Assembly (NCBI GenBank): GCA_913056125.1
Contig: CAJXNC010000002.1
Coordinates: 372,001-436,000, forward strand
DNA from: an uncultured Altererythrobacter sp.
Lineage (GTDB): Bacteria > Pseudomonadota > Alphaproteobacteria > Sphingomonadales > Sphingomonadaceae
DNA: 64,000 nt
Reading direction: 5' to 3'
This document shows positions 1 to 64,000 of the stretch, one piece after another. Under the pieces are notes generated by a model. The model was not told where the DNA came from. It searched no databases and saw nothing but the letters and a program-made list of their open reading frames with translations. The position numbers and the translations under genes are program-made. Every line of letters begins with the position of its first letter. Within the stretch, counting starts at the first letter, position 1.

Positions 1-469
1 CGTCCTCATTTCGCCAGGCCCTTGTACGCCGAATGAGGCAGGTATTAGCCTGGCAATGGTTGCGGCCTGCGAGAAAGCAGCGATGCCCTTGCTCGGCGTT
101 TGCCTGGGCCACCAATCCATCGGCCAGCATTTCGGCGGTCACGTTACGCGCGGCGGGCTGATGCATGGCAAGACTTCGCTCGTCGACCATGACAATACCG
201 GCGTCTTCAAGGGCCTGCCCTCACCCTATACGGCCACGCGCTATCACTCGCTGATCGTCGAGGACATTCCCGATTGCCTGGTGGTAAATGCCACTAGCGA
301 GACGCCCGGCCTCGATGGCACGGCGGTGATGGGCTTCCGCCACAAGGATCTGCCGATCCATGGCGTGCAATTCCACCCGGAAAGCATCGCCACCGAATAC
401 GGCCACGCGCTGCTCGGCAATTTTCTCGAAATTTGCGGGATCGAAGCGAAGGAAAAGGCCGGCGCATGA
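1..469 (+). CDS. trpG: Anthranilate synthase component II, glutamine amidotransferase (C-terminal part)
   Basis: The frame is open from base 2, so the gene starts outside the window and about 155 C-terminal codons are visible. It is a class I glutamine amidotransferase subunit that supplies ammonia to TrpE for anthranilate synthesis. Visible motifs are the nucleophile block GVCLGHQ and the downstream His/Glu of GVQFHPES; the oxyanion strand SPGPCTP lies at the left edge. The stop overlaps the trpD start by 4 nt (ATGA), so it is translationally coupled to trpD and trpC. The same subunit may also serve as PabA in folate synthesis, which sequence alone cannot decide. Confidence 0.93.
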
Positions 470-1431
470 GCCTTAGCTTCGCCGAAACCGAAGCGCTGTT
501 TGCGCGCATGCTCGATGGCGAGATGGCGGAAGACGAAATCCGCGACGTCCTTGTCGAACTCGCCGATCGCGGCGAGACGGCAGAGGAAATCGCCGGAGCG
601 GCCAAGGCCATGCGCGACCGCATGAAGCGCATCTCCGCCCCGGCCAATGCCATCGATGTCTGCGGTACCGGCGGAGACGGACAGCACAGCCTCAATATCT
701 CGACTGCCACCGCCCTCGTAGTCGCGGCTTGCGAAGTGCCCGTGGCCAAGCATGGCAATCGCGCCGCCAGTTCCAAAGCGGGCGCGGCCGATACGCTGGA
801 GGCTTTGGGCCTCGATCTCGACAAGGCCGCCGCCAATGCCGAGGAAACCTTGCCCGATCTCGGCATCGCCTTCCTCTTCGCCCAGGCGCACCACCCGGCG
901 ATGAAATATGTCATGCCGATCCGCAAGGCCCTGGGCCGGCGCACGATCTTCAACCTGCTCGGGCCCATCGCCAATCCGGCAGGCGTATCGCGCCAGCTCA
1001 TCGGCATCGCCAACCCGGACTATGTGACGATCTATCGCGATGCCATGCTGCTGCTCGGCATGGACAAGGTCATGATCGTCTCGGGCGAGGAAGGCTTGGA
1101 CGAGCTGTCCATCGCCGGCCCCTCGCGCATTGCCACGATTGGTCTTGACGGCATTGGCGAGAGCGTCACGCCCGAAGATGCCGGACTGCCGCGCCATTCG
1201 CTCGACGACATTCGCGGCGGAGATGCCGCATACAACGCTGCTGCGCTGCGCCGCCTGCTCGAGGGCGAGAAAGGGGCCTATCGCGATGCCGTGCTGCTCA
1301 ATTCGGCCGCCGCGCTGATCGTCGCTGGCGAGGCCGAAGGCTGGCACGAGGGAGTCGAGGAGGCTGCAGAGGCCATCGACAAGGGACTTGCAAAGGCCCT
1401 GCTCGATTGCTGGGTGGCGACCACGAAATGA
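466..1431 (+). CDS. trpD: Anthranilate phosphoribosyltransferase
   Basis: It transfers phosphoribose from PRPP to anthranilate, the second committed step of tryptophan synthesis. The 321-residue protein has the family blocks in order: CGTGGDG for PRPP binding near residue 66, the KHGNRAASS segment near 96 and [10 protein letters not shown] for anthranilate/PRPP contacts. The ATG at 466 overlaps the trpG stop and is preferred over an in-frame start at 433, which would add 11 unrelated residues. The end overlaps trpC by 4 nt. A separate stand-alone TrpD in a trpGDC block is usual for Alphaproteobacteria. Confidence 0.96.
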
Positions 1432-2219
1432 GCAACAAGTTGGTCGAGATCTGCGCCACCAAGCGTGAGGAAATCGCTGTGCGCAAGGCACTCGCGACTC
1501 TGGCCGATCTCGATGCACGCGCCAGCGAGCAGAGCGCTCCGCGCGGTTTCCGTGCAGCTTTGGAAGCCAAGGCTGCTGCGAACGGCTTCGGCCTGATCGC
1601 CGAAATCAAGAAGGCCAGCCCGTCCAAGGGCCTGATCCGTGCCGATTTCCGCCCGCACCAACACGCCATGGAGTACGAGAAGGGCGGCGCCGCCTGCCTT
1701 TCCGTATTGACCGATGCACCTTACTTCCAGGGCCACGAGGATTTCCTGGTCGAGGCCCGCGCCAGCTGCGCCCTCCCCGTCCTGCGCAAGGATTTCATGG
1801 TCGATCCGTGGCAGGTGGCGGAGGCACGCTCGATCGGGGCCGATGCGATCCTGATCATCGTTGCGGCACTCGAAGATACCGAGATGCAGGAGATCGAGGC
1901 TGCCGCCGTGGAACGCGGCATGGATGTGCTCGTCGAAGTGCATGACGAGGCCGAGATGGAACGAGCCGCCGCGCTGCGGTCGCGCCTGATCGGCGTGAAC
2001 AATCGCGACCTGCGCACATTCGTCACCGATCTTGGTACGACCGAAAGGCTTGCCCCGCTGGCACCCGAAGGCACGCTGCTGGTGGGCGAAAGCGGCATCA
2101 ACAGCCATGAAGACTGCCTGCGCCTGGCCGAAGCGGGCGTGCGCTGCTTCCTCGTCGGCGAAAGCCTGATGCGCCAGGAGGACGTGGAAGCAGCCACGCA
2201 CAAGCTCTTGCAGGGCTGA
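1428..2219 (+). CDS. trpC: Indole-3-glycerol phosphate synthase
   Basis: It catalyses ring closure of CdRP to indole-3-glycerol phosphate. The 263-residue TIM barrel shows [13 protein letters not shown] (catalytic Lys and phosphate-binding strand) near residues 55-70, [18 protein letters not shown] and VGESGI, all typical of the family. It is monofunctional, with no TrpF fusion. The start is the ATG that overlaps the trpD stop; an in-frame start at 1407 would only add residues inside trpD. A 40 nt gap separates it from csaA. Confidence 0.96.
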
Positions 2220-2259
2220 CTATTTCGCGAATCCCGGCAAGCCGTTAGAGCAACTTGTC

Positions 2260-2631
2260 ATGCACATGGATCATGACCCAGCAGCTTCACCTGCCCCAGA
2301 GATTTCTTTCGATGACTTTCTCAAGGTCGATATTCGTATCGGCACGGTGGTCGAGGCAGAGCCATTCCCGGAGGCCCGCAAGCCCGCTTACAAGCTGCTC
2401 ATCGATCTCGGCCCCGCCATTGGACTGAAAAAAAGCTCTGCACAGATCACGGAGAATTATGACCTCGAAGATCTTGTAGGCAAGCAGGTTGCCGCTGTGG
2501 TCAATTTTCCTCCGCGGCAAATCGGACCGATGATGAGCGAGGTACTGACCTTGGGCTTCCCCGATGGAGATGGAGCCGTCATGCTGTTCCACCCAACAAA
2601 AGAAGTGCCCAATGGCGGCAGGCTGTTCTAG
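2260..2631 (+). CDS. csaA: CsaA-like tRNA-binding-domain protein
   Basis: A 123-residue single-domain protein with the EMAP-II/tRNA-binding OB fold: [23 protein letters not shown] at the N-terminal half and the [13 protein letters not shown] loop in the C-terminal half are the recognised CsaA blocks. CsaA is described as a small chaperone-like, tRNA-binding homodimer; its role here is inferred from family only. A second ATG two codons downstream (2266) is equally possible because no strong ribosome binding site precedes either. It sits between trpC and moaC on the same strand. Confidence 0.88.
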
Positions 2632-2641
2632 GGTCCGGCAC

Positions 2642-3112
2642 ATGAGCAAACTGACCCATCTGGACGAGAAGGGCGCCGCGCGCATGGTCGATGTCGGCGG
2701 CAAGCCCGAAACCCGCCGCAGTGCGACTGCCGGTGGCCGTATCCGCATGTCCCCCGCCACACTCGCAGCCGTGCGCGACGGTTCGGGACCCAAGGGCGAC
2801 GTGCTGGCGGCCGCGCGCATTGCCGGGATCATGGCGGCCAAGAAGACCGGCGAGCTGATTCCGCTTTGCCACCCGCTGGCACTCGACAGCGTTACGGTCG
2901 ATTTCACGTTCGAGGATGACTGTGTAGCAGTCAGTGCCACTGCTGCCCTCACCGGCAAGACCGGTGTCGAAATGGAAGCGCTGACCGCCGCCAGCCTGGC
3001 GCTGCTGACGATTTACGACATGGCCAAGGCGCTCGAAAAGGGCATGGTCGTCGAACAGGTCCGCCTGCTGGAAAAGACTGGCGGCAAGAGCGGGGACTGG
3101 CGCGCGGAATGA
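2642..3112 (+). CDS. moaC: Cyclic pyranopterin monophosphate synthase
   Basis: It acts with MoaA to convert GTP-derived 3',8-cyclo-GTP into cyclic pyranopterin monophosphate in molybdenum cofactor synthesis. The 156-residue protein contains the family signatures [10 protein letters not shown] and [12 protein letters not shown], and its length matches the usual 155-165 residues. The ATG at 2642 is chosen; upstream in-frame codons from 2564 overlap csaA and encode nothing family-like. The end overlaps moeA by 4 nt (ATGA), so the two cofactor genes are coupled. Confidence 0.95.
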
Positions 3113-4320
3113 GCCTTCCGCCACCGATCCCGCTGGAAGTGGCGCAAGAAGGCCTGCTCTCGCAAGTCGAGCCGCTCGGTGGCGAAAGCGTCGCGGTCGA
3201 TCAGGCAATTGGTCGCTTTATTGCCGCACAGCCGCTTGCCTGCCGCACGCAGCCCGCCGCCGACCTCTCCGCGATGGATGGCTATGTGGTACGCGCAGAC
3301 GATCCCGGCGGCCCGTGGACAATTGTCGGCGAAAGCGCGGCAGGCCATCCCTTCGCAGGGGAACTCCAGCAAAGACAGGCCATTCGAATTTCGACCGGCG
3401 CCATGATGCCAACGGGTAAATGTGCAGTATTGCTGCAGGAAAACGCGACGCGCACTGGCGACCAGCTCTCCCTGAACGGCGAAGGCGACCCAACGCCGCG
3501 CCATATCCGCCGCAAGGGTTTCGATTTTTCCGAAGGCGATCCGATACTTCAGCCTGGTACGCGCGTGGGCCCAGCGCAGCTCGCCCTGCTGCTGGCTAGC
3601 GGACAGGCAAAGGTCGACGTCCACACCCAACCCCGCCTCGCCATCCTCGATTCCGGAGATGAGCTTTCAGCCGACCCAACTTCTTGTGCACCTCACCAGA
3701 TCCCGGCGAGCAACGGTGCAATGCTCGCTGCCATGGCAGCCCCTTACGCGCATTCGATCCAACGCCTTGGCCCGGTGCCCGACACAATGGCAGCCATGCT
3801 CGAAGCGCTGGGGCGCGCGAAAGATGCCGATGTGATCGTCACCAGTGGTGGTGCATCGGTGGGGGATCACGACCTTGTTCGGCCTGCACTCGAGCAATGG
3901 GGCGCGACAATCGATTTCTGGCGCGTGGCGATCAAGCCAGGCAAGCCGCTGATGGTCGCACGCAAGGGTCCGCAATGGATCATCGGCCTGCCCGGCAACC
4001 CTGTGTCGAGCTATGTCACGGCATTCCTGTTCTTGCTGCCCTTGCTGCGAAAGCTGGCGGGCGCAGGGTTCGACCAGGTACTGCCCTTTGCGGTGCAGGT
4101 ACGCCTCTCCGGCAACCTTCCAGCGACAGGATCACGCCAGGAATTTGTCCGCGGATTTCATCAAGATGGCGAAGTGAGACCGCTCGACCAGCAAGATAGC
4201 AGCGCGCTTCTATCGCTCTCGCGTGCCAATGCGCTGATCGATCGCAAGCCAAGCTCGCCGGCCATCGAGGCGGGACGGTCGGTATGGATCTATCCGCTCG
4301 AAAATGGCGGTATCGCTTGA
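3109..4320 (+). CDS. moeA: Molybdopterin molybdenumtransferase
   Basis: It inserts molybdate into adenylylated molybdopterin. The 403-residue protein has the MoeA order: N-terminal SAMDGYVVR segment near residue 54, the TGAMMPTG strand, the central MoCF-binding domain with [11 protein letters not shown] near 246 and IKPGKP followed by GLPGNPVSS. It starts inside the moaC stop. A 71 nt gap carrying the LexA operator follows. The neighbours and the overlap indicate a moaC-moeA transcription unit. Confidence 0.95.
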
Positions 4321-4344
4321 CTTAGGCGAATCTGTTTCATAATT

Positions 4345-4359
4345 GTTCCTTGTTCGTTC
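4345..4359 (+). promoter_or_regulatory. SOS box (LexA operator) upstream of lexA
   Basis: The sequence GTTC-N7-GTTC occurs here exactly, 33 nt before the lexA ATG. This direct repeat is the established LexA-binding motif of Alphaproteobacteria, so lexA is probably autorepressed. The second half-site also begins a short inverted repeat, GTTCC at 4356-4360 and GGAAC at 4367-4371. Confidence 0.85.
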
Positions 4360-4391
4360 CCGAATTGGAACGGAATTGACAGGAGCAAGGC

Positions 4392-5075
4392 ATGTTGACC
4401 GCCAAGCAGCGCGAATTGCTGATCTTCATCCAGAATAAGCTCGAAGAGAGCGGGATTTCACCTTCCTTCGAGGAAATGAAGGATGCGCTCGATCTCAAGA
4501 GCAAGTCCGGCGTCCATCGCCTTATCTCGGCGCTGGAGGAGCGCGGCTTCATCCGCCGCCTGCCCAACCGTGCCCGGGCATTGGAAGTTCTCAAGCAGCC
4601 CGAAGATGTCAGCGCATCTTTGCATGCCGCTGCCAATGACGCGATTTCCAATGTCATCCAGCCTTCCAAGACAGCTCCCGAGCCGGCCAACGACGTGATT
4701 GAGGTGCCGCTGCATGGGCGTATTGCCGCAGGCGCACCGATCGAGGCTCTGGAAGATTCCACGTCGATTCCCGTCCCGGCTGCCCTGCTTGGTGCAGGCG
4801 AGCATTACGCGCTCGAGGTTTCCGGGGACTCGATGATCGAGGCGGGCATTTTCGACGGCGACTATGCGCTGGTACGCAAGGCCGACACGGCCCGCGATGG
4901 CGATATCGTGGTGGCGCTGATCAACAATGAAGAAGCGACGCTCAAGTACTTGCATCACGAGGGCGGCAAGATCCGGCTCGACCCGGCCAATGGCGCCTAC
5001 GACCCGCAGATCTACGATGGCGCGCAGGTCAAGGTGCAGGGCAAGCTCGCCGGTCTGCTGCGCCGCTACCACTGA
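4392..5075 (+). CDS. lexA: LexA repressor (SOS regulator)
   Basis: Repressor of the DNA-damage regulon that self-cleaves when RecA is activated. The 227-residue protein has an N-terminal winged helix-turn-helix (residues 1-65, with the [16 protein letters not shown] recognition helix region), a cleavable Ala113-Gly114 bond in GRIAAGAP, the catalytic Ser147 in SGDSMIEAG and Lys185 in EATLKYL. A good ribosome binding site (AGGAG) precedes the ATG. It has its own SOS box upstream and a hairpin terminator downstream, so it is likely monocistronic. Confidence 0.97.
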
Positions 5076-5113
5076 TTTTTCGATACTGCCGCTTCACCAT
5101 TAGGCGGAAATGC

Positions 5114-5140
5114 GGGCGGCGTTCTTCCCGGACGCCGCCC
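5114..5140 (+). terminator. Hairpin terminator after lexA
   Basis: A perfect 9 bp stem (GGGCGGCGT pairing with ACGCCGCCC) with a 9 nt loop begins 38 nt after the lexA stop. A second small inverted repeat, CCCCA-TT-TGGGG type, at 5143-5155 follows and contains the only T run. It may serve both lexA and the convergent gene that ends at 5161. Confidence 0.7.
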
Positions 5141-5160
5141 GACCCCATTTTGGGGCAAGG

Positions 5161-5892
5161 TCAGCCCTGGAATTCGGCCCAGTCGATCATGCCACTACCA
5201 TCCTTGTCGATTTCGCCGAAGGATTTGGCGTGCTGGGCGAAACTCGCGGGTAAGTGGCCCAGCATCAGGTTGAATTCACTTTCCTCAATCGCGCCGGTAC
5301 TGTCCGCGTCGATCGTATCGAAGACCCAGCGCAACTCGCCGAGCTGCTGCGATTCAAACTCGCCGAACGTCACGTTTCCATCGCCATTCTGGTCATGGCT
5401 CGCAAAGGCTTCGCGAAGGTCGCCATAAGTCACGTCATCTTCCGCCATGCCAACACCGAAGTGGATCGCCATAACAAGCGGAATGACGTCTCCGAGGTGA
5501 AGTCCCTGCATTGCCGCGTGATATCCGCCGGCGCCGCGAAGGCTGAACTCATCTTCGCTGAGCTGACCGTTCTGATCGGTATCAAGCCGCTCGAACAGTG
5601 CTCGAAGATCGGGTGCGGCCGAAGCGGCAACCGGTGCAACCAGATGCAGCGTCGCCACCCCGACGGCAGTGAGCGATCCGATCGCGGCGGGCTTGGTGAG
5701 TTTCCTGAACATTCTTCGATTCTCCTTCCGGGGGTCGGTTTCCGCCAGGTAGGATTCGATAAATTCACGAAGCAGGGCACTCGCCGTCTGTCCCCGGCTG
5801 CGTGCTCGGGCCATGAAAGCCTTCTTCACTGTGTGCGGCAGCCGCACTTCGAGCGTTTCAGACTTCTTCGGCACTTTGCCTCGCTTGATCAT
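5161..5892 (-). CDS. RHH-domain / transmembrane / EF-hand calcium-binding fusion protein
   Basis: A 243-residue protein with three parts. Residues 10-50 look like a ribbon-helix-helix (CopG/Arc-type) DNA-binding fold: a short strand LEVRLPH followed by two helices. Residues 68-92 form one hydrophobic segment ending in ASAAP, which reads either as a membrane anchor or as a signal peptide. Residues 95-243 hold four canonical EF-hand loops (104-115, 167-178, 195-206, 229-240), each with Asp at position 1 and Glu at position 12. An internal ATG (codon 61, 5712) is preceded by AAGGAG at 9 nt, better than the site before the first ATG, so a shorter secreted form is plausible. Function is unknown; a calcium-responsive, membrane-tethered regulator is only a hypothesis. 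It is 116 nt downstream of comEC on the same strand. Confidence 0.75.
   Translation of the reverse strand: MIKRGKVPKKSETLEVRLPHTVKKAFMARARSRGQTASALLREFIESYLAETDPRKENRRMFRKLTKPAAIGSLTAVGVATLHLVAPVAASAAPDLRALFERLDTDQNGQLSEDEFSLRGAGGYHAAMQGLHLGDVIPLVMAIHFGVGMAEDDVTYGDLREAFASHDQNGDGNVTFGEFESQQLGELRWVFDTIDADSTGAIEESEFNLMLGHLPASFAQHAKSFGEIDKDGSGMIDWAEFQG
5722..5727 (-). promoter_or_regulatory. Internal ribosome binding site in the RHH/EF-hand gene
   Basis: AAGGAG on the minus strand lies 9 nt before an in-frame ATG (5712-5710) whose translation begins with MFRKLTKPAAIG, a signal-peptide-like N-terminus. It suggests a second translation start producing the EF-hand part alone. Confidence 0.5.
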
Positions 5893-6008
5893 CGACTTAT
5901 CCGACTGGCCCCCTCATCGAAGCATGCAATCACGCAAATCAAAGCACATTCCCGTCCGGATGCACCCGAAATCGTGTCCGGACAAGTTTGCCTCTTGTCC
6001 CGACAGCG

Positions 6009-8183
6009 TCAATCGCCCCTGCGCCACCATCCATGTTCGCCCTGGAACTGGGCGACACTGGTAAATTCTCCACGGGCGAGATTGACCGCCAGTCCTCCAC
6101 TTACGCTCAGGAAGCTGCGATCCGCCTTGAGCCAACGCGGCTCGCATGAGCGCGGCAGCCAGCGATCCGATATAACGATGTCTGCCCGGTCGCAGGCGGC
6201 AGCCAAAGCCCGTTCGGGCACTATGGTGCGATTGCGGCTCATCAAAATGTGCCATTCACGTCCACCGCGCTCGAGGGTCACGGCGCAGAATTCGGCGCTG
6301 CATTGCGCGCCTGGCCAGTCCTCCAGCAGAACCGGTTCGCCCGTAACGCCGGCGAGTTCGAGTAAATTGTCCCGGGAATAGTCGCTGCGACTGTCCCGCA
6401 GGACCAAAAGTTCTTCACCTTCGCCCGTAATGCCAACATGCCTGCCATCCCCGGATATGAGCAAATCCGGGACCGGTGTGAGCAGGAGCATTATGCCGGC
6501 GACAGCGGCCGGGACGAAACCGAGCAGTCGTGCCTTTCCTCGCCACAGGCCCAGCCAGAAACCGCCCAGCAAGAACAGCGCGAATGTCCCCCCGGTCATC
6601 TGCGGCATCAGTTTGACCGCGCCGGGCTGCGATGCGGTGAAATGGGCAATGGCAAGCAGCAGGTCGAGCGATTTGCCCACCAGCCACCAGGCAGGCGCCC
6701 CGACACCTACCATGTCGAGTGCCAGCGCGAGCGCGATCAGCGGCATGGAGATGAAGGTCACCAGCGGGATCGCCACGACATTGGCAAGCGCGCCATAGAC
6801 CCCCGCGCGATGGAAGTGGAACAACACGATGGGCATGAGCGCGATCTCGATCACCAGTCCGGTCACGAGCAACATCAGGACGCGCCTGCCCGTCCAGCGC
6901 AGCCATCCCTCCTCGCGCGGATTGAGGAACTCGCGAACAGGTTTCGCGCCATGCAGGGCAACGATGGCGATTACGGCGGCAAAGCTCATCTGGAAGCTCG
7001 GCCCGACCAGTGATTCCGGCCAGAGCAAGAGGACAAAAACGGCAGCAATCGCGACCATGCGCAGCGACAGGGGTTCGCGCCCCAGTGCCAGCGCCCCCAG
7101 AACCAGCATTGCCGCTACGCAGCTTCGTACGGTGGGCACCTGCGCTCCGGTCAGCAACGTGTATCCAATGCCCGCCAGAGCGGCCAATCCGGCGGCCATG
7201 ATCGGCAGGCGCACGCGCAAGGTCAGCCATGGCCACAATGCGAGCAATTTCAGGGCAAGGAAATAGGTCGCAGCGATCACCGCGCTGACATGCAATCCGC
7301 TGATCGAAAGGAGATGCGTAAGGCCGGCATCGCGCATCGCATCCTCATCCGCCTCGCTGATCCCGCCCCTGTCACCGCTGGCAAAGGCCGCCGCAATGCT
7401 GCCTGCCGAGCCTTCGAGCTCGCTGCGTACATGCTCGGAAAGCGAACGCTGCAATGGTGCCAACAGGCCCGGCGACGCGCCCTTCTCGATCAATTCGGGC
7501 TGGCCGTTCACGCTTCCCGTTGCCGCGTAGCCCTCGAACCAGGCGGCACGGGCGAAATTATAGGCCCCGGGCAACATGGGTGGTGCAGGCGGCATCAAGC
7601 GCGTCTGCAGCCGGATCACCGCCCCTTCGGAGAACTCGGCAAAGTCATTCTCGATATCGAGGTTCACGCGGATCTTTATCGCTTCCGCCTGATCCGGAAG
7701 GCGCGTTGCGAGCACCAGCCTGACGCGATCCTGCGCCGGTTGCTCGATCCGCTCGAGAATTCGTCCCTGCAGTTCCACCGAGAGCGGCCGCTCGATCGGG
7801 TGCGCTCCAACCAGTTCCGAGCGTGCCCAGATCAGGGCTATACCTGCGGCAAAGACGATGCCCAGTGAGGTGACCGAGCTTCTCAGCCTTTCGCGCTCCG
7901 GATTGCCTCGCCACAGAGCCATCGCGCCCAGCGCAAGCAAAAAGCCAAGGCCCATAGCAACGACCCATGGCAGTGGGCTATCAAGCGTGAACCACGCGGC
8001 AATTCCACCTGCCAAGGCAACCGCCAGCCAGGGTCCGCGATCGAATCCCGCATCGTGCAGGAATCGTTCGGCAATTATCGCCACGCTGGACAAAGAGGCG
8101 CGCTTTCGCCAAGGCGTATGCCGCAACGCAGCATCGCCGGCCTCTTCCTCCAGCGGAACAGATGGCGTCTGGCCTGTTGCCAT
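6009..8183 (-). CDS. comEC: ComEC/Rec2-family DNA uptake channel protein
   Basis: A 724-residue polytopic membrane protein. An N-terminal soluble region (roughly 60-230, DUF4131-like with the [19 protein letters not shown] strand) follows two or three TM segments. The Competence domain starts near 265 with [11 protein letters not shown] and [14 protein letters not shown], the best-conserved ComEC signature, and holds about nine TM helices. The C-terminal region (about 560-724) occupies the place of the metallo-beta-lactamase-like domain, but I see no HxHxDH motif in it. ComEC forms the inner-membrane channel for single-stranded DNA in natural transformation. The ATG at 8183 is back to back with gltX. 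Other competence genes are not in the window. Confidence 0.9.
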
Positions 8184-8211
8184 GATTGAATTGGACAGGA
8201 ATCAAGACCTT

Positions 8212-9672
8212 ATGGCAAGTAATAGCGACAACCCAGCTGGCGCGGATCGCCCGGTTGTCACGCGCTTTGCCCCCTCGCCGACCGGATTCCTGCATATCGG
8301 CAATGCCCGCACGGGGCTTTTCTCTTGGCTCTATGCCCGTCACCATGGTGGAAAGGCGCTGCTGCGTATCGAGGATACGGACAAGAAGCGCAGCACGCAG
8401 GAGGCAATCGACGTCATCCTCGATGGGCTCGAATGGCTCGGCCTCGAATTCGACGGAGAGCCTGTATACCAGTCGCAACGGGCCGATCGTCATGCCGAAG
8501 TAGCGATGAAGCTGCTCGATGCGGGTCAGGCCTACAAGTGCTTCGCCACACCTGAAGAACTCGCCGAAATGCGCGAGCAGCAGCGCGCCGCGAAGCAGCC
8601 AATGCGCTATGACGGGCGCTGGCGCGACCGCGATCCTTCGGAAGCGCCCGAAGGTGCTCCTTTCGTCGTTCGCATCAAGACCCCCGAGGGTGGCGAAACG
8701 GTGATCGAGGATGCCGTCCAGGGGCGCGTAAAGGTCGACAATCGCGAGATCGACGATTTCATTCTGCTGCGTGCCGATGGCTCTCCGACCTACATGCTCG
8801 CCGTGGTGGTGGACGACATGGATATGGGTTGCACCCATATCATCCGTGGCGACGACCACCTCAACAATGCCTTTCGCCAATTGCAGGTTATCCGTGCGAT
8901 GCAGGGGATAGAAGATGGCTGGGACGAGCCGGTCTATGCCCATATCCCGCTGATCCACGGCAATGATGGCGCCAAGCTGTCCAAGCGGCATGGTGCACTG
9001 GGCGTGCGCGATTACCGGGAAATGGGTATCCTGCCCGAAACGCTGTTCAATTACCTGTTACGCCTCGGCTGGGGCCATGGCGACAAGGAAGAATTCACCC
9101 GCGAGGAAGCGATTGCGCTGTTCGACCTGGCGGGCGTAAACAAGGGCCCGAGCCGCTTCGACATGAAGAAGTTGCTCAACATGAATGGAAATTACATCCG
9201 CCAGGCAGACGATGCGCGGCTTGCAGCAATCGCCGCCAAGCAGATCGGCCCGCAGGCGGATGTCGACCTGCTCACCAAGGCCATGCCTGTCCTCAAGACA
9301 AGGGCTCGCGACATGAACGAGCTGGCCGATGGCGCGGCCTTCCTGTTCAAGACGCGTCCGCTGGAAATGACTGAAAAGGCGGCAAGCCTTCTCGATGACG
9401 AGGCAAGAGCCCGGCTTTCGCAGATTTCTGCGCGTTTGCAGGGCGAATCGGACTGGACAATCGAGGCGTTGGAGGCCAATCTGAAGGCCTACGCGGAGGA
9501 GCTGGAGCTCGGTCTCGGCAAACTCGCGCAGCCGCTTCGGGCGGCACTCACGGGGCAGACTACCTCGCCGGGTATTTTCGATGTCTTGGTGCTCCTCGGC
9601 AAGGAGGAAAGCCTCGCGCGGATCGACGCGCAGGCCCAAACATCGACGGCGAGCGTGAACGAAACTGGATAA
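8212..9672 (+). CDS. gltX: Glutamyl-tRNA synthetase
   Basis: It charges tRNA-Glu (or tRNA-Gln in a non-discriminating enzyme). The 486-residue class I synthetase has the HIGH-type motif in [15 protein letters not shown] near residue 24 and the KMSKS-type motif KLSKRHG near 255, plus the family block [13 protein letters not shown]. The start at 8212 has AGGA about 12 nt upstream; an in-frame ATG at 8182 would overlap the comEC start and add ten residues. Many Alphaproteobacteria carry two gltX paralogues, so discrimination cannot be judged here. It is followed after 16 nt by gltA. Confidence 0.95.
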
Positions 9673-9688
9673 GGCAAGGAGAACGGAT

Positions 9689-10975
9689 TTGGCGGACAAG
9701 CAGGCGCAGCTCACCCTTGGTGGCGAAACCTATGACTTCCCGGTGATGGAAGGCAGCACCGGGCCTGACGTCGTCGACATCCGCAAGCTTTACGGCAAGA
9801 CCGGGGCTTTCACCTACGACCCGGGCTACAAGTCCACCGCCTCCTGCGAAAGTTCGCTGACCTATATCGATGGCGAGCAGGGCGTCCTGCTGCATCGCGG
9901 CTACCCCATCGGCCAGCTGGCCGAGAGCTCCAGCTTCATGGAAGTGTCCTACCTGCTGCTGAACGGCGAGTTGCCCGATCAGGCCGAGCTGGACAATTTT
10001 ACCAACACGATCACCTATCACACCATGCTGCACGACCAGCTGCGGCAGTTCTACCAAGGCTTCCGTCGCGACGCTCATCCGATGGCGATCATGTGCGGCG
10101 TGGTCGGAGCGCTCTCGGCCTTCTACCACGACAGCACCGACATCTCCGATCCCGAGCATCGCAAGATCTCGAGCCATCGCCTGATCGCCAAGATGCCCAC
10201 GATTGCGGCCTGGGCATACAAGTATTCGATCGGCCAACCCTTCATGCAGCCGAAGAATTCGCTCAGCTATACAGGCAATTTCCTGCGCATGACCTTCGGC
10301 GTTCCGGCCGAGGAATATGAAATTCACCCTGCCGTCGAAAAGGCAATGGACCGGATTTTCATCCTCCATGCCGACCATGAGCAGAACGCATCGACCTCGA
10401 CCGTCCGCCTGGCCGGTTCCTCGGGCGCCAACCCGTTCGCCTGTATCGCAGCGGGCATTGCCTGCCTGTGGGGCCCGGCACATGGCGGCGCCAATGAGGC
10501 CTGCCTCAACATGCTGCGCGAAATCGGCACGCCCGATCGCATCCCGCATTATATCGAGCGCGCCAAGGACAAGAGCGACCCGTTCCGCCTGATGGGCTTC
10601 GGCCACCGCGTCTACAAAAACTACGATCCGCGGGCGACCGTGATGCAGAAGACGGTGCGCGAAGTTTTCGACGCCCTGGGCACGACCGATCCGGTTTTCG
10701 AAACGGCACTCGCCCTCGAAGAGATCGCGCTCAGCGACGATTACTTCAAGGAGAAGAAGCTGTTCCCGAACGTGGACTTCTACTCGGGCGCGATCCTCTC
10801 CGCGATCGGCTTCCCGACGACCATGTTTACTGCACTATTCGCCCTCGCCCGTACAGTTGGCTGGGTTGCGCAGTGGAACGAGATGATTTCCGATCCCGGC
10901 CAGGTGATCGGCCGTCCGCGCCAACTCTACACCGGGCCGACGCAACGCGATTACATCCCGCTCGACAAGCGCTGA
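9689..10975 (+). CDS. gltA: Citrate synthase (TTG start)
   Basis: It condenses acetyl-CoA and oxaloacetate into citrate, the entry reaction of the TCA cycle. The 428-residue protein is of the hexameric Gram-negative type: [16 protein letters not shown] near residues 55-70, the active-site histidine block [21 protein letters not shown] and the catalytic Asp in DFYSGAIL. The start is TTG at 9689 with AGGAG 7-8 nt upstream; no ATG in frame precedes the conserved N-terminus. It probably shares a transcript with gltX and ends at a hairpin. Confidence 0.96.
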
Positions 10976-10996
10976 GACGCAGGGTCGAACCGAGGG

Positions 10997-11021
10997 GGCC
11001 TCCGCAATCGCGGGGGCCTTT
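10997..11021 (+). terminator. Hairpin terminator after gltA
   Basis: GGCCTCCGC and GCGGGGGCC form a 9 bp stem with one mismatch around a 4 nt loop, followed by TTT, 22 nt after the gltA stop and just before the convergent gene end at 11033. Confidence 0.7.
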
Positions 11022-11032
11022 CCATTTGGAGA

Positions 11033-12406
11033 TCAGCTTCCGGAGGGAAGCGTGAGAATGAACCGCGCGCCCTGCTCCTTGGTGCTTTCGACCTCGAGCG
11101 AACCCTTCATTGCTTCCGCCAAGCGACGCGAAATATAGAGGCCTAGGCCCGACCCGCCATCGCCGCTGCGGCCGAGCCGCTCGAATTTAACAAAAACGCG
11201 GGCCTGCTGTTCTTCGTCCAGACCTTCGCCCTGATCTGCCACGATCACCCTTGCGTTCTTGCCGTCTTGCTCCACGCGCAGCCAGACATGCGAACCTTCG
11301 GGGGAATAGCGGATGGCATTGCCGAGCAGGTTCAGCAGGATCTGCAAGACCCGACGAAATTCGCCAATTGCGGGCGCCGTCTCGTCACCCTTGGGGGCGT
11401 CAACGGTAATGCCGCGCTCCTGTGCACGTACACCGAGGATTCCGGCAGCGCGGCGAGCTACATCTGCCAGGTCGATATCGTCGGGTGCTGGATTGAACTG
11501 CTCGTCCTCGACCATTTCCAGCGTGGTCAGGTCGTCGATCAGGGCCAGAAGGTGTTCTCCGGCAGAAGCAATATCCTTGGCGTAATTTGCATACTCCTCC
11601 GCCAGAGGTCCGGCGAGCTGGGTGCGGATCGTCTCTGCATTGGCGATGATACGCGAGACCGGTTGTCGCAGAACCGGCGCGATCTCACGACCGATCCCGA
11701 GCGTCTTTTCCCCCTTGGTGCCATCGTCCGGCATGACGGGAGGCTCTTCGGCAATCGGCTGTCCGGCAACCAGATGCAGTTCGAAGCCGTTGCTGCCTGC
11801 AATTGGCATCCCATGTGGGATGAAATGGGCCGTCCAGTCGCGCTCGGATCCTTCGACGCGTAATTCGGCACCATCGAGCAGTCGCCAATGCATGGGCTGT
11901 TCATGACTATTGCCGCGCAACATGACGAAATCGGTCCAGGGCAGGCCAATTCCGTCCCGCATATTGCCGAGCAGCGCCTGTAATTCCTCGCACTCGCTAT
12001 CGGCGGCGAGCACTTCCTGGTCGGGGCCAAGCCGAGCTGTGAATTCGGAAACCTGTCTGATGATGGCAAAGTCTCGTTCAGCCTCGTCCCGTGAGGACAA
12101 TTCCGGCGCGGGTGAACTTTGCCAGTTGGAAATGGCGATTACGCAGCCCTGCCCGTCATTGTCCGGTTCGACTTCCACCCATGCGGAGACCCGTTCCTCG
12201 CCATCCTGCGCCTCTATCGCACGGGCGAGCTTGAGACGATAGGCACGCGCCTTGCGCACCAGCTCAAGCAAGGCCGGTGCGACCAGAGCACCGGGAATCT
12301 CTCCGCCATTGCGCAATTGCAGGCCAGCAAGCGGCTCGTCCGCTTCGACAAGCTGGTCCCGCGCATCGGTACGCGCACGGGCGACAAAGGCCGTGTTAGC
12401 TGCCAT
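11033..12406 (-). CDS. Histidine-kinase-like protein lacking the phospho-acceptor histidine
   Basis: A 457-residue soluble protein. Residues 1-230 are a PAS/GAF-like sensory region of unknown ligand. Residues 235-300 match a HisKA dimerisation helix pair of the alphaproteobacterial PAS-kinase type (GPLAEEYANYAKDIASAGEHLLALIDD), but where the H-box reads S-H-E-L-R-T-P this protein reads A-P-V-L-R-Q-P, with Pro244 at the phosphorylated His. Residues 345-457 are an apparently intact HATPase: N363 in NLLGNAIRYS, DQGEG at 391-395 and a GGSGLGL G2 box near 417. It can probably bind ATP but not autophosphorylate in the standard way. It follows the DUF2336 gene by 3 nt. Confidence 0.85.
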   Translation of the reverse strand: MAANTAFVARARTDARDQLVEADEPLAGLQLRNGGEIPGALVAPALLELVRKARAYRLKLARAIEAQDGEERVSAWVEVEPDNDGQGCVIAISNWQSSPAPELSSRDEAERDFAIIRQVSEFTARLGPDQEVLAADSECEELQALLGNMRDGIGLPWTDFVMLRGNSHEQPMHWRLLDGAELRVEGSERDWTAHFIPHGMPIAGSNGFELHLVAGQPIAEEPPVMPDDGTKGEKTLGIGREIAPVLRQPVSRIIANAETIRTQLAGPLAEEYANYAKDIASAGEHLLALIDDLTTLEMVEDEQFNPAPDDIDLADVARRAAGILGVRAQERGITVDAPKGDETAPAIGEFRRVLQILLNLLGNAIRYSPEGSHVWLRVEQDGKNARVIVADQGEGLDEEQQARVFVKFERLGRSGDGGSGLGLYISRRLAEAMKGSLEVESTKEQGARFILTLPSGS

Positions 12407-12409
12407 CGA

Positions 12410-13366
12410 TCACGCCGGCTTGACCGGCTGCGATGTCCCCAGCATTGCCGCCGCCCTTTCAGCGGTAATCTGGTTGAACCCGTCGGGGAGCGTGACCTCC
12501 GGGTGCAGGTACATGAACTGCTCTTCGAGAGCGTTTTGTTGCATCCCTGCAGCGCGCAGGGACAGGGCAAGCCGCGCCAGCTGGTTTTCGCCATAAGAGA
12601 GGATGGCAAGGTTGCGATCCTGCTCCGACGCCATGGCCAGCGCGGTGGAGAAGATGGCCAAACCGGCATGGTCGATTGCCAGCGCACGCGGAGCATTGCG
12701 GCCCATCGCCATGACCAGTTGTGTGATCTGGCCAAGGCGGCTTTCGCTTTCGTCATAATCGCTGCGAAGCGCCTCTTCGGCGCGCGCCAGTATTCCGGCG
12801 TCCTCGGCGGTCGAACGCAGCAATTGCAGCGCCTTGTGGAACAGGTCTCCCGGCAATTCACCTAACGGCAGGTCCATACGGCGCATCTGCTGCACGAAGC
12901 GCGCCTGCGAAGAGAGAACACGCATGGCGGATGCGGCCATCCCAGCGTCGCTCGATGCTGCCAGTTCCTGCAATAACGGAGACAGCACGCAATCGATGCC
13001 GCTACGACGCTGCAACTGGTCGGCCAGTTGGACTTCCATGGTCAGCGCATGGGCGTGCGAGAGAAAGGCAACGTCCTCGACCAGATATTGTGCAAGGTCG
13101 GCCTGCCGATCCTCGATGAAATCCTCGGGATCGTCGACATTGGCGGCACTGGCATAGGCCATGAGCAATTGCCGCGCAGCATGGCCGAGCATGCCGCGCA
13201 CCTTGGCGATAACCTCGTCGCTGAAGTAGGACTGGTCGCCATTGGCGAGCAAGTGGCGCAGAATCGGACGCGTCGTGGCCAGTACCACGTCACCTTTGGC
13301 CAATTCGCCGCGCAGCACCTCTTCGACAGCCTCGAATGCTGGCCGGTCCTGATATATCTCGCTCAT
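12410..13366 (-). CDS. DUF2336-family protein
   Basis: A 318-residue, mostly helical soluble protein with no signal peptide or TM segment. The layout (an N-terminal helical repeat region, PEDFIEDRQADLAQYLVEDVAFLSH in the middle, LPLGELPGDLFHKALQLLRS near 185 and a leucine-rich C-terminal helical half) resembles DUF2336 proteins common in Caulobacterales and Sphingomonadales, often beside signal-transduction genes. No catalytic motif is visible. The 3 nt spacing to the kinase-like gene suggests the two are co-expressed and may interact. Confidence 0.7.
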   Translation of the reverse strand: MSEIYQDRPAFEAVEEVLRGELAKGDVVLATTRPILRHLLANGDQSYFSDEVIAKVRGMLGHAARQLLMAYASAANVDDPEDFIEDRQADLAQYLVEDVAFLSHAHALTMEVQLADQLQRRSGIDCVLSPLLQELAASSDAGMAASAMRVLSSQARFVQQMRRMDLPLGELPGDLFHKALQLLRSTAEDAGILARAEEALRSDYDESESRLGQITQLVMAMGRNAPRALAIDHAGLAIFSTALAMASEQDRNLAILSYGENQLARLALSLRAAGMQQNALEEQFMYLHPEVTLPDGFNQITAERAAAMLGTSQPVKPA

Positions 13367-13400
13367 GCTGTTGCCATAGGTAACTAGGGTTAAATCCGCG

Positions 13401-14570
13401 TTAGCCTCGCTTGCCGAGGAAAAGTGACGATTTTCCGAGCAGGAGCAACAGGCAGACAGCCATTATCGCCTGCTCCGCAAGACCGAGAGCGGCGCCGATG
13501 GCCAGGATCACGGCAAGAAGGGCCCGATCATCCAGCCAATCCTTAAGTGCACCGCCGCGCAGATCGGCCGGGATATGTAATACTCCGAACAGAACAAGCG
13601 GCGGAAAGAGCTTGTGCAGCCACCCCCAATCTATGGCGAAATAGCCCGTACCGACGATTGCCAGGTCGAGCGCCAACGCAAACATGGCGCACTTGCCCGC
13701 AGAACCGAAGGGCAGCAGCCGCAGCCTGTCGCCCAAGCGAGAACCTTCAAGCAGCAGCACCGCCAACGCGATCAGGGCAAAGCCCGCCGCGCCAAACCCT
13801 GCATAGCTCGCCGCCACGCCCCCAGCCCCCGCCAGCAAGCTCAGGCCCCGCACGGCCCGCATATGCAGCACGCGTAGACGCAACCGTCCGGCGAGGCGCC
13901 GCACAATCCATGCGGCAAGCCGCTGCGATGGTTTGCCCCGCACCGTATCGAAATGACGGCCAAGCCACTTCTCTTCCAGTTCGGCGGTTTCCTGTGCATG
14001 CCCGAGGAGCGACCAGCCCCCGCTGACCAGCTCCTCTTCGGCAAGGTATTCTTCTGCCAGACCCGCTTGCAGGGCAATGCGCAGGAGCGCGGGAGCAGTC
14101 TCGATATCCTCTGGCAGGTCGAGCAGTTTCACGAGCAGATTGTCGTTGAGAACCAATGCTCCGGCCCAAGAACGGGCAAGGTCGATACGCTCATACCCAA
14201 GTTCGGAACCAAGGCCCGCGGGGACCACCAGAATCGCGCCGCCGCCGGCGAAAGCAGAGAGAGCTTCCAGTGAGGCAGGCACGACTCCGTCCTGAAAGAT
14301 CAGCGTGTTGCCCCCGTCCTGAGAAAGCGCCGCGACAGCATGCGCGCCCGATACGATGACGCATTTCATACCAGCGGATTCGGCCCGGTGACGCAGCCTG
14401 ATGGCATCTTCCGAACCGCCATAGCCAAGCAGCACGATCCGACCACAGCCAGCCTCCAGCGCGAACTCGAGTTGCCTCTCGGCAGACGATTTGCCGAGAA
14501 TTTCGGCACGCTCGCCATCGCTGGGAACGCTTATCAGGGCGGAAAACAGAGAATTGGGCGTGTCGCTCAC
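13401..14570 (-). CDS. Membrane protein with an N-terminal nucleotidyltransferase-like domain
   Basis: A 389-residue protein of unknown function. Residues 1-220 are soluble and read like a degenerate GT-A/NTP-transferase fold: alternating strand-helix segments such as GRIVLLGYGG, AGMKCVIVSGAHAV, TLIFQDGVVP and ILVVPAG, without the usual Gly-rich LAAGxGxR signature. Residues 245-389 hold four to five hydrophobic segments. No CDP-alcohol phosphatidyltransferase motif (DGxxAR...GxxxD) is present, so that alternative is unlikely. It lies between the Hpt-like gene (53 nt upstream) and the DUF2336 gene (34 nt downstream) on the same strand. Confidence 0.55.
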   Translation of the reverse strand: MSDTPNSLFSALISVPSDGERAEILGKSSAERQLEFALEAGCGRIVLLGYGGSEDAIRLRHRAESAGMKCVIVSGAHAVAALSQDGGNTLIFQDGVVPASLEALSAFAGGGAILVVPAGLGSELGYERIDLARSWAGALVLNDNLLVKLLDLPEDIETAPALLRIALQAGLAEEYLAEEELVSGGWSLLGHAQETAELEEKWLGRHFDTVRGKPSQRLAAWIVRRLAGRLRLRVLHMRAVRGLSLLAGAGGVAASYAGFGAAGFALIALAVLLLEGSRLGDRLRLLPFGSAGKCAMFALALDLAIVGTGYFAIDWGWLHKLFPPLVLFGVLHIPADLRGGALKDWLDDRALLAVILAIGAALGLAEQAIMAVCLLLLLGKSSLFLGKRG

Positions 14571-14623
14571 GCCTGCTTGCTACGCCGCGCGAAAGCCCCT
14601 GCCAAGCGCAAGCGGGCGCTGGA

Positions 14624-14923
14624 TCAACCGGAAAATCGGCCTGCGAAATGGCGTAGCTTGCGCACGACAACGGGATCGCCAGGCGCAGAATCCATCGCTT
14701 CGTCCGCCAGGTCGACAAGTTCCTCTGCGTGGAAGCTCGATCCAAGGCCACGAAGGCGCATGGCGGCAACGTGCCAGTTACCATCGCAGCGCGCCCGCGC
14801 CAGCAGGTCCGTCTGCGTGTTCAGGCTTTCTGCGAAACAGGCGAGCAATTCCGCCCGCAATGCCGGATCGTCCCCGGCCGCGGCGGCAATATTGGCATCG
14901 AATTCACCGGTTTCATAAGCCAT
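14624..14923 (-). CDS. Hpt-domain-like protein with Met in place of the phosphorylated His
   Basis: A 99-residue all-helical protein. The segment DPALRAELLACFAESL followed by LLARARCDGNWHVAAMRLRG and LGSSFHAEELVDLADEAM has the spacing of a histidine phosphotransfer domain, whose key helix normally reads A-A-H-x-L-K-G. Here the aligned residue is Met55 (codon 14761-14759) and Lys is Arg58. His51, one turn earlier, is not at the canonical position. The start is the ATG at 14923; longer in-frame starts run into the divergent promoter region. It leads the cluster ending with the kinase-like gene. Confidence 0.65.
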   Translation of the reverse strand: MAYETGEFDANIAAAAGDDPALRAELLACFAESLNTQTDLLARARCDGNWHVAAMRLRGLGSSFHAEELVDLADEAMDSAPGDPVVVRKLRHFAGRFSG

Positions 14924-14994
14924 GGGCGAGAAGATAGGCCTGCCCCGGTTAAGGCGGGGTTTATCACGTCCTCCATGGCTGATATCGTACACCG

Positions 14995-17610
14995 ATGAAT
15001 GGTCGCAAACGCCTGATCGCCCTCGATGGCAATACCGGTTCCGAAACCCGAGAGGAAAATGGGCCTGAAGTCGAGGAAGCGGCTGTCGAGGCCGGAGTTT
15101 CTCCGGAAGAAATGGATCGGGAGCCCATGCCCCAGCCCCCCGAGAGCCAGGATTTTGCCGAGGCATGGGATGAAGATGACCTTCCGGAAAGGAGCTTCGG
15201 CTGGGTGCTGCCAACCCTCGCGATTCTAGCGGTAATCGGCTGGACCGGCTTCTTCGGCTGGACTTACCAACAGGACATGCTTTCCGGCGCTACTCCCGAA
15301 CAGTGGATCGGCTGGGTGCGCGACTGGTCAATTCCGGTGCTTCTAATTGTTGGGCTCTGGCTGGTCGCCATGCGCAATAGCCGCCGTGAAGCCACGCGTT
15401 TTGGCGAGACGGCACGCTTGCTGGCTGCCGAGTCTGCTGCACTCGAGACACGCCTTGGCGTGGTCAATCGCGAACTCAGCCTGGCGCGGGACTTTATCGC
15501 ATCGCAATCGCGCGATCTGGAATCGCTCGGTCGCATGGCAAGCGAACGTCTGTCCGAGAACGCAGACCGCCTGCAGGGCCTGATCCGGGACAATTCGGAA
15601 CAGGTAAATGCCATCGGCACGGTGAGTGACAATGCAGTCACCAACATGGACAAATTGCGCGACCAGCTGCCAGTCATTTCCAACGCTGCCCGCGATGTCG
15701 CCAGCCAGATCGGCAATGCTGGCCACACCGCACAGGAGCGACTCGACCAGCTGACTACCGGTTTCGAGAGACTCAACGAATTCGGCCAGGCAAGCGAGCT
15801 GCAGGTGGATGGCCTGCGCGAAAAAGTCGATGCGACGATTTCCACCTTCGAGGAGCAGCTTTCCGCCATCGAGAAGAACGCCGATGAGCGTTTCGCGACC
15901 CTCATGCAGCAGAGCGAGAGTTTCCGCGTGGAACTCGAAAGCCGCGAGACGGATACGCTTGCCGCGATCCGTCGTCGTGCGCAGACCCTAGGGGATGAGC
16001 TGGCCGCCAGTTCCGCCGAAAACGCCGCACGAGAGGAAGAGCTTGTCGCGCAGATGAGCGAGCGCCTTGCTGCCCTGCGCGAGGAAGGCGCGCTTCTCGT
16101 CGGATCGATGAAGGAAGGGCAGGAAGAGGCCGAAACGCTGTGGATGCGCTCGATCGACCAGTTCCGCGATGCGATGAAGTCCGCCGTGCAGGAGGTCAGC
16201 CGGATCGACGAGGCCGCCATTGCCAACGCCCGCCAACGGCTGGAGGCGCTCTCCAAATCGGCTGAACACGTCGATGCGTCGATCATGGAAAGCGCCAATG
16301 CTTTCGAGACCGAGTTCAACCGGCGTCGGGAACAGCACCAGCGGCAGGAAAGCGAGGCGCTGGCCAATCTGGAGAGCCGGTTGGCGCAATTCGACGAGCA
16401 ACTCGCTAGCAGGCACGAGGAACAGCTCGGTCATCTCGCTTCCCTTGGCGAGCGCGGGAACGAATTGTCCCGCCGCCTCACCGAGTTCGACCGGATTCTT
16501 GCAAACCTGGCCGACCAAGGCAGCAAGGAAAGCGATCGCCTGGGCCAGGCGGGAGAATTGCTGGCCGAGCGTCTCTCGCAGAGCCGCGCCATCCTAGAGG
16601 AAAGCAACCAGTTCGTCAGTCGCCTTACGGACGACAGCGTTCGACTGCTGGAAATCATCCGTTCGAGCGCCGAACACTCGGAAGGCGCGCTATCTAGTGC
16701 GATCGAGAAGGCCGAAAGCCGACTTTCGGGCTTCAGGGAACAGGCGGCCACGCTGCATCAGCTGGTCGGCGAAGCAGAAGAAAAAGGTGAAGCGCTGGCG
16801 GGCCATGTCGGCAAGGCATCGCAAGACACGGCGGCTTCAAGCGAGGCCATCGAGGCACTCGAGCAGCGCATTGCCGCTCTTGCCGCCCAGTCGGAGACGC
16901 TTGCCAGGCAGTCACGCAGCGAACTCGAGGCAGCCATCGCAACCCTTGAGGAGGCCTCTGGAATTGCCATCGCCCGTATCCGTACCGAGCAGGACGAGGT
17001 GGTGCAGGAAATCGCCGCGCGGATCGGCACGCAAGGCACTGAAGCGATCGAGCACGCGATCAAGGAAGGAGCTGCCAGCGCAATCGTCGAACTCGAAGAA
17101 GCGGCAGCCAATGCCAGTGCCCATGGTCGGGAGGCGGCCGCGCAGCTGCGCGATCACCTTGCCAAGGTCAACGAACTGGCGAGCAATCTCGAACAGCGCG
17201 TGGCTCAGGCGCGCGCCAAGGCCGAAGAACAGGTCGACAGCGATTTCTCGCGGCGCATGGCGCTGATTACCGAGAGCCTCAATTCCTGTTCGATAGACAT
17301 CTCCAAGGCATTCGACATGGAGGTGACGGATACGGCCTGGGCGGGATATCTGCGCGGCGACCGAGGTATCTTCACCCGGCGCGCAGTCCGCCTGATCGAC
17401 AATCACGATGCGCGGGCAATCACCTCGATTTACGAGGACGATGCCGAGTTCCGCGAGGCGGTGAACCGCTACATCCATGATTTCGAGGGAATGCTGCGGA
17501 CGGTGTTGTCAACGCGCGACGGCAACTCACTGGGCGTCACCCTGCTCTCTTCCGACATGGGCAAGCTCTACGTGGCCCTCGCCCAGGCCATCGAACGCCT
17601 TCGAGACTAG
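14995..17610 (+). CDS. Large two-TM coiled-coil protein, TipN-like architecture
   Basis: An 871-residue protein. Residues 1-66 are acidic and probably disordered, two TM helices lie at about 68-90 and 111-127, and residues 130-760 are an almost unbroken heptad-rich coiled coil (many E/Q/A/L/R, repeated ERL, LASxL, ESR blocks). A globular conserved-looking C-terminal domain of about 100 residues begins near FSRRMALITESLN. The length, the two N-terminal TMs and the long coiled coil match the Caulobacter polarity landmark TipN (about 888 residues). That match is architectural, recalled from the literature rather than from an alignment. It is divergent from the Hpt-like/kinase-like cluster with a 71 nt gap. 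An alternative is a generic membrane-tethered scaffold. Confidence 0.65.
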   Translation: MNGRKRLIALDGNTGSETREENGPEVEEAAVEAGVSPEEMDREPMPQPPESQDFAEAWDEDDLPERSFGWVLPTLAILAVIGWTGFFGWTYQQDMLSGATPEQWIGWVRDWSIPVLLIVGLWLVAMRNSRREATRFGETARLLAAESAALETRLGVVNRELSLARDFIASQSRDLESLGRMASERLSENADRLQGLIRDNSEQVNAIGTVSDNAVTNMDKLRDQLPVISNAARDVASQIGNAGHTAQERLDQLTTGFERLNEFGQASELQVDGLREKVDATISTFEEQLSAIEKNADERFATLMQQSESFRVELESRETDTLAAIRRRAQTLGDELAASSAENAAREEELVAQMSERLAALREEGALLVGSMKEGQEEAETLWMRSIDQFRDAMKSAVQEVSRIDEAAIANARQRLEALSKSAEHVDASIMESANAFETEFNRRREQHQRQESEALANLESRLAQFDEQLASRHEEQLGHLASLGERGNELSRRLTEFDRILANLADQGSKESDRLGQAGELLAERLSQSRAILEESNQFVSRLTDDSVRLLEIIRSSAEHSEGALSSAIEKAESRLSGFREQAATLHQLVGEAEEKGEALAGHVGKASQDTAASSEAIEALEQRIAALAAQSETLARQSRSELEAAIATLEEASGIAIARIRTEQDEVVQEIAARIGTQGTEAIEHAIKEGAASAIVELEEAAANASAHGREAAAQLRDHLAKVNELASNLEQRVAQARAKAEEQVDSDFSRRMALITESLNSCSIDISKAFDMEVTDTAWAGYLRGDRGIFTRRAVRLIDNHDARAITSIYEDDAEFREAVNRYIHDFEGMLRTVLSTRDGNSLGVTLLSSDMGKLYVALAQAIERLRD

Positions 17611-17900
17611 GATCCGGATGATCCCTCGGGCGGTGGCGCATTGCCGAGGAGATTGATGTCTTCGGCAGTGATCCAACCCTGCGTGTAATTGACCACGAAG
17701 AAGGCGGTGGCGAGCGCCGCAAGCAGTGTTGCGCGCAGGGCCAACCTGCCCGGTCGGAAATTGGCGGGGGCGCTGTCAGCCTGCCCATCGATCTTCGGCA
17801 GTCCTGCCTCTTCATGCGTCTTCACACCAAACGGCAGGAGCAGGAAGGCACTCATCACCCACATCAACGCATAGATCGCGATTATCGAGGTAATCTGCAC
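17607..17900 (-). CDS. DUF1467 family small membrane protein
   Basis: A 97-residue protein with two TM helices (about 5-24 and 53-72). The pattern LPFGVKTHEEAG after the first helix and the region around GWITAEDINLLG are hallmarks of DUF1467, a small alphaproteobacterial family of unknown function. It is the last gene of the nuo-birA-coaX-rnj run, 7 nt after rnj, and its stop overlaps the end of the convergent coiled-coil gene by 4 nt. Confidence 0.85.
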   Translation of the reverse strand: MQITSIIAIYALMWVMSAFLLLPFGVKTHEEAGLPKIDGQADSAPANFRPGRLALRATLLAALATAFFVVNYTQGWITAEDINLLGNAPPPEGSSGS

Positions 17901-17907
17901 GGCTCTG

Positions 17908-19557
17908 TCACTCCGACGGAAGGATCACGCGTGTCTGAGGCTTCTTTCCCGACCAGCGCTGTGCAGCACGGCGCGCTGCCAGACGTGCAGCTTCATAGAC
18001 CGCTTCCCTGTCGCGCGCTGACGCACCTTTGAGGCGGGAAAGCGACTTGCGCACATCGGCCTCCGCTTCCTCGATGAAAGCGTCGTAATCCTCGTCCAGC
18101 GGGATGCCGATACCTTCAACCACCACGCTGCCATCGCGTCCCAGAACAACCACCAACATGCCATCGCGTGCAAGGCGGCGGCGCATGGTGATCGCCTCGC
18201 CATCGGCGGGGATCAGTACATCTCCATCGAGCACGAGCCGCCCTGTGCGTACTTCATCGAGCTTGCCAGGCGTGCCCGGTGCGAGGCGGATGATGTCGCC
18301 ATTCTTCTGGAAGAGGTTGATCGGGATGCCGTTCGCTTTCCCAAGGCGCGTTTGTTCCTTCATGTGACGGATTTCGCCATGCACCGGCACGAGGATGTCC
18401 GGTCGCAGCCAGCCATAGAGTGCTTCCAGCTCTGGACGGCCCGGGTGACCGGAAACGTGAATTTCGCTCTCGCGGTCGGTCACCATGACGATACCGCGCA
18501 AGGCCAGCATGTTCTGGACCCGGCCGATGGCCAGTTCGTTGCCGGGAATCTGGCGGCTGGAGAACAACACCACGTCGCCTTCTTCGAGCGCGATCGGATG
18601 ATTGTCCTCTGCAATCCGCGAAAGGGCGGCGCGCGGCTCTCCCTGCCCGCCCGTGGCGAGAATCAGCACTTCGCCCCGACGCATTCCCATGGCGGTATCG
18701 AAATCGACGGTCTTGGGAAAATCCTGGAGATAGCCATTCGCCTTGGCCACTTCGATGATACGGTCGAGCGAACGACCTGCTACGCAGAGTTCGCGGCCTG
18801 TTTCCTTTGCCACTTCACCCAGCGTTTGCAGGCGCGCGACATTGGAGGCGAAAGTCGTAACCAGCACGCGCTTGCCACCATGCTTCTTCACCTCCTCCAG
18901 CAGGCCGCGATAGACCGCGCCTTCGGAGCCGGAGGAGTTCGGATTGAAGACGTTGGTGCTGTCGCAGACGAGCGCCAGCACGCCTTCATCGCCAATCTCG
19001 GTCAATTCTTCATCCGTCGTCGGCTCACCGATGATGGGATCGTCATCGAGCTTCCAGTCGCCGGTATGGAAAACCCGGCCATACGGCGTATCGATCAGCA
19101 GGGCATTACCCTCGGCAATCGAGTGCGCGAGCGGAATATAGGTGATTTCGAACGGGCCTAGCTCGGAAGCCCCATGATCGTCATCGACGATGTTGAGCTC
19201 GACCGCATCGGCGATCCCTGCCTCCTCCAGCTTGCGCATGATAAGGTCTGCGGTGAAGGGTGTGGCGTATAACGGCACGCCGAAATCGGCGGCGAAATAG
19301 GGGATCGCGCCAATGTGATCCTCATGCGCGTGGGTCAGCACCACACCGAGCAGGTCCTTCGCCCGCTCCTCGATGAATTCGGGATCGGCGAACATCAGCT
19401 CGGTGCCGGGATATTCGTTCGATCCGAAGCTCATGCCCAGATCGACCATCAGCCATTTGCCCTGACAGCCATAAAGATTGACGTTCATGCCAATCTCCCC
19501 CGACCCGCCAAGGGCAAGGAACAGCAATTCGTCTTCGGGGGTAAAATCTTTCTTCAT
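17908..19557 (-). CDS. rnj: Ribonuclease J
   Basis: A beta-CASP metallo-beta-lactamase nuclease with endo- and 5'-exonuclease activity in RNA processing and decay. The 549-residue protein shows the metal-binding motif [15 protein letters not shown] near residue 76, GGSGEIGMN at the N-terminus, [10 protein letters not shown] (beta-CASP motif region) and [12 protein letters not shown] plus PVHGEIRHM late in the chain. It coexists here with RNase E, as in many Alphaproteobacteria. The ATG overlaps the coaX stop by 4 nt. Confidence 0.95.
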
Positions 19558-20333
19558 TTGGTCCTTGCACGCGCAGCGATCATGGCCAGCCCCTTGAGGG
19601 TCAGGTCGGTATCAACCGCGTCAAAAATCTCGGTATGCTCGTCGAACAGCACAGCCAGGCCGCCCGTGGCGATGACCTTCGCCGGTCGACCGATCTCGGC
19701 CCGCAGGCGTTCGATCAGTCCTTCCATCATGGCGACATAGCCCCAGAAGACGCCGATCAGCATCTGGTCTTCAGTATTGCGCCCGATCAGCGATGGCTCA
19801 CGCGGTGCCTCGATCGCGATGCGCGGCAGCTTGGCGGTGTTGTTGACCAGCGCATCGAGCGAAAGGTTGATGCCCGGCGCAATAATCCCGCCTTTGTAGG
19901 CACCGTTGAAATCGACCACGTCGAAAGTGGTCGCGGTGCCGAAATCGATTACGATGAGGTCGCCCGGATAGGCTGCATGGGCAGCAATGGTATTTACTGC
20001 GCGGTCGGCACCGAGCGAGCGCGGCTCCTCGACATCGATCTCGAAATCCCAGGCGGCTGCGCCCTCGCCGGCAAACAGTGGTTCTACCTTGAAATACTTG
20101 CGCGCGAGCACGTCGAGATTGTGCTGCGTGCGCGGGACAACGCTGGAGACGATCATCTGGTCAATTGCAGAGGGATCAATCCCCTCGACCTGCATCAGCT
20201 GGAGCAGCCAGACGCCATATTCGTCACCCGTGCGACGCGGATCGGTGGCGATGCGCCAACGCGAGGACATCGTCTCGCCATCGAACAGGGCGAAGACGAC
20301 ATTGGTATTCCCGACATCGACTGCGAGCAGCAT
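19554..20333 (-). CDS. coaX: Type III pantothenate kinase
   Basis: It phosphorylates pantothenate, the first step of CoA synthesis. The 259-residue ASKHA-fold protein has the phosphate-1 motif [15 protein letters not shown] at the N-terminus, [12 protein letters not shown] and [13 protein letters not shown] for the second phosphate loop, and ATGGLAVLF near the C-terminus. It is coupled by a 1 nt overlap to birA and a 4 nt overlap to rnj. The birA-coaX-rnj order after nuoN is familiar from Alphaproteobacteria. Confidence 0.95.
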
Positions 20334-21064
20334 TATTCGGCCTCCAGCATCACATCGCCTGCGTGGATGGCATGTGTGGAGCCATCGGGCAAACGCAAGC
20401 GCAGGGCCCCGCTTTTTTCAAGCCCGTCAAACGTGCCCTGGATGGCCTCGCCGCCCGGCATTGTGGTGGACAGCGGTGTGCCTACGGGATGCGCTGCCTC
20501 CGCCCAATCCGAAAGGGTCGCTGCCAAGCCTTGCGAACGCCATTTTGAAACTTGCACTGCAAATTCCCGCGCAAGAGCATCGAGCACCGCGTCCGCATCG
20601 GAATCCACTTGCGACGTCTCTGCAGCGATGGAGGTTGTCGCGCGGCCCGGAATGCCAGGTGCTTCGGCTACATTCACGCCGATCCCCGCAACTACGAAAT
20701 CGCCCTGCCGTTCGAGCAAGATCCCGGCGATCTTTGATCCTGAGACCAACACATCATTGGGCCATTTCAGCATGATGTCGGCATTTTCCGGAAGGAGATC
20801 ACGCAGGGTTCGCCACACAGCAAGGCCCGCCACGAAAGCAAGGCTGTGCGCAGACGGATCGCCGTCCTGCAACTCGACAAGCGTGCTCACGTAGAGATTG
20901 CCTGCGGGGCTGACCCATTCGCGCCCTTCCCTGCCCTTGCCGCCCGTCTGACGCTCGGCCCTTAGCCAGAACCCTTCGGCCAGCTGGTCGCAGGTGCGCA
21001 ACCGCGCCAACAGGTCGGCATTGGTCGACCCGGTCTCGGCAACAGTCTCGATAGTGACGGTCAA
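20333..21064 (-). CDS. birA: Biotin--[acetyl-CoA-carboxylase] ligase
   Basis: It activates biotin with ATP and transfers it to the biotin carboxyl carrier protein. The 243-residue protein has the biotinyl-AMP loop in [16 protein letters not shown] and the KWPNDVLV block followed by KIAGILLE. It lacks the N-terminal helix-turn-helix of E. coli BirA, so it is a monofunctional ligase rather than a repressor. It begins 1 nt after the nuoN stop and is therefore co-transcribed with complex I. Confidence 0.94.
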
Positions 21065-21065
21065 A

Positions 21066-22529
21066 TCAGGCGGCGAAGAACAGCGCCGCTGCGGCCATGT
21101 CTGCCAGCGAACCGAGCCAGCCCGTAATCAGGAAAGCGATTGGCGAAATGAACAGCGTGCTGATCGCCAGTAGCGTCCAATGTTCCCATCCGGCCTTGGC
21201 TTTCACCACATCGGCGGGCTCGTCAAAGAACATCACCTTGACGATCTTGATGTAGTAGAATGCGCCGATCACGCTTGCACCGATACCGATCGCAGCGAGC
21301 GCCAACAGGTCTGCCTCGACGGCCGCCTGGAACACCATCCACTTGCCGTAGAAGCCCATCAGCGGCGGAATGCCCGCAAGGCTGAACATGATTGCGAGCA
21401 GGCACCAGGCCATGAGCGGGCGCGTGGTCGAAAGGCCGGCCAAATCGCCAATGCCTTCCACCGGCTCGCCATTCTCGTCGCGCATCATCAGCACGACGAC
21501 GAAACTGCCCACGGTCATGGCGACATAGAAGGCCAGGTAGATCAGCATCGCGCTGGCACCCGATACATTCGCCGCCGCCAGGCCGACCAAGATAAAGCCG
21601 ACATTGTTGATAGAAGAATAGGCGAGAAGGCGTTTGATGTTCTTCTGGCCGATGGCGCCGAGTGCACCCACCACGATGGAGGCCAGAGCGGCGAAAATCA
21701 CCACCTGCTGCCATGCTTCTGCCTGGGTGCCGAAAGCCTCGAGCGCAACGCGCGCAGTCAGCGCGATAGCGGCAACCTTGGGCGCGCTGGCGAAGAACAT
21801 GGTGACCGGCGTCGGCGCACCTTCATAAACGTCCGGCGTCCACATGTGGAACGGCACTGCGCTGATCTTGAAAGCAAGGCCCGCCAGCATGAAGATCACG
21901 CCGAACAGCATGCCGCCATTGAGCCCGTCAGCCGTGGCCATACGGATGCCCTCGAAGCTGGTCGTGCCGGTAAAGCCATAAGTCAGGCTCATGCCGAACA
22001 GCAGGATGCCCGAAGCCAATGCACCAAGGACGAAGTACTTCAGGCCTGCTTCGGCCGAACGGTCGTCATCGCGCAAATAGGCTGCAAGAACGTAGGCCGC
22101 GAGCGAGTTCATCTCGAGGCCGATATAAAGCGTAAGCAAATCGGCTGCCGAGACCATGATGCTCATGCCCAGAGTGGCGAACAGTACCAGCACGGCGAAT
22201 TCGGGGCGCATGGCCTTGAGCCGGTCGAAATAGGCAGGAGCGACGACGAGTGCGGCGCCCGCCGCGGCATAGATCATCAGCTTGGCCATGCCGGCAAAGG
22301 CATCGGCGCGGAACTGCCCGCCAAATGCCAACGTGTCCGGCCCGGAAGCCCCTGCGCATACAGAGGGCGCTACAAGGAAGAAGGCTGCACCCAGCGCAAT
22401 GCAGGACGCAATCGAAACCGGCTGGCTCGATTCACGCCCGCCCCATGCCGCGATCAGCAGCAGGATCAGGCCCGAGACGCTCAGGATCATTTCGGGAATG
22501 ATCAGGCCGAAGGAGGTTGCGAAATCCAT
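21066..22529 (-). CDS. nuoN: NADH-quinone oxidoreductase subunit N
   Basis: An antiporter-like proton-pumping subunit of complex I in the inner membrane. The 487-residue protein has about 14 TM helices, the Glu-containing helix near YIGLEMNSLAAYVLAAY and the central Lys helix in FKISAVPFHMWTPDVYEGAPTPVT, both diagnostic. Its ATG overlaps the nuoM stop by 1 nt. It is the last complex I gene before birA. Confidence 0.96.
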   Translation of the reverse strand: MDFATSFGLIIPEMILSVSGLILLLIAAWGGRESSQPVSIASCIALGAAFFLVAPSVCAGASGPDTLAFGGQFRADAFAGMAKLMIYAAAGAALVVAPAYFDRLKAMRPEFAVLVLFATLGMSIMVSAADLLTLYIGLEMNSLAAYVLAAYLRDDDRSAEAGLKYFVLGALASGILLFGMSLTYGFTGTTSFEGIRMATADGLNGGMLFGVIFMLAGLAFKISAVPFHMWTPDVYEGAPTPVTMFFASAPKVAAIALTARVALEAFGTQAEAWQQVVIFAALASIVVGALGAIGQKNIKRLLAYSSINNVGFILVGLAAANVSGASAMLIYLAFYVAMTVGSFVVVLMMRDENGEPVEGIGDLAGLSTTRPLMAWCLLAIMFSLAGIPPLMGFYGKWMVFQAAVEADLLALAAIGIGASVIGAFYYIKIVKVMFFDEPADVVKAKAGWEHWTLLAISTLFISPIAFLITGWLGSLADMAAAALFFAA

Positions 22530-24061
22530 CAGTGGCCTCCCCCATGTTCAGCTTCTTCTGTCACAGGCGCAGGTTCACCAATCTCGAGATGTGCATCCCC
22601 GGCCGGAGCAGCGCGGGCAAGCCGCGCATCGAGGATCGCAATATCGCTCCGCATCGGGGCAAGGAAACTTTCCGGATAGACACCCATCCACAGCACCACG
22701 GCGGCGATGGGGGCCAGCAGCCACATTTCCCGCATGTTCAGGTCAGGCATGGCAGCCGCGTCTTCATTCTTCTGCACGCCATAGGCTACGCGGGCATAAA
22801 GGTAGAGCATATAGGCCGCGCCCAGGATGATGCCTGTTGTGCAGACAAAGGCGACTGTGCTCGACACCTGGTAGATGCCCGCCAAGCTGAGGAACTCGCC
22901 GACGAAGCCACTCGTGCCCGGAAGGCCGATGCTCGCCATCGTGAAGAGCAGGAACAGCACTGCATATTTGGGCATGTTGATCGAGAGGCCGCCATAACGG
23001 TCGATCTCGCGCGTATGCAGACGGTCGTAGATCACGCCGACACAGAGGAAGAGCGCGCCCGAGACGAGGCCGTGCGAAAGCATGACGATCATCGAGCCTT
23101 CGAGACCCTGCACGTTGAAGGAGAACAGGCCGACTGTGACGATCGCCATATGCGCGACAGAGCTATAGGCAATCAGCTTCTTCATATCGTGCTGAACCAG
23201 CGCGATCAGGCTGGTGACCACCACCGCAACCATGCTGAGTGCGAAGATCACCCACATAAACTGGACCGAAGCCTCGGGGAACATGGGCAGGCTGAAACGG
23301 ATGAAGCCGTAACCGCCCAGCTTCAACAGCACGCCAGCCAGGATCACAGAACCCGCGGTGGGTGCCTGGACGTGGGCGGCCGGAAGCCAGGTATGGACCG
23401 GCCACATCGGCATCTTCACCGCGAAACTGGCAAAGAAGGCAAGCCACAGCCATGTCTGCGCACCTGCCGGGAAGTCATACTCCATCAGCGCCGGGATCGC
23501 GCTCGTGCCAGCTTCATTCACCATCCACAGCATCGCGATGAACATCAGCACCGAGCCGAGCAGCGTGTAGAGGAAGAACTTGTAGCTGGCGTAAATCCTG
23601 TCCGTGCCACCCCAGATACCGATGATCAGGTACATCGGGATCAGGCCGGCTTCGAAGAAGATGTAGAACAGGAAGATATCCTGCGCCGCGAAAGTGCCGA
23701 TCATCAGCACTTCCATCAGCAGGAAAGCCGCCATGTATTCGCCAACGCGCTTCTGGATTGCTTCCCAGCTCGCACCGATACAGACCGGCATGAGGAAGAC
23801 CGACAGCATGATCAGCATCAGCGAGATGCCGTCGATGCCCATGGCCCACTGGAACCCAGCGAACAGGTCCGCGCGCTCGACAAACTGCCATTGCGCACCG
23901 CCGATATCGAAGTTCACCCACAAGGCGATGCCAAGGGCAAGGTCGATCAACGTGGCCACCAGCGCAACCAGGCGGGCCTGCTTGGCCTCAAGGAACAGGC
24001 AAGCAATGGCACCGAGCAAGGGCACCAGCAACATGATCGAGAGGATCGGAAAGCCGCCCAT
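22529..24061 (-). CDS. nuoM: NADH-quinone oxidoreductase subunit M
   Basis: A second antiporter-like proton channel of complex I, 510 residues, about 14 TM helices. Diagnostic segments are YIFFEAGLIPMYLIIGIWGG, FAVKMPMWPVHTWLPAAHVQ and YSSVAHMAIVTVG. The ATG at 24061 forms a TGATG overlap with the nuoL stop and is preferred over an in-frame TTG at 24076 that would add five residues inside nuoL. Confidence 0.96.
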   Translation of the reverse strand: MGGFPILSIMLLVPLLGAIACLFLEAKQARLVALVATLIDLALGIALWVNFDIGGAQWQFVERADLFAGFQWAMGIDGISLMLIMLSVFLMPVCIGASWEAIQKRVGEYMAAFLLMEVLMIGTFAAQDIFLFYIFFEAGLIPMYLIIGIWGGTDRIYASYKFFLYTLLGSVLMFIAMLWMVNEAGTSAIPALMEYDFPAGAQTWLWLAFFASFAVKMPMWPVHTWLPAAHVQAPTAGSVILAGVLLKLGGYGFIRFSLPMFPEASVQFMWVIFALSMVAVVVTSLIALVQHDMKKLIAYSSVAHMAIVTVGLFSFNVQGLEGSMIVMLSHGLVSGALFLCVGVIYDRLHTREIDRYGGLSINMPKYAVLFLLFTMASIGLPGTSGFVGEFLSLAGIYQVSSTVAFVCTTGIILGAAYMLYLYARVAYGVQKNEDAAAMPDLNMREMWLLAPIAAVVLWMGVYPESFLAPMRSDIAILDARLARAAPAGDAHLEIGEPAPVTEEAEHGGGH

Positions 24062-26055
24062 CACATGATCACCCAACTAATTGCTGCGACAAGTCCCAGC
24101 AGCATGATCAGCGCATAGGAGTAGAGATAGCCCGACTGGACCTTCTTGGCGTAAACCGCGCCCTTCGACACGGCCCAGGCCGCGCCATCGGGACCGAACC
24201 GGTCGATCACGCCGACATCGCCGCGCTGCCAGAATACCCTTCCCAGCCAGAAAGCCGGCTTCACAAACAGGAAATTGTATAGCTCGTCGAAATACCACTT
24301 ATTGAAGAGGAAGCGATAGATCGGGCCGATCTGTTCAGCGACTTTGGCGGGAACATCCTTGCGCAGGATGTATGCGTAAATTGCCGCGCTCAGGCCGAGC
24401 AACATGACCACCAGCGCAGAGTACTTCACCCAGTAAGGTACTTCATGCATGGCATGCATCAGGTGCTCGTTATAGGCGATACTCCCCGCCCAGAAGCTGG
24501 CTTCATCGAGGAAGGCCGTCTTGAAGACATAGCCCGCAGCGATTGCACCAATCGACAAGACGCCGAGAGGGACAAGCATGTTGAGCGGGCTCTCATGCGG
24601 GTGATAGCCACCGGTTGTGTCCTCACCTGCTTCTTCCGGCGTTTTGTGCACCGAATGCTGGATATGCTCGCTTTCGATCCAACGCGGCTTGCCCCAGAAG
24701 GTCAGGAACATCAGGCGCCAGGAATAGAAGCTGGTCAGCAGCGCGGCGATCACGCCGATCCAGAAGGCGAACAGGCCCATCTGCGTGCCGCTGGCAAAAG
24801 CGACTTCGATGATTGCATCCTTCGAGAAGAAGCCTGCGAAACCAAGCCCTAAATGATAAATGCCTACGCCGGTGATGGCCAGCGTACCGGCCATCATCGC
24901 CCAGAAGGTCAGCGGGATTTCCTTACGCAGCGCGCCGTAATAGCGCATGTCCTGCTCGTGATGCATAGCATGGATGACCGAGCCAGCACCAAGGAAGAGC
25001 AGCGCCTTGAAGAAGGCATGTGTGAACAGGTGGAACATGGCCGCACCATAGGCACCAACGCCCGCAGCAAAGAACATGTAGCCGAGCTGCGAACAGGTCG
25101 AATAGGCGATGACGCGCTTGATATCCCACTGCGTCGTGCCGACCGTTGCAGCGAAGAGGCAGGTCGCGGCGCCGATAAAGGTGACGACGCCAAGCGCGAC
25201 CGGAGCAGCCTCGAACATGGGCGAGAGGCGGCAGACCATGAACACGCCTGCGGTCACCATGGTGGCGGCGTGGATCAGAGCGGAAACCGGCGTAGGGCCT
25301 TCCATCGCGTCCGGCAACCAGGTGTGCAGGCCCAGCTGGGCGGACTTGCCCATCGCGCCGATAAACAGCAGCAGGCAAAGGATCGTCATCGTATCGAGAC
25401 GCATGCCCATGAAGGTGATGTGGCTGACGCCCTGCATGGCCGGGGCCGCTTCGAGAATTGCGGGAATGCTGGTCGTTTGGAACACCAGGAAGGTGCCAAA
25501 AATGCCGAGCATGAAGCCAAGGTCGCCCACGCGGTTGACCACGAAGGCCTTGATCGCGGCGGCGCTGGCCGAAGGTTTCTTGAACCAGAAACCGATCAGC
25601 AGGTAGCTGGCGAGGCCCACGCCTTCCCAACCAAAGAACATCTGCACCAGGTTGTCGGCGGTCACCAGCATCAGCATGGCGAAGGTGAAGAGCGAGAGAT
25701 AGGCGAAGAAGCGCGGCTGGTCCGGGTCTTCCGCCATATAGCCCCAGCTATAAAGGTGGACGAGCGCGGAAACGGTGGTGATGACGACCAGCATGACCGC
25801 AGTCAGCGCGTCGACGCGCAGCGCCCAGTCGAAGCTCATGCTGCCCGACTGCACCCACTGCAGCACTGGCACGACTGTCTCGCTGCCTCCGTTGAAGACC
25901 ATATCGAGGAAGATCGGCCACGACAGCGCGCAGGACAGGAAAAGCCCTGCCGTGGTGATCGACTTTGCGGCAACATTGCCGAGGGCCTTGTTGCCCAGCC
26001 CGGCGACGATGGCCGCAAGCAGGGGCGCGAAGACGATGATCAGGATGGGGTTCAC
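24061..26055 (-). CDS. nuoL: NADH-quinone oxidoreductase subunit L (GTG start)
   Basis: The largest antiporter-like subunit of complex I, 664 residues with about 16 TM helices and the long C-terminal lateral helix that spans the membrane arm. Diagnostic blocks are [49 protein letters not shown] and [11 protein letters not shown]. The start is GTG, preceded by AAGGGAT. It follows nuoK after 6 nt. Confidence 0.96.
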
Positions 26056-26061
26056 TTGGGC

Positions 26062-26367
26062 TTATCCCTTCATCCGGTTGATATCGTCGACCGCGATCGT
26101 GCCGCGGCGGCGGAAGTAGATAACCAGGATCGCCAGGCCGATGGCAGCCTCTGCAGCAGCCACGGTGAGGACGAACATCGCAAAAACCTGCCCTGTGAGA
26201 TCGTTCAGGAAGGCACTGAAAGCGACCAGGTTGATATTCACGGCGAGCAGGATGAGCTCGATCGCCATCAGGATGACGATCACGTTCTTGCGGTTAAGGA
26301 AAATCCCCAGCACTCCGAGCACGAACAGGATCGAGCTCACGACAATATAGTGTTCGATGCCGATCAC
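26062..26367 (-). CDS. nuoK: NADH-quinone oxidoreductase subunit K
   Basis: A 101-residue, three-TM subunit of the complex I proton channel (ND4L family). The segment [23 protein letters not shown] carries the conserved membrane Glu, and the C-terminus [19 protein letters not shown] has the second. It overlaps nuoJ by 4 nt. Confidence 0.96.
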
Positions 26368-26984
26368 AGCTCGACCCCCTGCCCCACTTCGGGCTTCTTC
26401 AATTCGGTGGCATCCTCTGGACGGCGGGCGACCTGCTTCGAGATGTTCTGATGGCCGCGCGCCGCGCGCTGGTCGCGATGCGTCAGCACGATCGCACCGA
26501 TCATGGAAACCAGCAGGATCACGCCCGCCATTTCAAACAGGAACAGGTACTGGCTGTAGAGAATTGCACCGATATTTTCGACATTGCTCTCGCCTGCCAA
26601 GGGCGCGGCATTGCCGAGCGGTTCGCCCAGTTCAACAACGCCAGCGCGATAGGCACCCACGCCCAACACGAGTTCCACCAGAAGGATCAGCGCAATGGCG
26701 GCTCCCAATGGCGCGTTCTTGATGAAACCGGCACGCAATTCGGCGAAATCGATGTTGAGCATCATCACGACGAAGAGGAACAACACCGCGACCGCGCCGA
26801 CATAGACGATCACCAGCAGCATGGCGATGAACTCGGCCCCGACCAGGATCATCAGGCCCGCCGCATTGAAGAAGGCGAGGATCAGCCAGAGCACCGAATG
26901 GACCGGGTTGCGGGCCAGCACGACCATCGCTCCGGAAGCGAGGACGAGCACCGCAAACAGGTAAAAGGCGAGAGTATGAATCAT
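26364..26984 (-). CDS. nuoJ: NADH-quinone oxidoreductase subunit J
   Basis: A 206-residue five-TM subunit (ND6 family) of complex [20 protein letters not shown] and the bulged-helix segment [20 protein letters not shown] are the family signatures. The last 35 residues form a charged cytoplasmic tail. It starts 26 nt after nuoI, the widest internal gap of this part of the operon. Confidence 0.95.
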
Positions 26985-27010
26985 TGGGCCCCGTTCAGTC
27001 CGCCGCGCGC

Positions 27011-27496
27011 TTAACGATAGGGCGCATCGGCTTCAAGGTTCGCGGCAATCGCCCGCTCCCACTTGTCCCCGTTCGCCAGAAGTTTTGCCTTGTCATAGAG
27101 CAGTTCCTCGCGCGTTTCGGTCGCGAATTCGAAGTTCGGCCCCTCGACCACTGCATCCACAGGGCACGCCTCCTGGCAAAAGCCGCAATAAATGCACTTG
27201 GTCATGTCGATGTCGTAGCGCGTGGTCCGCCGCGATCCGTCTTCGCGCGGTTCCGCCTCGATGGTGATCGCCTGCGCCGGGCAGATCGCCTCGCACAATT
27301 TGCAGGCAATGCAGCGTTCCTCGCCATTGGGATAGCGGCGCAGCGCATGTTCGCCGCGGAAACGCGGGCTTAGCGGGTTCTTCTCGAAGGGATAGTTGAT
27401 CGTCACCTTCGGCTTGAAGAAATATTTCAGCGTCAGCATGTGGGCCTTGACGAATTCCCACAGCGTGAAGCTCTTGATGAGTTGGGCGGCGGTCAT
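27011..27496 (-). CDS. nuoI: NADH-quinone oxidoreductase subunit I
   Basis: A 161-residue ferredoxin-type subunit carrying clusters N6a and N6b on the path to quinone. Two complete CxxCxxCxxxCP motifs are present: [12 protein letters not shown] at 62-73 and [12 protein letters not shown] at 101-112. The true ATG is at 27496, overlapping the nuoH stop by 4 nt; a longer open frame to 28012 is only read-through of nuoH in another frame. Confidence 0.96.
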
Positions 27497-28539
27497 GCGT
27501 AATGTCCAGTGGCCATGAGATAGCCTGAAACGGCAAAGACGAAGAACAGGCTGAGCGGCAGGAAGACCTTCCAGCCTAGGCGCATCAGCTGGTCGTAGCG
27601 ATAGCGCGGTACGGTCGCCATGACCCAGCTGAAGCAGAAGAAGAAGAACACGATCTTGCCGAGCAGCCAGACGATGCCCGGCACGTAATAGAGCGGCTCC
27701 CAGTCCACCGGAGGCAGCCAGCCACCAAAGAAAAGGATGCTCATCAGCGCGCACATCAGCAGGATGTTGGCATATTCGCCGAGCCAGAAGAGCGCGAAGC
27801 TCATCGAGCTGTATTCGGTCTGGTAACCGGCGACGAGCTCGCTTTCCGCTTCGGTCAGGTCGAAAGGAACGCGCTGCGTTTCCGCCAGCGCCGAGATGAA
27901 GAACATCACGAAGATCGGGAACAACAGGATGTTGGCGAAATAGCCATTGATGATCCAGAAATGGCTCTTCTGCGCCAGCACGATCTCGTTGAGATTGAAG
28001 GTCCCGGCCCACAGCACCACGCAGATCATGATGAAGCCAATCGAGACTTCGTAGGAGATCATCTGCGCCGAGGCGCGCATGGCCGAGAAGAACGGGTATT
28101 TCGAGTTGGACGCCCAGCCCGAAATCACCACGCCGTACACCCCGAGCGAACTGACCGCGAAGAGGTAAAGCAGGCCGACATTGATGTCCGCCAGCACCAT
28201 ATCCTCGCCGAAGGGGATCACCGCCCAGCTGAGCAGTGCCACGGTGAAGGTGAGGATCGGCGCGATCAGGAACAGGCCCTTATTCGCCGCGCTGGGAATG
28301 ATGGTTTCCTGCAGGAAGACCTTCAGGCCGTCGGCGAAGCTCTGCAGCAGGCCGAAGGGGCCAACCACGTTGGGGCCGCGGCGAAGGTTGATCGCCGCCC
28401 AGACCTTGCGGTCCATATAGATGATCATGGCGACGCCGAGCATGAGCGGCAGCGCGATCAGCAGGATCCCGGCAATGGTCGCGACGAACCACGCCCATTC
28501 GTAATTCATGCCGAGGGACTGGAAGAATTCGGTCATCAT
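27493..28539 (-). CDS. nuoH: NADH-quinone oxidoreductase subunit H
   Basis: A 348-residue subunit with about eight TM helices that forms the quinone entry site with NuoB and NuoD. Diagnostic segments are [25 protein letters not shown] near residue 43, the acidic loop [25 protein letters not shown] and [14 protein letters not shown]. It overlaps nuoG by 4 nt. Confidence 0.96.
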
Positions 28540-30548
28540 TCCGCTGCCTCCGCCATGGTCTCGCCCAGAACCAGCTCGTTCGAGCAGCGCTGCATCACCA
28601 CGCTGGCGCGGGCGATGGGATTGGTGAGGTAGAAGTCCTTGATCGGATAGGCGATCGCGCCCGAGGGAGTGGTATCGCCCTTCACGCTCGCGGCCAGCGT
28701 ACCGTAATCGGCAATCTCGCCTTCATTGGCGAGCGCAGGAACCTCGGTCGTCATGGCAGCGCGCAAATCGTCGAAGCTGTCGAAGCCGACCTCGACCTTG
28801 AGCGCATCGGCAAGAGCACGCAGGATCGTCCAGTCCTCGCGCGCATCGCCAGGAGCGAAGACGGCCTTGTCGGCCATCTGCACGCGCCCTTCCGTGTTCA
28901 CATAGGTGCCGGGCTTCTCGGTATAGGCGGCAGCAGGCAGGATGATGTCCGCCGCATGCGCGCCCTTGTCGCCGTGATGACCGATATAGACTTTCAGCGC
29001 GTCCTCGAACTGGCTGAAATCGACCTCGTCCGCACCGAGCGCCAGGACAACCTTGGGCTTGGCCGCCACGATGTCCTTGATGCCGCCTTCCTGCGCGAAG
29101 CCGAGCATGACGGCTCCCATGCGCGCAGCAGCCATGTGCAGCGCGTTGAAGCCGTTCCAACCGTCCTTCACCATGTTGAAATCATGGGCAATCTTCACCG
29201 CTGCGGCATGGCCGCCCATGGCGAAACCCGCACCGCCGAGGATGATTGCGGGCTTCTCGGCCGCCTTGAGCGCATCGACTGCTTCGGCAGGAAGGTTGGA
29301 AAGGACGGAAACGTCTTCACCAAGGAAGGTCGCCGGATAGGTGGTTTCCCATTCGGGACCGACAACGAAGACCTTGGCGCCATTCTTGACCGCCTTGCGC
29401 AGGCGGACATTGACCAGCGGGGCTTCCCAGCGAACCATCGAACCGACGATCAGGATAGCGTCTGCCTGCTCGATCCCGGCGAAAGTGCTGTTGAAGTTGA
29501 TCGCCGCGAGGTTGGACACGTCGTAATCCATGCCCGTCTGGCGACTTTCGACCAGCGAGGAACCACAGGCCTTGAGCAGCGCCTTGGCCGCGAACATGGT
29601 CTCGCAATCCACCATGTCGCCGGCAATGGCAGCGATAGCCTTGCCCGGTTTGGCAGCAGCGATCTTCTTGAACGCCTCGTCCCAGCTCGCCTCAGACAGT
29701 TTGCCGCGCTTGCGGATCCACACCTTGTCCAGACGGCGGCGTGTCAGGCCTTCGACCTGGTAGCGCGCCTTGTCGGAAATCCATTCCTCGTTCACGTCGT
29801 CATTGATGCGCGGGAGGGCGCGGAGCACTTCGCGTCCGCGGCTGTCGATACGGATGTTCGAACCGACTGCATCCGATACGTCGATCGAGAGGGTCTTCTT
29901 CAACTCCCACGGACGTGCTTCATAGGCATAAGGTCCGCTGGTGAGCGCGCCGACCGGGCACAGATCGATCACATTGGCCGAAAGCTCATGCTTCGCCGCA
30001 TGTTCGAGATAGGTGGTGATCTGCATGTCCTCGCCGCGATAGAGCGCGCCGATTTCATCCGCGCCGGCGATCTCCTCGGAGAAGCGGACACAACGCGTGC
30101 AATGGATGCAGCGGGTCATGATCGTCTTGATCAGCGGGCCCATATATTTCTCGGTCACCGCACGCTTGTTCTCGTGATAGCGCGAGGCGCCGCGACCATA
30201 GGCCATGGCCTGGTCCTGCAAATCGCATTCGCCGCCCTGGTCGCAGATCGGGCAATCGAGTGGGTGGTTGATGAGAAGGAATTCCATCACGCCTTCGCGC
30301 GCCTTCTTCACCATCTCGCTATCGGTGCGGATTTCCTGTCCCTCGCCCACCGGCAGCGCGCAGCTGGCCTGCGGCTTGGGCGGCCCGGGCTTCACTTCCA
30401 CCAGGCACATCCGGCAATTACCGGCGATACTTAAGCGTTCGTGGTAACAGAAACGCGGGATTTCCTTACCCGCGAGTTCGCACGCCTGCAGCACGGTGGC
30501 GCCAGCGGGAACTTCGATTTCCTGTCCGTCGACTGTAACCTTGGGCAT
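28536..30548 (-). CDS. nuoG: NADH-quinone oxidoreductase subunit G
   Basis: The 670-residue iron-sulfur subunit of the peripheral arm. The N-terminus carries the [2Fe-2S] N1b ligands ([15 protein letters not shown] then NCRMC), the His-containing N5 site in the segment ending [10 protein letters not shown], and the N4 motif with CIHCTRC; a molybdopterin-oxidoreductase-like fold follows from about 220. The ATG at 30548 shares one base with the stop of the unusual upstream gene (TAATG). In-frame codons further upstream lie inside that gene. Confidence 0.95.
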
Positions 30549-31888
30549 TACGAATTTTCCCACACGAGCGGATATACTTCCGTCATCATTGAACCGCGCA
30601 CCATTGCCGCCTGGAAAGGCGCCGTGGGAGCACAACTCTCCCAAGCCCCTCGCATGGCTTCGACTGCGGCTGTCTCTTCTTCCGAACCCGGCTCAACGCC
30701 GACCATTGCGTCAAGCGCATTGGCCACTTCCGGATCGCGGGCAAGCACACACAGCCCCAGGCTGGTGACCTCGAAGTCTTCCGGCAGCGCGGATGCAAGC
30801 GATACGCCATTCTGCTGGTAAAGCTCTTCGGCCATGAAGCCGACCACGACCATCCGCGAAATGTAGGTCTGGCGCGTCAGGCAGGTCAGGTTTTCCTGCA
30901 TGATCGCGTCGAACTGGCCGTCACTGGCAATATTCACCGTGCCGCTATCGAGCATGGCCAGGGATTGCTCGGTACTGTTCTCCAGCACGCAATGGGCAAT
31001 GCGGCGCAATTCGGCACGTTCGCCCGGATCGCTCATCGGATCGGCAGGAGCCGCAACCTGAGTCGGTGCACGTTGCGTCTCGGCGATCTCGGTACCTTCG
31101 GGCGGCGGCGGGCTACTGTGGTTGGAAGCGTGCCACAGCGCTTCGCCGATCCAGACCCGCAGCGTGTCCGGATTGATTTCGACGCGCTGGCCCTGCGGCA
31201 GGCAGGGTTGCACGGCGGGCACCAACGTATTGATCACGGCCATTTCTTCTTCGGAACCGGCCGTGGTGCGGAACAGGTAATCCGCAGTGAAGGGATCGGC
31301 GGCGACCAGGCAATCGGCAAGGTTCATGGCCACGGCAATGCCGGGATTGTCAGAGGAAAGCGGATAGGTCCGTTCGTCGATCACATAGCCCGCCTGCAAC
31401 CATTCGGGACCGTCGGGATAACGGTCTAGATAAGCTTGCTCGATAAACCAGCGGCGCAGGCCGAATGCGGTCCAGCTCAGCTGGACACCCGTATTGAAGG
31501 AATTGGCGACCCGGCGCAGGCAGTCCTGGAAGCCGTAAATGCGCGATGCGCGGTCATTTTCCAGATCGAGCTGCTGGAAGCTCTGGATTCCGTAATCGGT
31601 GCGCGACAGGAAATCGAGAGCACCTTCGTTCGAGCGGTTGTAGATGCAGCGGGTGAAGCGCCCCATCATCTGGCGACTGCGCTCGCGCGTGGCCGAGCCG
31701 ACCTCCCCGCGATAGGGATTGATCAGCGAGGTCGGGAACTGTCGATTGCGGCGGATCCGCGAATTGAGCGGCGTGTAGTCGTTATCATTGCTCTGCGCAT
31801 GGGCAGGAGTGGCCACGATCGCGGTGATCGCGGCAGGGCCCGGAAGGGCAAGCGCCAGGGCGCAAAAGGCTGCTACCAGCCTCTTCAC
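30548..31888 (-). CDS. Secreted protein with four cysteine-paired repeats, inserted between nuoF and nuoG
   Basis: A 446-residue protein of unknown function. The GTG start overlaps the nuoF stop (GTGA), and the stop overlaps the nuoG ATG (TAATG), so it is translationally coupled on both sides. Residues 1-32 are a signal peptide ending ATPAHAQ, placing it in the periplasm. The mature part contains four copies of a module: Cys-[ILV], 36-42 residues, Cys-[LA], then 20-30 residues ending in a helix like IGEALW or MAEELY. The cysteines are at 81/123, 193/229, 300/336 and 380/419, with no others. A Pro-rich linker (259-285) splits modules 1-2 from 3-4. It is not a known complex I subunit; a periplasmic assembly or accessory factor is a guess from position only. 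Confidence 0.85.
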
Positions 31889-33177
31889 TCGGCAGCCTCC
31901 TGCATGGCGGCCCGACGTTCGGCGATACGGCGCTCGAGTTCCGGGCGGAAATGCCTGAGCAGGCCCTGGATCGGCCATGCAGCGGCATCGCCCAGCGCGC
32001 AAATCGTGTGTCCTTCGACCTGTTTGGTCACCTGGAACAGCATGTCGATCTCTTCAGGCTCGGCATCGCCGGTCTCGAGGCGCTTCATCACGCGCCACAT
32101 CCAGCCCGTGCCTTCGCGGCAGGGCGTGCACTGGCCACAGCTCTCATGCTTGTAGAAGTAGGAGAGACGGCTGATCGCGCGGACAATGTCGGTGGACTTG
32201 TCCATCACGATGACGCCCGCCGTACCGAGGCCGGAGCCAAGCTCTTTCAGCCCGTCAAAATCCATATGGGCGTGGCGGATCTGCTCGGCCGGGACCAGCG
32301 GAACCGAGGAACCGCCCGGGATCACGGCGAGGAGGTTATCCCAGCCACCGGTGATACCGCCGCAATGCTTTTCGATGAGCTCCTCGAAAGTGATGCTCAT
32401 CGCTTCCTCGACCACGCAGGGCTTGTTCACATGCCCGCTGATCTGGAAAAGCTTGGTGCCCTTGTTGTTCTCGCGCCCGAATGAACTGAACCAGCTCGCG
32501 CCGCGGCGCAGGATCGTCGGGACAACGGCGATGGACTCGACATTGTTGACCGTGGTTGGACAGCCATAAAGGCCCGCACCTGCCGGGAATGGCGGCTTGA
32601 GGCGGGGTTGCCCCTTCTTCCCTTCGAGGCTCTCGATCATGGCGGTCTCTTCGCCGCAGATGTAGGCGCCGGCACCGCGATGCATGAAAACATCGAAATC
32701 ATAGCCGGTGCCAGCGGCATTCTTGCCCACCAGCCCGGCTTCGTACGCCTCGTCGATCGCGGCCTGGAGCGTCTCCGCCTCGCGGATGTATTCGCCGCGG
32801 ATGTAAATATAGGCGGCCCGCGCACGCATGGCGTAGCCAGCACACAGCGCGCCTTCGATCAGCTTGTGCGGATCGTGGCGGATAATCTCGCGGTCCTTGC
32901 ACGAACCCGGCTCGGATTCGTCGGCATTGATGACCAGGAAGCTCGGGCGGCCATCCTTGCTTTCCTTGGGCATGAAGCTCCACTTCATACCTGTGGGGAA
33001 GCCCGCACCGCCACGACCACGCAATCCGCTGGCCTTGATCTCCTCGATAATGTCGTCCTGCGACTTCGAAAGGAGGTCCTTGGTATTGTCCCAGTCCCCG
33101 CGCTGTTTCGCAGCGTCGAGGTTCCACGGCTGGAAGCCGTAGACATTGGTGAAGATGCGATCCTTGTCCTCAAGCAT
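31885..33177 (-). CDS. nuoF: NADH-quinone oxidoreductase subunit F
   Basis: The 430-residue NADH- and FMN-binding subunit with cluster N3. Visible blocks: [16 protein letters not shown] for FMN near residue 55, [15 protein letters not shown], the NADH-site region [17 protein letters not shown] and the cluster motif [15 protein letters not shown] with a later Cys in HTICALGD. The ATG at 33177 is chosen; a GTG at 33186 would add three residues inside the preceding small gene. It overlaps the next gene by 4 nt. Confidence 0.95.
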
Positions 33178-33346
33178 CGTCGCCACCCTTCTTCTTGATC
33201 ATGCTGCCCTGCTTCAGGCCCAGCGCGCCGAGCATCAGGCCGAAGACGATAAAGGCCACGCCGGTTACATTGCCGTTGGAGAGCGAATAACCGCCCGCAA
33301 CAAGCGACAGGAGAGCACCGAACAGCAGCGAATAGACGCCTACCAT
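33170..33346 (-). CDS. Small two-TM protein between nuoE and nuoF
   Basis: A 58-residue protein: two hydrophobic helices (about 3-19 and 27-44) and a basic KKKGGDD tail that favours a cytoplasmic C-terminus. The ATG forms a TGATG overlap with the nuoE stop, and the end overlaps nuoF by 8 nt, so expression is tied to complex I. I recognise no family. TTG and GTG codons lie just upstream in frame and would add two residues. It could be an accessory or assembly protein, or simply a hitch-hiking small membrane protein. Confidence 0.65.
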
Positions 33347-34014
33347 CACCAATCCCCCCGGTAATCGTGGTTCTCGGTGACCATTTCCGTGAGCGAGGTC
33401 GGCCCGCCAGCGGGTTCGCTGGTATGCCGGCCCGGCTCCTGCGTGCCAGCCTTGGGTGTCTCGCCCGCAGCCAGCGCATCGAGCACGACATCGAGCCGCT
33501 CGGCGGTCAAATCCTCGTAATTGTCGTCATTGATCTGGACCATCGGCGCAGTGGCGCAATTGCCCATGCATTCGACCTCGGTGAAGGACCACAGCCCGTC
33601 ATCCGAAACATGCCCGGCCTTCATGCCGCGCTTCTTGCAGGCGGCGATGATATCGTCCGACCCACGCAGCATGCATGGCGTGGTACCGCAGACCTGAACG
33701 TGGAATTTTCCGACCGGAGCGAGGTTGTACATGGTGTAAAAGGTCGCGACCTCGAGCACGCGAATGATCGGCATGCCGAGGTAGTCGGCGACATATTCCA
33801 TCACCGGGAGAGGCAGCCAGCCCTGCGTATCCGTATCCGCACCGACCTGCCGCTGGGCAAGGTCGAGCAGCGGCATCACCGCGCTTTTCTGGCGGCCTTC
33901 CGGATATTTGGCGATGTGCTTGTCAGCTTTCGCCTTGTTCTCCGCCGTGAAGGCGAAGCTGCCCCAGCGCTCGCGCAGCTCGGGCGTATCGGGGGCGATT
34001 TCACGAGCGGCCAT
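33346..34014 (-). CDS. nuoE: NADH-quinone oxidoreductase subunit E
   Basis: A 222-residue thioredoxin-fold subunit binding the [2Fe-2S] cluster N1a. The four ligands are seen in VCGTTPCMLRG and ECMGNCATAP. YPEGRQKSAVMPLLDLAQRQVG near the N-terminus is the other family block. The last 35 residues (after LDALAAGETPKAG) are a low-complexity extension beyond the usual fold. The ATG overlaps the upstream small membrane gene by 14 nt. Confidence 0.95.
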   Translation of the reverse strand: MAAREIAPDTPELRERWGSFAFTAENKAKADKHIAKYPEGRQKSAVMPLLDLAQRQVGADTDTQGWLPLPVMEYVADYLGMPIIRVLEVATFYTMYNLAPVGKFHVQVCGTTPCMLRGSDDIIAACKKRGMKAGHVSDDGLWSFTEVECMGNCATAPMVQINDDNYEDLTAERLDVVLDALAAGETPKAGTQEPGRHTSEPAGGPTSLTEMVTENHDYRGDW

Positions 34015-34213
34015 ATGCCCTCCCCACCCATTTGAAATAATAGACGATCAAGGCGGTACCTGCGGCAAAGGTTGCAAGGCCGAGCACCCAGCCATCCCAG
34101 GAAGTCATCGGCGCAGCGGTCAGGTAATCGACGACACCCACCACGAGGATCGCGACCCAGAAATTGAGCGCGACCAGCCCCATGCCGGTAAATATCTTCG
34201 CGGAGCGGCTCAT
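34001..34213 (-). CDS. Small two-TM protein 2 between nuoD and nuoE
   Basis: A 70-residue protein with two strongly hydrophobic helices (about 10-31 and 43-62) joined by a short loop TAAPMTSWDG. No family is recognised. It overlaps the preceding small gene by 4 nt (ATGA) and nuoE by 14 nt, so it is translationally coupled within the complex I operon. Together with its neighbour it forms a pair of similarly sized membrane proteins. Confidence 0.65.
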   Translation of the reverse strand: MSRSAKIFTGMGLVALNFWVAILVVGVVDYLTAAPMTSWDGWVLGLATFAAGTALIVYYFKWVGRAYGRS

Positions 34214-34431
34214 GCCCTAAGCTCCTTCAAACCTGCGTAGGCGAGGTCGATGATCAAGCCCACACCAAGAACTGCGGTCACAAATATGGAGACAAAGGCC
34301 CAGAAGAAGCCTGCACCTTTACTCAACCCGATCCAGTCTGCGACTGCGTCATATGCGTAGAAATCAAACAGCAGCATTCCCGCCAATGCAGCGGTCAGGC
34401 AAATAATATATCGGGGTGATCTGGACTTCAC
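34210..34431 (-). CDS. Small two-TM protein 1 between nuoD and nuoE (GTG start)
   Basis: A 73-residue protein with hydrophobic helices at about 8-26 and 42-64 and positively charged ends. The GTG start overlaps the nuoD stop (GTGA) and its stop overlaps the next gene (ATGA). No recognised domain. Coupling to nuoD and nuoE suggests it is made in proportion to complex I. Confidence 0.62.
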
Positions 34432-35642
34432 CGATCACACTCCCCGAAAACGACGTCGATCGCGCCGAGGATGGCGGTGGCATCGGGCAGCATGTGGCCC
34501 TTGCACATCATGTCCATCGCCTGGAGGTGACTGAACGCAGTCGGACGGATCTTGCAGCGATACGGCTTGTTCGAGCCGTCGCTGACCAGATAGACGCCGA
34601 ATTCGCCCTTCGGGCTCTCGGTGGCGACATAGACTTCGCCCGCCGGAACATGGAAGCCCTCTGTGTAGAGCTTGAAGTGGTGGATCAGCGCTTCCATCGA
34701 CTGCTTCATCTCGCCGCGCTTGGGCGGGGAAACCTTGCGATCGAGGCTGGCGATCGGCCCTTCGGGCATCTCGGCCAGGCACTGCTTGATGATCTTCGCG
34801 CTCTGGTAGACTTCCTGCACACGGACCATGAAACGGTCATAGCAATCGGAATTCGTGCCAACCGGAATCTCGAAATCCATGCGGTCATAGACTTCGTAAG
34901 GCTGGCTCTTGCGGATATCCCACGGAATGCCTGCTGCGCGGATCATCGGGCCGGAGAAACCCCAGGCAATCGCATCTTCCTTGGACACAACGGCAATATC
35001 GACATTGCGTTGCTTGAAGATGCGGTTGTCCATGACAAGGCTCATCGCATCGCCGAACAGTTCGGGCAGGCGGTTATCGACCCAGTCACCGATATCGGTC
35101 AGCAGCTTGAGCGGAACATCCTGGTGCACGCCGCCCGGACGCAGATAGGCATGGTGCATGCGCGCACCGGACATACGCTCGAAGAAATTCATGCAGTCTT
35201 CGCGCAGCTCGAACACCCACAGGTTCGGAGTCATCGCCCCCACGTCCATGACGTGTGCGCCGATATTGAGCATGTGATTGCAGATGCGCGTCAGCTCGGC
35301 GAACAGCACGCGCAGGTACTGCGCGCGTTCTGGCACCTCGACATTGAGCAGCTTCTCGATCGCCAGCACGTAGGAGTGCTCCATGGCAAGCGGCGAGCAA
35401 TAGTCGAGCCGATCAAAGTAAGGCAGTGCCTGCAAATAGGTCTTGTATTCGATCAGCTTCTCGGTGCCGCGATGGAGCAGGCCGACATGCGGGTCGATAC
35501 GCTCGATGATCTCGCCATCGAGCTCCATGACCATGCGCAGCACGCCATGCGCTGCCGGGTGCTGCGGCCCGAAATTGATCGTGTAATTGGTGATTTCTTC
35601 GCCAGTGGTGGTCGGCGAGCTATCGAGTTGCATCTCGCTCAT
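34428..35642 (-). CDS. nuoD: NADH-quinone oxidoreductase subunit D
   Basis: The 404-residue 49-kDa-type subunit that lines the quinone cavity next to cluster N2. Diagnostic blocks are [13 protein letters not shown] near residue 29, [31 protein letters not shown] and the C-terminal DVVFGECDR end. It is separate from NuoC (no CD fusion). Both ends overlap neighbours by 4 nt. Confidence 0.96.
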
Positions 35643-36274
35643 TTCTCGCCTCCGTCTTCGGCCTTTTCGTCACCCGGAAGAATGTATTCGGCACCTTCCC
35701 ACGGGCTCATGAAATCGAAGCTGCGGAAGTCCTGCGCCAGCTTCACCGGCTCATAGACAACGCGCTTTTCTTCTTCAGAATAGCGAAGCTCCTGATAGCC
35801 GGTCAGCGGGAAGTCCTTGCGGAAAGGATGACCTTCGAAACCGTAATCGGTCAGGATGCGGCGCAGATCGGTATTGCCGTCGAACAGCACGCCATACATG
35901 TCGAATACTTCGCGCTCGAGCCAACCGGCATTGGGCCACAGGGTGGTCGCGGTCGGCACCGGCGTATCCTCGGCAGCATTGCACTTGACGAGGATGCGAT
36001 GGTTCTTCGTCAGGCTTAGCAGCATGTAGACGACTTCGAAACGCTCTGCGCGCCCCGGATAGTCGACCCCGGCCATTTCCATCAGCTGCTGGTATTGGTG
36101 ATCGTCGCGCAGGGTGCGCAACGCATCCTCGATGCTGTCGCGCTTCACGGTCAGCACGATCTCGCCATGCTCTTCCTTGGAAGAAACGAGCATGTCGCCA
36201 AGGGCTGCAGAAAGCGCATCCAGCACGCCCTCATTGGACGCAATGCGCGGTGCGGAATGGAGGACAGCAGCCAT
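35639..36274 (-). CDS. nuoC: NADH-quinone oxidoreductase subunit C
   Basis: The 211-residue 30-kDa-type subunit of the peripheral arm. Signature segments: [23 protein letters not shown]-type block (here preceded by VPTAT), [30 protein letters not shown]. The C-terminus after [16 protein letters not shown] is a charged tail. It overlaps nuoB by 1 nt and nuoD by 4 nt. Confidence 0.95.
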
Positions 36275-36828
36275 CAGCGGGTGATCGTCCCTTCACGGCG
36301 GATCTTCCGCTGCAACTGCATCACGCCATAAAGCAGCGCTTCGGCAGTTGGCGGGCAACCCGGAATATAGATGTCCACGGGCACGATGCGGTCGCATCCG
36401 CGCACCACGGAATAGCTGTAATGGTAATAGCCGCCGCCATTGGCGCAGCTGCCCATGCTGATCACATATTTCGGATCGGACATCTGGTCATAGACCTTGC
36501 GCAGGGCCGGAGCCATCTTGTTGCACAGGGTACCGGCGACAATCATCACGTCCGACTGACGCGGGCTGGCGCGCGGGGCGACGCCGAAGCGCTCCATATC
36601 GTAACGCGGCATGTTCACATGGATCATTTCGACCGCGCAGCAGGCAAGGCCGAAGGTCATCCACCACAGCGAACCGGTACGCGCCCACTGGAACAGCTCC
36701 TCGGTCGACGTGACAAGAAAACCCTTGTCATTCACCTCGGTCTGCAGCGCGTTGAAATAGTCCGCATCGGGCTGGCGGACCTCACCGGGCTTGGCGGCGG
36801 GATAAAGGGCTGGTGCAGGCTGGTTCAT
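36274..36828 (-). CDS. nuoB: NADH-quinone oxidoreductase subunit B
   Basis: The 184-residue subunit holding the terminal [4Fe-4S] cluster N2. The ligands appear as the tandem Cys of LACCAVEM, the Cys of [10 protein letters not shown] and that of [12 protein letters not shown]. The ATG at 36828 overlaps the nuoA stop by 4 nt and is chosen over a TTG at 36834. Confidence 0.96.
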
Positions 36829-37199
36829 TCCCAATCCAGAGCTCCCATTTTCCAGGCATAGGCAAGGCCGACGATCAACTCACCCAGGAAGACCATCATC
36901 GTGATCCAGCCCGGCCATCCGGTCAGGTCCAGGCTGACAGCCCAGGGAAACAGGAAGGCGGCTTCGAGATCGAAGATGATGAAAAGGATGGCGATCAGGT
37001 AGAAACGCACATCGAAGCGATCGCGCGGTTCCTCGAATGCGGGAAAGCCGCATTCATATTCGCTCAGCTTCTCCGCATCGGGATTGTGCGAGCCTGTCAG
37101 GCGGGAGACGCCCATCGGCAGAAACACGAAAAGGGCGGAGAGGCCCAATGCAATTCCGAGGAATAGCAGGATCGGCAGATATTGTGTCAGGTCGACCAA
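36825..37199 (-). CDS. nuoA: NADH-quinone oxidoreductase subunit A (TTG start)
   Basis: A 124-residue three-TM subunit (ND3 family). The loop [21 protein letters not shown], which contacts the quinone site, and the membrane acidic block [14 protein letters not shown] are diagnostic. The reading frame starts with TTG at 37199; no ATG precedes the conserved first helix. It is the promoter-proximal gene of a run of genes extending to 17607. Confidence 0.94.
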
Positions 37200-37285
37200 G
37201 ATAGACTCGTCTGCTTGAGGGATGGAGGCGCACTAGAGACCCTATACCCATATCGCAAGTGCTCAAAAGCCCTGATTTGCGCCCC

Positions 37286-38563
37286 CTAGGGGTTAGTTTC
37301 CCCCAGTTCGATACGCCTGATCTGCGTGGGGACGAGTTCAGCCCCCTCTTTCAGCACCCCGCCCTCCTCGAATTTGTCCCATTGGCCATTGCCGACATAG
37401 TAGAGCGCACCGTCGTAGATGGACCCGCCCAGCGGCTCGGTCCATTCGGGATTGGCGCTCTCGAGCACCCGCATTTCGGTTATGCGATTGCCGTCTTCGG
37501 TTAGTGCCAGTGCGACGATGCGCATCGGGCTCACGCCGTTCTGGACAGCAATCAGTTCCCCTTCATGCAGCCACAAACCGTCGATCCCATCGAGGAGGAC
37601 GGGAATGTCCGCCGGGAGTCTGGAGACTTCTCCGCTGGCAATATCGATCATGGCAAGGCCGTAGCGGTAATCGCTGATATAGAGCCTCGAGCCGTCTTCG
37701 CTCGGAGCAATCCCTTGAGGAGAGCGAAGCGTGCCGGGCGTAACGAGAGTTTCTATGTCATGCTCTCCCGACCGCAGGCGATAGACACCGCCGCCAAGCG
37801 GATCGCTGGCATAGATGTTCTGCGCTGCATCGCCGGCGATATCGGACAGCTGTGCACCCTCGGGGGCAGGAAAAGGCTGCGCATATGCATCTTCCGTGAA
37901 GGCCATCAGGCCGGAGAAGACTTCTTCGCCTGCCGGACTCATGCCGAGGTCTCCAGAGGCGAGCAGCATTCCTTCCTCGTCGGCCAATATACCACTGATG
38001 TTGCCCTCGCCGATGATCGAAAGGGGGAACCAGTCCTCGGCCATGCCTGTCCAGACGGTGCGACCAGTGACCGAACTTGCCAGCAGAATATCGGGCGAAA
38101 GCACCGCCACTCCTTCAACCAGGCCTGCCTCTCCCGGAATCGTCGCCACGACTTCGCTTGTAGCCAAGGGGTCGGCAGCAGATGCGAACAGGACCGCCAG
38201 CTCTTCGGCTTCCTCTCCTTCATACATGCCCAGCAATTGGCCCTGCGCGCCTTCGCTAAGCACATAGCCGCCCTCGTAAAGCCATCGGATATCCTGCAGT
38301 GCAGATGCCATGTCATCCGCACCCAGATGCGCATTGAGCAAGCGCAATCGAACTGAAGAGCTGTTGGGAAAATCGCGTGCAAGTGCCTCAAGCTCAGACA
38401 ATTCAACGATCTGCCCCGTCGCCGCGTCGACCGGCCGCCAAGCCGGGGCTTGCAAGACCTCGACCGCGTCCTCACCTTGAGAAGAGGCGCTTAATGGGAC
38501 GCCCGAAACCAGAATTGCGAGCGCTGCCGAGACACTTATGCTGCACTGCACAATCTTGCGCAT
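37286..38563 (-). CDS. Secreted SMP-30/NHL-like beta-propeller protein
   Basis: A 425-residue protein with a signal peptide (residues 1-28, ending PLSASSQG). Residues 50-120 are helical with a TPR-like look (LEALARDFPNSSSVRLRLLNAHLG). From about 145 the chain contains repeated propeller-blade motifs such as LVEGVAVLSPDILLASSVTGRTVW, LSDIAGDAAQNIYASDPLGGGVYRL and SPQGIAPSEDGSRLYISDYRYG, resembling SMP-30/gluconolactonase or NHL folds. Substrate unknown. GGAGGA precedes the ATG. It is divergent from the thiolase and lies 86 nt upstream of nuoA on the same strand. Confidence 0.75.
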   Translation of the reverse strand: MRKIVQCSISVSAALAILVSGVPLSASSQGEDAVEVLQAPAWRPVDAATGQIVELSELEALARDFPNSSSVRLRLLNAHLGADDMASALQDIRWLYEGGYVLSEGAQGQLLGMYEGEEAEELAVLFASAADPLATSEVVATIPGEAGLVEGVAVLSPDILLASSVTGRTVWTGMAEDWFPLSIIGEGNISGILADEEGMLLASGDLGMSPAGEEVFSGLMAFTEDAYAQPFPAPEGAQLSDIAGDAAQNIYASDPLGGGVYRLRSGEHDIETLVTPGTLRSPQGIAPSEDGSRLYISDYRYGLAMIDIASGEVSRLPADIPVLLDGIDGLWLHEGELIAVQNGVSPMRIVALALTEDGNRITEMRVLESANPEWTEPLGGSIYDGALYYVGNGQWDKFEEGGVLKEGAELVPTQIRRIELGETNP

Positions 38564-38632
38564 GTCAAATTCCTCCACTAGGGAACGAGCGAACCTCACT
38601 CTCCCCCTCCAATCCTTCGAGGCAAGACCATA

Positions 38633-39829
38633 ATGTCTACTTTCAACGAATCCGACCCGATCGTCATCCTCTCCTACGCTCGCACCCCGATGGGCGGCAT
38701 GCAGGGCGTATTCGCTACCGTCGAATCCACCGACCTTGGTGCGACTGCCGTAAAAGGCGCGATGGAGCGTTCGGGCGTTTCCGGTGAAGATGTGGACCGC
38801 GTCTATATGGGCTGCGTCCTGCCAGCAGGCCTCGGCCAGGCCCCTGCCCGCCAGGCCGCGCTCAAGGCTGGCCTGCCCAAATCCGCCGAAGCGACCACGG
38901 TCAACAAGGTCTGTGGAAGCGGCATGCAGACGGTCATCATGGCCTCGGAGGCTCTGGCATCGGGCGCCATCACCTTCGCCGTTGCAGGCGGCATGGAAAG
39001 CATGACCAACGCGCCATACCTGCTCAAGAAGCACCGCTCCGGCGCGCGTTTCGGCCATGACATGGCGTACGACCACATGGCGCTAGACGGCCTCGAAGAC
39101 GCCTACGCCCCCGGCACTTCCATGGGCAGCTTTGCCCAGTGCACGGCGGACGAATACAAGCTCACCCGCGAGGACATGGACAGCTACTCCATCGAATCGC
39201 TCGCCCGCGCCAATGCCGCGATCGAAAGCGGAGCCTTCAAGGACGAGATCGTTCCCGTCACGATCGCAAGCCGCAAGGGCGAGATTGTGGTCGATACGGA
39301 CGAGCAGCCTGGCAAGGGCCGCCCGGACAAGATCCCGCAGTTGCGCGCTGCCTTCGCCAAGGACGGAACGATCACCGCTGCGACCTCCAGCTCGATCTCT
39401 GACGGTGCAGCCGCCCTCGTCCTCTCGCGCGCCAGCACCGCAGCGGAAAAGGGCCTGACGCCCGTCGCCACCGTCATCTCCATGGCTGCGCACGCGCAGG
39501 AGCCGAAGGATTTCACCACCGCCCCTGTCGGCGCGATCAAGAAGGTGCTCGACAAGGCCGGCTGGTCGGTCGACGACGTGGACCTGTGGGAAGTGAACGA
39601 GGCTTTCGCCTGCGTCGCCATGTTCGCGATGAAGGACATCGGCATCGACCACGCCAAGATCAACGTGAATGGCGGCGCGACCGCGCTGGGCCATCCGATT
39701 GGTGCCAGCGGCTCGCGCATCATCGTTACGCTGGTGGCAGCCCTCGAGGCGCGCGGCCTCAAGCGTGGTGTCGCGGCGCTGTGCATTGGCGGCGGCGAAG
39801 GCACGGCCATTGCCGTGGAACTTGCCTGA
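38633..39829 (+). CDS. Acetyl-CoA C-acyltransferase (thiolase)
   Basis: A 398-residue thiolase that condenses or cleaves acyl-CoA. The acylated cysteine lies in NKVCGSGMQ near residue 91, the catalytic His in GGATALGHPIGASG and the second Cys in ALCIGGGEG at the C-terminus. The N-terminal SYARTPMGGMQG is typical. Whether it is biosynthetic (acetoacetyl-CoA, PhaA/AtoB-like) or degradative cannot be settled because no other fatty-acid or PHB genes are adjacent. Confidence 0.92.
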   Translation: MSTFNESDPIVILSYARTPMGGMQGVFATVESTDLGATAVKGAMERSGVSGEDVDRVYMGCVLPAGLGQAPARQAALKAGLPKSAEATTVNKVCGSGMQTVIMASEALASGAITFAVAGGMESMTNAPYLLKKHRSGARFGHDMAYDHMALDGLEDAYAPGTSMGSFAQCTADEYKLTREDMDSYSIESLARANAAIESGAFKDEIVPVTIASRKGEIVVDTDEQPGKGRPDKIPQLRAAFAKDGTITAATSSSISDGAAALVLSRASTAAEKGLTPVATVISMAAHAQEPKDFTTAPVGAIKKVLDKAGWSVDDVDLWEVNEAFACVAMFAMKDIGIDHAKINVNGGATALGHPIGASGSRIIVTLVAALEARGLKRGVAALCIGGGEGTAIAVELA

Positions 39830-39842
39830 TCCTTATTGGTTT

Positions 39843-39886
39843 CCTCTCCTGAGACCTGCCCTGTACGGGTCGGGTTCCAAGAGAGG
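39843..39886 (+). other. Possible structured leader masking the Shine-Dalgarno of the first lipoprotein gene
   Basis: CCTCTC (39843-39848) can pair exactly with GAGAGG (39881-39886), which is part of the purine-rich ribosome binding region before the ATG at 39898. Inside lie short complementary pieces ACC..CCC and GGG..GGT. It could alternatively be a weak terminator of the thiolase gene; no T run follows. Confidence 0.3.
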
Positions 39887-39897
39887 AGAAGGATCGC

Positions 39898-40317
39898 ATG
39901 AAGAAGATCATCGCCATAGCCAGCGCCTTTGCCCTTGCTGCCTGTACGGGCGGCAATACGAGCGAACCCGCCGCAAGCGAGATGGACGAAGCTGCAGCAG
40001 ACAGCGTTCTGGCCGGAGACGAACCGGGCTTCGAAGCCGTGGCACCGGGTGACTACACTGTTGAGCATGCGAACGGCGATATCGACACCATCACGATCCA
40101 TCCGGGGATGACCTATTCGCGCGTCGCTGCCGACGGAACAGCGACAGGCGGGACGATCTTTATGCAGGACGGCAAGACCTGCTTCGTCGTCGAAGGCGTC
40201 GAGGGCCATAACTGCTTCCTCGATGGCCCGGTGCAAGAGGATGGCAGCATGCAGACCACCTCCGACGAAGGGAATGTCGCTACCGTCCGACCCGTCACAA
40301 CCGACGAAGCAGCCTGA
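39898..40317 (+). CDS. Small lipoprotein, paralogue of the next gene (1)
   Basis: A 139-residue predicted outer- or inner-membrane lipoprotein: N-terminal KKI, hydrophobic stretch and lipobox LAAC with Cys16. The mature part is acidic with the pattern PGDYTVEH..., MTYSRVAADG, KTCFVVEG, HNCFLDGPVQEDGS. The same order occurs in the next gene (G-x-Y, TY, K-x-CF, CFxxGPVxEDG), indicating a tandem duplication. The two conserved CF pairs could form a disulfide. No function recognised. Confidence 0.8.
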   Translation: MKKIIAIASAFALAACTGGNTSEPAASEMDEAAADSVLAGDEPGFEAVAPGDYTVEHANGDIDTITIHPGMTYSRVAADGTATGGTIFMQDGKTCFVVEGVEGHNCFLDGPVQEDGSMQTTSDEGNVATVRPVTTDEAA

Positions 40318-40384
40318 ACGGCGCTTGTGTCTTGGCCGCCGGGTGCTCTATCCAGCGGCATCAGATAGTTTTGGGGAACTCGCT

Positions 40385-40795
40385 GTGAAAAAGCTGCTCG
40401 CATTCACCGGTATCTTGGCTCTTGCTGCTTGCGGAGGCGAAGACGCCCTCATTGGAGACCAGATCTCCGAGGCGGATGAAGTTGTACAAGTCGAAGAAGC
40501 GACCATGGAATCGCTTGCCGGCACCTATGTAGCATCCGGCGAGGATGGGGACATGATTTCGACGCTGAACCTCGACGGGACCTATATCGACACCGCCAAT
40601 GGAGAGATCATCGGTGAGGGAACCTGGGAGATCGTCGATAACAAGGCCTGCTTCAGCTACGAGCCTGCAGAAGGCGAGGAAGCTCAGCCGGCGGAATGTT
40701 TCGGTGTCGGACCCGTTGCCGAGGACGGCACGGTCGTCGTTACCGCGGAAGGCGGCGAGCAGATGACCATGACCAAGACCCCGATCGCAAGCTGA
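40385..40795 (+). CDS. Small lipoprotein, paralogue of the preceding gene (2, GTG start)
   Basis: A 136-residue predicted lipoprotein with lipobox LAAC, again Cys16. The GTG at 40385 is chosen because it gives a proper KKLLAFTG signal sequence; the frame is open from 40223 but that part overlaps gene 1. Mature blocks AGTYVASGEDGDMIST, GTYIDTANG, KACFSYEP, ECFGVGPVAEDGT align with gene 1. It is more diverged from gene 1 than a recent copy would be. The 67 nt gap holds no clear terminator, so both are probably co-transcribed. Confidence 0.78.
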   Translation: MKKLLAFTGILALAACGGEDALIGDQISEADEVVQVEEATMESLAGTYVASGEDGDMISTLNLDGTYIDTANGEIIGEGTWEIVDNKACFSYEPAEGEEAQPAECFGVGPVAEDGTVVVTAEGGEQMTMTKTPIAS

Positions 40796-40801
40796 CGCAA
40801 T

Positions 40802-41278
40802 TCAGGGTTCGCCGGCACCCCACAAGCGGTTTTCGGCGACCCACCCAAACCTGCCATCGACGTCGAATTCGCACCAACCTTCGTTGCAATCGCCCAGCGA
40901 GCCGACAACTCCGGGTTCGACGTTCCAGCGAAGCGGCGAATCCTCGCTTGGCAGTTCGCGCATCGGAGTAACCGATTCGCCGACGACGATGGCATGACGT
41001 TCACGACTGAGCAGGCTGTTGAAGACCCAGCCTTGCGTCCCATCCATCTCCTCGATCAGGCGCCAGCCCTGCTGCAGGCGGATCACCTTCACTGGCAGGT
41101 CGTTGCGCTTGTACACCCACTTGATCTGGAAATTCTGGCTCGGCCCCACCCGCATATAGACTTCTTCGTCATCGAGGCTGGCCCAATATGGGACCTCGGC
41201 AGCCTGTGCAGCTGCCAGCTGTGGCAGACAGGATAGTGCCCCGAGTGCCGCAAGAATTGCCGTTCCGAAGTGTCTCAT
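40802..41278 (-). CDS. Secreted SH3-domain protein
   Basis: A 158-residue protein with a signal peptide (about 1-27, LAAAQAAE). Two bacterial SH3-like units follow: the first around VYMRVGPSQNFQIKWVYKRNDLPVKVIRLQQGWRLIEE..GTQGWV, the second around MRELPSEDSPLRWNVEPGVVGSL...CEFDVDGRFGWV. Such SH3_4/SH3_3 domains usually bind cell-wall peptides or proteins. The start is the ATG at 41278. It is convergent with the lipoprotein pair, 6 nt apart. Confidence 0.85.
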   Translation of the reverse strand: MRHFGTAILAALGALSCLPQLAAAQAAEVPYWASLDDEEVYMRVGPSQNFQIKWVYKRNDLPVKVIRLQQGWRLIEEMDGTQGWVFNSLLSRERHAIVVGESVTPMRELPSEDSPLRWNVEPGVVGSLGDCNEGWCEFDVDGRFGWVAENRLWGAGEP

Positions 41279-41412
41279 GAAGCAGCGATAACCTTTCCTG
41301 CGGATTCGCATCAAGCACTGGGAGCGGATGGCTTGCCCATTCGCCATTTTGTGTCCTAACAGCATGACGGAGAAGGAATCCCGCCGAAAGAGCGGGCTTG
41401 CAGGGGGAAATC

Positions 41413-42708
41413 ATGTTTCGCAAATTCGCAGCTTTCGCGGCGCTCGCCGCAATGCCAGTCACGCTCCGTGCCCAGGATACGGTCGAAGTAGTGGAAAACG
41501 CCGGAGACACGGCGTGGATCCTCGTCTCCGCCGCACTGGTCCTGCTGATGACCCTGCCCGGCCTTGGCCTGTTTTATGGCGGGCTCGTTCGCTCCAAGAA
41601 CTTTCTCTCGGTCTTCCTGCAGGTCGGCGCCATTGCCGCGATCGCATCCACCTTGTGGGTCGTTGTCGGCTACACCCTTGCCTTCGGCAATGTGACGCAC
41701 GGGTGGCTCGGCGGTGGACAGCACTGGATGCTGTACGATCTGGCACCTGTCTATGAAGGTCTTGCCATCCCGGAGAGCACTTTCGCCCTGTTCCAGATGA
41801 CCTTCGCCGCGATCACCCCTGCCCTCATGGTTGGTGCCTGGGTCGATCGTGCACGCTTTTCATGGGTGATCCTGTTCTGCGCAATCTGGGGCCTTCTGGT
41901 ATACGCACCGGTGGCCCATTGGGTCTGGGGTAGCGGCTGGCTCTCAGCCTTCGGTGTACTCGATTTTGCCGGCGGCATCGTTGTCCACACGACGGCGGGC
42001 GTCTCGGCAGTGGTCATCGCGCTCCTGCTAGGAAAGCGCCAGGGCTTCCCTTCCAGCGCACTGCTCCCGCACGCCCCGGGCATGACCATGCTCGGCGCCG
42101 TGCTGCTGTGGGTCGGCTGGTTCGGCTTCAATGGCGGATCTGCCCTGTCGGCAACCGCCGACGCTTCCGATGCGATCATCAACACCCACGTTGCGGCCAG
42201 CGTCGCTGCCCTGACCTGGATCCTGATCGAGCGTATTTCCTTCGGCAAGCCGACCACGGTGGGCTTTGCCACGGGCGCCATTGCCGGCCTTGCCACCATC
42301 ACGCCTGCTGCCGGTTTCGTCTCGCCCGGAGCCGCGATCCTCTTCGGCATGGCCGCCGCAGTGGTTTGCTACGGCGCGATCCAGCTGGTGAAGATGAAGC
42401 TGCATATCGACGATTCGCTCGACGTCTTCGCCGTGCACGGCGTGGGCGGCATGCTCGGCTCACTCCTGCTCGGCATCTTCATGTCCGAAAGCCTCGGCGG
42501 TGTCGGCTATGCCGAAGGCATGGGCATGGCATCCATGATGGGCGCGCAGGCCGTGGCGGTTATCGTCGTCGCACTGTTCTCGGCAGTCGTCACCGCGCTG
42601 ATTGCGCTCGGCATCAACCTCTTCGTTCCGATGCGGGTGTCGGAAGATGACGAGGTACTCGGCCTCGATATCTCGAGCCACGGCGAACGCGGCTGGGAAT
42701 TCGACTGA
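41413..42708 (+). CDS. amtB: Ammonium transporter
   Basis: A 431-residue Amt/Rh-family channel for ammonium uptake. A cleavable signal peptide (ends LRAQ) is followed by 11 TM helices. The Phe gate lies in FQMTFAAITPALMVGAWVDR, the signature GGIVVHTTAGVSAVV carries the first pore His and DVFAVHGVGGMLGSLLLG the second. AGGGGGA precedes the ATG at 41413. No PII gene (glnK/glnB) is adjacent, which is unusual because amtB is often paired with glnK. Confidence 0.94.
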   Translation: MFRKFAAFAALAAMPVTLRAQDTVEVVENAGDTAWILVSAALVLLMTLPGLGLFYGGLVRSKNFLSVFLQVGAIAAIASTLWVVVGYTLAFGNVTHGWLGGGQHWMLYDLAPVYEGLAIPESTFALFQMTFAAITPALMVGAWVDRARFSWVILFCAIWGLLVYAPVAHWVWGSGWLSAFGVLDFAGGIVVHTTAGVSAVVIALLLGKRQGFPSSALLPHAPGMTMLGAVLLWVGWFGFNGGSALSATADASDAIINTHVAASVAALTWILIERISFGKPTTVGFATGAIAGLATITPAAGFVSPGAAILFGMAAAVVCYGAIQLVKMKLHIDDSLDVFAVHGVGGMLGSLLLGIFMSESLGGVGYAEGMGMASMMGAQAVAVIVVALFSAVVTALIALGINLFVPMRVSEDDEVLGLDISSHGERGWEFD

Positions 42709-42734
42709 CGCAAGGAAGCCATCGCACCAACAAG

Positions 42735-42768
42735 AAGGGCCGGAAGAGCGATTGCTCCTCCGGCCCTT
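42735..42768. terminator. Bidirectional terminator between amtB and the nitronate monooxygenase gene
   Basis: A long hairpin: AAGGGCCGGA pairs with TCCGGCCCTT (10 bp), and the inner GAGC/GCTC extends it, with A and T runs on either side. It sits between two convergent genes and can serve both strands. Confidence 0.85.
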
Positions 42769-42786
42769 TGCTTCTCTCGTATCCGA

Positions 42787-44193
42787 TCAGTCCCCCGTCA
42801 GGATGCGGTCGACCAGTTCCTTCACCGTCGGGGTGAAATTGTTCGAATAGAACGGGTCCTGCTTGAAGCGATAGGCCGCATGGCCGGCAAACATCAGGTT
42901 CTCATCCACCGGTCCGCCATGGGCAATATCCTGCAGCGTTTTCTGGATGCAGAAGCTGCGCGGATCGGCGAGGCGCCCGGTGGTGAAATCGTCATGGTCC
43001 TTCCAGGACGAAAAACCACAATGCGACAGGCAACCCATGCAATCGGCCTGATCCTTGCGGATGTCCGCGCGCTCCTCGGCTCCTACGAACACCACCGTGT
43101 CATCGGGCGTCTTGAGCGCCTGGTCATGGCCCTGTGCGGCCCATTGGCGCGCGCGTTCGCGATCCTTGGGCGTAACCCAGAAGTTCTTGCCCTTCACTCC
43201 GACATCGAGCTGCACCGTGTGCTCGCCCGCTTCGACGCGGCTGTAAGGGATCTGGCGTTCGCTGCGCGCTTCGAGATTGCGCAGGAAGGGATTTCGCACC
43301 GCCGACGAATAGAAACCGGTCGGACTGAAACGATGCAGCAAGACATCGCCCGGTTCGAGCTCGCGCAGCGCATCCTTCCACCCCTGCGGGATCGGGCTTT
43401 CATGCGTCAGCAGCGGACGCGTTCCGAACTGGAAGGCGATGCTGCCCAGCTCGGGATTGTCGATCCAGTCATTCCATTCGCGCAGGAACCACACGCCGCC
43501 CGCCATGACGATCGGCACGTCCTCACTCACACCCTCTGCGCGCATGGTTTCGCGCAGCGCCTTGACGCGAGGATAGGGATCTTCGGGCTTGGTCGGGTCC
43601 TCGGCATTGGAGAGGCCGTTATGGCCACCCGCCAGCCAGGGATCTTCATAGACGACCGCGCCCATCAGGTCGGCGACCTTGTGATAGGCGCGCTTCCACA
43701 GCGCCCGGAAAGCGCGAGCCGACGAAACGATCGGCAAATAGTTCACATTGTGGCGCGCGGCGATCTCGGACAGCTTGTAGGGCATGCCGGCACCGCAAGT
43801 GACGCCAGTGACGAGGCCTCGCGTCTTCGAAAGCACCCCTTCGAGCACTTCCTGCGCGCCGCCCATTTCCCACAGCACGTTGATGTTGATCGCACCCTTG
43901 CCCCCGGCAATGTCATAGGCACGCTTGACCTGCTCCACCGCGCCATCGATGGCGTACTGGATCAGCTCTTGGTGGCGTTCCTTGCGCGTCAGGGCGTGAT
44001 AGACCTGCGGCACGATCTTGCCTTCGGCATCGTAGGAGTCGGCATTGACGGCGCTGACCGTGCCAATGCCGCCGGCAGCCGCCCAGGCGCCGGAACTGGC
44101 ATGGTTGGTGGCTGAAACACCCTTGCCACCCTCTATCAACGGCCAAACTTCCTTGCCGCCGTAAGATATCGGCTTAAGTCCCTTGAAACTCAT
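42787..44193 (-). CDS. Nitronate monooxygenase family protein with a four-Cys C-terminal extension
   Basis: A 468-residue FMN-dependent TIM-barrel protein of the 2-nitropropane dioxygenase/nitronate monooxygenase type. N-terminal blocks GVSATNHASSGAWAAAGGIGTVSAVN, the central VTGVTCGAGMP and VPIVMAGGVWF phosphate-binding segment fit the family. The chain is about 100 residues longer than common members. The extension contains C385-x2-C388-x3-C392 and C415, a spacing that could bind an iron-sulfur cluster or zinc (inference). The physiological substrate is unknown. It follows the lipoprotein methyltransferase gene after 3 nt. Confidence 0.82.
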   Translation of the reverse strand: MSFKGLKPISYGGKEVWPLIEGGKGVSATNHASSGAWAAAGGIGTVSAVNADSYDAEGKIVPQVYHALTRKERHQELIQYAIDGAVEQVKRAYDIAGGKGAININVLWEMGGAQEVLEGVLSKTRGLVTGVTCGAGMPYKLSEIAARHNVNYLPIVSSARAFRALWKRAYHKVADLMGAVVYEDPWLAGGHNGLSNAEDPTKPEDPYPRVKALRETMRAEGVSEDVPIVMAGGVWFLREWNDWIDNPELGSIAFQFGTRPLLTHESPIPQGWKDALRELEPGDVLLHRFSPTGFYSSAVRNPFLRNLEARSERQIPYSRVEAGEHTVQLDVGVKGKNFWVTPKDRERARQWAAQGHDQALKTPDDTVVFVGAEERADIRKDQADCMGCLSHCGFSSWKDHDDFTTGRLADPRSFCIQKTLQDIAHGGPVDENLMFAGHAAYRFKQDPFYSNNFTPTVKELVDRILTGD

Positions 44194-44196
44194 GAA

Positions 44197-44970
44197 TTAT
44201 CCAAATTCCTTCCCGTCGCCTTCCGTGGAGAAGCTGCTGCCTTCATCCCCCGGCTGGACGCACGGCTCAATCTCATGTGGTTCAGGCCTGTCGCCTGCAA
44301 CCTCGAATTGCGCATAATAGCCAGCGATTTCCGGCTTACGGACAAATTCGACAAGACGGAAGCCCACCCGTTCGAATTCGCAGAACAGCAATTGCGGCGC
44401 GATGCCGTGCTGATTGGTTGGCCGATCCACATCGACCACGATGATCTGCCCGCCCTCGCGCAATGCCGGACGCATGCGCCAGAGGAAGGCATAGGGTTCT
44501 GTCACCTCGTGATACATGTGCACGAGGAAGATGCGATCGAAGCTGTCGTCCGGAAGGCGCGGGTCGTCGGCCGCGCCAAGCTTGATCGAAACATTGTCGA
44601 GCCGCTCGCGCTCCACACGCGTGCCGAGGCGGCGTAAGGCACTCTCGTCGATGTCCTGCGCGAGTACGCGGCCGGTCTCGCCAACGCGCGCTGCGAGACG
44701 GACGGTGTAGTAGCCTTCACCCGCCCCGATATCGGCGACCGACATACCGCGCGTGATATTAGCTTCATCCATGACCGTTTGCGCCTCGCGCCGGTCGTCG
44801 CGAATCTGCTCGGTCGAGAAGGCATTGCTGCCCGTGTCCGAAACCGGGCGATAGGCACGCGGGAAATCGCGCGCCGTGAGAGGACGGTCCTCCTCCGCCG
44901 GTTTGCACGCGGAAACCAGGAGTGTCGAAGCAGCCAGCAGGCAGGAGCAAAGGGCAAATATCTTCTTCAT
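44197..44970 (-). CDS. Lipoprotein-type class I SAM methyltransferase
   Basis: A 257-residue protein with an N-terminal lipoprotein signal (KKIFALCSCLLAASTLLVSAC, lipobox VSAC, Cys22) and a class I methyltransferase core: motif I VADIGAGEGYYT near residue 84, VLAQDID as the acidic post-I strand and DDSFDRIFLVHMYHEVTEP as motif IV. It resembles the predicted exported methyltransferases of COG4798 type. SAM is not expected outside the cytoplasm, so either the leader is a membrane tether or the fold has another use. It is co-directional with prfB (48 nt upstream) and the nitronate monooxygenase gene (3 nt downstream). Confidence 0.8.
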   Translation of the reverse strand: MKKIFALCSCLLAASTLLVSACKPAEEDRPLTARDFPRAYRPVSDTGSNAFSTEQIRDDRREAQTVMDEANITRGMSVADIGAGEGYYTVRLAARVGETGRVLAQDIDESALRRLGTRVERERLDNVSIKLGAADDPRLPDDSFDRIFLVHMYHEVTEPYAFLWRMRPALREGGQIIVVDVDRPTNQHGIAPQLLFCEFERVGFRLVEFVRKPEIAGYYAQFEVAGDRPEPHEIEPCVQPGDEGSSFSTEGDGKEFG

Positions 44971-45018
44971 GGCTCGACCAGGGAGGATAGGCAGTTTCGC
45001 TCCGAGCGAAAAGGAGCC

Positions 45019-46146
45019 TTACTCCACATCCTCCACTTCGACCGCTTCGCCGGTCACCCTTTGCGCAAGCGCTGCGGCGATGAAATCGTCGATATCGCCA
45101 TCGAGCACATCGCCGGGCGCGGTCGAGGTGGTGCCGGTGCGCAGATCCTTGACCATCTGGTAGGGCTGCAGGACGTAGGAACGGATCTGGTGCCCCCACC
45201 CGATCTCGGTCTTTTCCTGGTATTCGCCCGCCGCTTCCGCTTCGCGCTTGGCCAGTTCGGCCTCATACATGCGCGCCTTGAGCATGTTCATCGCGGTGGC
45301 GCGGTTCTTGTGCTGGCTGCGATCGTTCTGGCTGGCAACAACGATCCCGGAGGGAATATGCGTGATACGCACCGCCGAGTCCGTGGTGTTGACGTGCTGC
45401 CCGCCTGCACCCGATGCGCGATAAGTATCGATCTTGAGGTCGCCCTCGTTGATCTCGATATTGATGTCGTCGTCGATCACCGGATAGACCCAGACCGAAC
45501 TGAACGATGTGTGGCGGCGCGCCGAGCTGTCATAGGGGCTGATGCGCACGAGGCGATGCACGCCGCTTTCGGTCTTGGCGTAACCATAGGCGTTCTCGCC
45601 CTTGATCAGCAGCGTGGCGGACTTGATGCCTGCCTGCTCGCCAGCCTGGTATTCGACGGTTTCGACCTTGAAGCCGCGCTTTTCGGCCCAGCGGACATAC
45701 ATGCGCATGAGCATTTCGGCCCAGTCCTGGCTCTCGGTACCGCCCGCACCTGCATTGATCTGCAAATAGGTGTCGTAGCCATCGGCCTCGCCGGACAAGA
45801 GCGCATTGACCTTGTCCTTGTCGGCGCGTTCGGCGAGCGCTTCCAGCGTCGCCAGCCCGTCATTGACCACGCTCTCATCGTCCTCTGCCTCGCCCAGTTC
45901 GATGAATTCCACGGCGTCGGCCATCTCCGAGGAAATCTCGTTCACCGTGCCGACTGCATCCTTGAGCTGCTTTTGCTCGCGCGTAATCGCCTGTGCTTGC
46001 TTGGGATCGTTCCACAGGTCCGGATCCTCGACGCGGGCATTGAGCTCGTCGAGACGCCGCAACGCGCGATCCCAGTCGAGCGACTTGCGCACGAGCGCCA
46101 GTGCCGCCTCGATCCGGTCAATATGGGCCTGCCCTTCGGCACGCAT
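45019..46146 (-). CDS. prfB: Peptide chain release factor 2
   Basis: It terminates translation at UGA and UAA. The 375-residue protein has the catalytic GGQ loop in [20 protein letters not shown] and the codon-recognition region [16 protein letters not shown]. The tripeptide reads SPY rather than the SPF of E. coli RF2. The open frame starts with [16 protein letters not shown] and runs through without an internal UGA, so the programmed +1 frameshift known from E. coli prfB is absent. It lies downstream of PBP1A, separated from it by the peroxiredoxin gene and a terminator. Confidence 0.95.
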
Positions 46147-46213
46147 GGCAAATTCTCCAATTCAATCAGGCTGCGCGATCTCGCGCAGGTAAAGGGTTCG
46201 GGGAAGGGGAAAA

Positions 46214-46233
46214 GGCCGGACGCGAATCCGGCC
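46214..46233 (-). terminator. Terminator after the peroxiredoxin gene
   Basis: GGCCGGA and TCCGGCC form a perfect 7 bp stem with a 6 nt loop; on the minus strand it is followed by TTTTCCCC. It lies 26 nt after the stop and insulates prfB. Confidence 0.8.
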
Positions 46234-46258
46234 GGCAGGTCCTGTCAGCGCAGCCTGG

Positions 46259-46789
46259 TCAGCTCTCGAGCGCGCGCACCGCAGCCAGCGTAAGGCTGAC
46301 ATGTTCGCGCCAGTCGAGGTCCGAATGGACCATGGTGATCCTGCCGTCTGACGCAATGACATACGAGGTGCGATTGCTCATGTCGCCCTGACCAAAAGCC
46401 ACGTCGTAATCGCGGATAATCGCGGCGCTGGCCTGTCCTACAGGGAAGGCATCGCGGCATTCCTCGGTCGAGAAGCGCTGCAATGTCGGGATGTCATCCG
46501 CCGAGAGGCCGATCACCTGCGCGCCGGCCGCTTCGAAATCACCCATCGCTTCGGCAAAGGCATTGGCTTCAAGCGTGCAGCCCTGCGTAAATGCCTTGGG
46601 GAAGAAATAGAGCACGACCGGCCCGTCACGCAGCGCCTGAGCGAGATCGAAGGAGAATGTCTCGCCCGCCAGAGCACCTGTGGTTTGGAAGGTCGGCGCA
46701 TTGGCTCCCTGCTGCAGGGCAGCCGAGGCCGGAGCGCCGGTTGCAAGGGTCGTCAGTGCTGCAACGGCAACAATCAGGAACTTCTTCAT
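46259..46789 (-). CDS. Secreted peroxiredoxin (AhpC/TSA-Bcp type)
   Basis: A 176-residue thiol peroxidase with a signal peptide (1-23, ending PASA). The peroxidatic site is FFPKAFTQGCTLEANAF with Cys71; a possible resolving Cys111 lies in FSTEECRDAF. The rest, VIGLSADDIPTLQRF and TSYVIASDGRI, fits Bcp-like members. Exported peroxiredoxins of this type protect the periplasm from peroxides. The ATG follows the mrcA stop by 50 nt, and a terminator ends it. Confidence 0.88.
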   Translation of the reverse strand: MKKFLIVAVAALTTLATGAPASAALQQGANAPTFQTTGALAGETFSFDLAQALRDGPVVLYFFPKAFTQGCTLEANAFAEAMGDFEAAGAQVIGLSADDIPTLQRFSTEECRDAFPVGQASAAIIRDYDVAFGQGDMSNRTSYVIASDGRITMVHSDLDWREHVSLTLAAVRALES

Positions 46790-46839
46790 AACCGCTCTAT
46801 TGAACCTCCCCACTCGCCAAGTCCAGCGACAGACTGAAC

Positions 46840-49368
46840 TCAGTAGAAACCGCCCTGCTCTTCGACGAAATTTTCCGGACTGTTGGTATTGGCCGGGATC
46901 GCCGAGTTGGCACCATCGCGCATGCGTCGCAATTGCGCCAGCACAAGCTCGCGCATCGCATCGATCTCTTCCTGCTGGCCGCCGCGACGCGGCTCGGTAT
47001 CGGGCTTGAAGGCCTCCCAGATGACACCGGATAGCGGGTCGTCGGTCGGCCATGCATCGAAGACGCGGCTGCCCGTTCGGCGATCGATCCGCACCATGCG
47101 CACGCCTTCGGGAGCCGTAAACGGACGCCCGCTCCAGCGATCGCGCGTTTCTTCCACGAACTGCTTGAAGATCGGGGCCGCCGTATTGCCGCCTTCGATC
47201 CAGCCACCGAGATTGCGGGGCTGGTCGTAGCCGAGATAGGTGCCCGCCACGATGTCGGGAGACCCGCCCATGAACCAGGCATTGGTCGGACCGCTAGTGG
47301 TGCCGGTCTTTCCGAAAAGCGGAATTCCGAGCGGGCGCAGCCTGGTAGCGGTACCGCGCTGGACAACGCCTTCAAGCATGTGGACGATCTGGAAAGCTGT
47401 GCGCGGATCCATCACCTGCCTGCCGGTCGGCCTGAGCCGCGGCATGGCCGAACCGTCCCATTCCGCCATGTTGCAGTTCGGGCATTCGCGCTCATCTGCG
47501 CGCCAAATCACCTTGCCATCACGATCCTGGATGAAATCGATAAGCGTCGGCTCGTTCAACCGCCCATGATTGACCAGCGCCGAATAGGCATTGACCATGC
47601 GCAACACGGTCGTATCGCCCGATCCCAGTGCCATGGCGGGATAGGCCGGGTAGGTACCCGGTTCGGCAATTTCCACCCGTTCGAACGTATCGATGACGTT
47701 TTCCATCCCGCTATCCATGGCGATATGAACCGTCATCAGGTTCTTGGACTGCTCAAGCCCGTAGCGCATCGGGTGTTCGCCGCCGCCTACGGAATTGCCG
47801 AAATTGGTAAAGCAATGTTCGCCCAGATTGGCGCCCTGATAGTAGCAATACTGGCTGTCCGGGACCATGGTCGCAGGCGTCATCCCGTTCTCGAGGCCGG
47901 TAGCGTAGACGAAAGGCTTGATGGTCGATCCGGGCTGGCGATTGGCCTGCGTCGCGCGATTGAAATCGCCCAGGCGACTGTCGAAACCGCCCTGCATGGC
48001 AAGCACGCGCCCGGTCGAGGGATCCTGTGCCACGAAGCCGCCGGAGACTGTTGGTACTGTACGCAGGCGGTAGCCACCATCGGCGGGAGAAACGGCAATC
48101 ACGTCACCGACCTTCAGCGCATCGGGCACGCCTGACAGCGGACCTTCATTGCCATCGGTGAACCCTACCGTCGCAGAACCACCGACACGCTGGGTCACGA
48201 CACCGATCCGCCAGTCTTCGTAATTGATCGAGATGTAGGAGCTGGCGAGCTGTTGCTTCAAATCGCCATTGGCCGGATTGATCGTGGCGATCGGGCCGGA
48301 CCAGCCCCTGTTGCCGTGATAGCGCAAAAGCGCCGCACGCAACGAATTGCGCGCTGCATCCTGCATTTCGGTATCGAGCGATGTCCGCACCCATAGACCA
48401 CCGGCATACACGCTGTGCGGGCCGTCCTCGGCCTCTTCACCATAAAGCCCGATCAGCTGGCGGCGCACTTCCTCCAGGAAATAACCCGCATCGGCCGAAC
48501 GGCTCCGGCGCTGCCCCTGGACGATACCAAGCGGCATGGCCTTGGCCGCATCGCGCTCGGCAGCACTGATGTGGCCATTGTCCTCCATCTGGTCGAGCAC
48601 GATGTTGCGGCGCACCCGCGCCTCACCGTAATTCGCTTCGCGGCTATAGGTTTCCGGCGCCTTGGGCAGGATCGCCAGATAGGCCATCTCATGCAGTTCG
48701 AGTTCGTCCACATCCTTGTCGAAATAGGCAAGCGCGGCGGCCTGGACGCCGAAACTGCGCCGGCCAAGCGGTATCTCGTTGAGATAGAGGGTGATAATTT
48801 CTTCTTTGGAGAGCACGCTCTCGATGCGCGTCGCGAGGATCATCTCGCGCAGTTTGCGGATGATCGAATAGTCGTCGTTCAGCAGGATGTTCTTGGCCAC
48901 CTGCTGGGTGATGGTCGAACCGCCCACCGCCCGCTCATTGGTGCCGATCTTGCTGACATAGTCGATGACTGCACCGACGAAGCCACCGGCATCGATGCCA
49001 CCATGGCTCCAGAAGGTCTTGTCCTCCGCCGACGTGTAGGCATTGACCAGCTGTGTCGGCAGGTCCTTGTACTGCAGTTCTATACGCCGCTCTCGCTCGT
49101 AGCGGTGGACGATCTCACCATCGACGCCGCGCACCACGGTGGGCAGGTTCGGTTCGTAATCGAGCAAGTTTTCCGCATCGGGCAGGTCACGCGCAAGCAG
49201 GAACCAGCCCGCAACCAGCACCAGGAAGCCTGCGGCCAGAACCCAGAAGCCGATGCGAAACTTGCGGCTCGCCTGCCAGCTCCTGTCAAACCATGCCGAA
49301 AGGTTCGCTAGCATGCGGCGAACCTCTCTCAGCCAGTGCTGTGCCTTGTCTTGTGCGATGTGCGACAT
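46840..49368 (-). CDS. mrcA: Penicillin-binding protein 1A
   Basis: A bifunctional glycosyltransferase/transpeptidase of peptidoglycan synthesis, 842 residues with one N-terminal TM helix (about 40-60). Glycosyltransferase motifs: SAEDKTFWSHGGID, GGSTITQQVAKN and KEEIITLYLNEIPLGRRSFGVQAAA. Transpeptidase motifs: SxxK in RQPGSTIKPFVYAT, SxN in LEQSKNLM and KTG in FGKTGTTSGPTNAWF. An OB-like insert lies between them. In the same strand block as the amidase upstream, consistent with a cell-wall group. Confidence 0.95.
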   Translation of the reverse strand: MSHIAQDKAQHWLREVRRMLANLSAWFDRSWQASRKFRIGFWVLAAGFLVLVAGWFLLARDLPDAENLLDYEPNLPTVVRGVDGEIVHRYERERRIELQYKDLPTQLVNAYTSAEDKTFWSHGGIDAGGFVGAVIDYVSKIGTNERAVGGSTITQQVAKNILLNDDYSIIRKLREMILATRIESVLSKEEIITLYLNEIPLGRRSFGVQAAALAYFDKDVDELELHEMAYLAILPKAPETYSREANYGEARVRRNIVLDQMEDNGHISAAERDAAKAMPLGIVQGQRRSRSADAGYFLEEVRRQLIGLYGEEAEDGPHSVYAGGLWVRTSLDTEMQDAARNSLRAALLRYHGNRGWSGPIATINPANGDLKQQLASSYISINYEDWRIGVVTQRVGGSATVGFTDGNEGPLSGVPDALKVGDVIAVSPADGGYRLRTVPTVSGGFVAQDPSTGRVLAMQGGFDSRLGDFNRATQANRQPGSTIKPFVYATGLENGMTPATMVPDSQYCYYQGANLGEHCFTNFGNSVGGGEHPMRYGLEQSKNLMTVHIAMDSGMENVIDTFERVEIAEPGTYPAYPAMALGSGDTTVLRMVNAYSALVNHGRLNEPTLIDFIQDRDGKVIWRADERECPNCNMAEWDGSAMPRLRPTGRQVMDPRTAFQIVHMLEGVVQRGTATRLRPLGIPLFGKTGTTSGPTNAWFMGGSPDIVAGTYLGYDQPRNLGGWIEGGNTAAPIFKQFVEETRDRWSGRPFTAPEGVRMVRIDRRTGSRVFDAWPTDDPLSGVIWEAFKPDTEPRRGGQQEEIDAMRELVLAQLRRMRDGANSAIPANTNSPENFVEEQGGFY

Positions 49369-49440
49369 GTCTGCCTTCTAGCATGACGCAAAAGGATGGC
49401 GCCAGAATGAATAGCCCGTGATCGACGGGATTTGCGGGGA

Positions 49441-50325
49441 TCAGGCCGCTTCCTCTGCCACGCTCCGTGTTGCCATGAAGATCCGTACCGCGCGCGCCAG
49501 TGCCAACGCGAAGCTGCGCTGTCCTTCATGCGAGGCAAGACGCCGCGCTTCGCGCGAATTGGAGATAAAGCCTGCCTCGAACAGGACGGAAGGCACGTCG
49601 GGCGCGCGGAGAACTCCCAGCGCAGCGGAGCGCAAGGGCTGTGGATGGAAGGCCATCTCCTCTTCGCCTTCACGCAGGATGAGCTGCGCGAATTCCAGAG
49701 AGTCTGCCGATGTGCGGCGTTGCGAGAGTTCGACCAGTATCGCGTTCACGCTTTCGCTCTGGCCGGACATCACCACGCCGTTCACGACATCAGCCTCGTT
49801 TTCCCGGGCGGCGAAACGGGCCGCAGCCTCGGAAGACGCCTCGTCGGAGAGCGTGTAGATACTGGCGCCGCTCACTTCGCCCTGCTCACCCGCTGAATCG
49901 GCATGTATCGAAATGAACAGGTCTGCGCCCAGGCCGCGGGCAATCGCGACACGCTCTGCCAGTGCCAGGTAGCGGTCGTCGTCCCGCGTCATCGCAACGC
50001 GTATGCCGCCTTCAGTCAGCAGTTGATCGCGCAGCATGCGCGCCAGCGCCAGCACGACGGTCTTCTCGCGATAGGACGTACCTACGGCGCCGGGGTCATG
50101 CCCGCCATGCCCGGCATCGATAACCAGCAACGGCCTGTCCTGATCGTCCGGTCCCTGTATCTCCGGCAAGGCCAGCGTCGTACCCGGCTCTGCCAGTTCG
50201 AGAGTGATGACATATTCACGGCCGAGATAGGGAACCGGAATGGCGCGCCCGAAGACGTAGAAGCCTGCCAGCAGGATTACCGGGAACAGGAACAGCAGCG
50301 CGATTTGCAGTCGGTACCAGAACAC
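49441..50325 (-). CDS. N-acetylmuramoyl-L-alanine amidase (Amidase_3)
   Basis: A zinc amidase that cleaves peptide stems from peptidoglycan glycan strands, 294 residues. An uncleaved-looking N-terminal TM helix (about 5-25) anchors it. The Zn and catalytic residues are seen in LVIDAGHGGHDPGAVG (His), SYREKTVVL (Glu), FISIHADS (His) and VLFEAGFISN (catalytic Glu). It lacks an AMIN domain, unlike E. coli AmiC. It lies 72 nt upstream of mrcA and is divergent from rne. Confidence 0.92.
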   Translation of the reverse strand: MFWYRLQIALLFLFPVILLAGFYVFGRAIPVPYLGREYVITLELAEPGTTLALPEIQGPDDQDRPLLVIDAGHGGHDPGAVGTSYREKTVVLALARMLRDQLLTEGGIRVAMTRDDDRYLALAERVAIARGLGADLFISIHADSAGEQGEVSGASIYTLSDEASSEAAARFAARENEADVVNGVVMSGQSESVNAILVELSQRRTSADSLEFAQLILREGEEEMAFHPQPLRSAALGVLRAPDVPSVLFEAGFISNSREARRLASHEGQRSFALALARAVRIFMATRSVAEEAA

Positions 50326-50791
50326 GTAACGAGCCTACCCAGCCATTTCCGGCGTTTCCCTCGATCTATTACCCTAATCCAAGGGAAATTTACCTTAACG
50401 CGCAATATGGTTGCCGATGCTTTCCCCAAATGCTAGCCCTTCACGAGCCCGGGGCAAACTTGTCTTGCGGCCTCTCCGGAACGTCATTCCTGACCATTCC
50501 GGCAATGATTACAGGTTGATGCCACAATGAGAAGCCAGAGCCCCGTCGCCAGAGCGCAATCAGTCGATTGTCGTATGGCGTCGGTAGCCCGAGCGCAGAC
50601 GCAAACCCTGCGCCTTCCCTTTGTGACAGACACATTCCGCAGCGCCATCCGCCAGCACAGCAGCGGACGCGCCCAATATCCTTCCTCTGCAGCGCGCGCA
50701 CTCAAGCCCGCCGCACGGGAAATTCACACATGTCGGCATGCCTCGCAGACGATCGCGTCTCGGCGGGGATTCCATGCCTGGAGAAAATTCA
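50326..50791 (+). other. 466 nt non-coding region upstream of rne, probable long 5' leader
   Basis: No convincing gene is seen; the short open frames here lack ribosome binding sites and family-like sequence. It separates divergent amidase and rne genes. Two small hairpins lie in the rne half: GCGCAG/CTGCGC (50593-50613) and AGACG/CGTCT (50747-50760), the second about 30 nt before the start. RNase E messages are known to have long, self-regulating leaders in other bacteria, so an rne 5' UTR is a reasonable inference. Confidence 0.4.
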
Positions 50792-53497
50792 ATGGCAACG
50801 CGCATGTTGATCGATGCGCGCCACCCGGAAGAAACCCGGGTGGCGGTGCTCAAAGGCAACCGGATTGAGGAATTCGACTTCGAATCTGCTGAACACAAGC
50901 AGATCAAGGGCAATATCTATCTCGCCAAGGTTACCCGCGTAGAACCCAGCCTGCAGGCTGCATTCGTCGATTTCGGCGGCAATCGGCACGGCTTCCTCGC
51001 ATTCAGCGAGATCCACCCCGACTATTACCAGATCCCTGCCGAGGATCGGGCCGCACTGCTCGCCGAGGAGCAGGCCCACGCCGAGGAAGAAGCTGCTCTC
51101 CGCGCTGCCGAGGACGAGGATGACGATCTCGACGAAGATGTCATCGACGATCGCGACGACGAAGACGAGGACGAAGCCGGCGTCGAGGAAATCGACACGT
51201 CCGAAAAGGACGATGTCGCCACGATAGAGGACGGCCAGCTCGCCAATGGCGAGGAAGCGGAAACCGAAGAAGCTTCTTCCGAAGACGAAGCTGCCAGCGA
51301 AGACGAGGCTGAAGAGGCGTCGGACGAAAGCGAAGAAGATTCCGGTGAAGAGGGTTCCGGCTCCCGCTCTTCGCGCGGACGTCGCGGACGCGGTCGCCGC
51401 CAGGGTCGCCGCGGCAGCCGCGCCAAGGAAATGGACGAGCTGCGGGCGAAGCGCCAGGCACTTCGCCGCCGCTACAAGATCCAGGACGTCATCCAGCGCC
51501 GCCAGGTACTGTTGGTGCAAGTCGTCAAGGAAGAGCGCGGCAACAAGGGTGCTGCCCTCACCACCTACCTTTCGCTGGCCGGCCGCTATTGCGTGCTGAT
51601 GCCCAATTCCAGCCATGGTGGCGGAATTTCTCGCAAGATTTCAAACGGTTCGGATCGCAAGCGCCTTAAGCAGATCGTTTCCGAACTGAGCCTGCCCAAG
51701 AGCATGGGCCTGATCGTTCGCACCGCAGGCCTGCAGCGCACCAAGACCGAGATCAAGCGCGACTTCGATTATCTCGCCCGCCTGTGGGACGAGATTCGCG
51801 AGAACACGCTGACATCCTCCGCACCGGCACTGATCCATTCGGATTCGGACCTGATAAAGCGCGCCATTCGCGACATCTACAATCGCGAGATCGAGGAAGT
51901 CGTGGTCGAGGGCGAGGAAGGGTATCGCTCCGCCAAGGATTTCATGAAGCTGCTCATGCCGAGCCATGCGCGACGCGTGAAAGCCTATTCCGACCCCGTG
52001 CCGCTGTTCCAGCGCTACGGCGCGGAAGACCAGCTTTCGGCCATGTATGAACCGGTCGTGCAGCTCAAATCGGGCGGCTATCTGGTCATCAATCCGACTG
52101 AAGCGCTCGTTTCGATCGACATCAACTCGGGCCGTTCCACCAAAGAACACGGCATCGAGCAGACGGCACTCCATACAAATCTCGAGGCGGCGCGCGAAAT
52201 TGCCCGCCAGTTGCGCCTGCGCGACATGGCCGGCCTAGTCGTGATCGACTTCATCGACATGGAGCACAATTCCAACGTCCGCAAAGTCGAGCGGGCGATG
52301 AAGGATGCGCTCAAGAATGACCGCGCGCGCATCCAGGTGGGCCGCATTTCCGGCTTCGGCCTGATGGAAATGAGCCGCCAGCGCCTGCGCACCGGCGTGC
52401 TCGAGGCGACAACGCGCTCCTGCCCGCATTGCGACGGCACCGGCCTGGTCCGTACCGCCTCTTCTGCCGGCCTGTCTGCGCTCCGCCTGATCGAGGACGA
52501 AGCAGCCAAGGGCAAAGGCACGGTAATCACACTCTACGCTTCCACCGAAGCTGCCGTTTACCTGCTCAACGCCAAGCGCGCCGACCTCGCCGAGATCGAA
52601 CAGCGTTATGGCGTTTCGGTTGAAGTGGTTCCCGAGGGCGAGGATGAAGGTGCCAAGATGCGCGTCTCTTCCTCCGGCCCGCGCCCGACCGAGGCCCCGA
52701 AATTCGAACCGATCGTCGACGATGACGACGGAATCGAGATCGAGGATGACGAAGATGATGACACCACGTCCGAGGAAGACGATGACGGCGAACCGCGCAA
52801 GAAGCGCCGCCGCCGTCGACGCGGAGGACGTGGTCGGAACCGCAATCGCAATCGCGACGAGCAGGACGAGGACAGCGCCTCTGCCGACCAGGATGGCGAC
52901 GATGAGCAAGCCGAAGGCGAAGACCGCTCTTCCGATGAAGAAACCTCCGACGAAGAGAAGCCTCGCAAGCGTCGCCGCCGCGGAGGCCGTGGCCGAGGCC
53001 GCCGCAGGCAGGACAGTGACGATGAAGGCGCATCGGACGAAGACGCTGTAAGCACAGAAGAATCCGGATCCGAAGCGCCGGAAGAAGCGCCTGCCGAGGA
53101 AGCTGGCGAAGAGGAGGCGAAGCCCAAACGCCGCTCGCGTCGCAAGAAGCCCGCCGCAAGCGAGACTGAAGAGGCCGGCGAAAGTTCCGGAGAAAAAACG
53201 CCCGAAGCCGAAACCAGCGAGGAAAAGCCCAAGCGCCGCACTCGCCGGAAGAAGCCCGCGGACAGCAAAGCCGAAGTAACGGAAGAACCGGCCGAAGCCG
53301 TTGTCGAAGCAGACGAAGCCAAGCCCAAGCGTTCCTCGCGAAAGACCAAGGCCGAAAAGCCCGCGGAAACCGCCAGCGAAGCACCGGTCGAAGCTGCTAA
53401 CGACGCCAATGGCGACACGCAGGATGCAGCCGACGGCGATGCGGACGATGGTGACGCGAAGCGCGGCGGTTGGTGGCAACGCACGTTCGGCAACTGA
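50792..53497 (+). CDS. rne: Ribonuclease E
   Basis: The main endoribonuclease of mRNA decay and rRNA processing, 901 residues. The S1 domain starts KGNIYLAKVTRVEPSLQAAFVDFGG but is interrupted by about 140 residues of acidic then Arg/Gly-rich sequence before resuming at VQVVKEERGNKGAALTTYLSL. The RNase-H-like and DNase-I-like core follows, with SIDINSGR, VIDFIDM metal-binding segments and the Zn-link CPHCDGTG. From about 620 the C-terminus alternates acidic blocks with basic ones such as KKRRRRRRGGRG, the presumed RNA- and degradosome-binding scaffold. The ATG at 50792 has GGAG nearby; earlier in-frame ATGs at 50738 and 50774 are less likely. Confidence 0.95.
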   Translation: MATRMLIDARHPEETRVAVLKGNRIEEFDFESAEHKQIKGNIYLAKVTRVEPSLQAAFVDFGGNRHGFLAFSEIHPDYYQIPAEDRAALLAEEQAHAEEEAALRAAEDEDDDLDEDVIDDRDDEDEDEAGVEEIDTSEKDDVATIEDGQLANGEEAETEEASSEDEAASEDEAEEASDESEEDSGEEGSGSRSSRGRRGRGRRQGRRGSRAKEMDELRAKRQALRRRYKIQDVIQRRQVLLVQVVKEERGNKGAALTTYLSLAGRYCVLMPNSSHGGGISRKISNGSDRKRLKQIVSELSLPKSMGLIVRTAGLQRTKTEIKRDFDYLARLWDEIRENTLTSSAPALIHSDSDLIKRAIRDIYNREIEEVVVEGEEGYRSAKDFMKLLMPSHARRVKAYSDPVPLFQRYGAEDQLSAMYEPVVQLKSGGYLVINPTEALVSIDINSGRSTKEHGIEQTALHTNLEAAREIARQLRLRDMAGLVVIDFIDMEHNSNVRKVERAMKDALKNDRARIQVGRISGFGLMEMSRQRLRTGVLEATTRSCPHCDGTGLVRTASSAGLSALRLIEDEAAKGKGTVITLYASTEAAVYLLNAKRADLAEIEQRYGVSVEVVPEGEDEGAKMRVSSSGPRPTEAPKFEPIVDDDDGIEIEDDEDDDTTSEEDDDGEPRKKRRRRRRGGRGRNRNRNRDEQDEDSASADQDGDDEQAEGEDRSSDEETSDEEKPRKRRRRGGRGRGRRRQDSDDEGASDEDAVSTEESGSEAPEEAPAEEAGEEEAKPKRRSRRKKPAASETEEAGESSGEKTPEAETSEEKPKRRTRRKKPADSKAEVTEEPAEAVVEADEAKPKRSSRKTKAEKPAETASEAPVEAANDANGDTQDAADGDADDGDAKRGGWWQRTFGN

Positions 53498-53523
53498 TCG
53501 ACGGACATCGCAGGAGACCCCGC

Positions 53524-54351
53524 ATGGACCCGCAACCGGTCACGATCATCGTGCTTGCCGCGCAGCGCACGGGCGTGGTCAATCCCCTCGCCAGCCGCGC
53601 CGGCGTCAGCCACAAATGCCTCGTGCCGATCTGCGAACGACCGCTGATCGCGCATGTGCTGGAAACGCTCACCACGCTTCCCGCCATTCGCGAAATCCGC
53701 GTGGTGCTGGAGCCCGATGGTCAGGAAGAAGTCGACCAAGTGATCACGCCTTTCCGTGAACGCGGAACACCGATCACTTTGGTCGATAGCGATCCAAACA
53801 TCGTTGAGAGCGTATTGGTGGCAACAAAGGGGGAAGAAGGCCCCTTCATCATTACCACGGCAGACAATGTGCTGCTGACGCATGATGGTTTCGAGCAGGT
53901 CCGTGCCGCCTTGCGCGAGATGGACGGCGTGATCGGTGTCACGACCCGCGAGCGGGTCCACGCAGTGCACGAAAAGGGTCAACGCGGCTTCTACGAATTC
54001 AAGGATGCGGGCTATGCCAATTGCAACCTTTACGGACTGGCGAACCGCAAGGGGCTGAAGGCGGCGGAAATCTTCCGCGAAGGCGGGCAGTTCCAGGCCA
54101 ACAAGGGACGCATGGTACGCGCCTTCGGTTTGCTCAACATCCTGATGATGCGTTTCGGCCTCATAACCATGCCCGCCGGCCTTGCCCGTGCAGGTAAACG
54201 CTTTGGCGCCAAGCTGGCGCCCGTCATCTTCGAGGATGGTGCTCTGGCCATCGATGTCGACAATGAACGCACCTACGCGATTTGCGAATGGGTGCTGGGC
54301 AAGCGCCTGGGGATGAACATCCCCAGGCCCGAGATTGCGAACTGGAACTAG
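53524..54351 (+). CDS. MobA/GlmU-like NTP transferase domain protein
   Basis: A 275-residue single-domain nucleotidyltransferase. Its N-terminus TIIVLAAQRTGVVNPLASRAGVSHKCLVPICERPL corresponds to the nucleotide-binding LAAGxGxR...K signature, though the glycine-rich part is altered. Other fold segments are IREIRVVLEPDG, FIITTADNVLL (metal-binding Asp) and the late AIDVDNERTY. Substrate unknown: the motif set fits sugar-phosphate or polyol-phosphate cytidylyl/uridylyl transferases. AGGAG precedes the ATG, 26 nt after rne. Confidence 0.82.
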   Translation: MDPQPVTIIVLAAQRTGVVNPLASRAGVSHKCLVPICERPLIAHVLETLTTLPAIREIRVVLEPDGQEEVDQVITPFRERGTPITLVDSDPNIVESVLVATKGEEGPFIITTADNVLLTHDGFEQVRAALREMDGVIGVTTRERVHAVHEKGQRGFYEFKDAGYANCNLYGLANRKGLKAAEIFREGGQFQANKGRMVRAFGLLNILMMRFGLITMPAGLARAGKRFGAKLAPVIFEDGALAIDVDNERTYAICEWVLGKRLGMNIPRPEIANWN

Positions 54352-54352
54352 C

Positions 54353-54988
54353 TTACGCGCCGACTTTGCGCGCCACGCCCCATTCCATCCAGCCTGCCCA
54401 TTTGGGTGCCTTTTCAAAGTATTCCTGGCCAATCGGTTCAACTTCGAACCCGGCCGGACGGATTGCAGCGCCGATCTCTCGGGTCAGATGGCAATTGCCC
54501 ATCAACTTCTTCCAGACAGGCTCGATCCGGCGCTGCCATTTGGCCGGGCCCGGATCTGGCGCGTGGCCGTGTTCGAGATAGAGCAGGCGCCCACCCGGCT
54601 TGAGGATACGGCGCATTTCGGACAGCACGCGCGCCTGGTTATCGACCGAACACAACGTGTAGGTGCACACGACCGTATCGAAGCTGCCATCTCCGAACGG
54701 GATGTTCTCTCCTACACCCTGCCTCACATCGGCTTCCCAGCCATTGGCACGGGCGCGATCACGAGCACCTTCGAGCAAGGTCACGTTGGGATCAATACCG
54801 GCAAAGCTGGTCACCGCATCGCGATTGTAAAGAACCTGATTGTAGCCGCCGCCGCAGCCAATTTCGAAAACCTTGCCTTGTGCCAACGGCACAACCTGCT
54901 TGCGCAGCTCCGCAACTTCTTCCGATGCACATCCCGCCGCGACAATCTTCGGCAAGATCGTTTCATCGTACCAACGGCCGAAACCCAT
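54353..54988 (-). CDS. Class I SAM-dependent methyltransferase
   Basis: A 211-residue cytoplasmic methyltransferase of the UbiE/Methyltransf_11 type. Motif I is KVFEIGCGGGYNQ near residue 42, post-I FAGIDPN, motif IV FDTVVCTYTLCSVDNQ and motif VI LKPGGRLLYLEHG. The C-terminal part PGPAKWQRRIEPVWKKLMGNCHLTREI resembles METTL7/thiol- or phospholipid-methyltransferase-like proteins, but the substrate is not determinable. It is convergent with the NTP transferase gene, 1 nt apart. Confidence 0.85.
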   Translation of the reverse strand: MGFGRWYDETILPKIVAAGCASEEVAELRKQVVPLAQGKVFEIGCGGGYNQVLYNRDAVTSFAGIDPNVTLLEGARDRARANGWEADVRQGVGENIPFGDGSFDTVVCTYTLCSVDNQARVLSEMRRILKPGGRLLYLEHGHAPDPGPAKWQRRIEPVWKKLMGNCHLTREIGAAIRPAGFEVEPIGQEYFEKAPKWAGWMEWGVARKVGA

Positions 54989-55133
54989 TCTGTTATCCTT
55001 GTCCCCGTTTATCCGCAGACATTAACCCAATGCGCGAATTTGCAAATGGCAAATCGCTTTTCCGTGATTGCCAAGTTCGCGGCGCAGGCTTACGCGGGCG
55101 CAAAACAACAAAGATCCTTTTCGAGGACCCACC

Positions 55134-56150
55134 ATGGCCACAAATATCGAACCATTGCGCATTCCCGAGGAAGCCAAGGAGCGCGTTCGCATGCTCTTCA
55201 TGGCCAAGCATGCGTTGTGGGGCGGCGGGATGCACCCCGAAGACGGCAATCATGCGATCTATCACCACGAGGTGCGTACTACACTCGAGAATCTCGGGCT
55301 GAACCTGCAATTCGCCAATAGCTATGACGTGCTGTTCACGCGGCCCGATGTCGATTTCGTGTTCCCGCTGCTCAATCGCGGCGGCTTCGTGAATTCGGAA
55401 ATGCTGATCCCGATCCTGTGCAACATGCACCGCCTGCCCTATGTCGGCGCGATGCCCTTCCTGCGCGGCCTTGGAGACGACAAGTCCGTTTCCAAGCTGG
55501 TCTCGGTCCATGCCGGCGTGCCCACTGCCCCATGGTTCTGCTTTCGCCGCGGCGCACCGTTGGACGAGGCGAACCTGCCGCCTTCGCCCGATGGCCGCTG
55601 GGTGATCAAGCCCAATGCCAGTTCAGCCAGCTGGGCGATTTCCGATGCGTTCGACTGGAACGGCGTGACCAATGCCCTCGCCGACATTCACGGCCAGGGC
55701 CATGACGCCATCGTCGAACCTTATCTGGACGGCTACGACGTCCAGTGCGCCTTCATCACCATTCACGGCAAGCCCGTGGCCCTGCCGATGCTGTGGTATG
55801 AACGCGAGAACACACAGAAGCTGTGGACCTATTACGAGAAGCGCGACCTCGTGCCGAATACGGAAAAGGCTGCCCTCAAGCGTTTCGACCACCCTGAGCT
55901 AGCTCCGAAAATCGAGGAAATGGCCAAGAAGGTGGCGCAGGAATTCGTGCCCTTCGACTATGGCCGGATCGAGTTCCGCGTCGACCTCAAGAGCGGCGAC
56001 ATCAACTTCATCGAAATCAATCTCAACTGCAATTTGTGGTCGGAAAAGGTCATGGCCAAGGCTGCAGCACAGGCCGGATTCAGCCATGCAGACCTGATGG
56101 AGACAATTTGCGCCGAGGCCTGGACGCGGGCAGCCTTGATCGCTCCCTGA
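55134..56150 (+). CDS. Orphan ATP-grasp (D-Ala-D-Ala ligase-like) enzyme
   Basis: A 338-residue ATP-grasp protein. Segments in the usual order: DDKSVSKLVSVHAGVPTAPW, the ATP-binding Lys strand GRWVIKPNASSAS, the IVEPYLDGYDVQCAFITIHG strand, YGRIEFRVDLKSGDINFIEINLNCNLW with the metal-binding Glu and Asn, then AAAQAGFSHADLMETI. This fits D-alanine--D-alanine ligase relatives, but the N-terminal substrate region (FAKHALWGGGMHPEDGNHAIYHHEV-like) differs from Ddl and no mur genes are nearby. A different amino acid or peptide ligase is likely. GAGGA precedes the ATG at 55134. Confidence 0.78.
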   Translation: MATNIEPLRIPEEAKERVRMLFMAKHALWGGGMHPEDGNHAIYHHEVRTTLENLGLNLQFANSYDVLFTRPDVDFVFPLLNRGGFVNSEMLIPILCNMHRLPYVGAMPFLRGLGDDKSVSKLVSVHAGVPTAPWFCFRRGAPLDEANLPPSPDGRWVIKPNASSASWAISDAFDWNGVTNALADIHGQGHDAIVEPYLDGYDVQCAFITIHGKPVALPMLWYERENTQKLWTYYEKRDLVPNTEKAALKRFDHPELAPKIEEMAKKVAQEFVPFDYGRIEFRVDLKSGDINFIEINLNCNLWSEKVMAKAAAQAGFSHADLMETICAEAWTRAALIAP

Positions 56151-56190
56151 GGGGGCGATCCGAGGTCTCGCCAACAGGTAATCTGCAAGC

Positions 56191-56922
56191 CTAGGGCACG
56201 ATTTCCTGACCGCGCCAGTCGAACAGCTTGCCGCTGTCCTCGGGCCGAAGGTGGCGGACGACATCCAGCAGGTTGCACGCCGCTTCGCGCCGCGTGGTCA
56301 GTTGACCTTTGGGCAAGCTCGCCTGGAAAGGCTTGGACAGCGGCGTATCCACGGTACCCGGATGCAAGGCGGCGATGATTGCCTGGTCATGCGTCCGCTT
56401 CATTTCGATGGAGAAATTGCGCACCAGCATGTTCAGGGCTGCCTTGCTCGAGCGGTAGGAGTGCCACCCTCCAAGGCGATTATCCCCTATTGAACCCACC
56501 CTTGCAGACAAGGCGGCAAGCACGCTCCGTCGGTCGCGCGGCAGGATCGGAAGCATGTGTTTTGCAACAAGGGCGGGGCCTATCGCGTTAATTCGAAAAG
56601 CCTGTGCCATCGCTTCGGGATCAATGGCGCGCATGCCCTTTTCGGGTTCTGTCCCGTCCGGGAGTGTGAGGACGCCCGTGGCCACTATAACCAGGTCCGG
56701 CGGGTCACCGGCCATATCGCGCACGGCGGCTGCGATACTCTCTTCATCCAGCAGGTCGAAGCTGAATGGCCTGACGAACTGGTGCCGAGGGGCCTCGCCA
56801 CTGCGAGAGCCGCCATGCACGATCGTGCCGCGGTCTACGAGCACCCTGCATAGAGCCGCGCCAATTCCTCCCGTTGCACCGAATATCGCGGCCTTCACCG
56901 GCCAATCTGTTCTCGTGTCCAC
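56191..56922 (-). CDS. Short-chain dehydrogenase/reductase (GTG start)
   Basis: A 243-residue Rossmann oxidoreductase. The cofactor motif TGGIGAAL is in [11 protein letters not shown], the catalytic Ser in [10 protein letters not shown] and the Tyr-x3-Lys in [10 protein letters not shown]. The substitution of the classical NNAG by an ATGVL block is typical of 'CsgA/SDR' subgroup members. Substrate unknown. The GTG at 56922 has AGGA 8 nt upstream; an ATG at 56949 is possible but lacks a good ribosome binding site. It is divergent from sdhB. Confidence 0.8.
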
Positions 56923-57170
56923 GTTTACTGTCCTACAAACATAAGACATTTCTAGAGAAGGCCGCGATGATGAAAACACGGCCTTTCCGCCATATCCCGA
57001 CCCTTCGAGCATTGCAGCGCGTCGGCGCCCGCTTTCTTGCCTCCGGACAGTGTGTCAGGTGTGAGGGGTTAGGCGAAATCTCCAGAAGAACGACGAAAGC
57101 GCCAAGACCTGCCTTGCCCTATGCGTTGCACAGGCTAGATAGGTGGCGAAAGCCGAAAAGCGGGACAATC

Positions 57171-57953
57171 ATGGCGACATTCACGCTTCCGAAGAACAGC
57201 ACGATCACCGGCAAGGGCAAGGAGCACAAGGCTCCCGGCGCGAAGCGGGTGCAGAAATTCAAGATCTATCGCTGGGATCCGGAAAGCGGGGAGAATCCGC
57301 GCTACGATCTGTTCGAGATCGACCTCGACGATTGCGGCCCGATGGTTCTCGACGCGATCATCAAGATCAAGAACGAGATCGATCCGACGCTGACCTTCCG
57401 CCGCTCCTGCCGCGAAGGAATCTGCGGTTCCTGCGCGATGAACATGAACGGCAAGAACGGCCTCGCCTGCACCACGGCGATCGAGGACCTGAAGGGCGAT
57501 ATCCAGATTACCCCGCTTCCGCATATGGAAGTGGTCAAGGACCTCGTCCCCGACTTCACCCATTTCTACGCGCAATATGCCTCGATCCGCCCCTGGCTGC
57601 AGACCGTCTCCACCACGCCATCGGGCAAGGAGCGCCTGCAATCGCCCGAACAGCGCGAGAAGCTGGACGGGCTTTACGAGTGCATCCTGTGCGCGTGCTG
57701 CTCCACCTCCTGCCCATCCTATTGGTGGAATTCGGACAAGTTCCTTGGCCCTGCCATCCTGCTGCAGGCCTACCGTTGGCTGGCCGACAGTCGCGACGAA
57801 ATGACCGGTGAGCGGCTCGACGAGCTGGAAGATCCCTTCCGCCTCTATCGCTGCCACACGATCATGAACTGCGCCAATGTCTGCCCCAAAGGCCTCAGCC
57901 CTGCGCGTGCCATTGCCGAAACCAAGAAGATGATGGCGGAACGCCAGATCTGA
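57171..57953 (+). CDS. sdhB: Succinate dehydrogenase iron-sulfur subunit
   Basis: It passes electrons from SdhA to quinone in complex II. The 260-residue protein has the three cluster sites: [16 protein letters not shown] with a later Cys in LACTTAI for [2Fe-2S], [16 protein letters not shown] for [4Fe-4S] and [17 protein letters not shown] for [3Fe-4S]. The start at 57171 gives the usual length; the upstream open frame to 56874 looks non-coding. The other sdh genes are not adjacent here. It is followed directly by zapE. Confidence 0.95.
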
Positions 57954-57979
57954 GCCGCCTGCTTTCCCGCTACGACGAA

Positions 57980-59062
57980 TTGCTGGCATCGGGCGAATTG
58001 CGCCCCGATCCGGAGCAGCGCGCCGCTGCCGAAGTGCTGGCGCGCGTGCAGTACGACCTCGAGACCCGCAAGGGCACCGGCTTCTTCCGCCGCCTGACGG
58101 GCAAGAGCGATGCCGTGCGCGGGGCCTATCTCTGGGGCGGTGTCGGGCGCGGCAAGTCGATGCTGATGGATCTGTTCCACGAGACGCTCGACATTCCCGG
58201 GAAGCGGCGCGTCCATTTCCACGCCTTCATGATCGAGGTGCACCAGCGCATTCGCGCCGAGCGCGAAAAGGAAAGCGGCGATCCCATCGCGCCGGTCGCT
58301 TCCGCCATAGCCGCCGAGATCCGTTGCCTCGCCTTCGACGAGATGGTGGTCAACAATTCGGCCGATGCCATGATCATGAGCCGGCTGTTCCGCGCGCTGA
58401 TCGTGGATGAAGGCGTGACCGTGGTGACAACGAGCAACCGCCCTCCCCGCGACCTCTACAAGGACGGGCTCAATCGTGAGCATTTCCTGCCTTTCATCGA
58501 CCTGATCGGCGAGAAGCTCGACGTCGTCGAACTTAACGGCCCGACCGACTATCGGCTCGATCGGATCGGCGGCATGGAAAGCTGGCACAGCCCCATCGGC
58601 AAAGATGCGACCGACCAGGTGCGCGAGTTGTTCTTCCGCCTGACCGACTTCGACCCCGAGGATGCGGCGCATGTCCCCTCGGGCGAACTCGACCTTGGCG
58701 GGGGCCGCACCCTCTTCGTGCCCAAGAGCCTCAAGGGCGTCGCCGTGTTCAGCTTCAAACGGCTCTGCAAGGAAGCACGCGGCGCGTCGGACTACCTTGC
58801 CATTGCCCAGACCTATCACACGGTCATCATTGTCGGCATTCCGCGCATGGACAAGGACATGCGCAATGAGGCGGCGCGTTTCGTCACGCTGATCGACGCG
58901 CTGTATGAAAACAGGGTGAAGCTGTTCGTCACCGCCGCAGCCGAGCCGGAAAACCTCTATCCGTCAGGCGACGGTGCCTTCGAATTCGAGCGCACGGTCA
59001 GCCGGCTCAAGGAAATGCAGAGCGACGACTACATGGCTCTCGGCCATGGTGAGGCAGATTAG
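57980..59062 (+). CDS. zapE: ZapE/AFG1-family ATPase
   Basis: A 360-residue AAA-like ATPase of the AFG1/ZapE family, linked to cell-division (ZapE) and respiratory-complex quality control (AFG1). Walker A is GGVGRGKSMLMD, Walker B LAFDEMVVNN and the sensor region TTSNRPPRDLYKDGLNRE. The first ordinary start codon is TTG at 57980, but ten more residue codons ([10 protein letters not shown]) upstream look like the usual family N-terminus and would start at a CTG (57950) that overlaps the sdhB stop. The stop overlaps the convergent asnB-like stop by 4 nt. Confidence 0.9.
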   Translation: MLASGELRPDPEQRAAAEVLARVQYDLETRKGTGFFRRLTGKSDAVRGAYLWGGVGRGKSMLMDLFHETLDIPGKRRVHFHAFMIEVHQRIRAEREKESGDPIAPVASAIAAEIRCLAFDEMVVNNSADAMIMSRLFRALIVDEGVTVVTTSNRPPRDLYKDGLNREHFLPFIDLIGEKLDVVELNGPTDYRLDRIGGMESWHSPIGKDATDQVRELFFRLTDFDPEDAAHVPSGELDLGGGRTLFVPKSLKGVAVFSFKRLCKEARGASDYLAIAQTYHTVIIVGIPRMDKDMRNEAARFVTLIDALYENRVKLFVTAAAEPENLYPSGDGAFEFERTVSRLKEMQSDDYMALGHGEAD

Positions 59063-60957
59063 GTATTGATCCCGAGCCGCGCGAGCGACTTGTCGAGCAT
59101 CAGCAATTGCCAGAACAGGCGAGAATGGTCCGAACGGCCCACAATATGCGCCTCGGCCATTCGCGATAGCTCTCGCTTGTCAAACCAGCCCGTCCGCGCC
59201 AGCGCACTGCTCGCGGCAATCGCGCGGGTCTGCTGCTGCAGCGGCCCACGCAGCCATTGCGCGATCGGCGTCACGAAACCCTGCTTGGGCCGATAGAGAA
59301 TGTCTTTCGGCAGGTACCGCTCCATCGCCTTCTTGAGCAGATACTTGCCCTGCATGCCCTTCACGCGCAGCCCCTCAGGCAGTCCGGCGCAGAACTCCAC
59401 CAGGCGGTGATCGAGCAGCGGCTCGCGTGCCTCGAGGCCCACCGCCATGCTGGTGCGATCCACCTTGGTGAGGATGTCTGCGGGCAACCAGAAGGTCAGG
59501 TCGGCATATTGCGCCTGGTCAAGCCCCGAACGCGCCGGTGCATTCTTCATCCGCTCGATGAAGGGCAATTCGGCGCGGTAGCTGCCCAGTTCGCGCGCCA
59601 GGTCTTCGCCATAGAGCGCGAAGCGCAGTTCGGGGGGGACTGCGGAAACGCTGCGCGCGTAACCATGCGGACCCGACCCGGCGAGGCCGAGCAGGGTCGA
59701 TTTGGCGCGCAAGGGACGCGGTGCCCAATCGGCCTTGGGCCATACCCTCCCCAAAGGACCGAGCACGTTCTTGCGCACGGCTTCGGGCATCAGGCGGCGC
59801 AATTGCTCCTCGCGGTGATGGAACACCTGCCGCCGGTATCCGGCCAAGGCTTCGTCCGCCCCGTCGCCCGAAAGCGCCACGGTGACATTCTCGCGCGCCA
59901 ATTGGCACACGCGCCATGTCGGCAGGGCGGAGGCGTCAGCAAAGGGTTCGTCGAACATACCCGCGATCCGGTCCACCGCGTCGAACTGGTCGGCGCTGAC
60001 GGTTCGCGCAGCGTGGTCGGTCCCGAACAGCTGCGCGACCTTTTCGGCGTAGTTGGTCTCGTCCACCTCCTCGACATCGAAGCCGATCGAACATGTGCGC
60101 ACCGGCTTTCGGCTGGCCTCGGCCATCAGCGCGACAACGCTGGAAGAATCCACACCGCCGGAAAGGAAAGCGCCCAACGGCACATCCGCCACCATGCGCG
60201 ATGTCACCCCCTCCCGCAGGTGATGCAGCAATTCCGCTTCGAGGTCCTTCGCCTTGCCCTTGTGACGCTCGGCAAACGAGATGTCCCAATATCGCCGCGG
60301 CGGGGCTGGCGGGCTGTCGTGCTTTAGCAGGCGATAATGGCCCGCTGGTAGCTTCTCGACACCCTTCAGCAGGCTGCGATGATCGGGGACATAGCCCCAG
60401 GCCATGTAATCCTCGATAGCCTGTGGATCGGCCTCGCGGCGCAGCAACGGATGGGTCAGAAGGCCCTTCAACTCCGAGGAAAACGCCATGCTGCCATCGC
60501 TGAGCATGGTGGTGAACAGTGGTTTTACGCCGAAACGATCGCGGGCAAGAAACAGTGTCCTGTCTGCCCGGTCGTAAATAGCGAAAACGAACATGCCATG
60601 CAGGTGCTTCAGGCAATCGACGCCCCATTGCTGCCAGGCGGCGAGGATCACCTCGGTATCGCCTTCAGTGCGGAATTCGGCGCCGAGCGCCTCCAGCTCG
60701 CGCCGCAATTCGCGGAAATTGTATATCTCGCCATTGAAGCTGATGACGGCGCGCTCATCCGCCGATTGCATGGGCTGCGGCGATCCCTCGAGATCAATGA
60801 TCGAAAGGCGGCGGTGGCCAAGCCCTACACCCGGAGCCGTCCAGACACCCGATCCGTCAGGCCCGCGATGAGCCAGCACGTCGCACATCCGCTCGACCCG
60901 GGCTGGATCGACCGGCTTCATGGTGCCACAATGGAAGACGCCCGCGATCCCGCACAT
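59059..60957 (-). CDS. XrtA-associated asparagine-synthase-like amidotransferase
   Basis: A 632-residue class II glutamine amidotransferase fused to an asparagine synthetase domain. The N-terminal nucleophile is Cys2 (MCGIAGVF), with GHRRLSIIDLEG and FNGEIYNFRELR in the glutaminase domain. The synthetase domain has the PP-loop LSGGVDSSSVVALM near 266 and LSGDGADEALAGY. In exosortase-A loci this family (TIGR03108 type) is thought to amidate sugars or proteins linked to exopolysaccharide, a family-level inference supported here by xrtA 9 nt upstream. Confidence 0.9.
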   Translation of the reverse strand: MCGIAGVFHCGTMKPVDPARVERMCDVLAHRGPDGSGVWTAPGVGLGHRRLSIIDLEGSPQPMQSADERAVISFNGEIYNFRELRRELEALGAEFRTEGDTEVILAAWQQWGVDCLKHLHGMFVFAIYDRADRTLFLARDRFGVKPLFTTMLSDGSMAFSSELKGLLTHPLLRREADPQAIEDYMAWGYVPDHRSLLKGVEKLPAGHYRLLKHDSPPAPPRRYWDISFAERHKGKAKDLEAELLHHLREGVTSRMVADVPLGAFLSGGVDSSSVVALMAEASRKPVRTCSIGFDVEEVDETNYAEKVAQLFGTDHAARTVSADQFDAVDRIAGMFDEPFADASALPTWRVCQLARENVTVALSGDGADEALAGYRRQVFHHREEQLRRLMPEAVRKNVLGPLGRVWPKADWAPRPLRAKSTLLGLAGSGPHGYARSVSAVPPELRFALYGEDLARELGSYRAELPFIERMKNAPARSGLDQAQYADLTFWLPADILTKVDRTSMAVGLEAREPLLDHRLVEFCAGLPEGLRVKGMQGKYLLKKAMERYLPKDILYRPKQGFVTPIAQWLRGPLQQQTRAIAASSALARTGWFDKRELSRMAEAHIVGRSDHSRLFWQLLMLDKSLARLGINT

Positions 60958-60966
60958 GGGCGCTGG

Positions 60967-62517
60967 TTAGGGGTTTTGCGCCAAGCGGTCCATCCACTCC
61001 TCGAGCGGAGCGGTGGACGCAAGGAATTGCCCGATGGCATCCTCTGCCGAAACGCCCTGCCCGTCGCGGGCGGAGAGGATCAGCATCATGGTCGGATAGG
61101 GATCGAACAGCAGGCTGTCGCGCATGTTGGAAAGCTTGAGCCGCGCGACGCTGCCGCCCAGAAAATCGCGATGGCGGTATGTCGTGACGGCAAGACGCAT
61201 CGCACCGGGCGCGCGCAGCCACTCGCTCTTGCCCGGCCCCAATTGCGGCCCCGGCGAATGCCAGCGCCAGTCGGTATCGGGCCTCAACGCCCCCTCGCCA
61301 TAGGCACTGGCCTCCCGGCCGTCTTGCTGGTTAGCATAGAGCGCAAAGAAGACATCGATCTCTGCACCTTCTGAATTCCGATAGGTGCCGATCAGGCGAT
61401 GGTCCGCGCCAGTGGCACGCGGCTCCCACCAGATTGCGGGTACGTAGTCGGCCTGCTCCCAGCCCTCGACAGGCGGCAGCGCAATGACTTGCGGTATAGG
61501 CACTGCGACCTGCTTGGCATGAGCCGACCAGGCCATCGCGCCGAGCGAGAGCAGCAAGACAGCACCGAGCATGGCGGAGGGCCTGCCGCCAAACCGCTCC
61601 AGCTTGGCGAACATGCGAGAATTGTAATCCTCGGCATTGATGAAGCGATCCGACGCGCTGCGATCGAAGAAGCGCCAGCTCACCGCCAGCAGCAGCCCCA
61701 TGACCAGGGCGAAAAAGAACCAGCCATAGAAGATGTGATCGAAGCCGGCGGCGAATTCGATCCCCTGCGACTGCGCGATATAGATCGTGCCCCAAGCGCG
61801 TACACCATTGGCAAGGATCGGCAACGTCACCGCGGCAAGCATGAATACCGCACGCCGCTTCCAGCTGACGAAGCAGACATTGGCCGCAAGCGTGCCGAGC
61901 GCCACCATGGCGATCAGGAACTTCACGCCCGAGCAGGCTTCCGCCACTTCGAACAAGCCTGCGGGTGTATCGATGAAGACGCCCTCAATCACGGCGGGGA
62001 TCCCGCTCCAATGCGTCAGAGCAATGGTCAGCTCGGCTGTAATCATCTGCAGCGTGGGGACAAGCTCGTCCCCCACCGGCACCAGGAAAAAGGCGTAGCA
62101 AAGCGGAAACAGCAGGGCGGCGAAGATGCGCGGGCCGAGCAAGGCCAGCACAACGCACTGCATGGCGGCGACCGCGCCAAGATGTGTTGCAGCGGCAAGG
62201 CCCGAAATCTCGCCCAGCAACCAGAGGAACAGCGCACCTGCAAGCGGGACGAGGCCCGGCCACCATGCTCGCGGCGTCATCCTCACCAGCTCCGGCCCGC
62301 GCAGTTTGACCAGCCAGGCGAGGATGAAGGGCACGAAGAGGATGTGATTGTAAGTCGAGCTGTCCCAGTACTGCCAGAACATGTCGGCAAAGACCGGCGC
62401 GAAGAGCAGCAGGATCACCGCCCAGCCCAGAGCAAGGCGCAGTAAAGGCTTGCGCCATTGTTCGGGCAACATGTCGCGCAGGGGAGCCTGACGCCTGAGG
62501 GCTAAATCAAGCGGCAT
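60967..62517 (-). CDS. xrtA: Exosortase A fused to an EpsI domain
   Basis: A 516-residue membrane transpeptidase-like enzyme that processes PEP-CTERM proteins. The N-terminal 300 residues have about eight TM helices and the exosortase catalytic triad: Cys195 in EACSGVKF, Arg240 in ANGVRAW and His261 in FDHIFYGW. Residues from about 330 form the soluble EpsI-type domain (VEGWEQ, IGTYRN, RHRDFLGGSVARLKL). The ATG at 62517 has GGGAGG nearby and overlaps the glycosyltransferase gene by 11 nt; an ATG at 62541 is less likely. It belongs to the exopolysaccharide locus that continues beyond the window. Confidence 0.92.
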   Translation of the reverse strand: MPLDLALRRQAPLRDMLPEQWRKPLLRLALGWAVILLLFAPVFADMFWQYWDSSTYNHILFVPFILAWLVKLRGPELVRMTPRAWWPGLVPLAGALFLWLLGEISGLAAATHLGAVAAMQCVVLALLGPRIFAALLFPLCYAFFLVPVGDELVPTLQMITAELTIALTHWSGIPAVIEGVFIDTPAGLFEVAEACSGVKFLIAMVALGTLAANVCFVSWKRRAVFMLAAVTLPILANGVRAWGTIYIAQSQGIEFAAGFDHIFYGWFFFALVMGLLLAVSWRFFDRSASDRFINAEDYNSRMFAKLERFGGRPSAMLGAVLLLSLGAMAWSAHAKQVAVPIPQVIALPPVEGWEQADYVPAIWWEPRATGADHRLIGTYRNSEGAEIDVFFALYANQQDGREASAYGEGALRPDTDWRWHSPGPQLGPGKSEWLRAPGAMRLAVTTYRHRDFLGGSVARLKLSNMRDSLLFDPYPTMMLILSARDGQGVSAEDAIGQFLASTAPLEEWMDRLAQNP

Positions 62518-63736
62518 CGCGCGATGCCTCCCGCGATCCATCCAAGCCCATCAGCTTGGGCAGGTCTGCCAGCATTGGCTCCCAGCCCTGTTTGGCGATC
62601 ACGAATTGCCGTGCGGCCTGCCCCATTGCCTCTGCGCGCTGTCGATCTCCCAGCAGGGCGAGAGTCTCGGCAGCAAATTGCACGTCGTCACTGGCGGTCT
62701 GGAAATGCTCGCCGCTGACGGCTTCGATACCCGTTGCGGCCTCTTCGCTGAGCACGAGCGGGCGCGCCATGGCCATGGCTTCGAGCACCTTGTTCTGCAC
62801 ACCGCGCGCAATGGTCAGCGGCACGGTGACCAGGTCTGCACCCGCGAGCCAGGGTCGCATGTCGGCAACTTGGCCATGTACAACGCAGCCATTCTTGCCG
62901 TCCAGGGCCAGGACCTCTGCAGCAGGAGTCCGCCCGACAACATGGAAGCGCGCCATGGGATAGGTTTCGCGGATACGCGGCATGATATGCAGCGCCATAC
63001 GCTGCACGGCTGCGACATTGGGCGGATAGTCCATCTGCCCGGTGAACAGCAATTGCGGCCCCTCGCCCGCCATGGCCGGTTCGGACACGACAAGGCCGGG
63101 ATCGAAATGACCTGCATCGATGCCATTGCCCATGGCGCGGATATTGCCCGCATTGCCCACGCGGCCGCGCAGCAAATCGGCCTCGGCCTCGCTCACCAGA
63201 AGTGTGTGATCTGCGCGCTGGACCAGTGCTGCCTCGACCTGCGAAAGCAGGCGTCCTTCTCGCGCATGGAGCCACTTCTTCGGCTGGCTGGCATCCTTGG
63301 CATAAGCCTCGAACTTGGCGGAATCGACATCGACCAGATCGACCACCAGCCTGCGATTCCAGCTTGCAGGAACGAACTGTCCCATCTGCCCCGAAAAGAC
63401 GTAGATCGCCCCGATCCGTCCGGAAGCGATCAGCCTGTTCACCCAGGAAGAAAGCTCGTTACTGGCAAAGGCGGTCAAGCTGACCGGCTGCGAATGGAGC
63501 AATGCCTCCACGCCGGCCAGCGCCAACGGCTTGCCGCGCTTGACCACGCAATAGCTTGCCGCGCGTTTGGACAGCTCGCCTACATGTACCCGGTCGGCAT
63601 CACTATCGACGAAGCAGCCGACATGTACCGGCGCGATCTTTGTCAGCGATTCCAGCACGTGATGCGAGCGGATGCGGTCGCCGCGATCGGGAGGGAATGG
63701 CAGTCGATGCGCGAGGAAGAGGATCTCCCCGCTCAT
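62507..63736 (-). CDS. PEP-CTERM/XrtA-locus glycosyltransferase
   Basis: A 409-residue GT-B (GT4-like) glycosyltransferase, similar to the sugar transferases of exosortase loci (TIGR03087 type). Family segments: LAHRLPFPPDRGDRIRSHH at the N-terminus, LLFTGQMDYPPNVAAV and the C-terminal nucleotide-sugar region VPLTIARGVQNKVLEAMAMARP with the EX7E-like Glu residues. It starts with an ATG overlapping the FemAB-like stop by 4 nt (63736), so 57 upstream codons of the longer open frame are excluded. Confidence 0.9.
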   Translation of the reverse strand: MSGEILFLAHRLPFPPDRGDRIRSHHVLESLTKIAPVHVGCFVDSDADRVHVGELSKRAASYCVVKRGKPLALAGVEALLHSQPVSLTAFASNELSSWVNRLIASGRIGAIYVFSGQMGQFVPASWNRRLVVDLVDVDSAKFEAYAKDASQPKKWLHAREGRLLSQVEAALVQRADHTLLVSEAEADLLRGRVGNAGNIRAMGNGIDAGHFDPGLVVSEPAMAGEGPQLLFTGQMDYPPNVAAVQRMALHIMPRIRETYPMARFHVVGRTPAAEVLALDGKNGCVVHGQVADMRPWLAGADLVTVPLTIARGVQNKVLEAMAMARPLVLSEEAATGIEAVSGEHFQTASDDVQFAAETLALLGDRQRAEAMGQAARQFVIAKQGWEPMLADLPKLMGLDGSREASRDAA

Positions 63737-64000
63737 CCCAACCCCTTTGCGATCATCGGCCCAATCCGATTGGTCAGCCCAAGCGGAAGCTTCTGCCACA
63801 GCGCGATACGTGCGGCATGTTTCGCACTGGTCGGATCGGCATCGCGCGCCTCTGCGCCCGGCGCGGTCCAGCTGGCATAGGAAAGCGGTTCGGGATCGAA
63901 CCCCCAATTCTTCTTGAAAAAGTAGGCGCCGCTTTCGGTCTTGCTGCGACCGAAGTCGAAATGCGTGCAGCCGCGCCCGCGCGCATGGAGCATGAGCTGG
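63733..64000 (-). CDS. FemAB-like XrtA-associated N-acyltransferase (C-terminal part)
   Basis: Only about 88 C-terminal codons are visible; the gene begins beyond the window. HFDFGRSKTESGAYFFKKNWGFDP is the C-terminal GNAT/FemAB signature found in PEP-CTERM-system-associated FemAB proteins (TIGR03019 type), and SKTESGAYFFKKNWG is its most typical stretch. Such proteins transfer amino-acyl or acyl groups. The stop overlaps the glycosyltransferase ATG. Confidence 0.85.
   Translation of the reverse strand, partial: QLMLHARGRGCTHFDFGRSKTESGAYFFKKNWGFDPEPLSYASWTAPGAEARDADPTSAKHAARIALWQKLPLGLTNRIGPMIAKGLG

What the first reader, a model, noticed from the sequence alone, without database searches (positions are those of the whole stretch)
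30548..31888. Periplasmic protein with four cysteine-paired repeats, translationally locked between nuoF and nuoG
Seen: a 446-residue protein with a signal peptide and eight mature cysteines arranged as four pairs (81/123, 193/229, 300/336, 380/419), each starting a similar module Cys-[ILV]-x(36-42)-Cys-[LA] followed by a helix of IGEALW/MAEELY type. Its GTG overlaps the nuoF stop and its stop overlaps the nuoG ATG. Known: nuoF and nuoG are normally adjacent and the periplasmic side has no such subunit. Inference: a periplasmic factor made in step with complex I, or a domain family that has taken up residence in this operon.
Basis: partly seen in the sequence, partly recalled or inferred. Interest (0 to 1): 0.72.

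Follow-up and report, generated by a model that had tools for sequence, protein, structure and literature searches.

The report
Swappable secreted gene inside respiration operon
Between two of the most conserved genes of the respiratory enzyme complex I, many sphingomonad bacteria carry one to four copies of a fast-changing exported protein with paired cysteines, and its versions are lost or swapped far faster than the genes around it; what the protein does is not known.

The parts
30548..31888 (-). ORF of 446 aa: exported two-unit (four-module) member of the nuoF-nuoG cassette family
   Evidence: profile A1 hits the N-unit (E 1.2e-54; it is in the profile) and, although it was not in the profile, the C-unit (E 1.0e-14) in the own genome
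31793..31888 (-). signal peptide (residues 1-32), by eye, cleavage TPAHA-Q
   Evidence: translation; A and Q at the site conserved 95% and 80% in 102 relatives
31064..31792 (-). N-unit (residues 33-275): module 1 with C81/C123, module 2 with C193/C229
   Evidence: AlphaFold pLDDT 87.6, ten helices; Cys columns invariant in alignment A1
30551..31057 (-). C-unit (residues 278-446): module 3 with C300/C336, module 4 with C380/C419
   Evidence: AlphaFold pLDDT 90.3, similar helix order; its four Cys fall in the invariant columns of A2
31885..33186 (-). nuoF; its TGA stop overlaps the GTG of the ORF
   Evidence: NCBIfam NF010120 E 2.6e-250; sequence
28536..30548 (-). nuoG; its ATG overlaps the TAA stop of the ORF by one base
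   Evidence: NCBIfam TIGR01973 E 1.3e-208; sequence

Best explanation
The gene is one member of a family, found here only in Sphingomonadaceae, of exported, all-helical proteins built from pairs of homologous modules, each probably stapled by one disulfide. The slot between nuoF and nuoG holds zero to four of them; many are laid out for stop/start coupling to nuoF and nuoG, so their supply should follow complex I production. The scaffold (four Cys and a few other residues) is fixed while the rest diverges. Versions are lost, gained or swapped by birth-and-death or by recombination across the conserved flanks. I think it most likely that the variable surface binds a variable partner outside complex I, in the periplasm or at the cell surface, in the manner of an immunity or inhibitor repertoire, and that the nuo operon is its expression platform. 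Shown: family, modules, place, overlapping layout, turnover, uncoupled history. Inferred: periplasmic disulfides, actual coupling of translation, the binding role, the nature of the partner.
For: Position and layout. Module duplication. Scaffold conservation at a median pairwise identity of 20.6% with four Cys at 99-100%. Patchiness: gap of 150 bp or less in 53 of 134 and over 400 bp in 65 of 134 family genomes; at least 26 presence changes on a 100-tip tree. Uncoupled history: of 13 genome pairs with NuoF+G identity 0.90-0.95, nine have a best shared version of 0.25 identity or less (four have 0.51-0.60), and the median stays at 0.10-0.23 over all bins from 0.70 to 0.95; 17 of 72 copies (9 of 49 genomes, counted from the listing) best match the genome nearest by NuoF+G, whereas nearest by NuoF equals nearest by NuoG in 22 of 49 and 240-aa NuoG slices agree with F+G in 27-31 of 49. 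Arrays combine versions found singly elsewhere: the three G103 copies best match the single copies of G166, G014 and G079. Still under selection: dN/dS 0.08-0.44 in the listed pairs with finite dS. Copies also live away from nuo. Few conserved positions beyond the four Cys.
Against: No toxin or effector gene was recognised beside the slot or beside the unlinked copies (most neighbours there were judged only by eye). No PADLOC family fits, PHROG gives two single-member hits without function, and a link to the Rap1a immunity family is not supported. dN/dS is purifying, with no sign of positive selection. Long retention of one slot could mean a tie to complex I. Uncoupled history can arise by differential loss of old paralogues alone, which needs no arms race, and some near pairs do share versions. 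Disulfide geometry could not be measured, because the models' coordinates are not exposed.
Confidence: 0.42

Rival explanations
1. A periplasmic accessory or assembly factor of complex I: it binds the periplasmic face of the membrane arm, as NDUFA8/NDUFS5 do on the equivalent mitochondrial face (recalled), and is made in fixed ratio by translational coupling.
For: Same slot across the family; stop/start overlaps on both sides; exported and Cys-paired; lineage-specific bacterial complex I subunits exist (PIMT in Paracoccus, PMC11522691, passages).
Against: 53 of 134 family operons have nuoF and nuoG within 150 bp; at least 26 changes; some genomes 93-95% identical in NuoF/G carry unrelated versions, odd for a protein that binds a conserved enzyme; copies at unrelated loci.
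Confidence: 0.25
2. An ordinary exported envelope protein (structural, thiol-buffer or chaperone-like) under loose sequence constraint, retained in the operon by inertia and lost often because it is dispensable.
For: Purifying but looser dN/dS than nuoF/nuoG; few conserved positions besides Cys; other small exported or membrane proteins also come and go in other nuo junctions.
Against: Loose constraint alone predicts decaying orthologues, not unrelated versions in near neighbours next to shared versions in distant ones, unless old tandem paralogues were sorted by loss.
Confidence: 0.22
3. The slot itself matters: an intercalated, co-translated gene tunes or insulates NuoF/NuoG translation and the encoded protein is nearly neutral cargo.
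For: Some genomes without the family have other small ORFs in the same slot; the overlaps are kept in many.
Against: 100 of 107 class genomes outside the family have nuoF and nuoG within 150 bp; the Cys scaffold and dN/dS below 1 show selection on the protein.
Confidence: 0.07

Closest known systems
Orphan immunity gene arrays (Vibrio cholerae T6SS clusters; PMC5361080, abstract and start of introduction seen)
   Same: Tandem arrays of variable make-up, versions shared between strains, recombination proposed in that abstract.
   Different: No effector or secretion gene recognised at the slot; no sequence link tested to those genes; inside a respiratory operon; start/stop overlaps with nuoF/nuoG.
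Rap1a/Tai periplasmic immunity family (Pfam PF18602)
   Same: Small exported helical proteins with conserved Cys (recalled).
   Different: No Pfam match in 78 members; hhalign of four Rap1a proteins against the two module profiles gives probability 0.4 (E 0.15) and 4.5 (E 0.009, 33 columns).
IMS-side CHCH subunits of mitochondrial complex I (NDUFA8, NDUFS5)
   Same: Helical Cys-paired proteins on the same topological side (recalled); the rival reading would work like them.
   Different: Twin CX9C spacing (recalled) against Cys-to-Cys distances of 36-42 here; absent from Paracoccus complex I (PMC11522691, passages).
Bacterial supernumerary complex I subunits (NDUFS4, NDUFS6, NDUFA12, PIMT in Paracoccus)
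   Same: Additions to complex I beyond the 14 core subunits; PIMT is described as specific to P. denitrificans (passages).
   Different: No Pfam, PDB-sequence or structural match of this family to any known protein was found; those subunits have been seen bound to the enzyme, this one has not.

Membership tests
nuoF-nuoG cassette family (this report) | signal peptide plus two modules with four invariant Cys per unit, matched by profile A1 | tested here: met
   The window C-unit, not in the profile, hits A1 at E 1.0e-14; the N-unit is row 1 of A1; Cys align with invariant columns; signal peptide by eye
nuoF-nuoG cassette family (this report) | lies between nuoF and nuoG | tested here: met
   111 of 128 strong matches beside nuoF or nuoG
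complex I accessory subunit | stable association with the enzyme | not testable with these tools
   needs co-purification or a structure
complex I accessory subunit | kept wherever that enzyme form is kept | tested here: not met
   53 of 134 family operons have nuoF and nuoG within 150 bp; at least 26 presence changes; lineage-specific subunits such as PIMT soften this criterion
Rap1a/Tai immunity family | match to Pfam PF18602 | tested here: not met
   no PF18602 match in 78 members at E 0.01
Rap1a/Tai immunity family | remote homology by profile comparison | tested here: inconclusive
   hhalign probability 0.4 (score 10.2) and 4.5 (score 16.4, E 0.009, 33 columns) against the two modules; low, but the second scores above the shuffles
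CHCH / twin CX9C proteins | two CX9C motifs | tested here: not met
   Cys-to-Cys distances 42, 36, 36, 39; motif definition recalled
anti-phage defence families (PADLOC) | match to a PADLOC model | tested here: not met
   0 of 78 members at E 0.01
immunity or inhibitor repertoire (works like) | binds and neutralises a variable toxin or attacker | not testable with these tools
   needs binding or competition assays
a fold already in the PDB | clear structural match over most of a unit | tested here: inconclusive

The most novel reading that the evidence does not exclude
The nuoF-nuoG junction of Sphingomonadaceae is a recombination-fed cassette slot that hosts a recognition repertoire: disulfide-stapled periplasmic proteins of a new fold, whose versions are exchanged between species with the conserved nuo genes as homology arms, and whose dosage is tied to respiration by translational coupling.
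Probability: 0.22. Interest if true: 0.88.

Novelty: categorically new. Interest (0 to 1): 0.7.

Why it matters
The nuo operon is treated as textbook housekeeping. A slot inside it that turns over exported proteins faster than its flanks diverge, yet often keeps stop/start overlaps, did not turn up in the literature searches made here (an open-licence library, so subscription papers are unseen). If the proteins bind complex I, they would be a family of bacterial periplasmic accessory factors; if they bind attackers or competitors, respiration genes would be the carrier of an immunity-like repertoire. Either way the family occurs in 88 of 199 sampled Sphingomonadaceae genomes (strong matches, counted), has no name in the libraries searched, and is easy to test. 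The novelty lies in the family and the slot; no mechanism is demonstrated.

Tried and rejected

Against my reading: of 128 strong matches, 17 lie elsewhere, one (G068) lies just downstream of nuoG, and one (G106) follows a nuoF with no nuoG behind it. The control of NuoF against NuoG agrees in only 22 of 49, so nearest-genome agreement is a blunt test. Four of 13 pairs at NuoF+G 0.90-0.95 do share a version at 0.51-0.60. The version identities are identical residues in the best local hit over the shorter length, a rough measure. 'Absent' labels include G096, G094 and G108, which hold possible short or divergent members, so 26 changes may be a little high. The tree was a quick LG+G4 tree with 28 of 97 inner branches poorly supported. 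The 100 genomes were chosen from both classes, so 49 against 51 is not a prevalence. Differential loss of old paralogues explains much of the uncoupling without any exchange.

Full report
What is there. The finding is an ORF of 446 codons on the minus strand (window 31888 to 30548), starting with GTG and ending with TAA. nuoF ends in the GTGA that starts it, and its TAA shares a base with the ATG of nuoG (NuoF and NuoG by NCBIfam). No Pfam or NCBIfam model reaches E 1 for the window protein.

A family. With the window protein as a single query, 45 of 199 Sphingomonadaceae genomes have a match at E 1e-3. I fetched 20 of those loci: in 18, tblastn places the match between nuoF and nuoG; one more (L044) has its members between a nuoF cut by the contig end and nuoG, and one (L049) has four copies with no nuo gene in 14 kb. 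I then measured the nuoF-nuoG distance from two whole-genome searches. For 134 genomes with both genes listed on one contig and strand, 53 have a gap of 150 bp or less, 16 have 151-400 and 65 have more than 400. Outside the family, in 107 class genomes with both genes listed on one contig and strand, 100 have 150 bp or less, one has 171 and six have more than 400 (rows beyond the listing limits are not counted); those six gaps hold other proteins.

Fetching the gaps and iterating a profile gave 102 members with E below 1e-10, six of them from loci without a complete nuoF-nuoG pair. Their median pairwise identity is 20.6%, yet four Cys columns are 99-100% conserved, with A and Q at the signal cleavage site (95%, 80%) and an E (92%) and an R (89%) in the second module. 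A 78-row alignment (A1) has only the four Cys as invariant columns. A1 finds the window's C-terminal half, which was not in it, at E 1.0e-14. In a class sample of 289 genomes A1 hits three of the four Sphingomonadaceae genomes, the window's own included, and gives one weak hit in what looks like a tRNA synthetase. In 199 family genomes A1 matches 97 at E 1e-3, with 146 rows. I dropped the 18 rows above E 1e-7, most of which cover only the N-terminal part of the model, leaving 128 rows, two of which are the two units of the window gene: 103 in 73 genomes lie within 4 kb downstream of nuoF or upstream of nuoG on the same strand, 15 in 11 genomes lie elsewhere, and 10 had no nuo coordinate in my lists. 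Of those ten, four (G003, G140 twice, G145) and three (G010, G134, G038) lie between nuoF and nuoG, G106 lies directly after a nuoF that is followed by another operon (coordinates on the map), and G012 and G112 show no nuo nearby. The total is 111 of 128 beside nuoF or nuoG, 17 elsewhere; among the 111, G068 lies just downstream of nuoG rather than in the gap, and for a few genomes only one flank was listed. Strong matches occur in 88 of the 199 genomes. In the window's own genus 24 of 40 genomes have a strong match (their place was not checked).

Coupling. I took 100 genomes with full nuoF and nuoG: 80 fetched (45 with a gap under 400 bp and 35 with more, drawn at random), 19 earlier loci and the window. 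Of these 49 have a recognised copy and 51 do not, a proportion set by the choice. In 35 of 49 the first copy starts in the ATGA/GTGA overlap with the nuoF stop; in 18 of 49 the last copy's stop overlaps the nuoG ATG by one base and in 10 of 49 by eight. No promoter- or terminator-like site exceeds chance around the window copy. Translational coupling is inferred from these overlaps, not measured. The 40 closest pairs show dN/dS of 0.08-0.44 for the cassette where dS is finite, against about 0.0-0.23 for nuoF/nuoG: a protein under selection, but loosely.

Turnover. On a quick NuoF+NuoG tree of the 100 genomes, presence and absence need at least 26 changes. The two pairs with NuoF+G identity of 0.98-0.99 share their versions (0.82-0.99). 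Of the 13 pairs at 0.90-0.95, four share a version at 0.51-0.60 and nine have 0.25 or less; the median stays at 0.10-0.23 in every bin from 0.70 to 0.95. Examples: G089/G153 (NuoF+G 0.931) score 19 bits with each other, while G153 scores 166 bits with G148 (0.762); G019 and G059 (0.782) share a version at 222 bits. Only 17 of 72 copies (9 of 49 genomes, counted from the listing) have their best match in the genome nearest by NuoF+G, and the nearest genome's copy often ranks 20th to 60th. As controls, nearest by NuoF equals nearest by NuoG in 22 of 49, and 240-aa slices of NuoG agree with F+G (of which they are part) in 27-31 of 49. Multi-copy arrays combine versions that are single elsewhere (G103). 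Either old paralogues are sorted by loss or versions move by recombination between the conserved flanks; my data do not separate these.

How it most likely works. Shown: an exported-looking, Cys-paired modular family, placed in overlap inside the nuo operon, conserved mainly in its scaffold, with rapid turnover of versions. Inferred: the Cys form disulfides in the periplasm; the variable surface binds a variable partner; complex I co-production supplies it during respiratory growth. A fixed complex I subunit should track its conserved enzyme, and this gene often does not; but I cannot exclude a dispensable accessory factor, and I give that a quarter of the probability. An immunity-like role has no direct support such as a neighbouring toxin; a link to Rap1a is not supported and no PADLOC family fits.

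Known work. Library searches for nuo-operon papers in sphingomonads returned none; the one paper with the phrase 'between nuoF and nuoG' is a structural paper on E. coli complex I (listing only). In the Paracoccus complex I structure the added subunits are NDUFS4, NDUFS6, NDUFA12 and PIMT, and part of the periplasmic side is described as stabilised by hairpins in the absence of NDUFA8 and NDUFS5 (PMC11522691, passages). A paper on R. sphaeroides complex I isozymes (PMC4859585, passages) does not mention such a gene in the passages seen. Immunity gene arrays in Vibrio (PMC5361080, abstract and start of introduction) are the closest pattern; PMC12247911 was seen in a search listing only.

Verdict. 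Function is open; the decisive tests are simple.

Noticed in passing
window 34210-34377, 34001-34183, 33170-33346 (minus strand): Three small membrane-protein-like ORFs (55, 60, 58 aa; nature by eye) sit between nuoD/nuoE and nuoE/nuoF; other Sphingomonadaceae nuo operons carry other small genes in the C/D, D/E, E/F and H/I junctions.
   Followed up: partly
L178 (G096), nuoF-nuoG gap of 264 bp: A roughly 90-aa exported-looking protein with a single Cys pair fills the slot and resembles one module (profile E 0.06-0.14): possibly a one-module form of the family.
   Followed up: partly
L190 (G108), gap of about 600 bp: A very divergent Cys-rich ORF in the slot (A1 E 0.002) that my presence/absence counts label as absent.
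   Followed up: partly
L152 (G064), L176 (G041), L179 (G121), L183 (G002), L159 (G048), L186 (G171): In genomes without the family, gaps of 195-270 bp hold other small ORFs: membrane-protein-like ones and a coiled-coil-like one that by eye resembles ORFs in other nuo junctions (L134, L137, L046).
   Followed up: partly
L129 4956-6598, L049 5179-8751: Several members away from nuo carry an IVVTG-like motif near the mature N-terminus, reminiscent (recalled) of sphingomonad TonB-dependent receptors; they occur in tandem.
   Followed up: no
L140 (G106): The nuo operon breaks after nuoF: nuoA-F plus a family member, then a gyrA-like gene (by eye); nuoG is not in the 16 kb.
   Followed up: partly
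G024, G109, G170 (one genus): All three sampled genomes of one genus, each estimated 99% complete, show neither nuoF nor nuoG: apparent loss of complex I.
   Followed up: no
L264 (G260), L268 (G473): Outside Sphingomonadaceae, two genomes of one family have similar-looking lipoprotein-like ORFs (by eye) in the nuoF-nuoG gap: the junction takes inserts elsewhere too.
   Followed up: no
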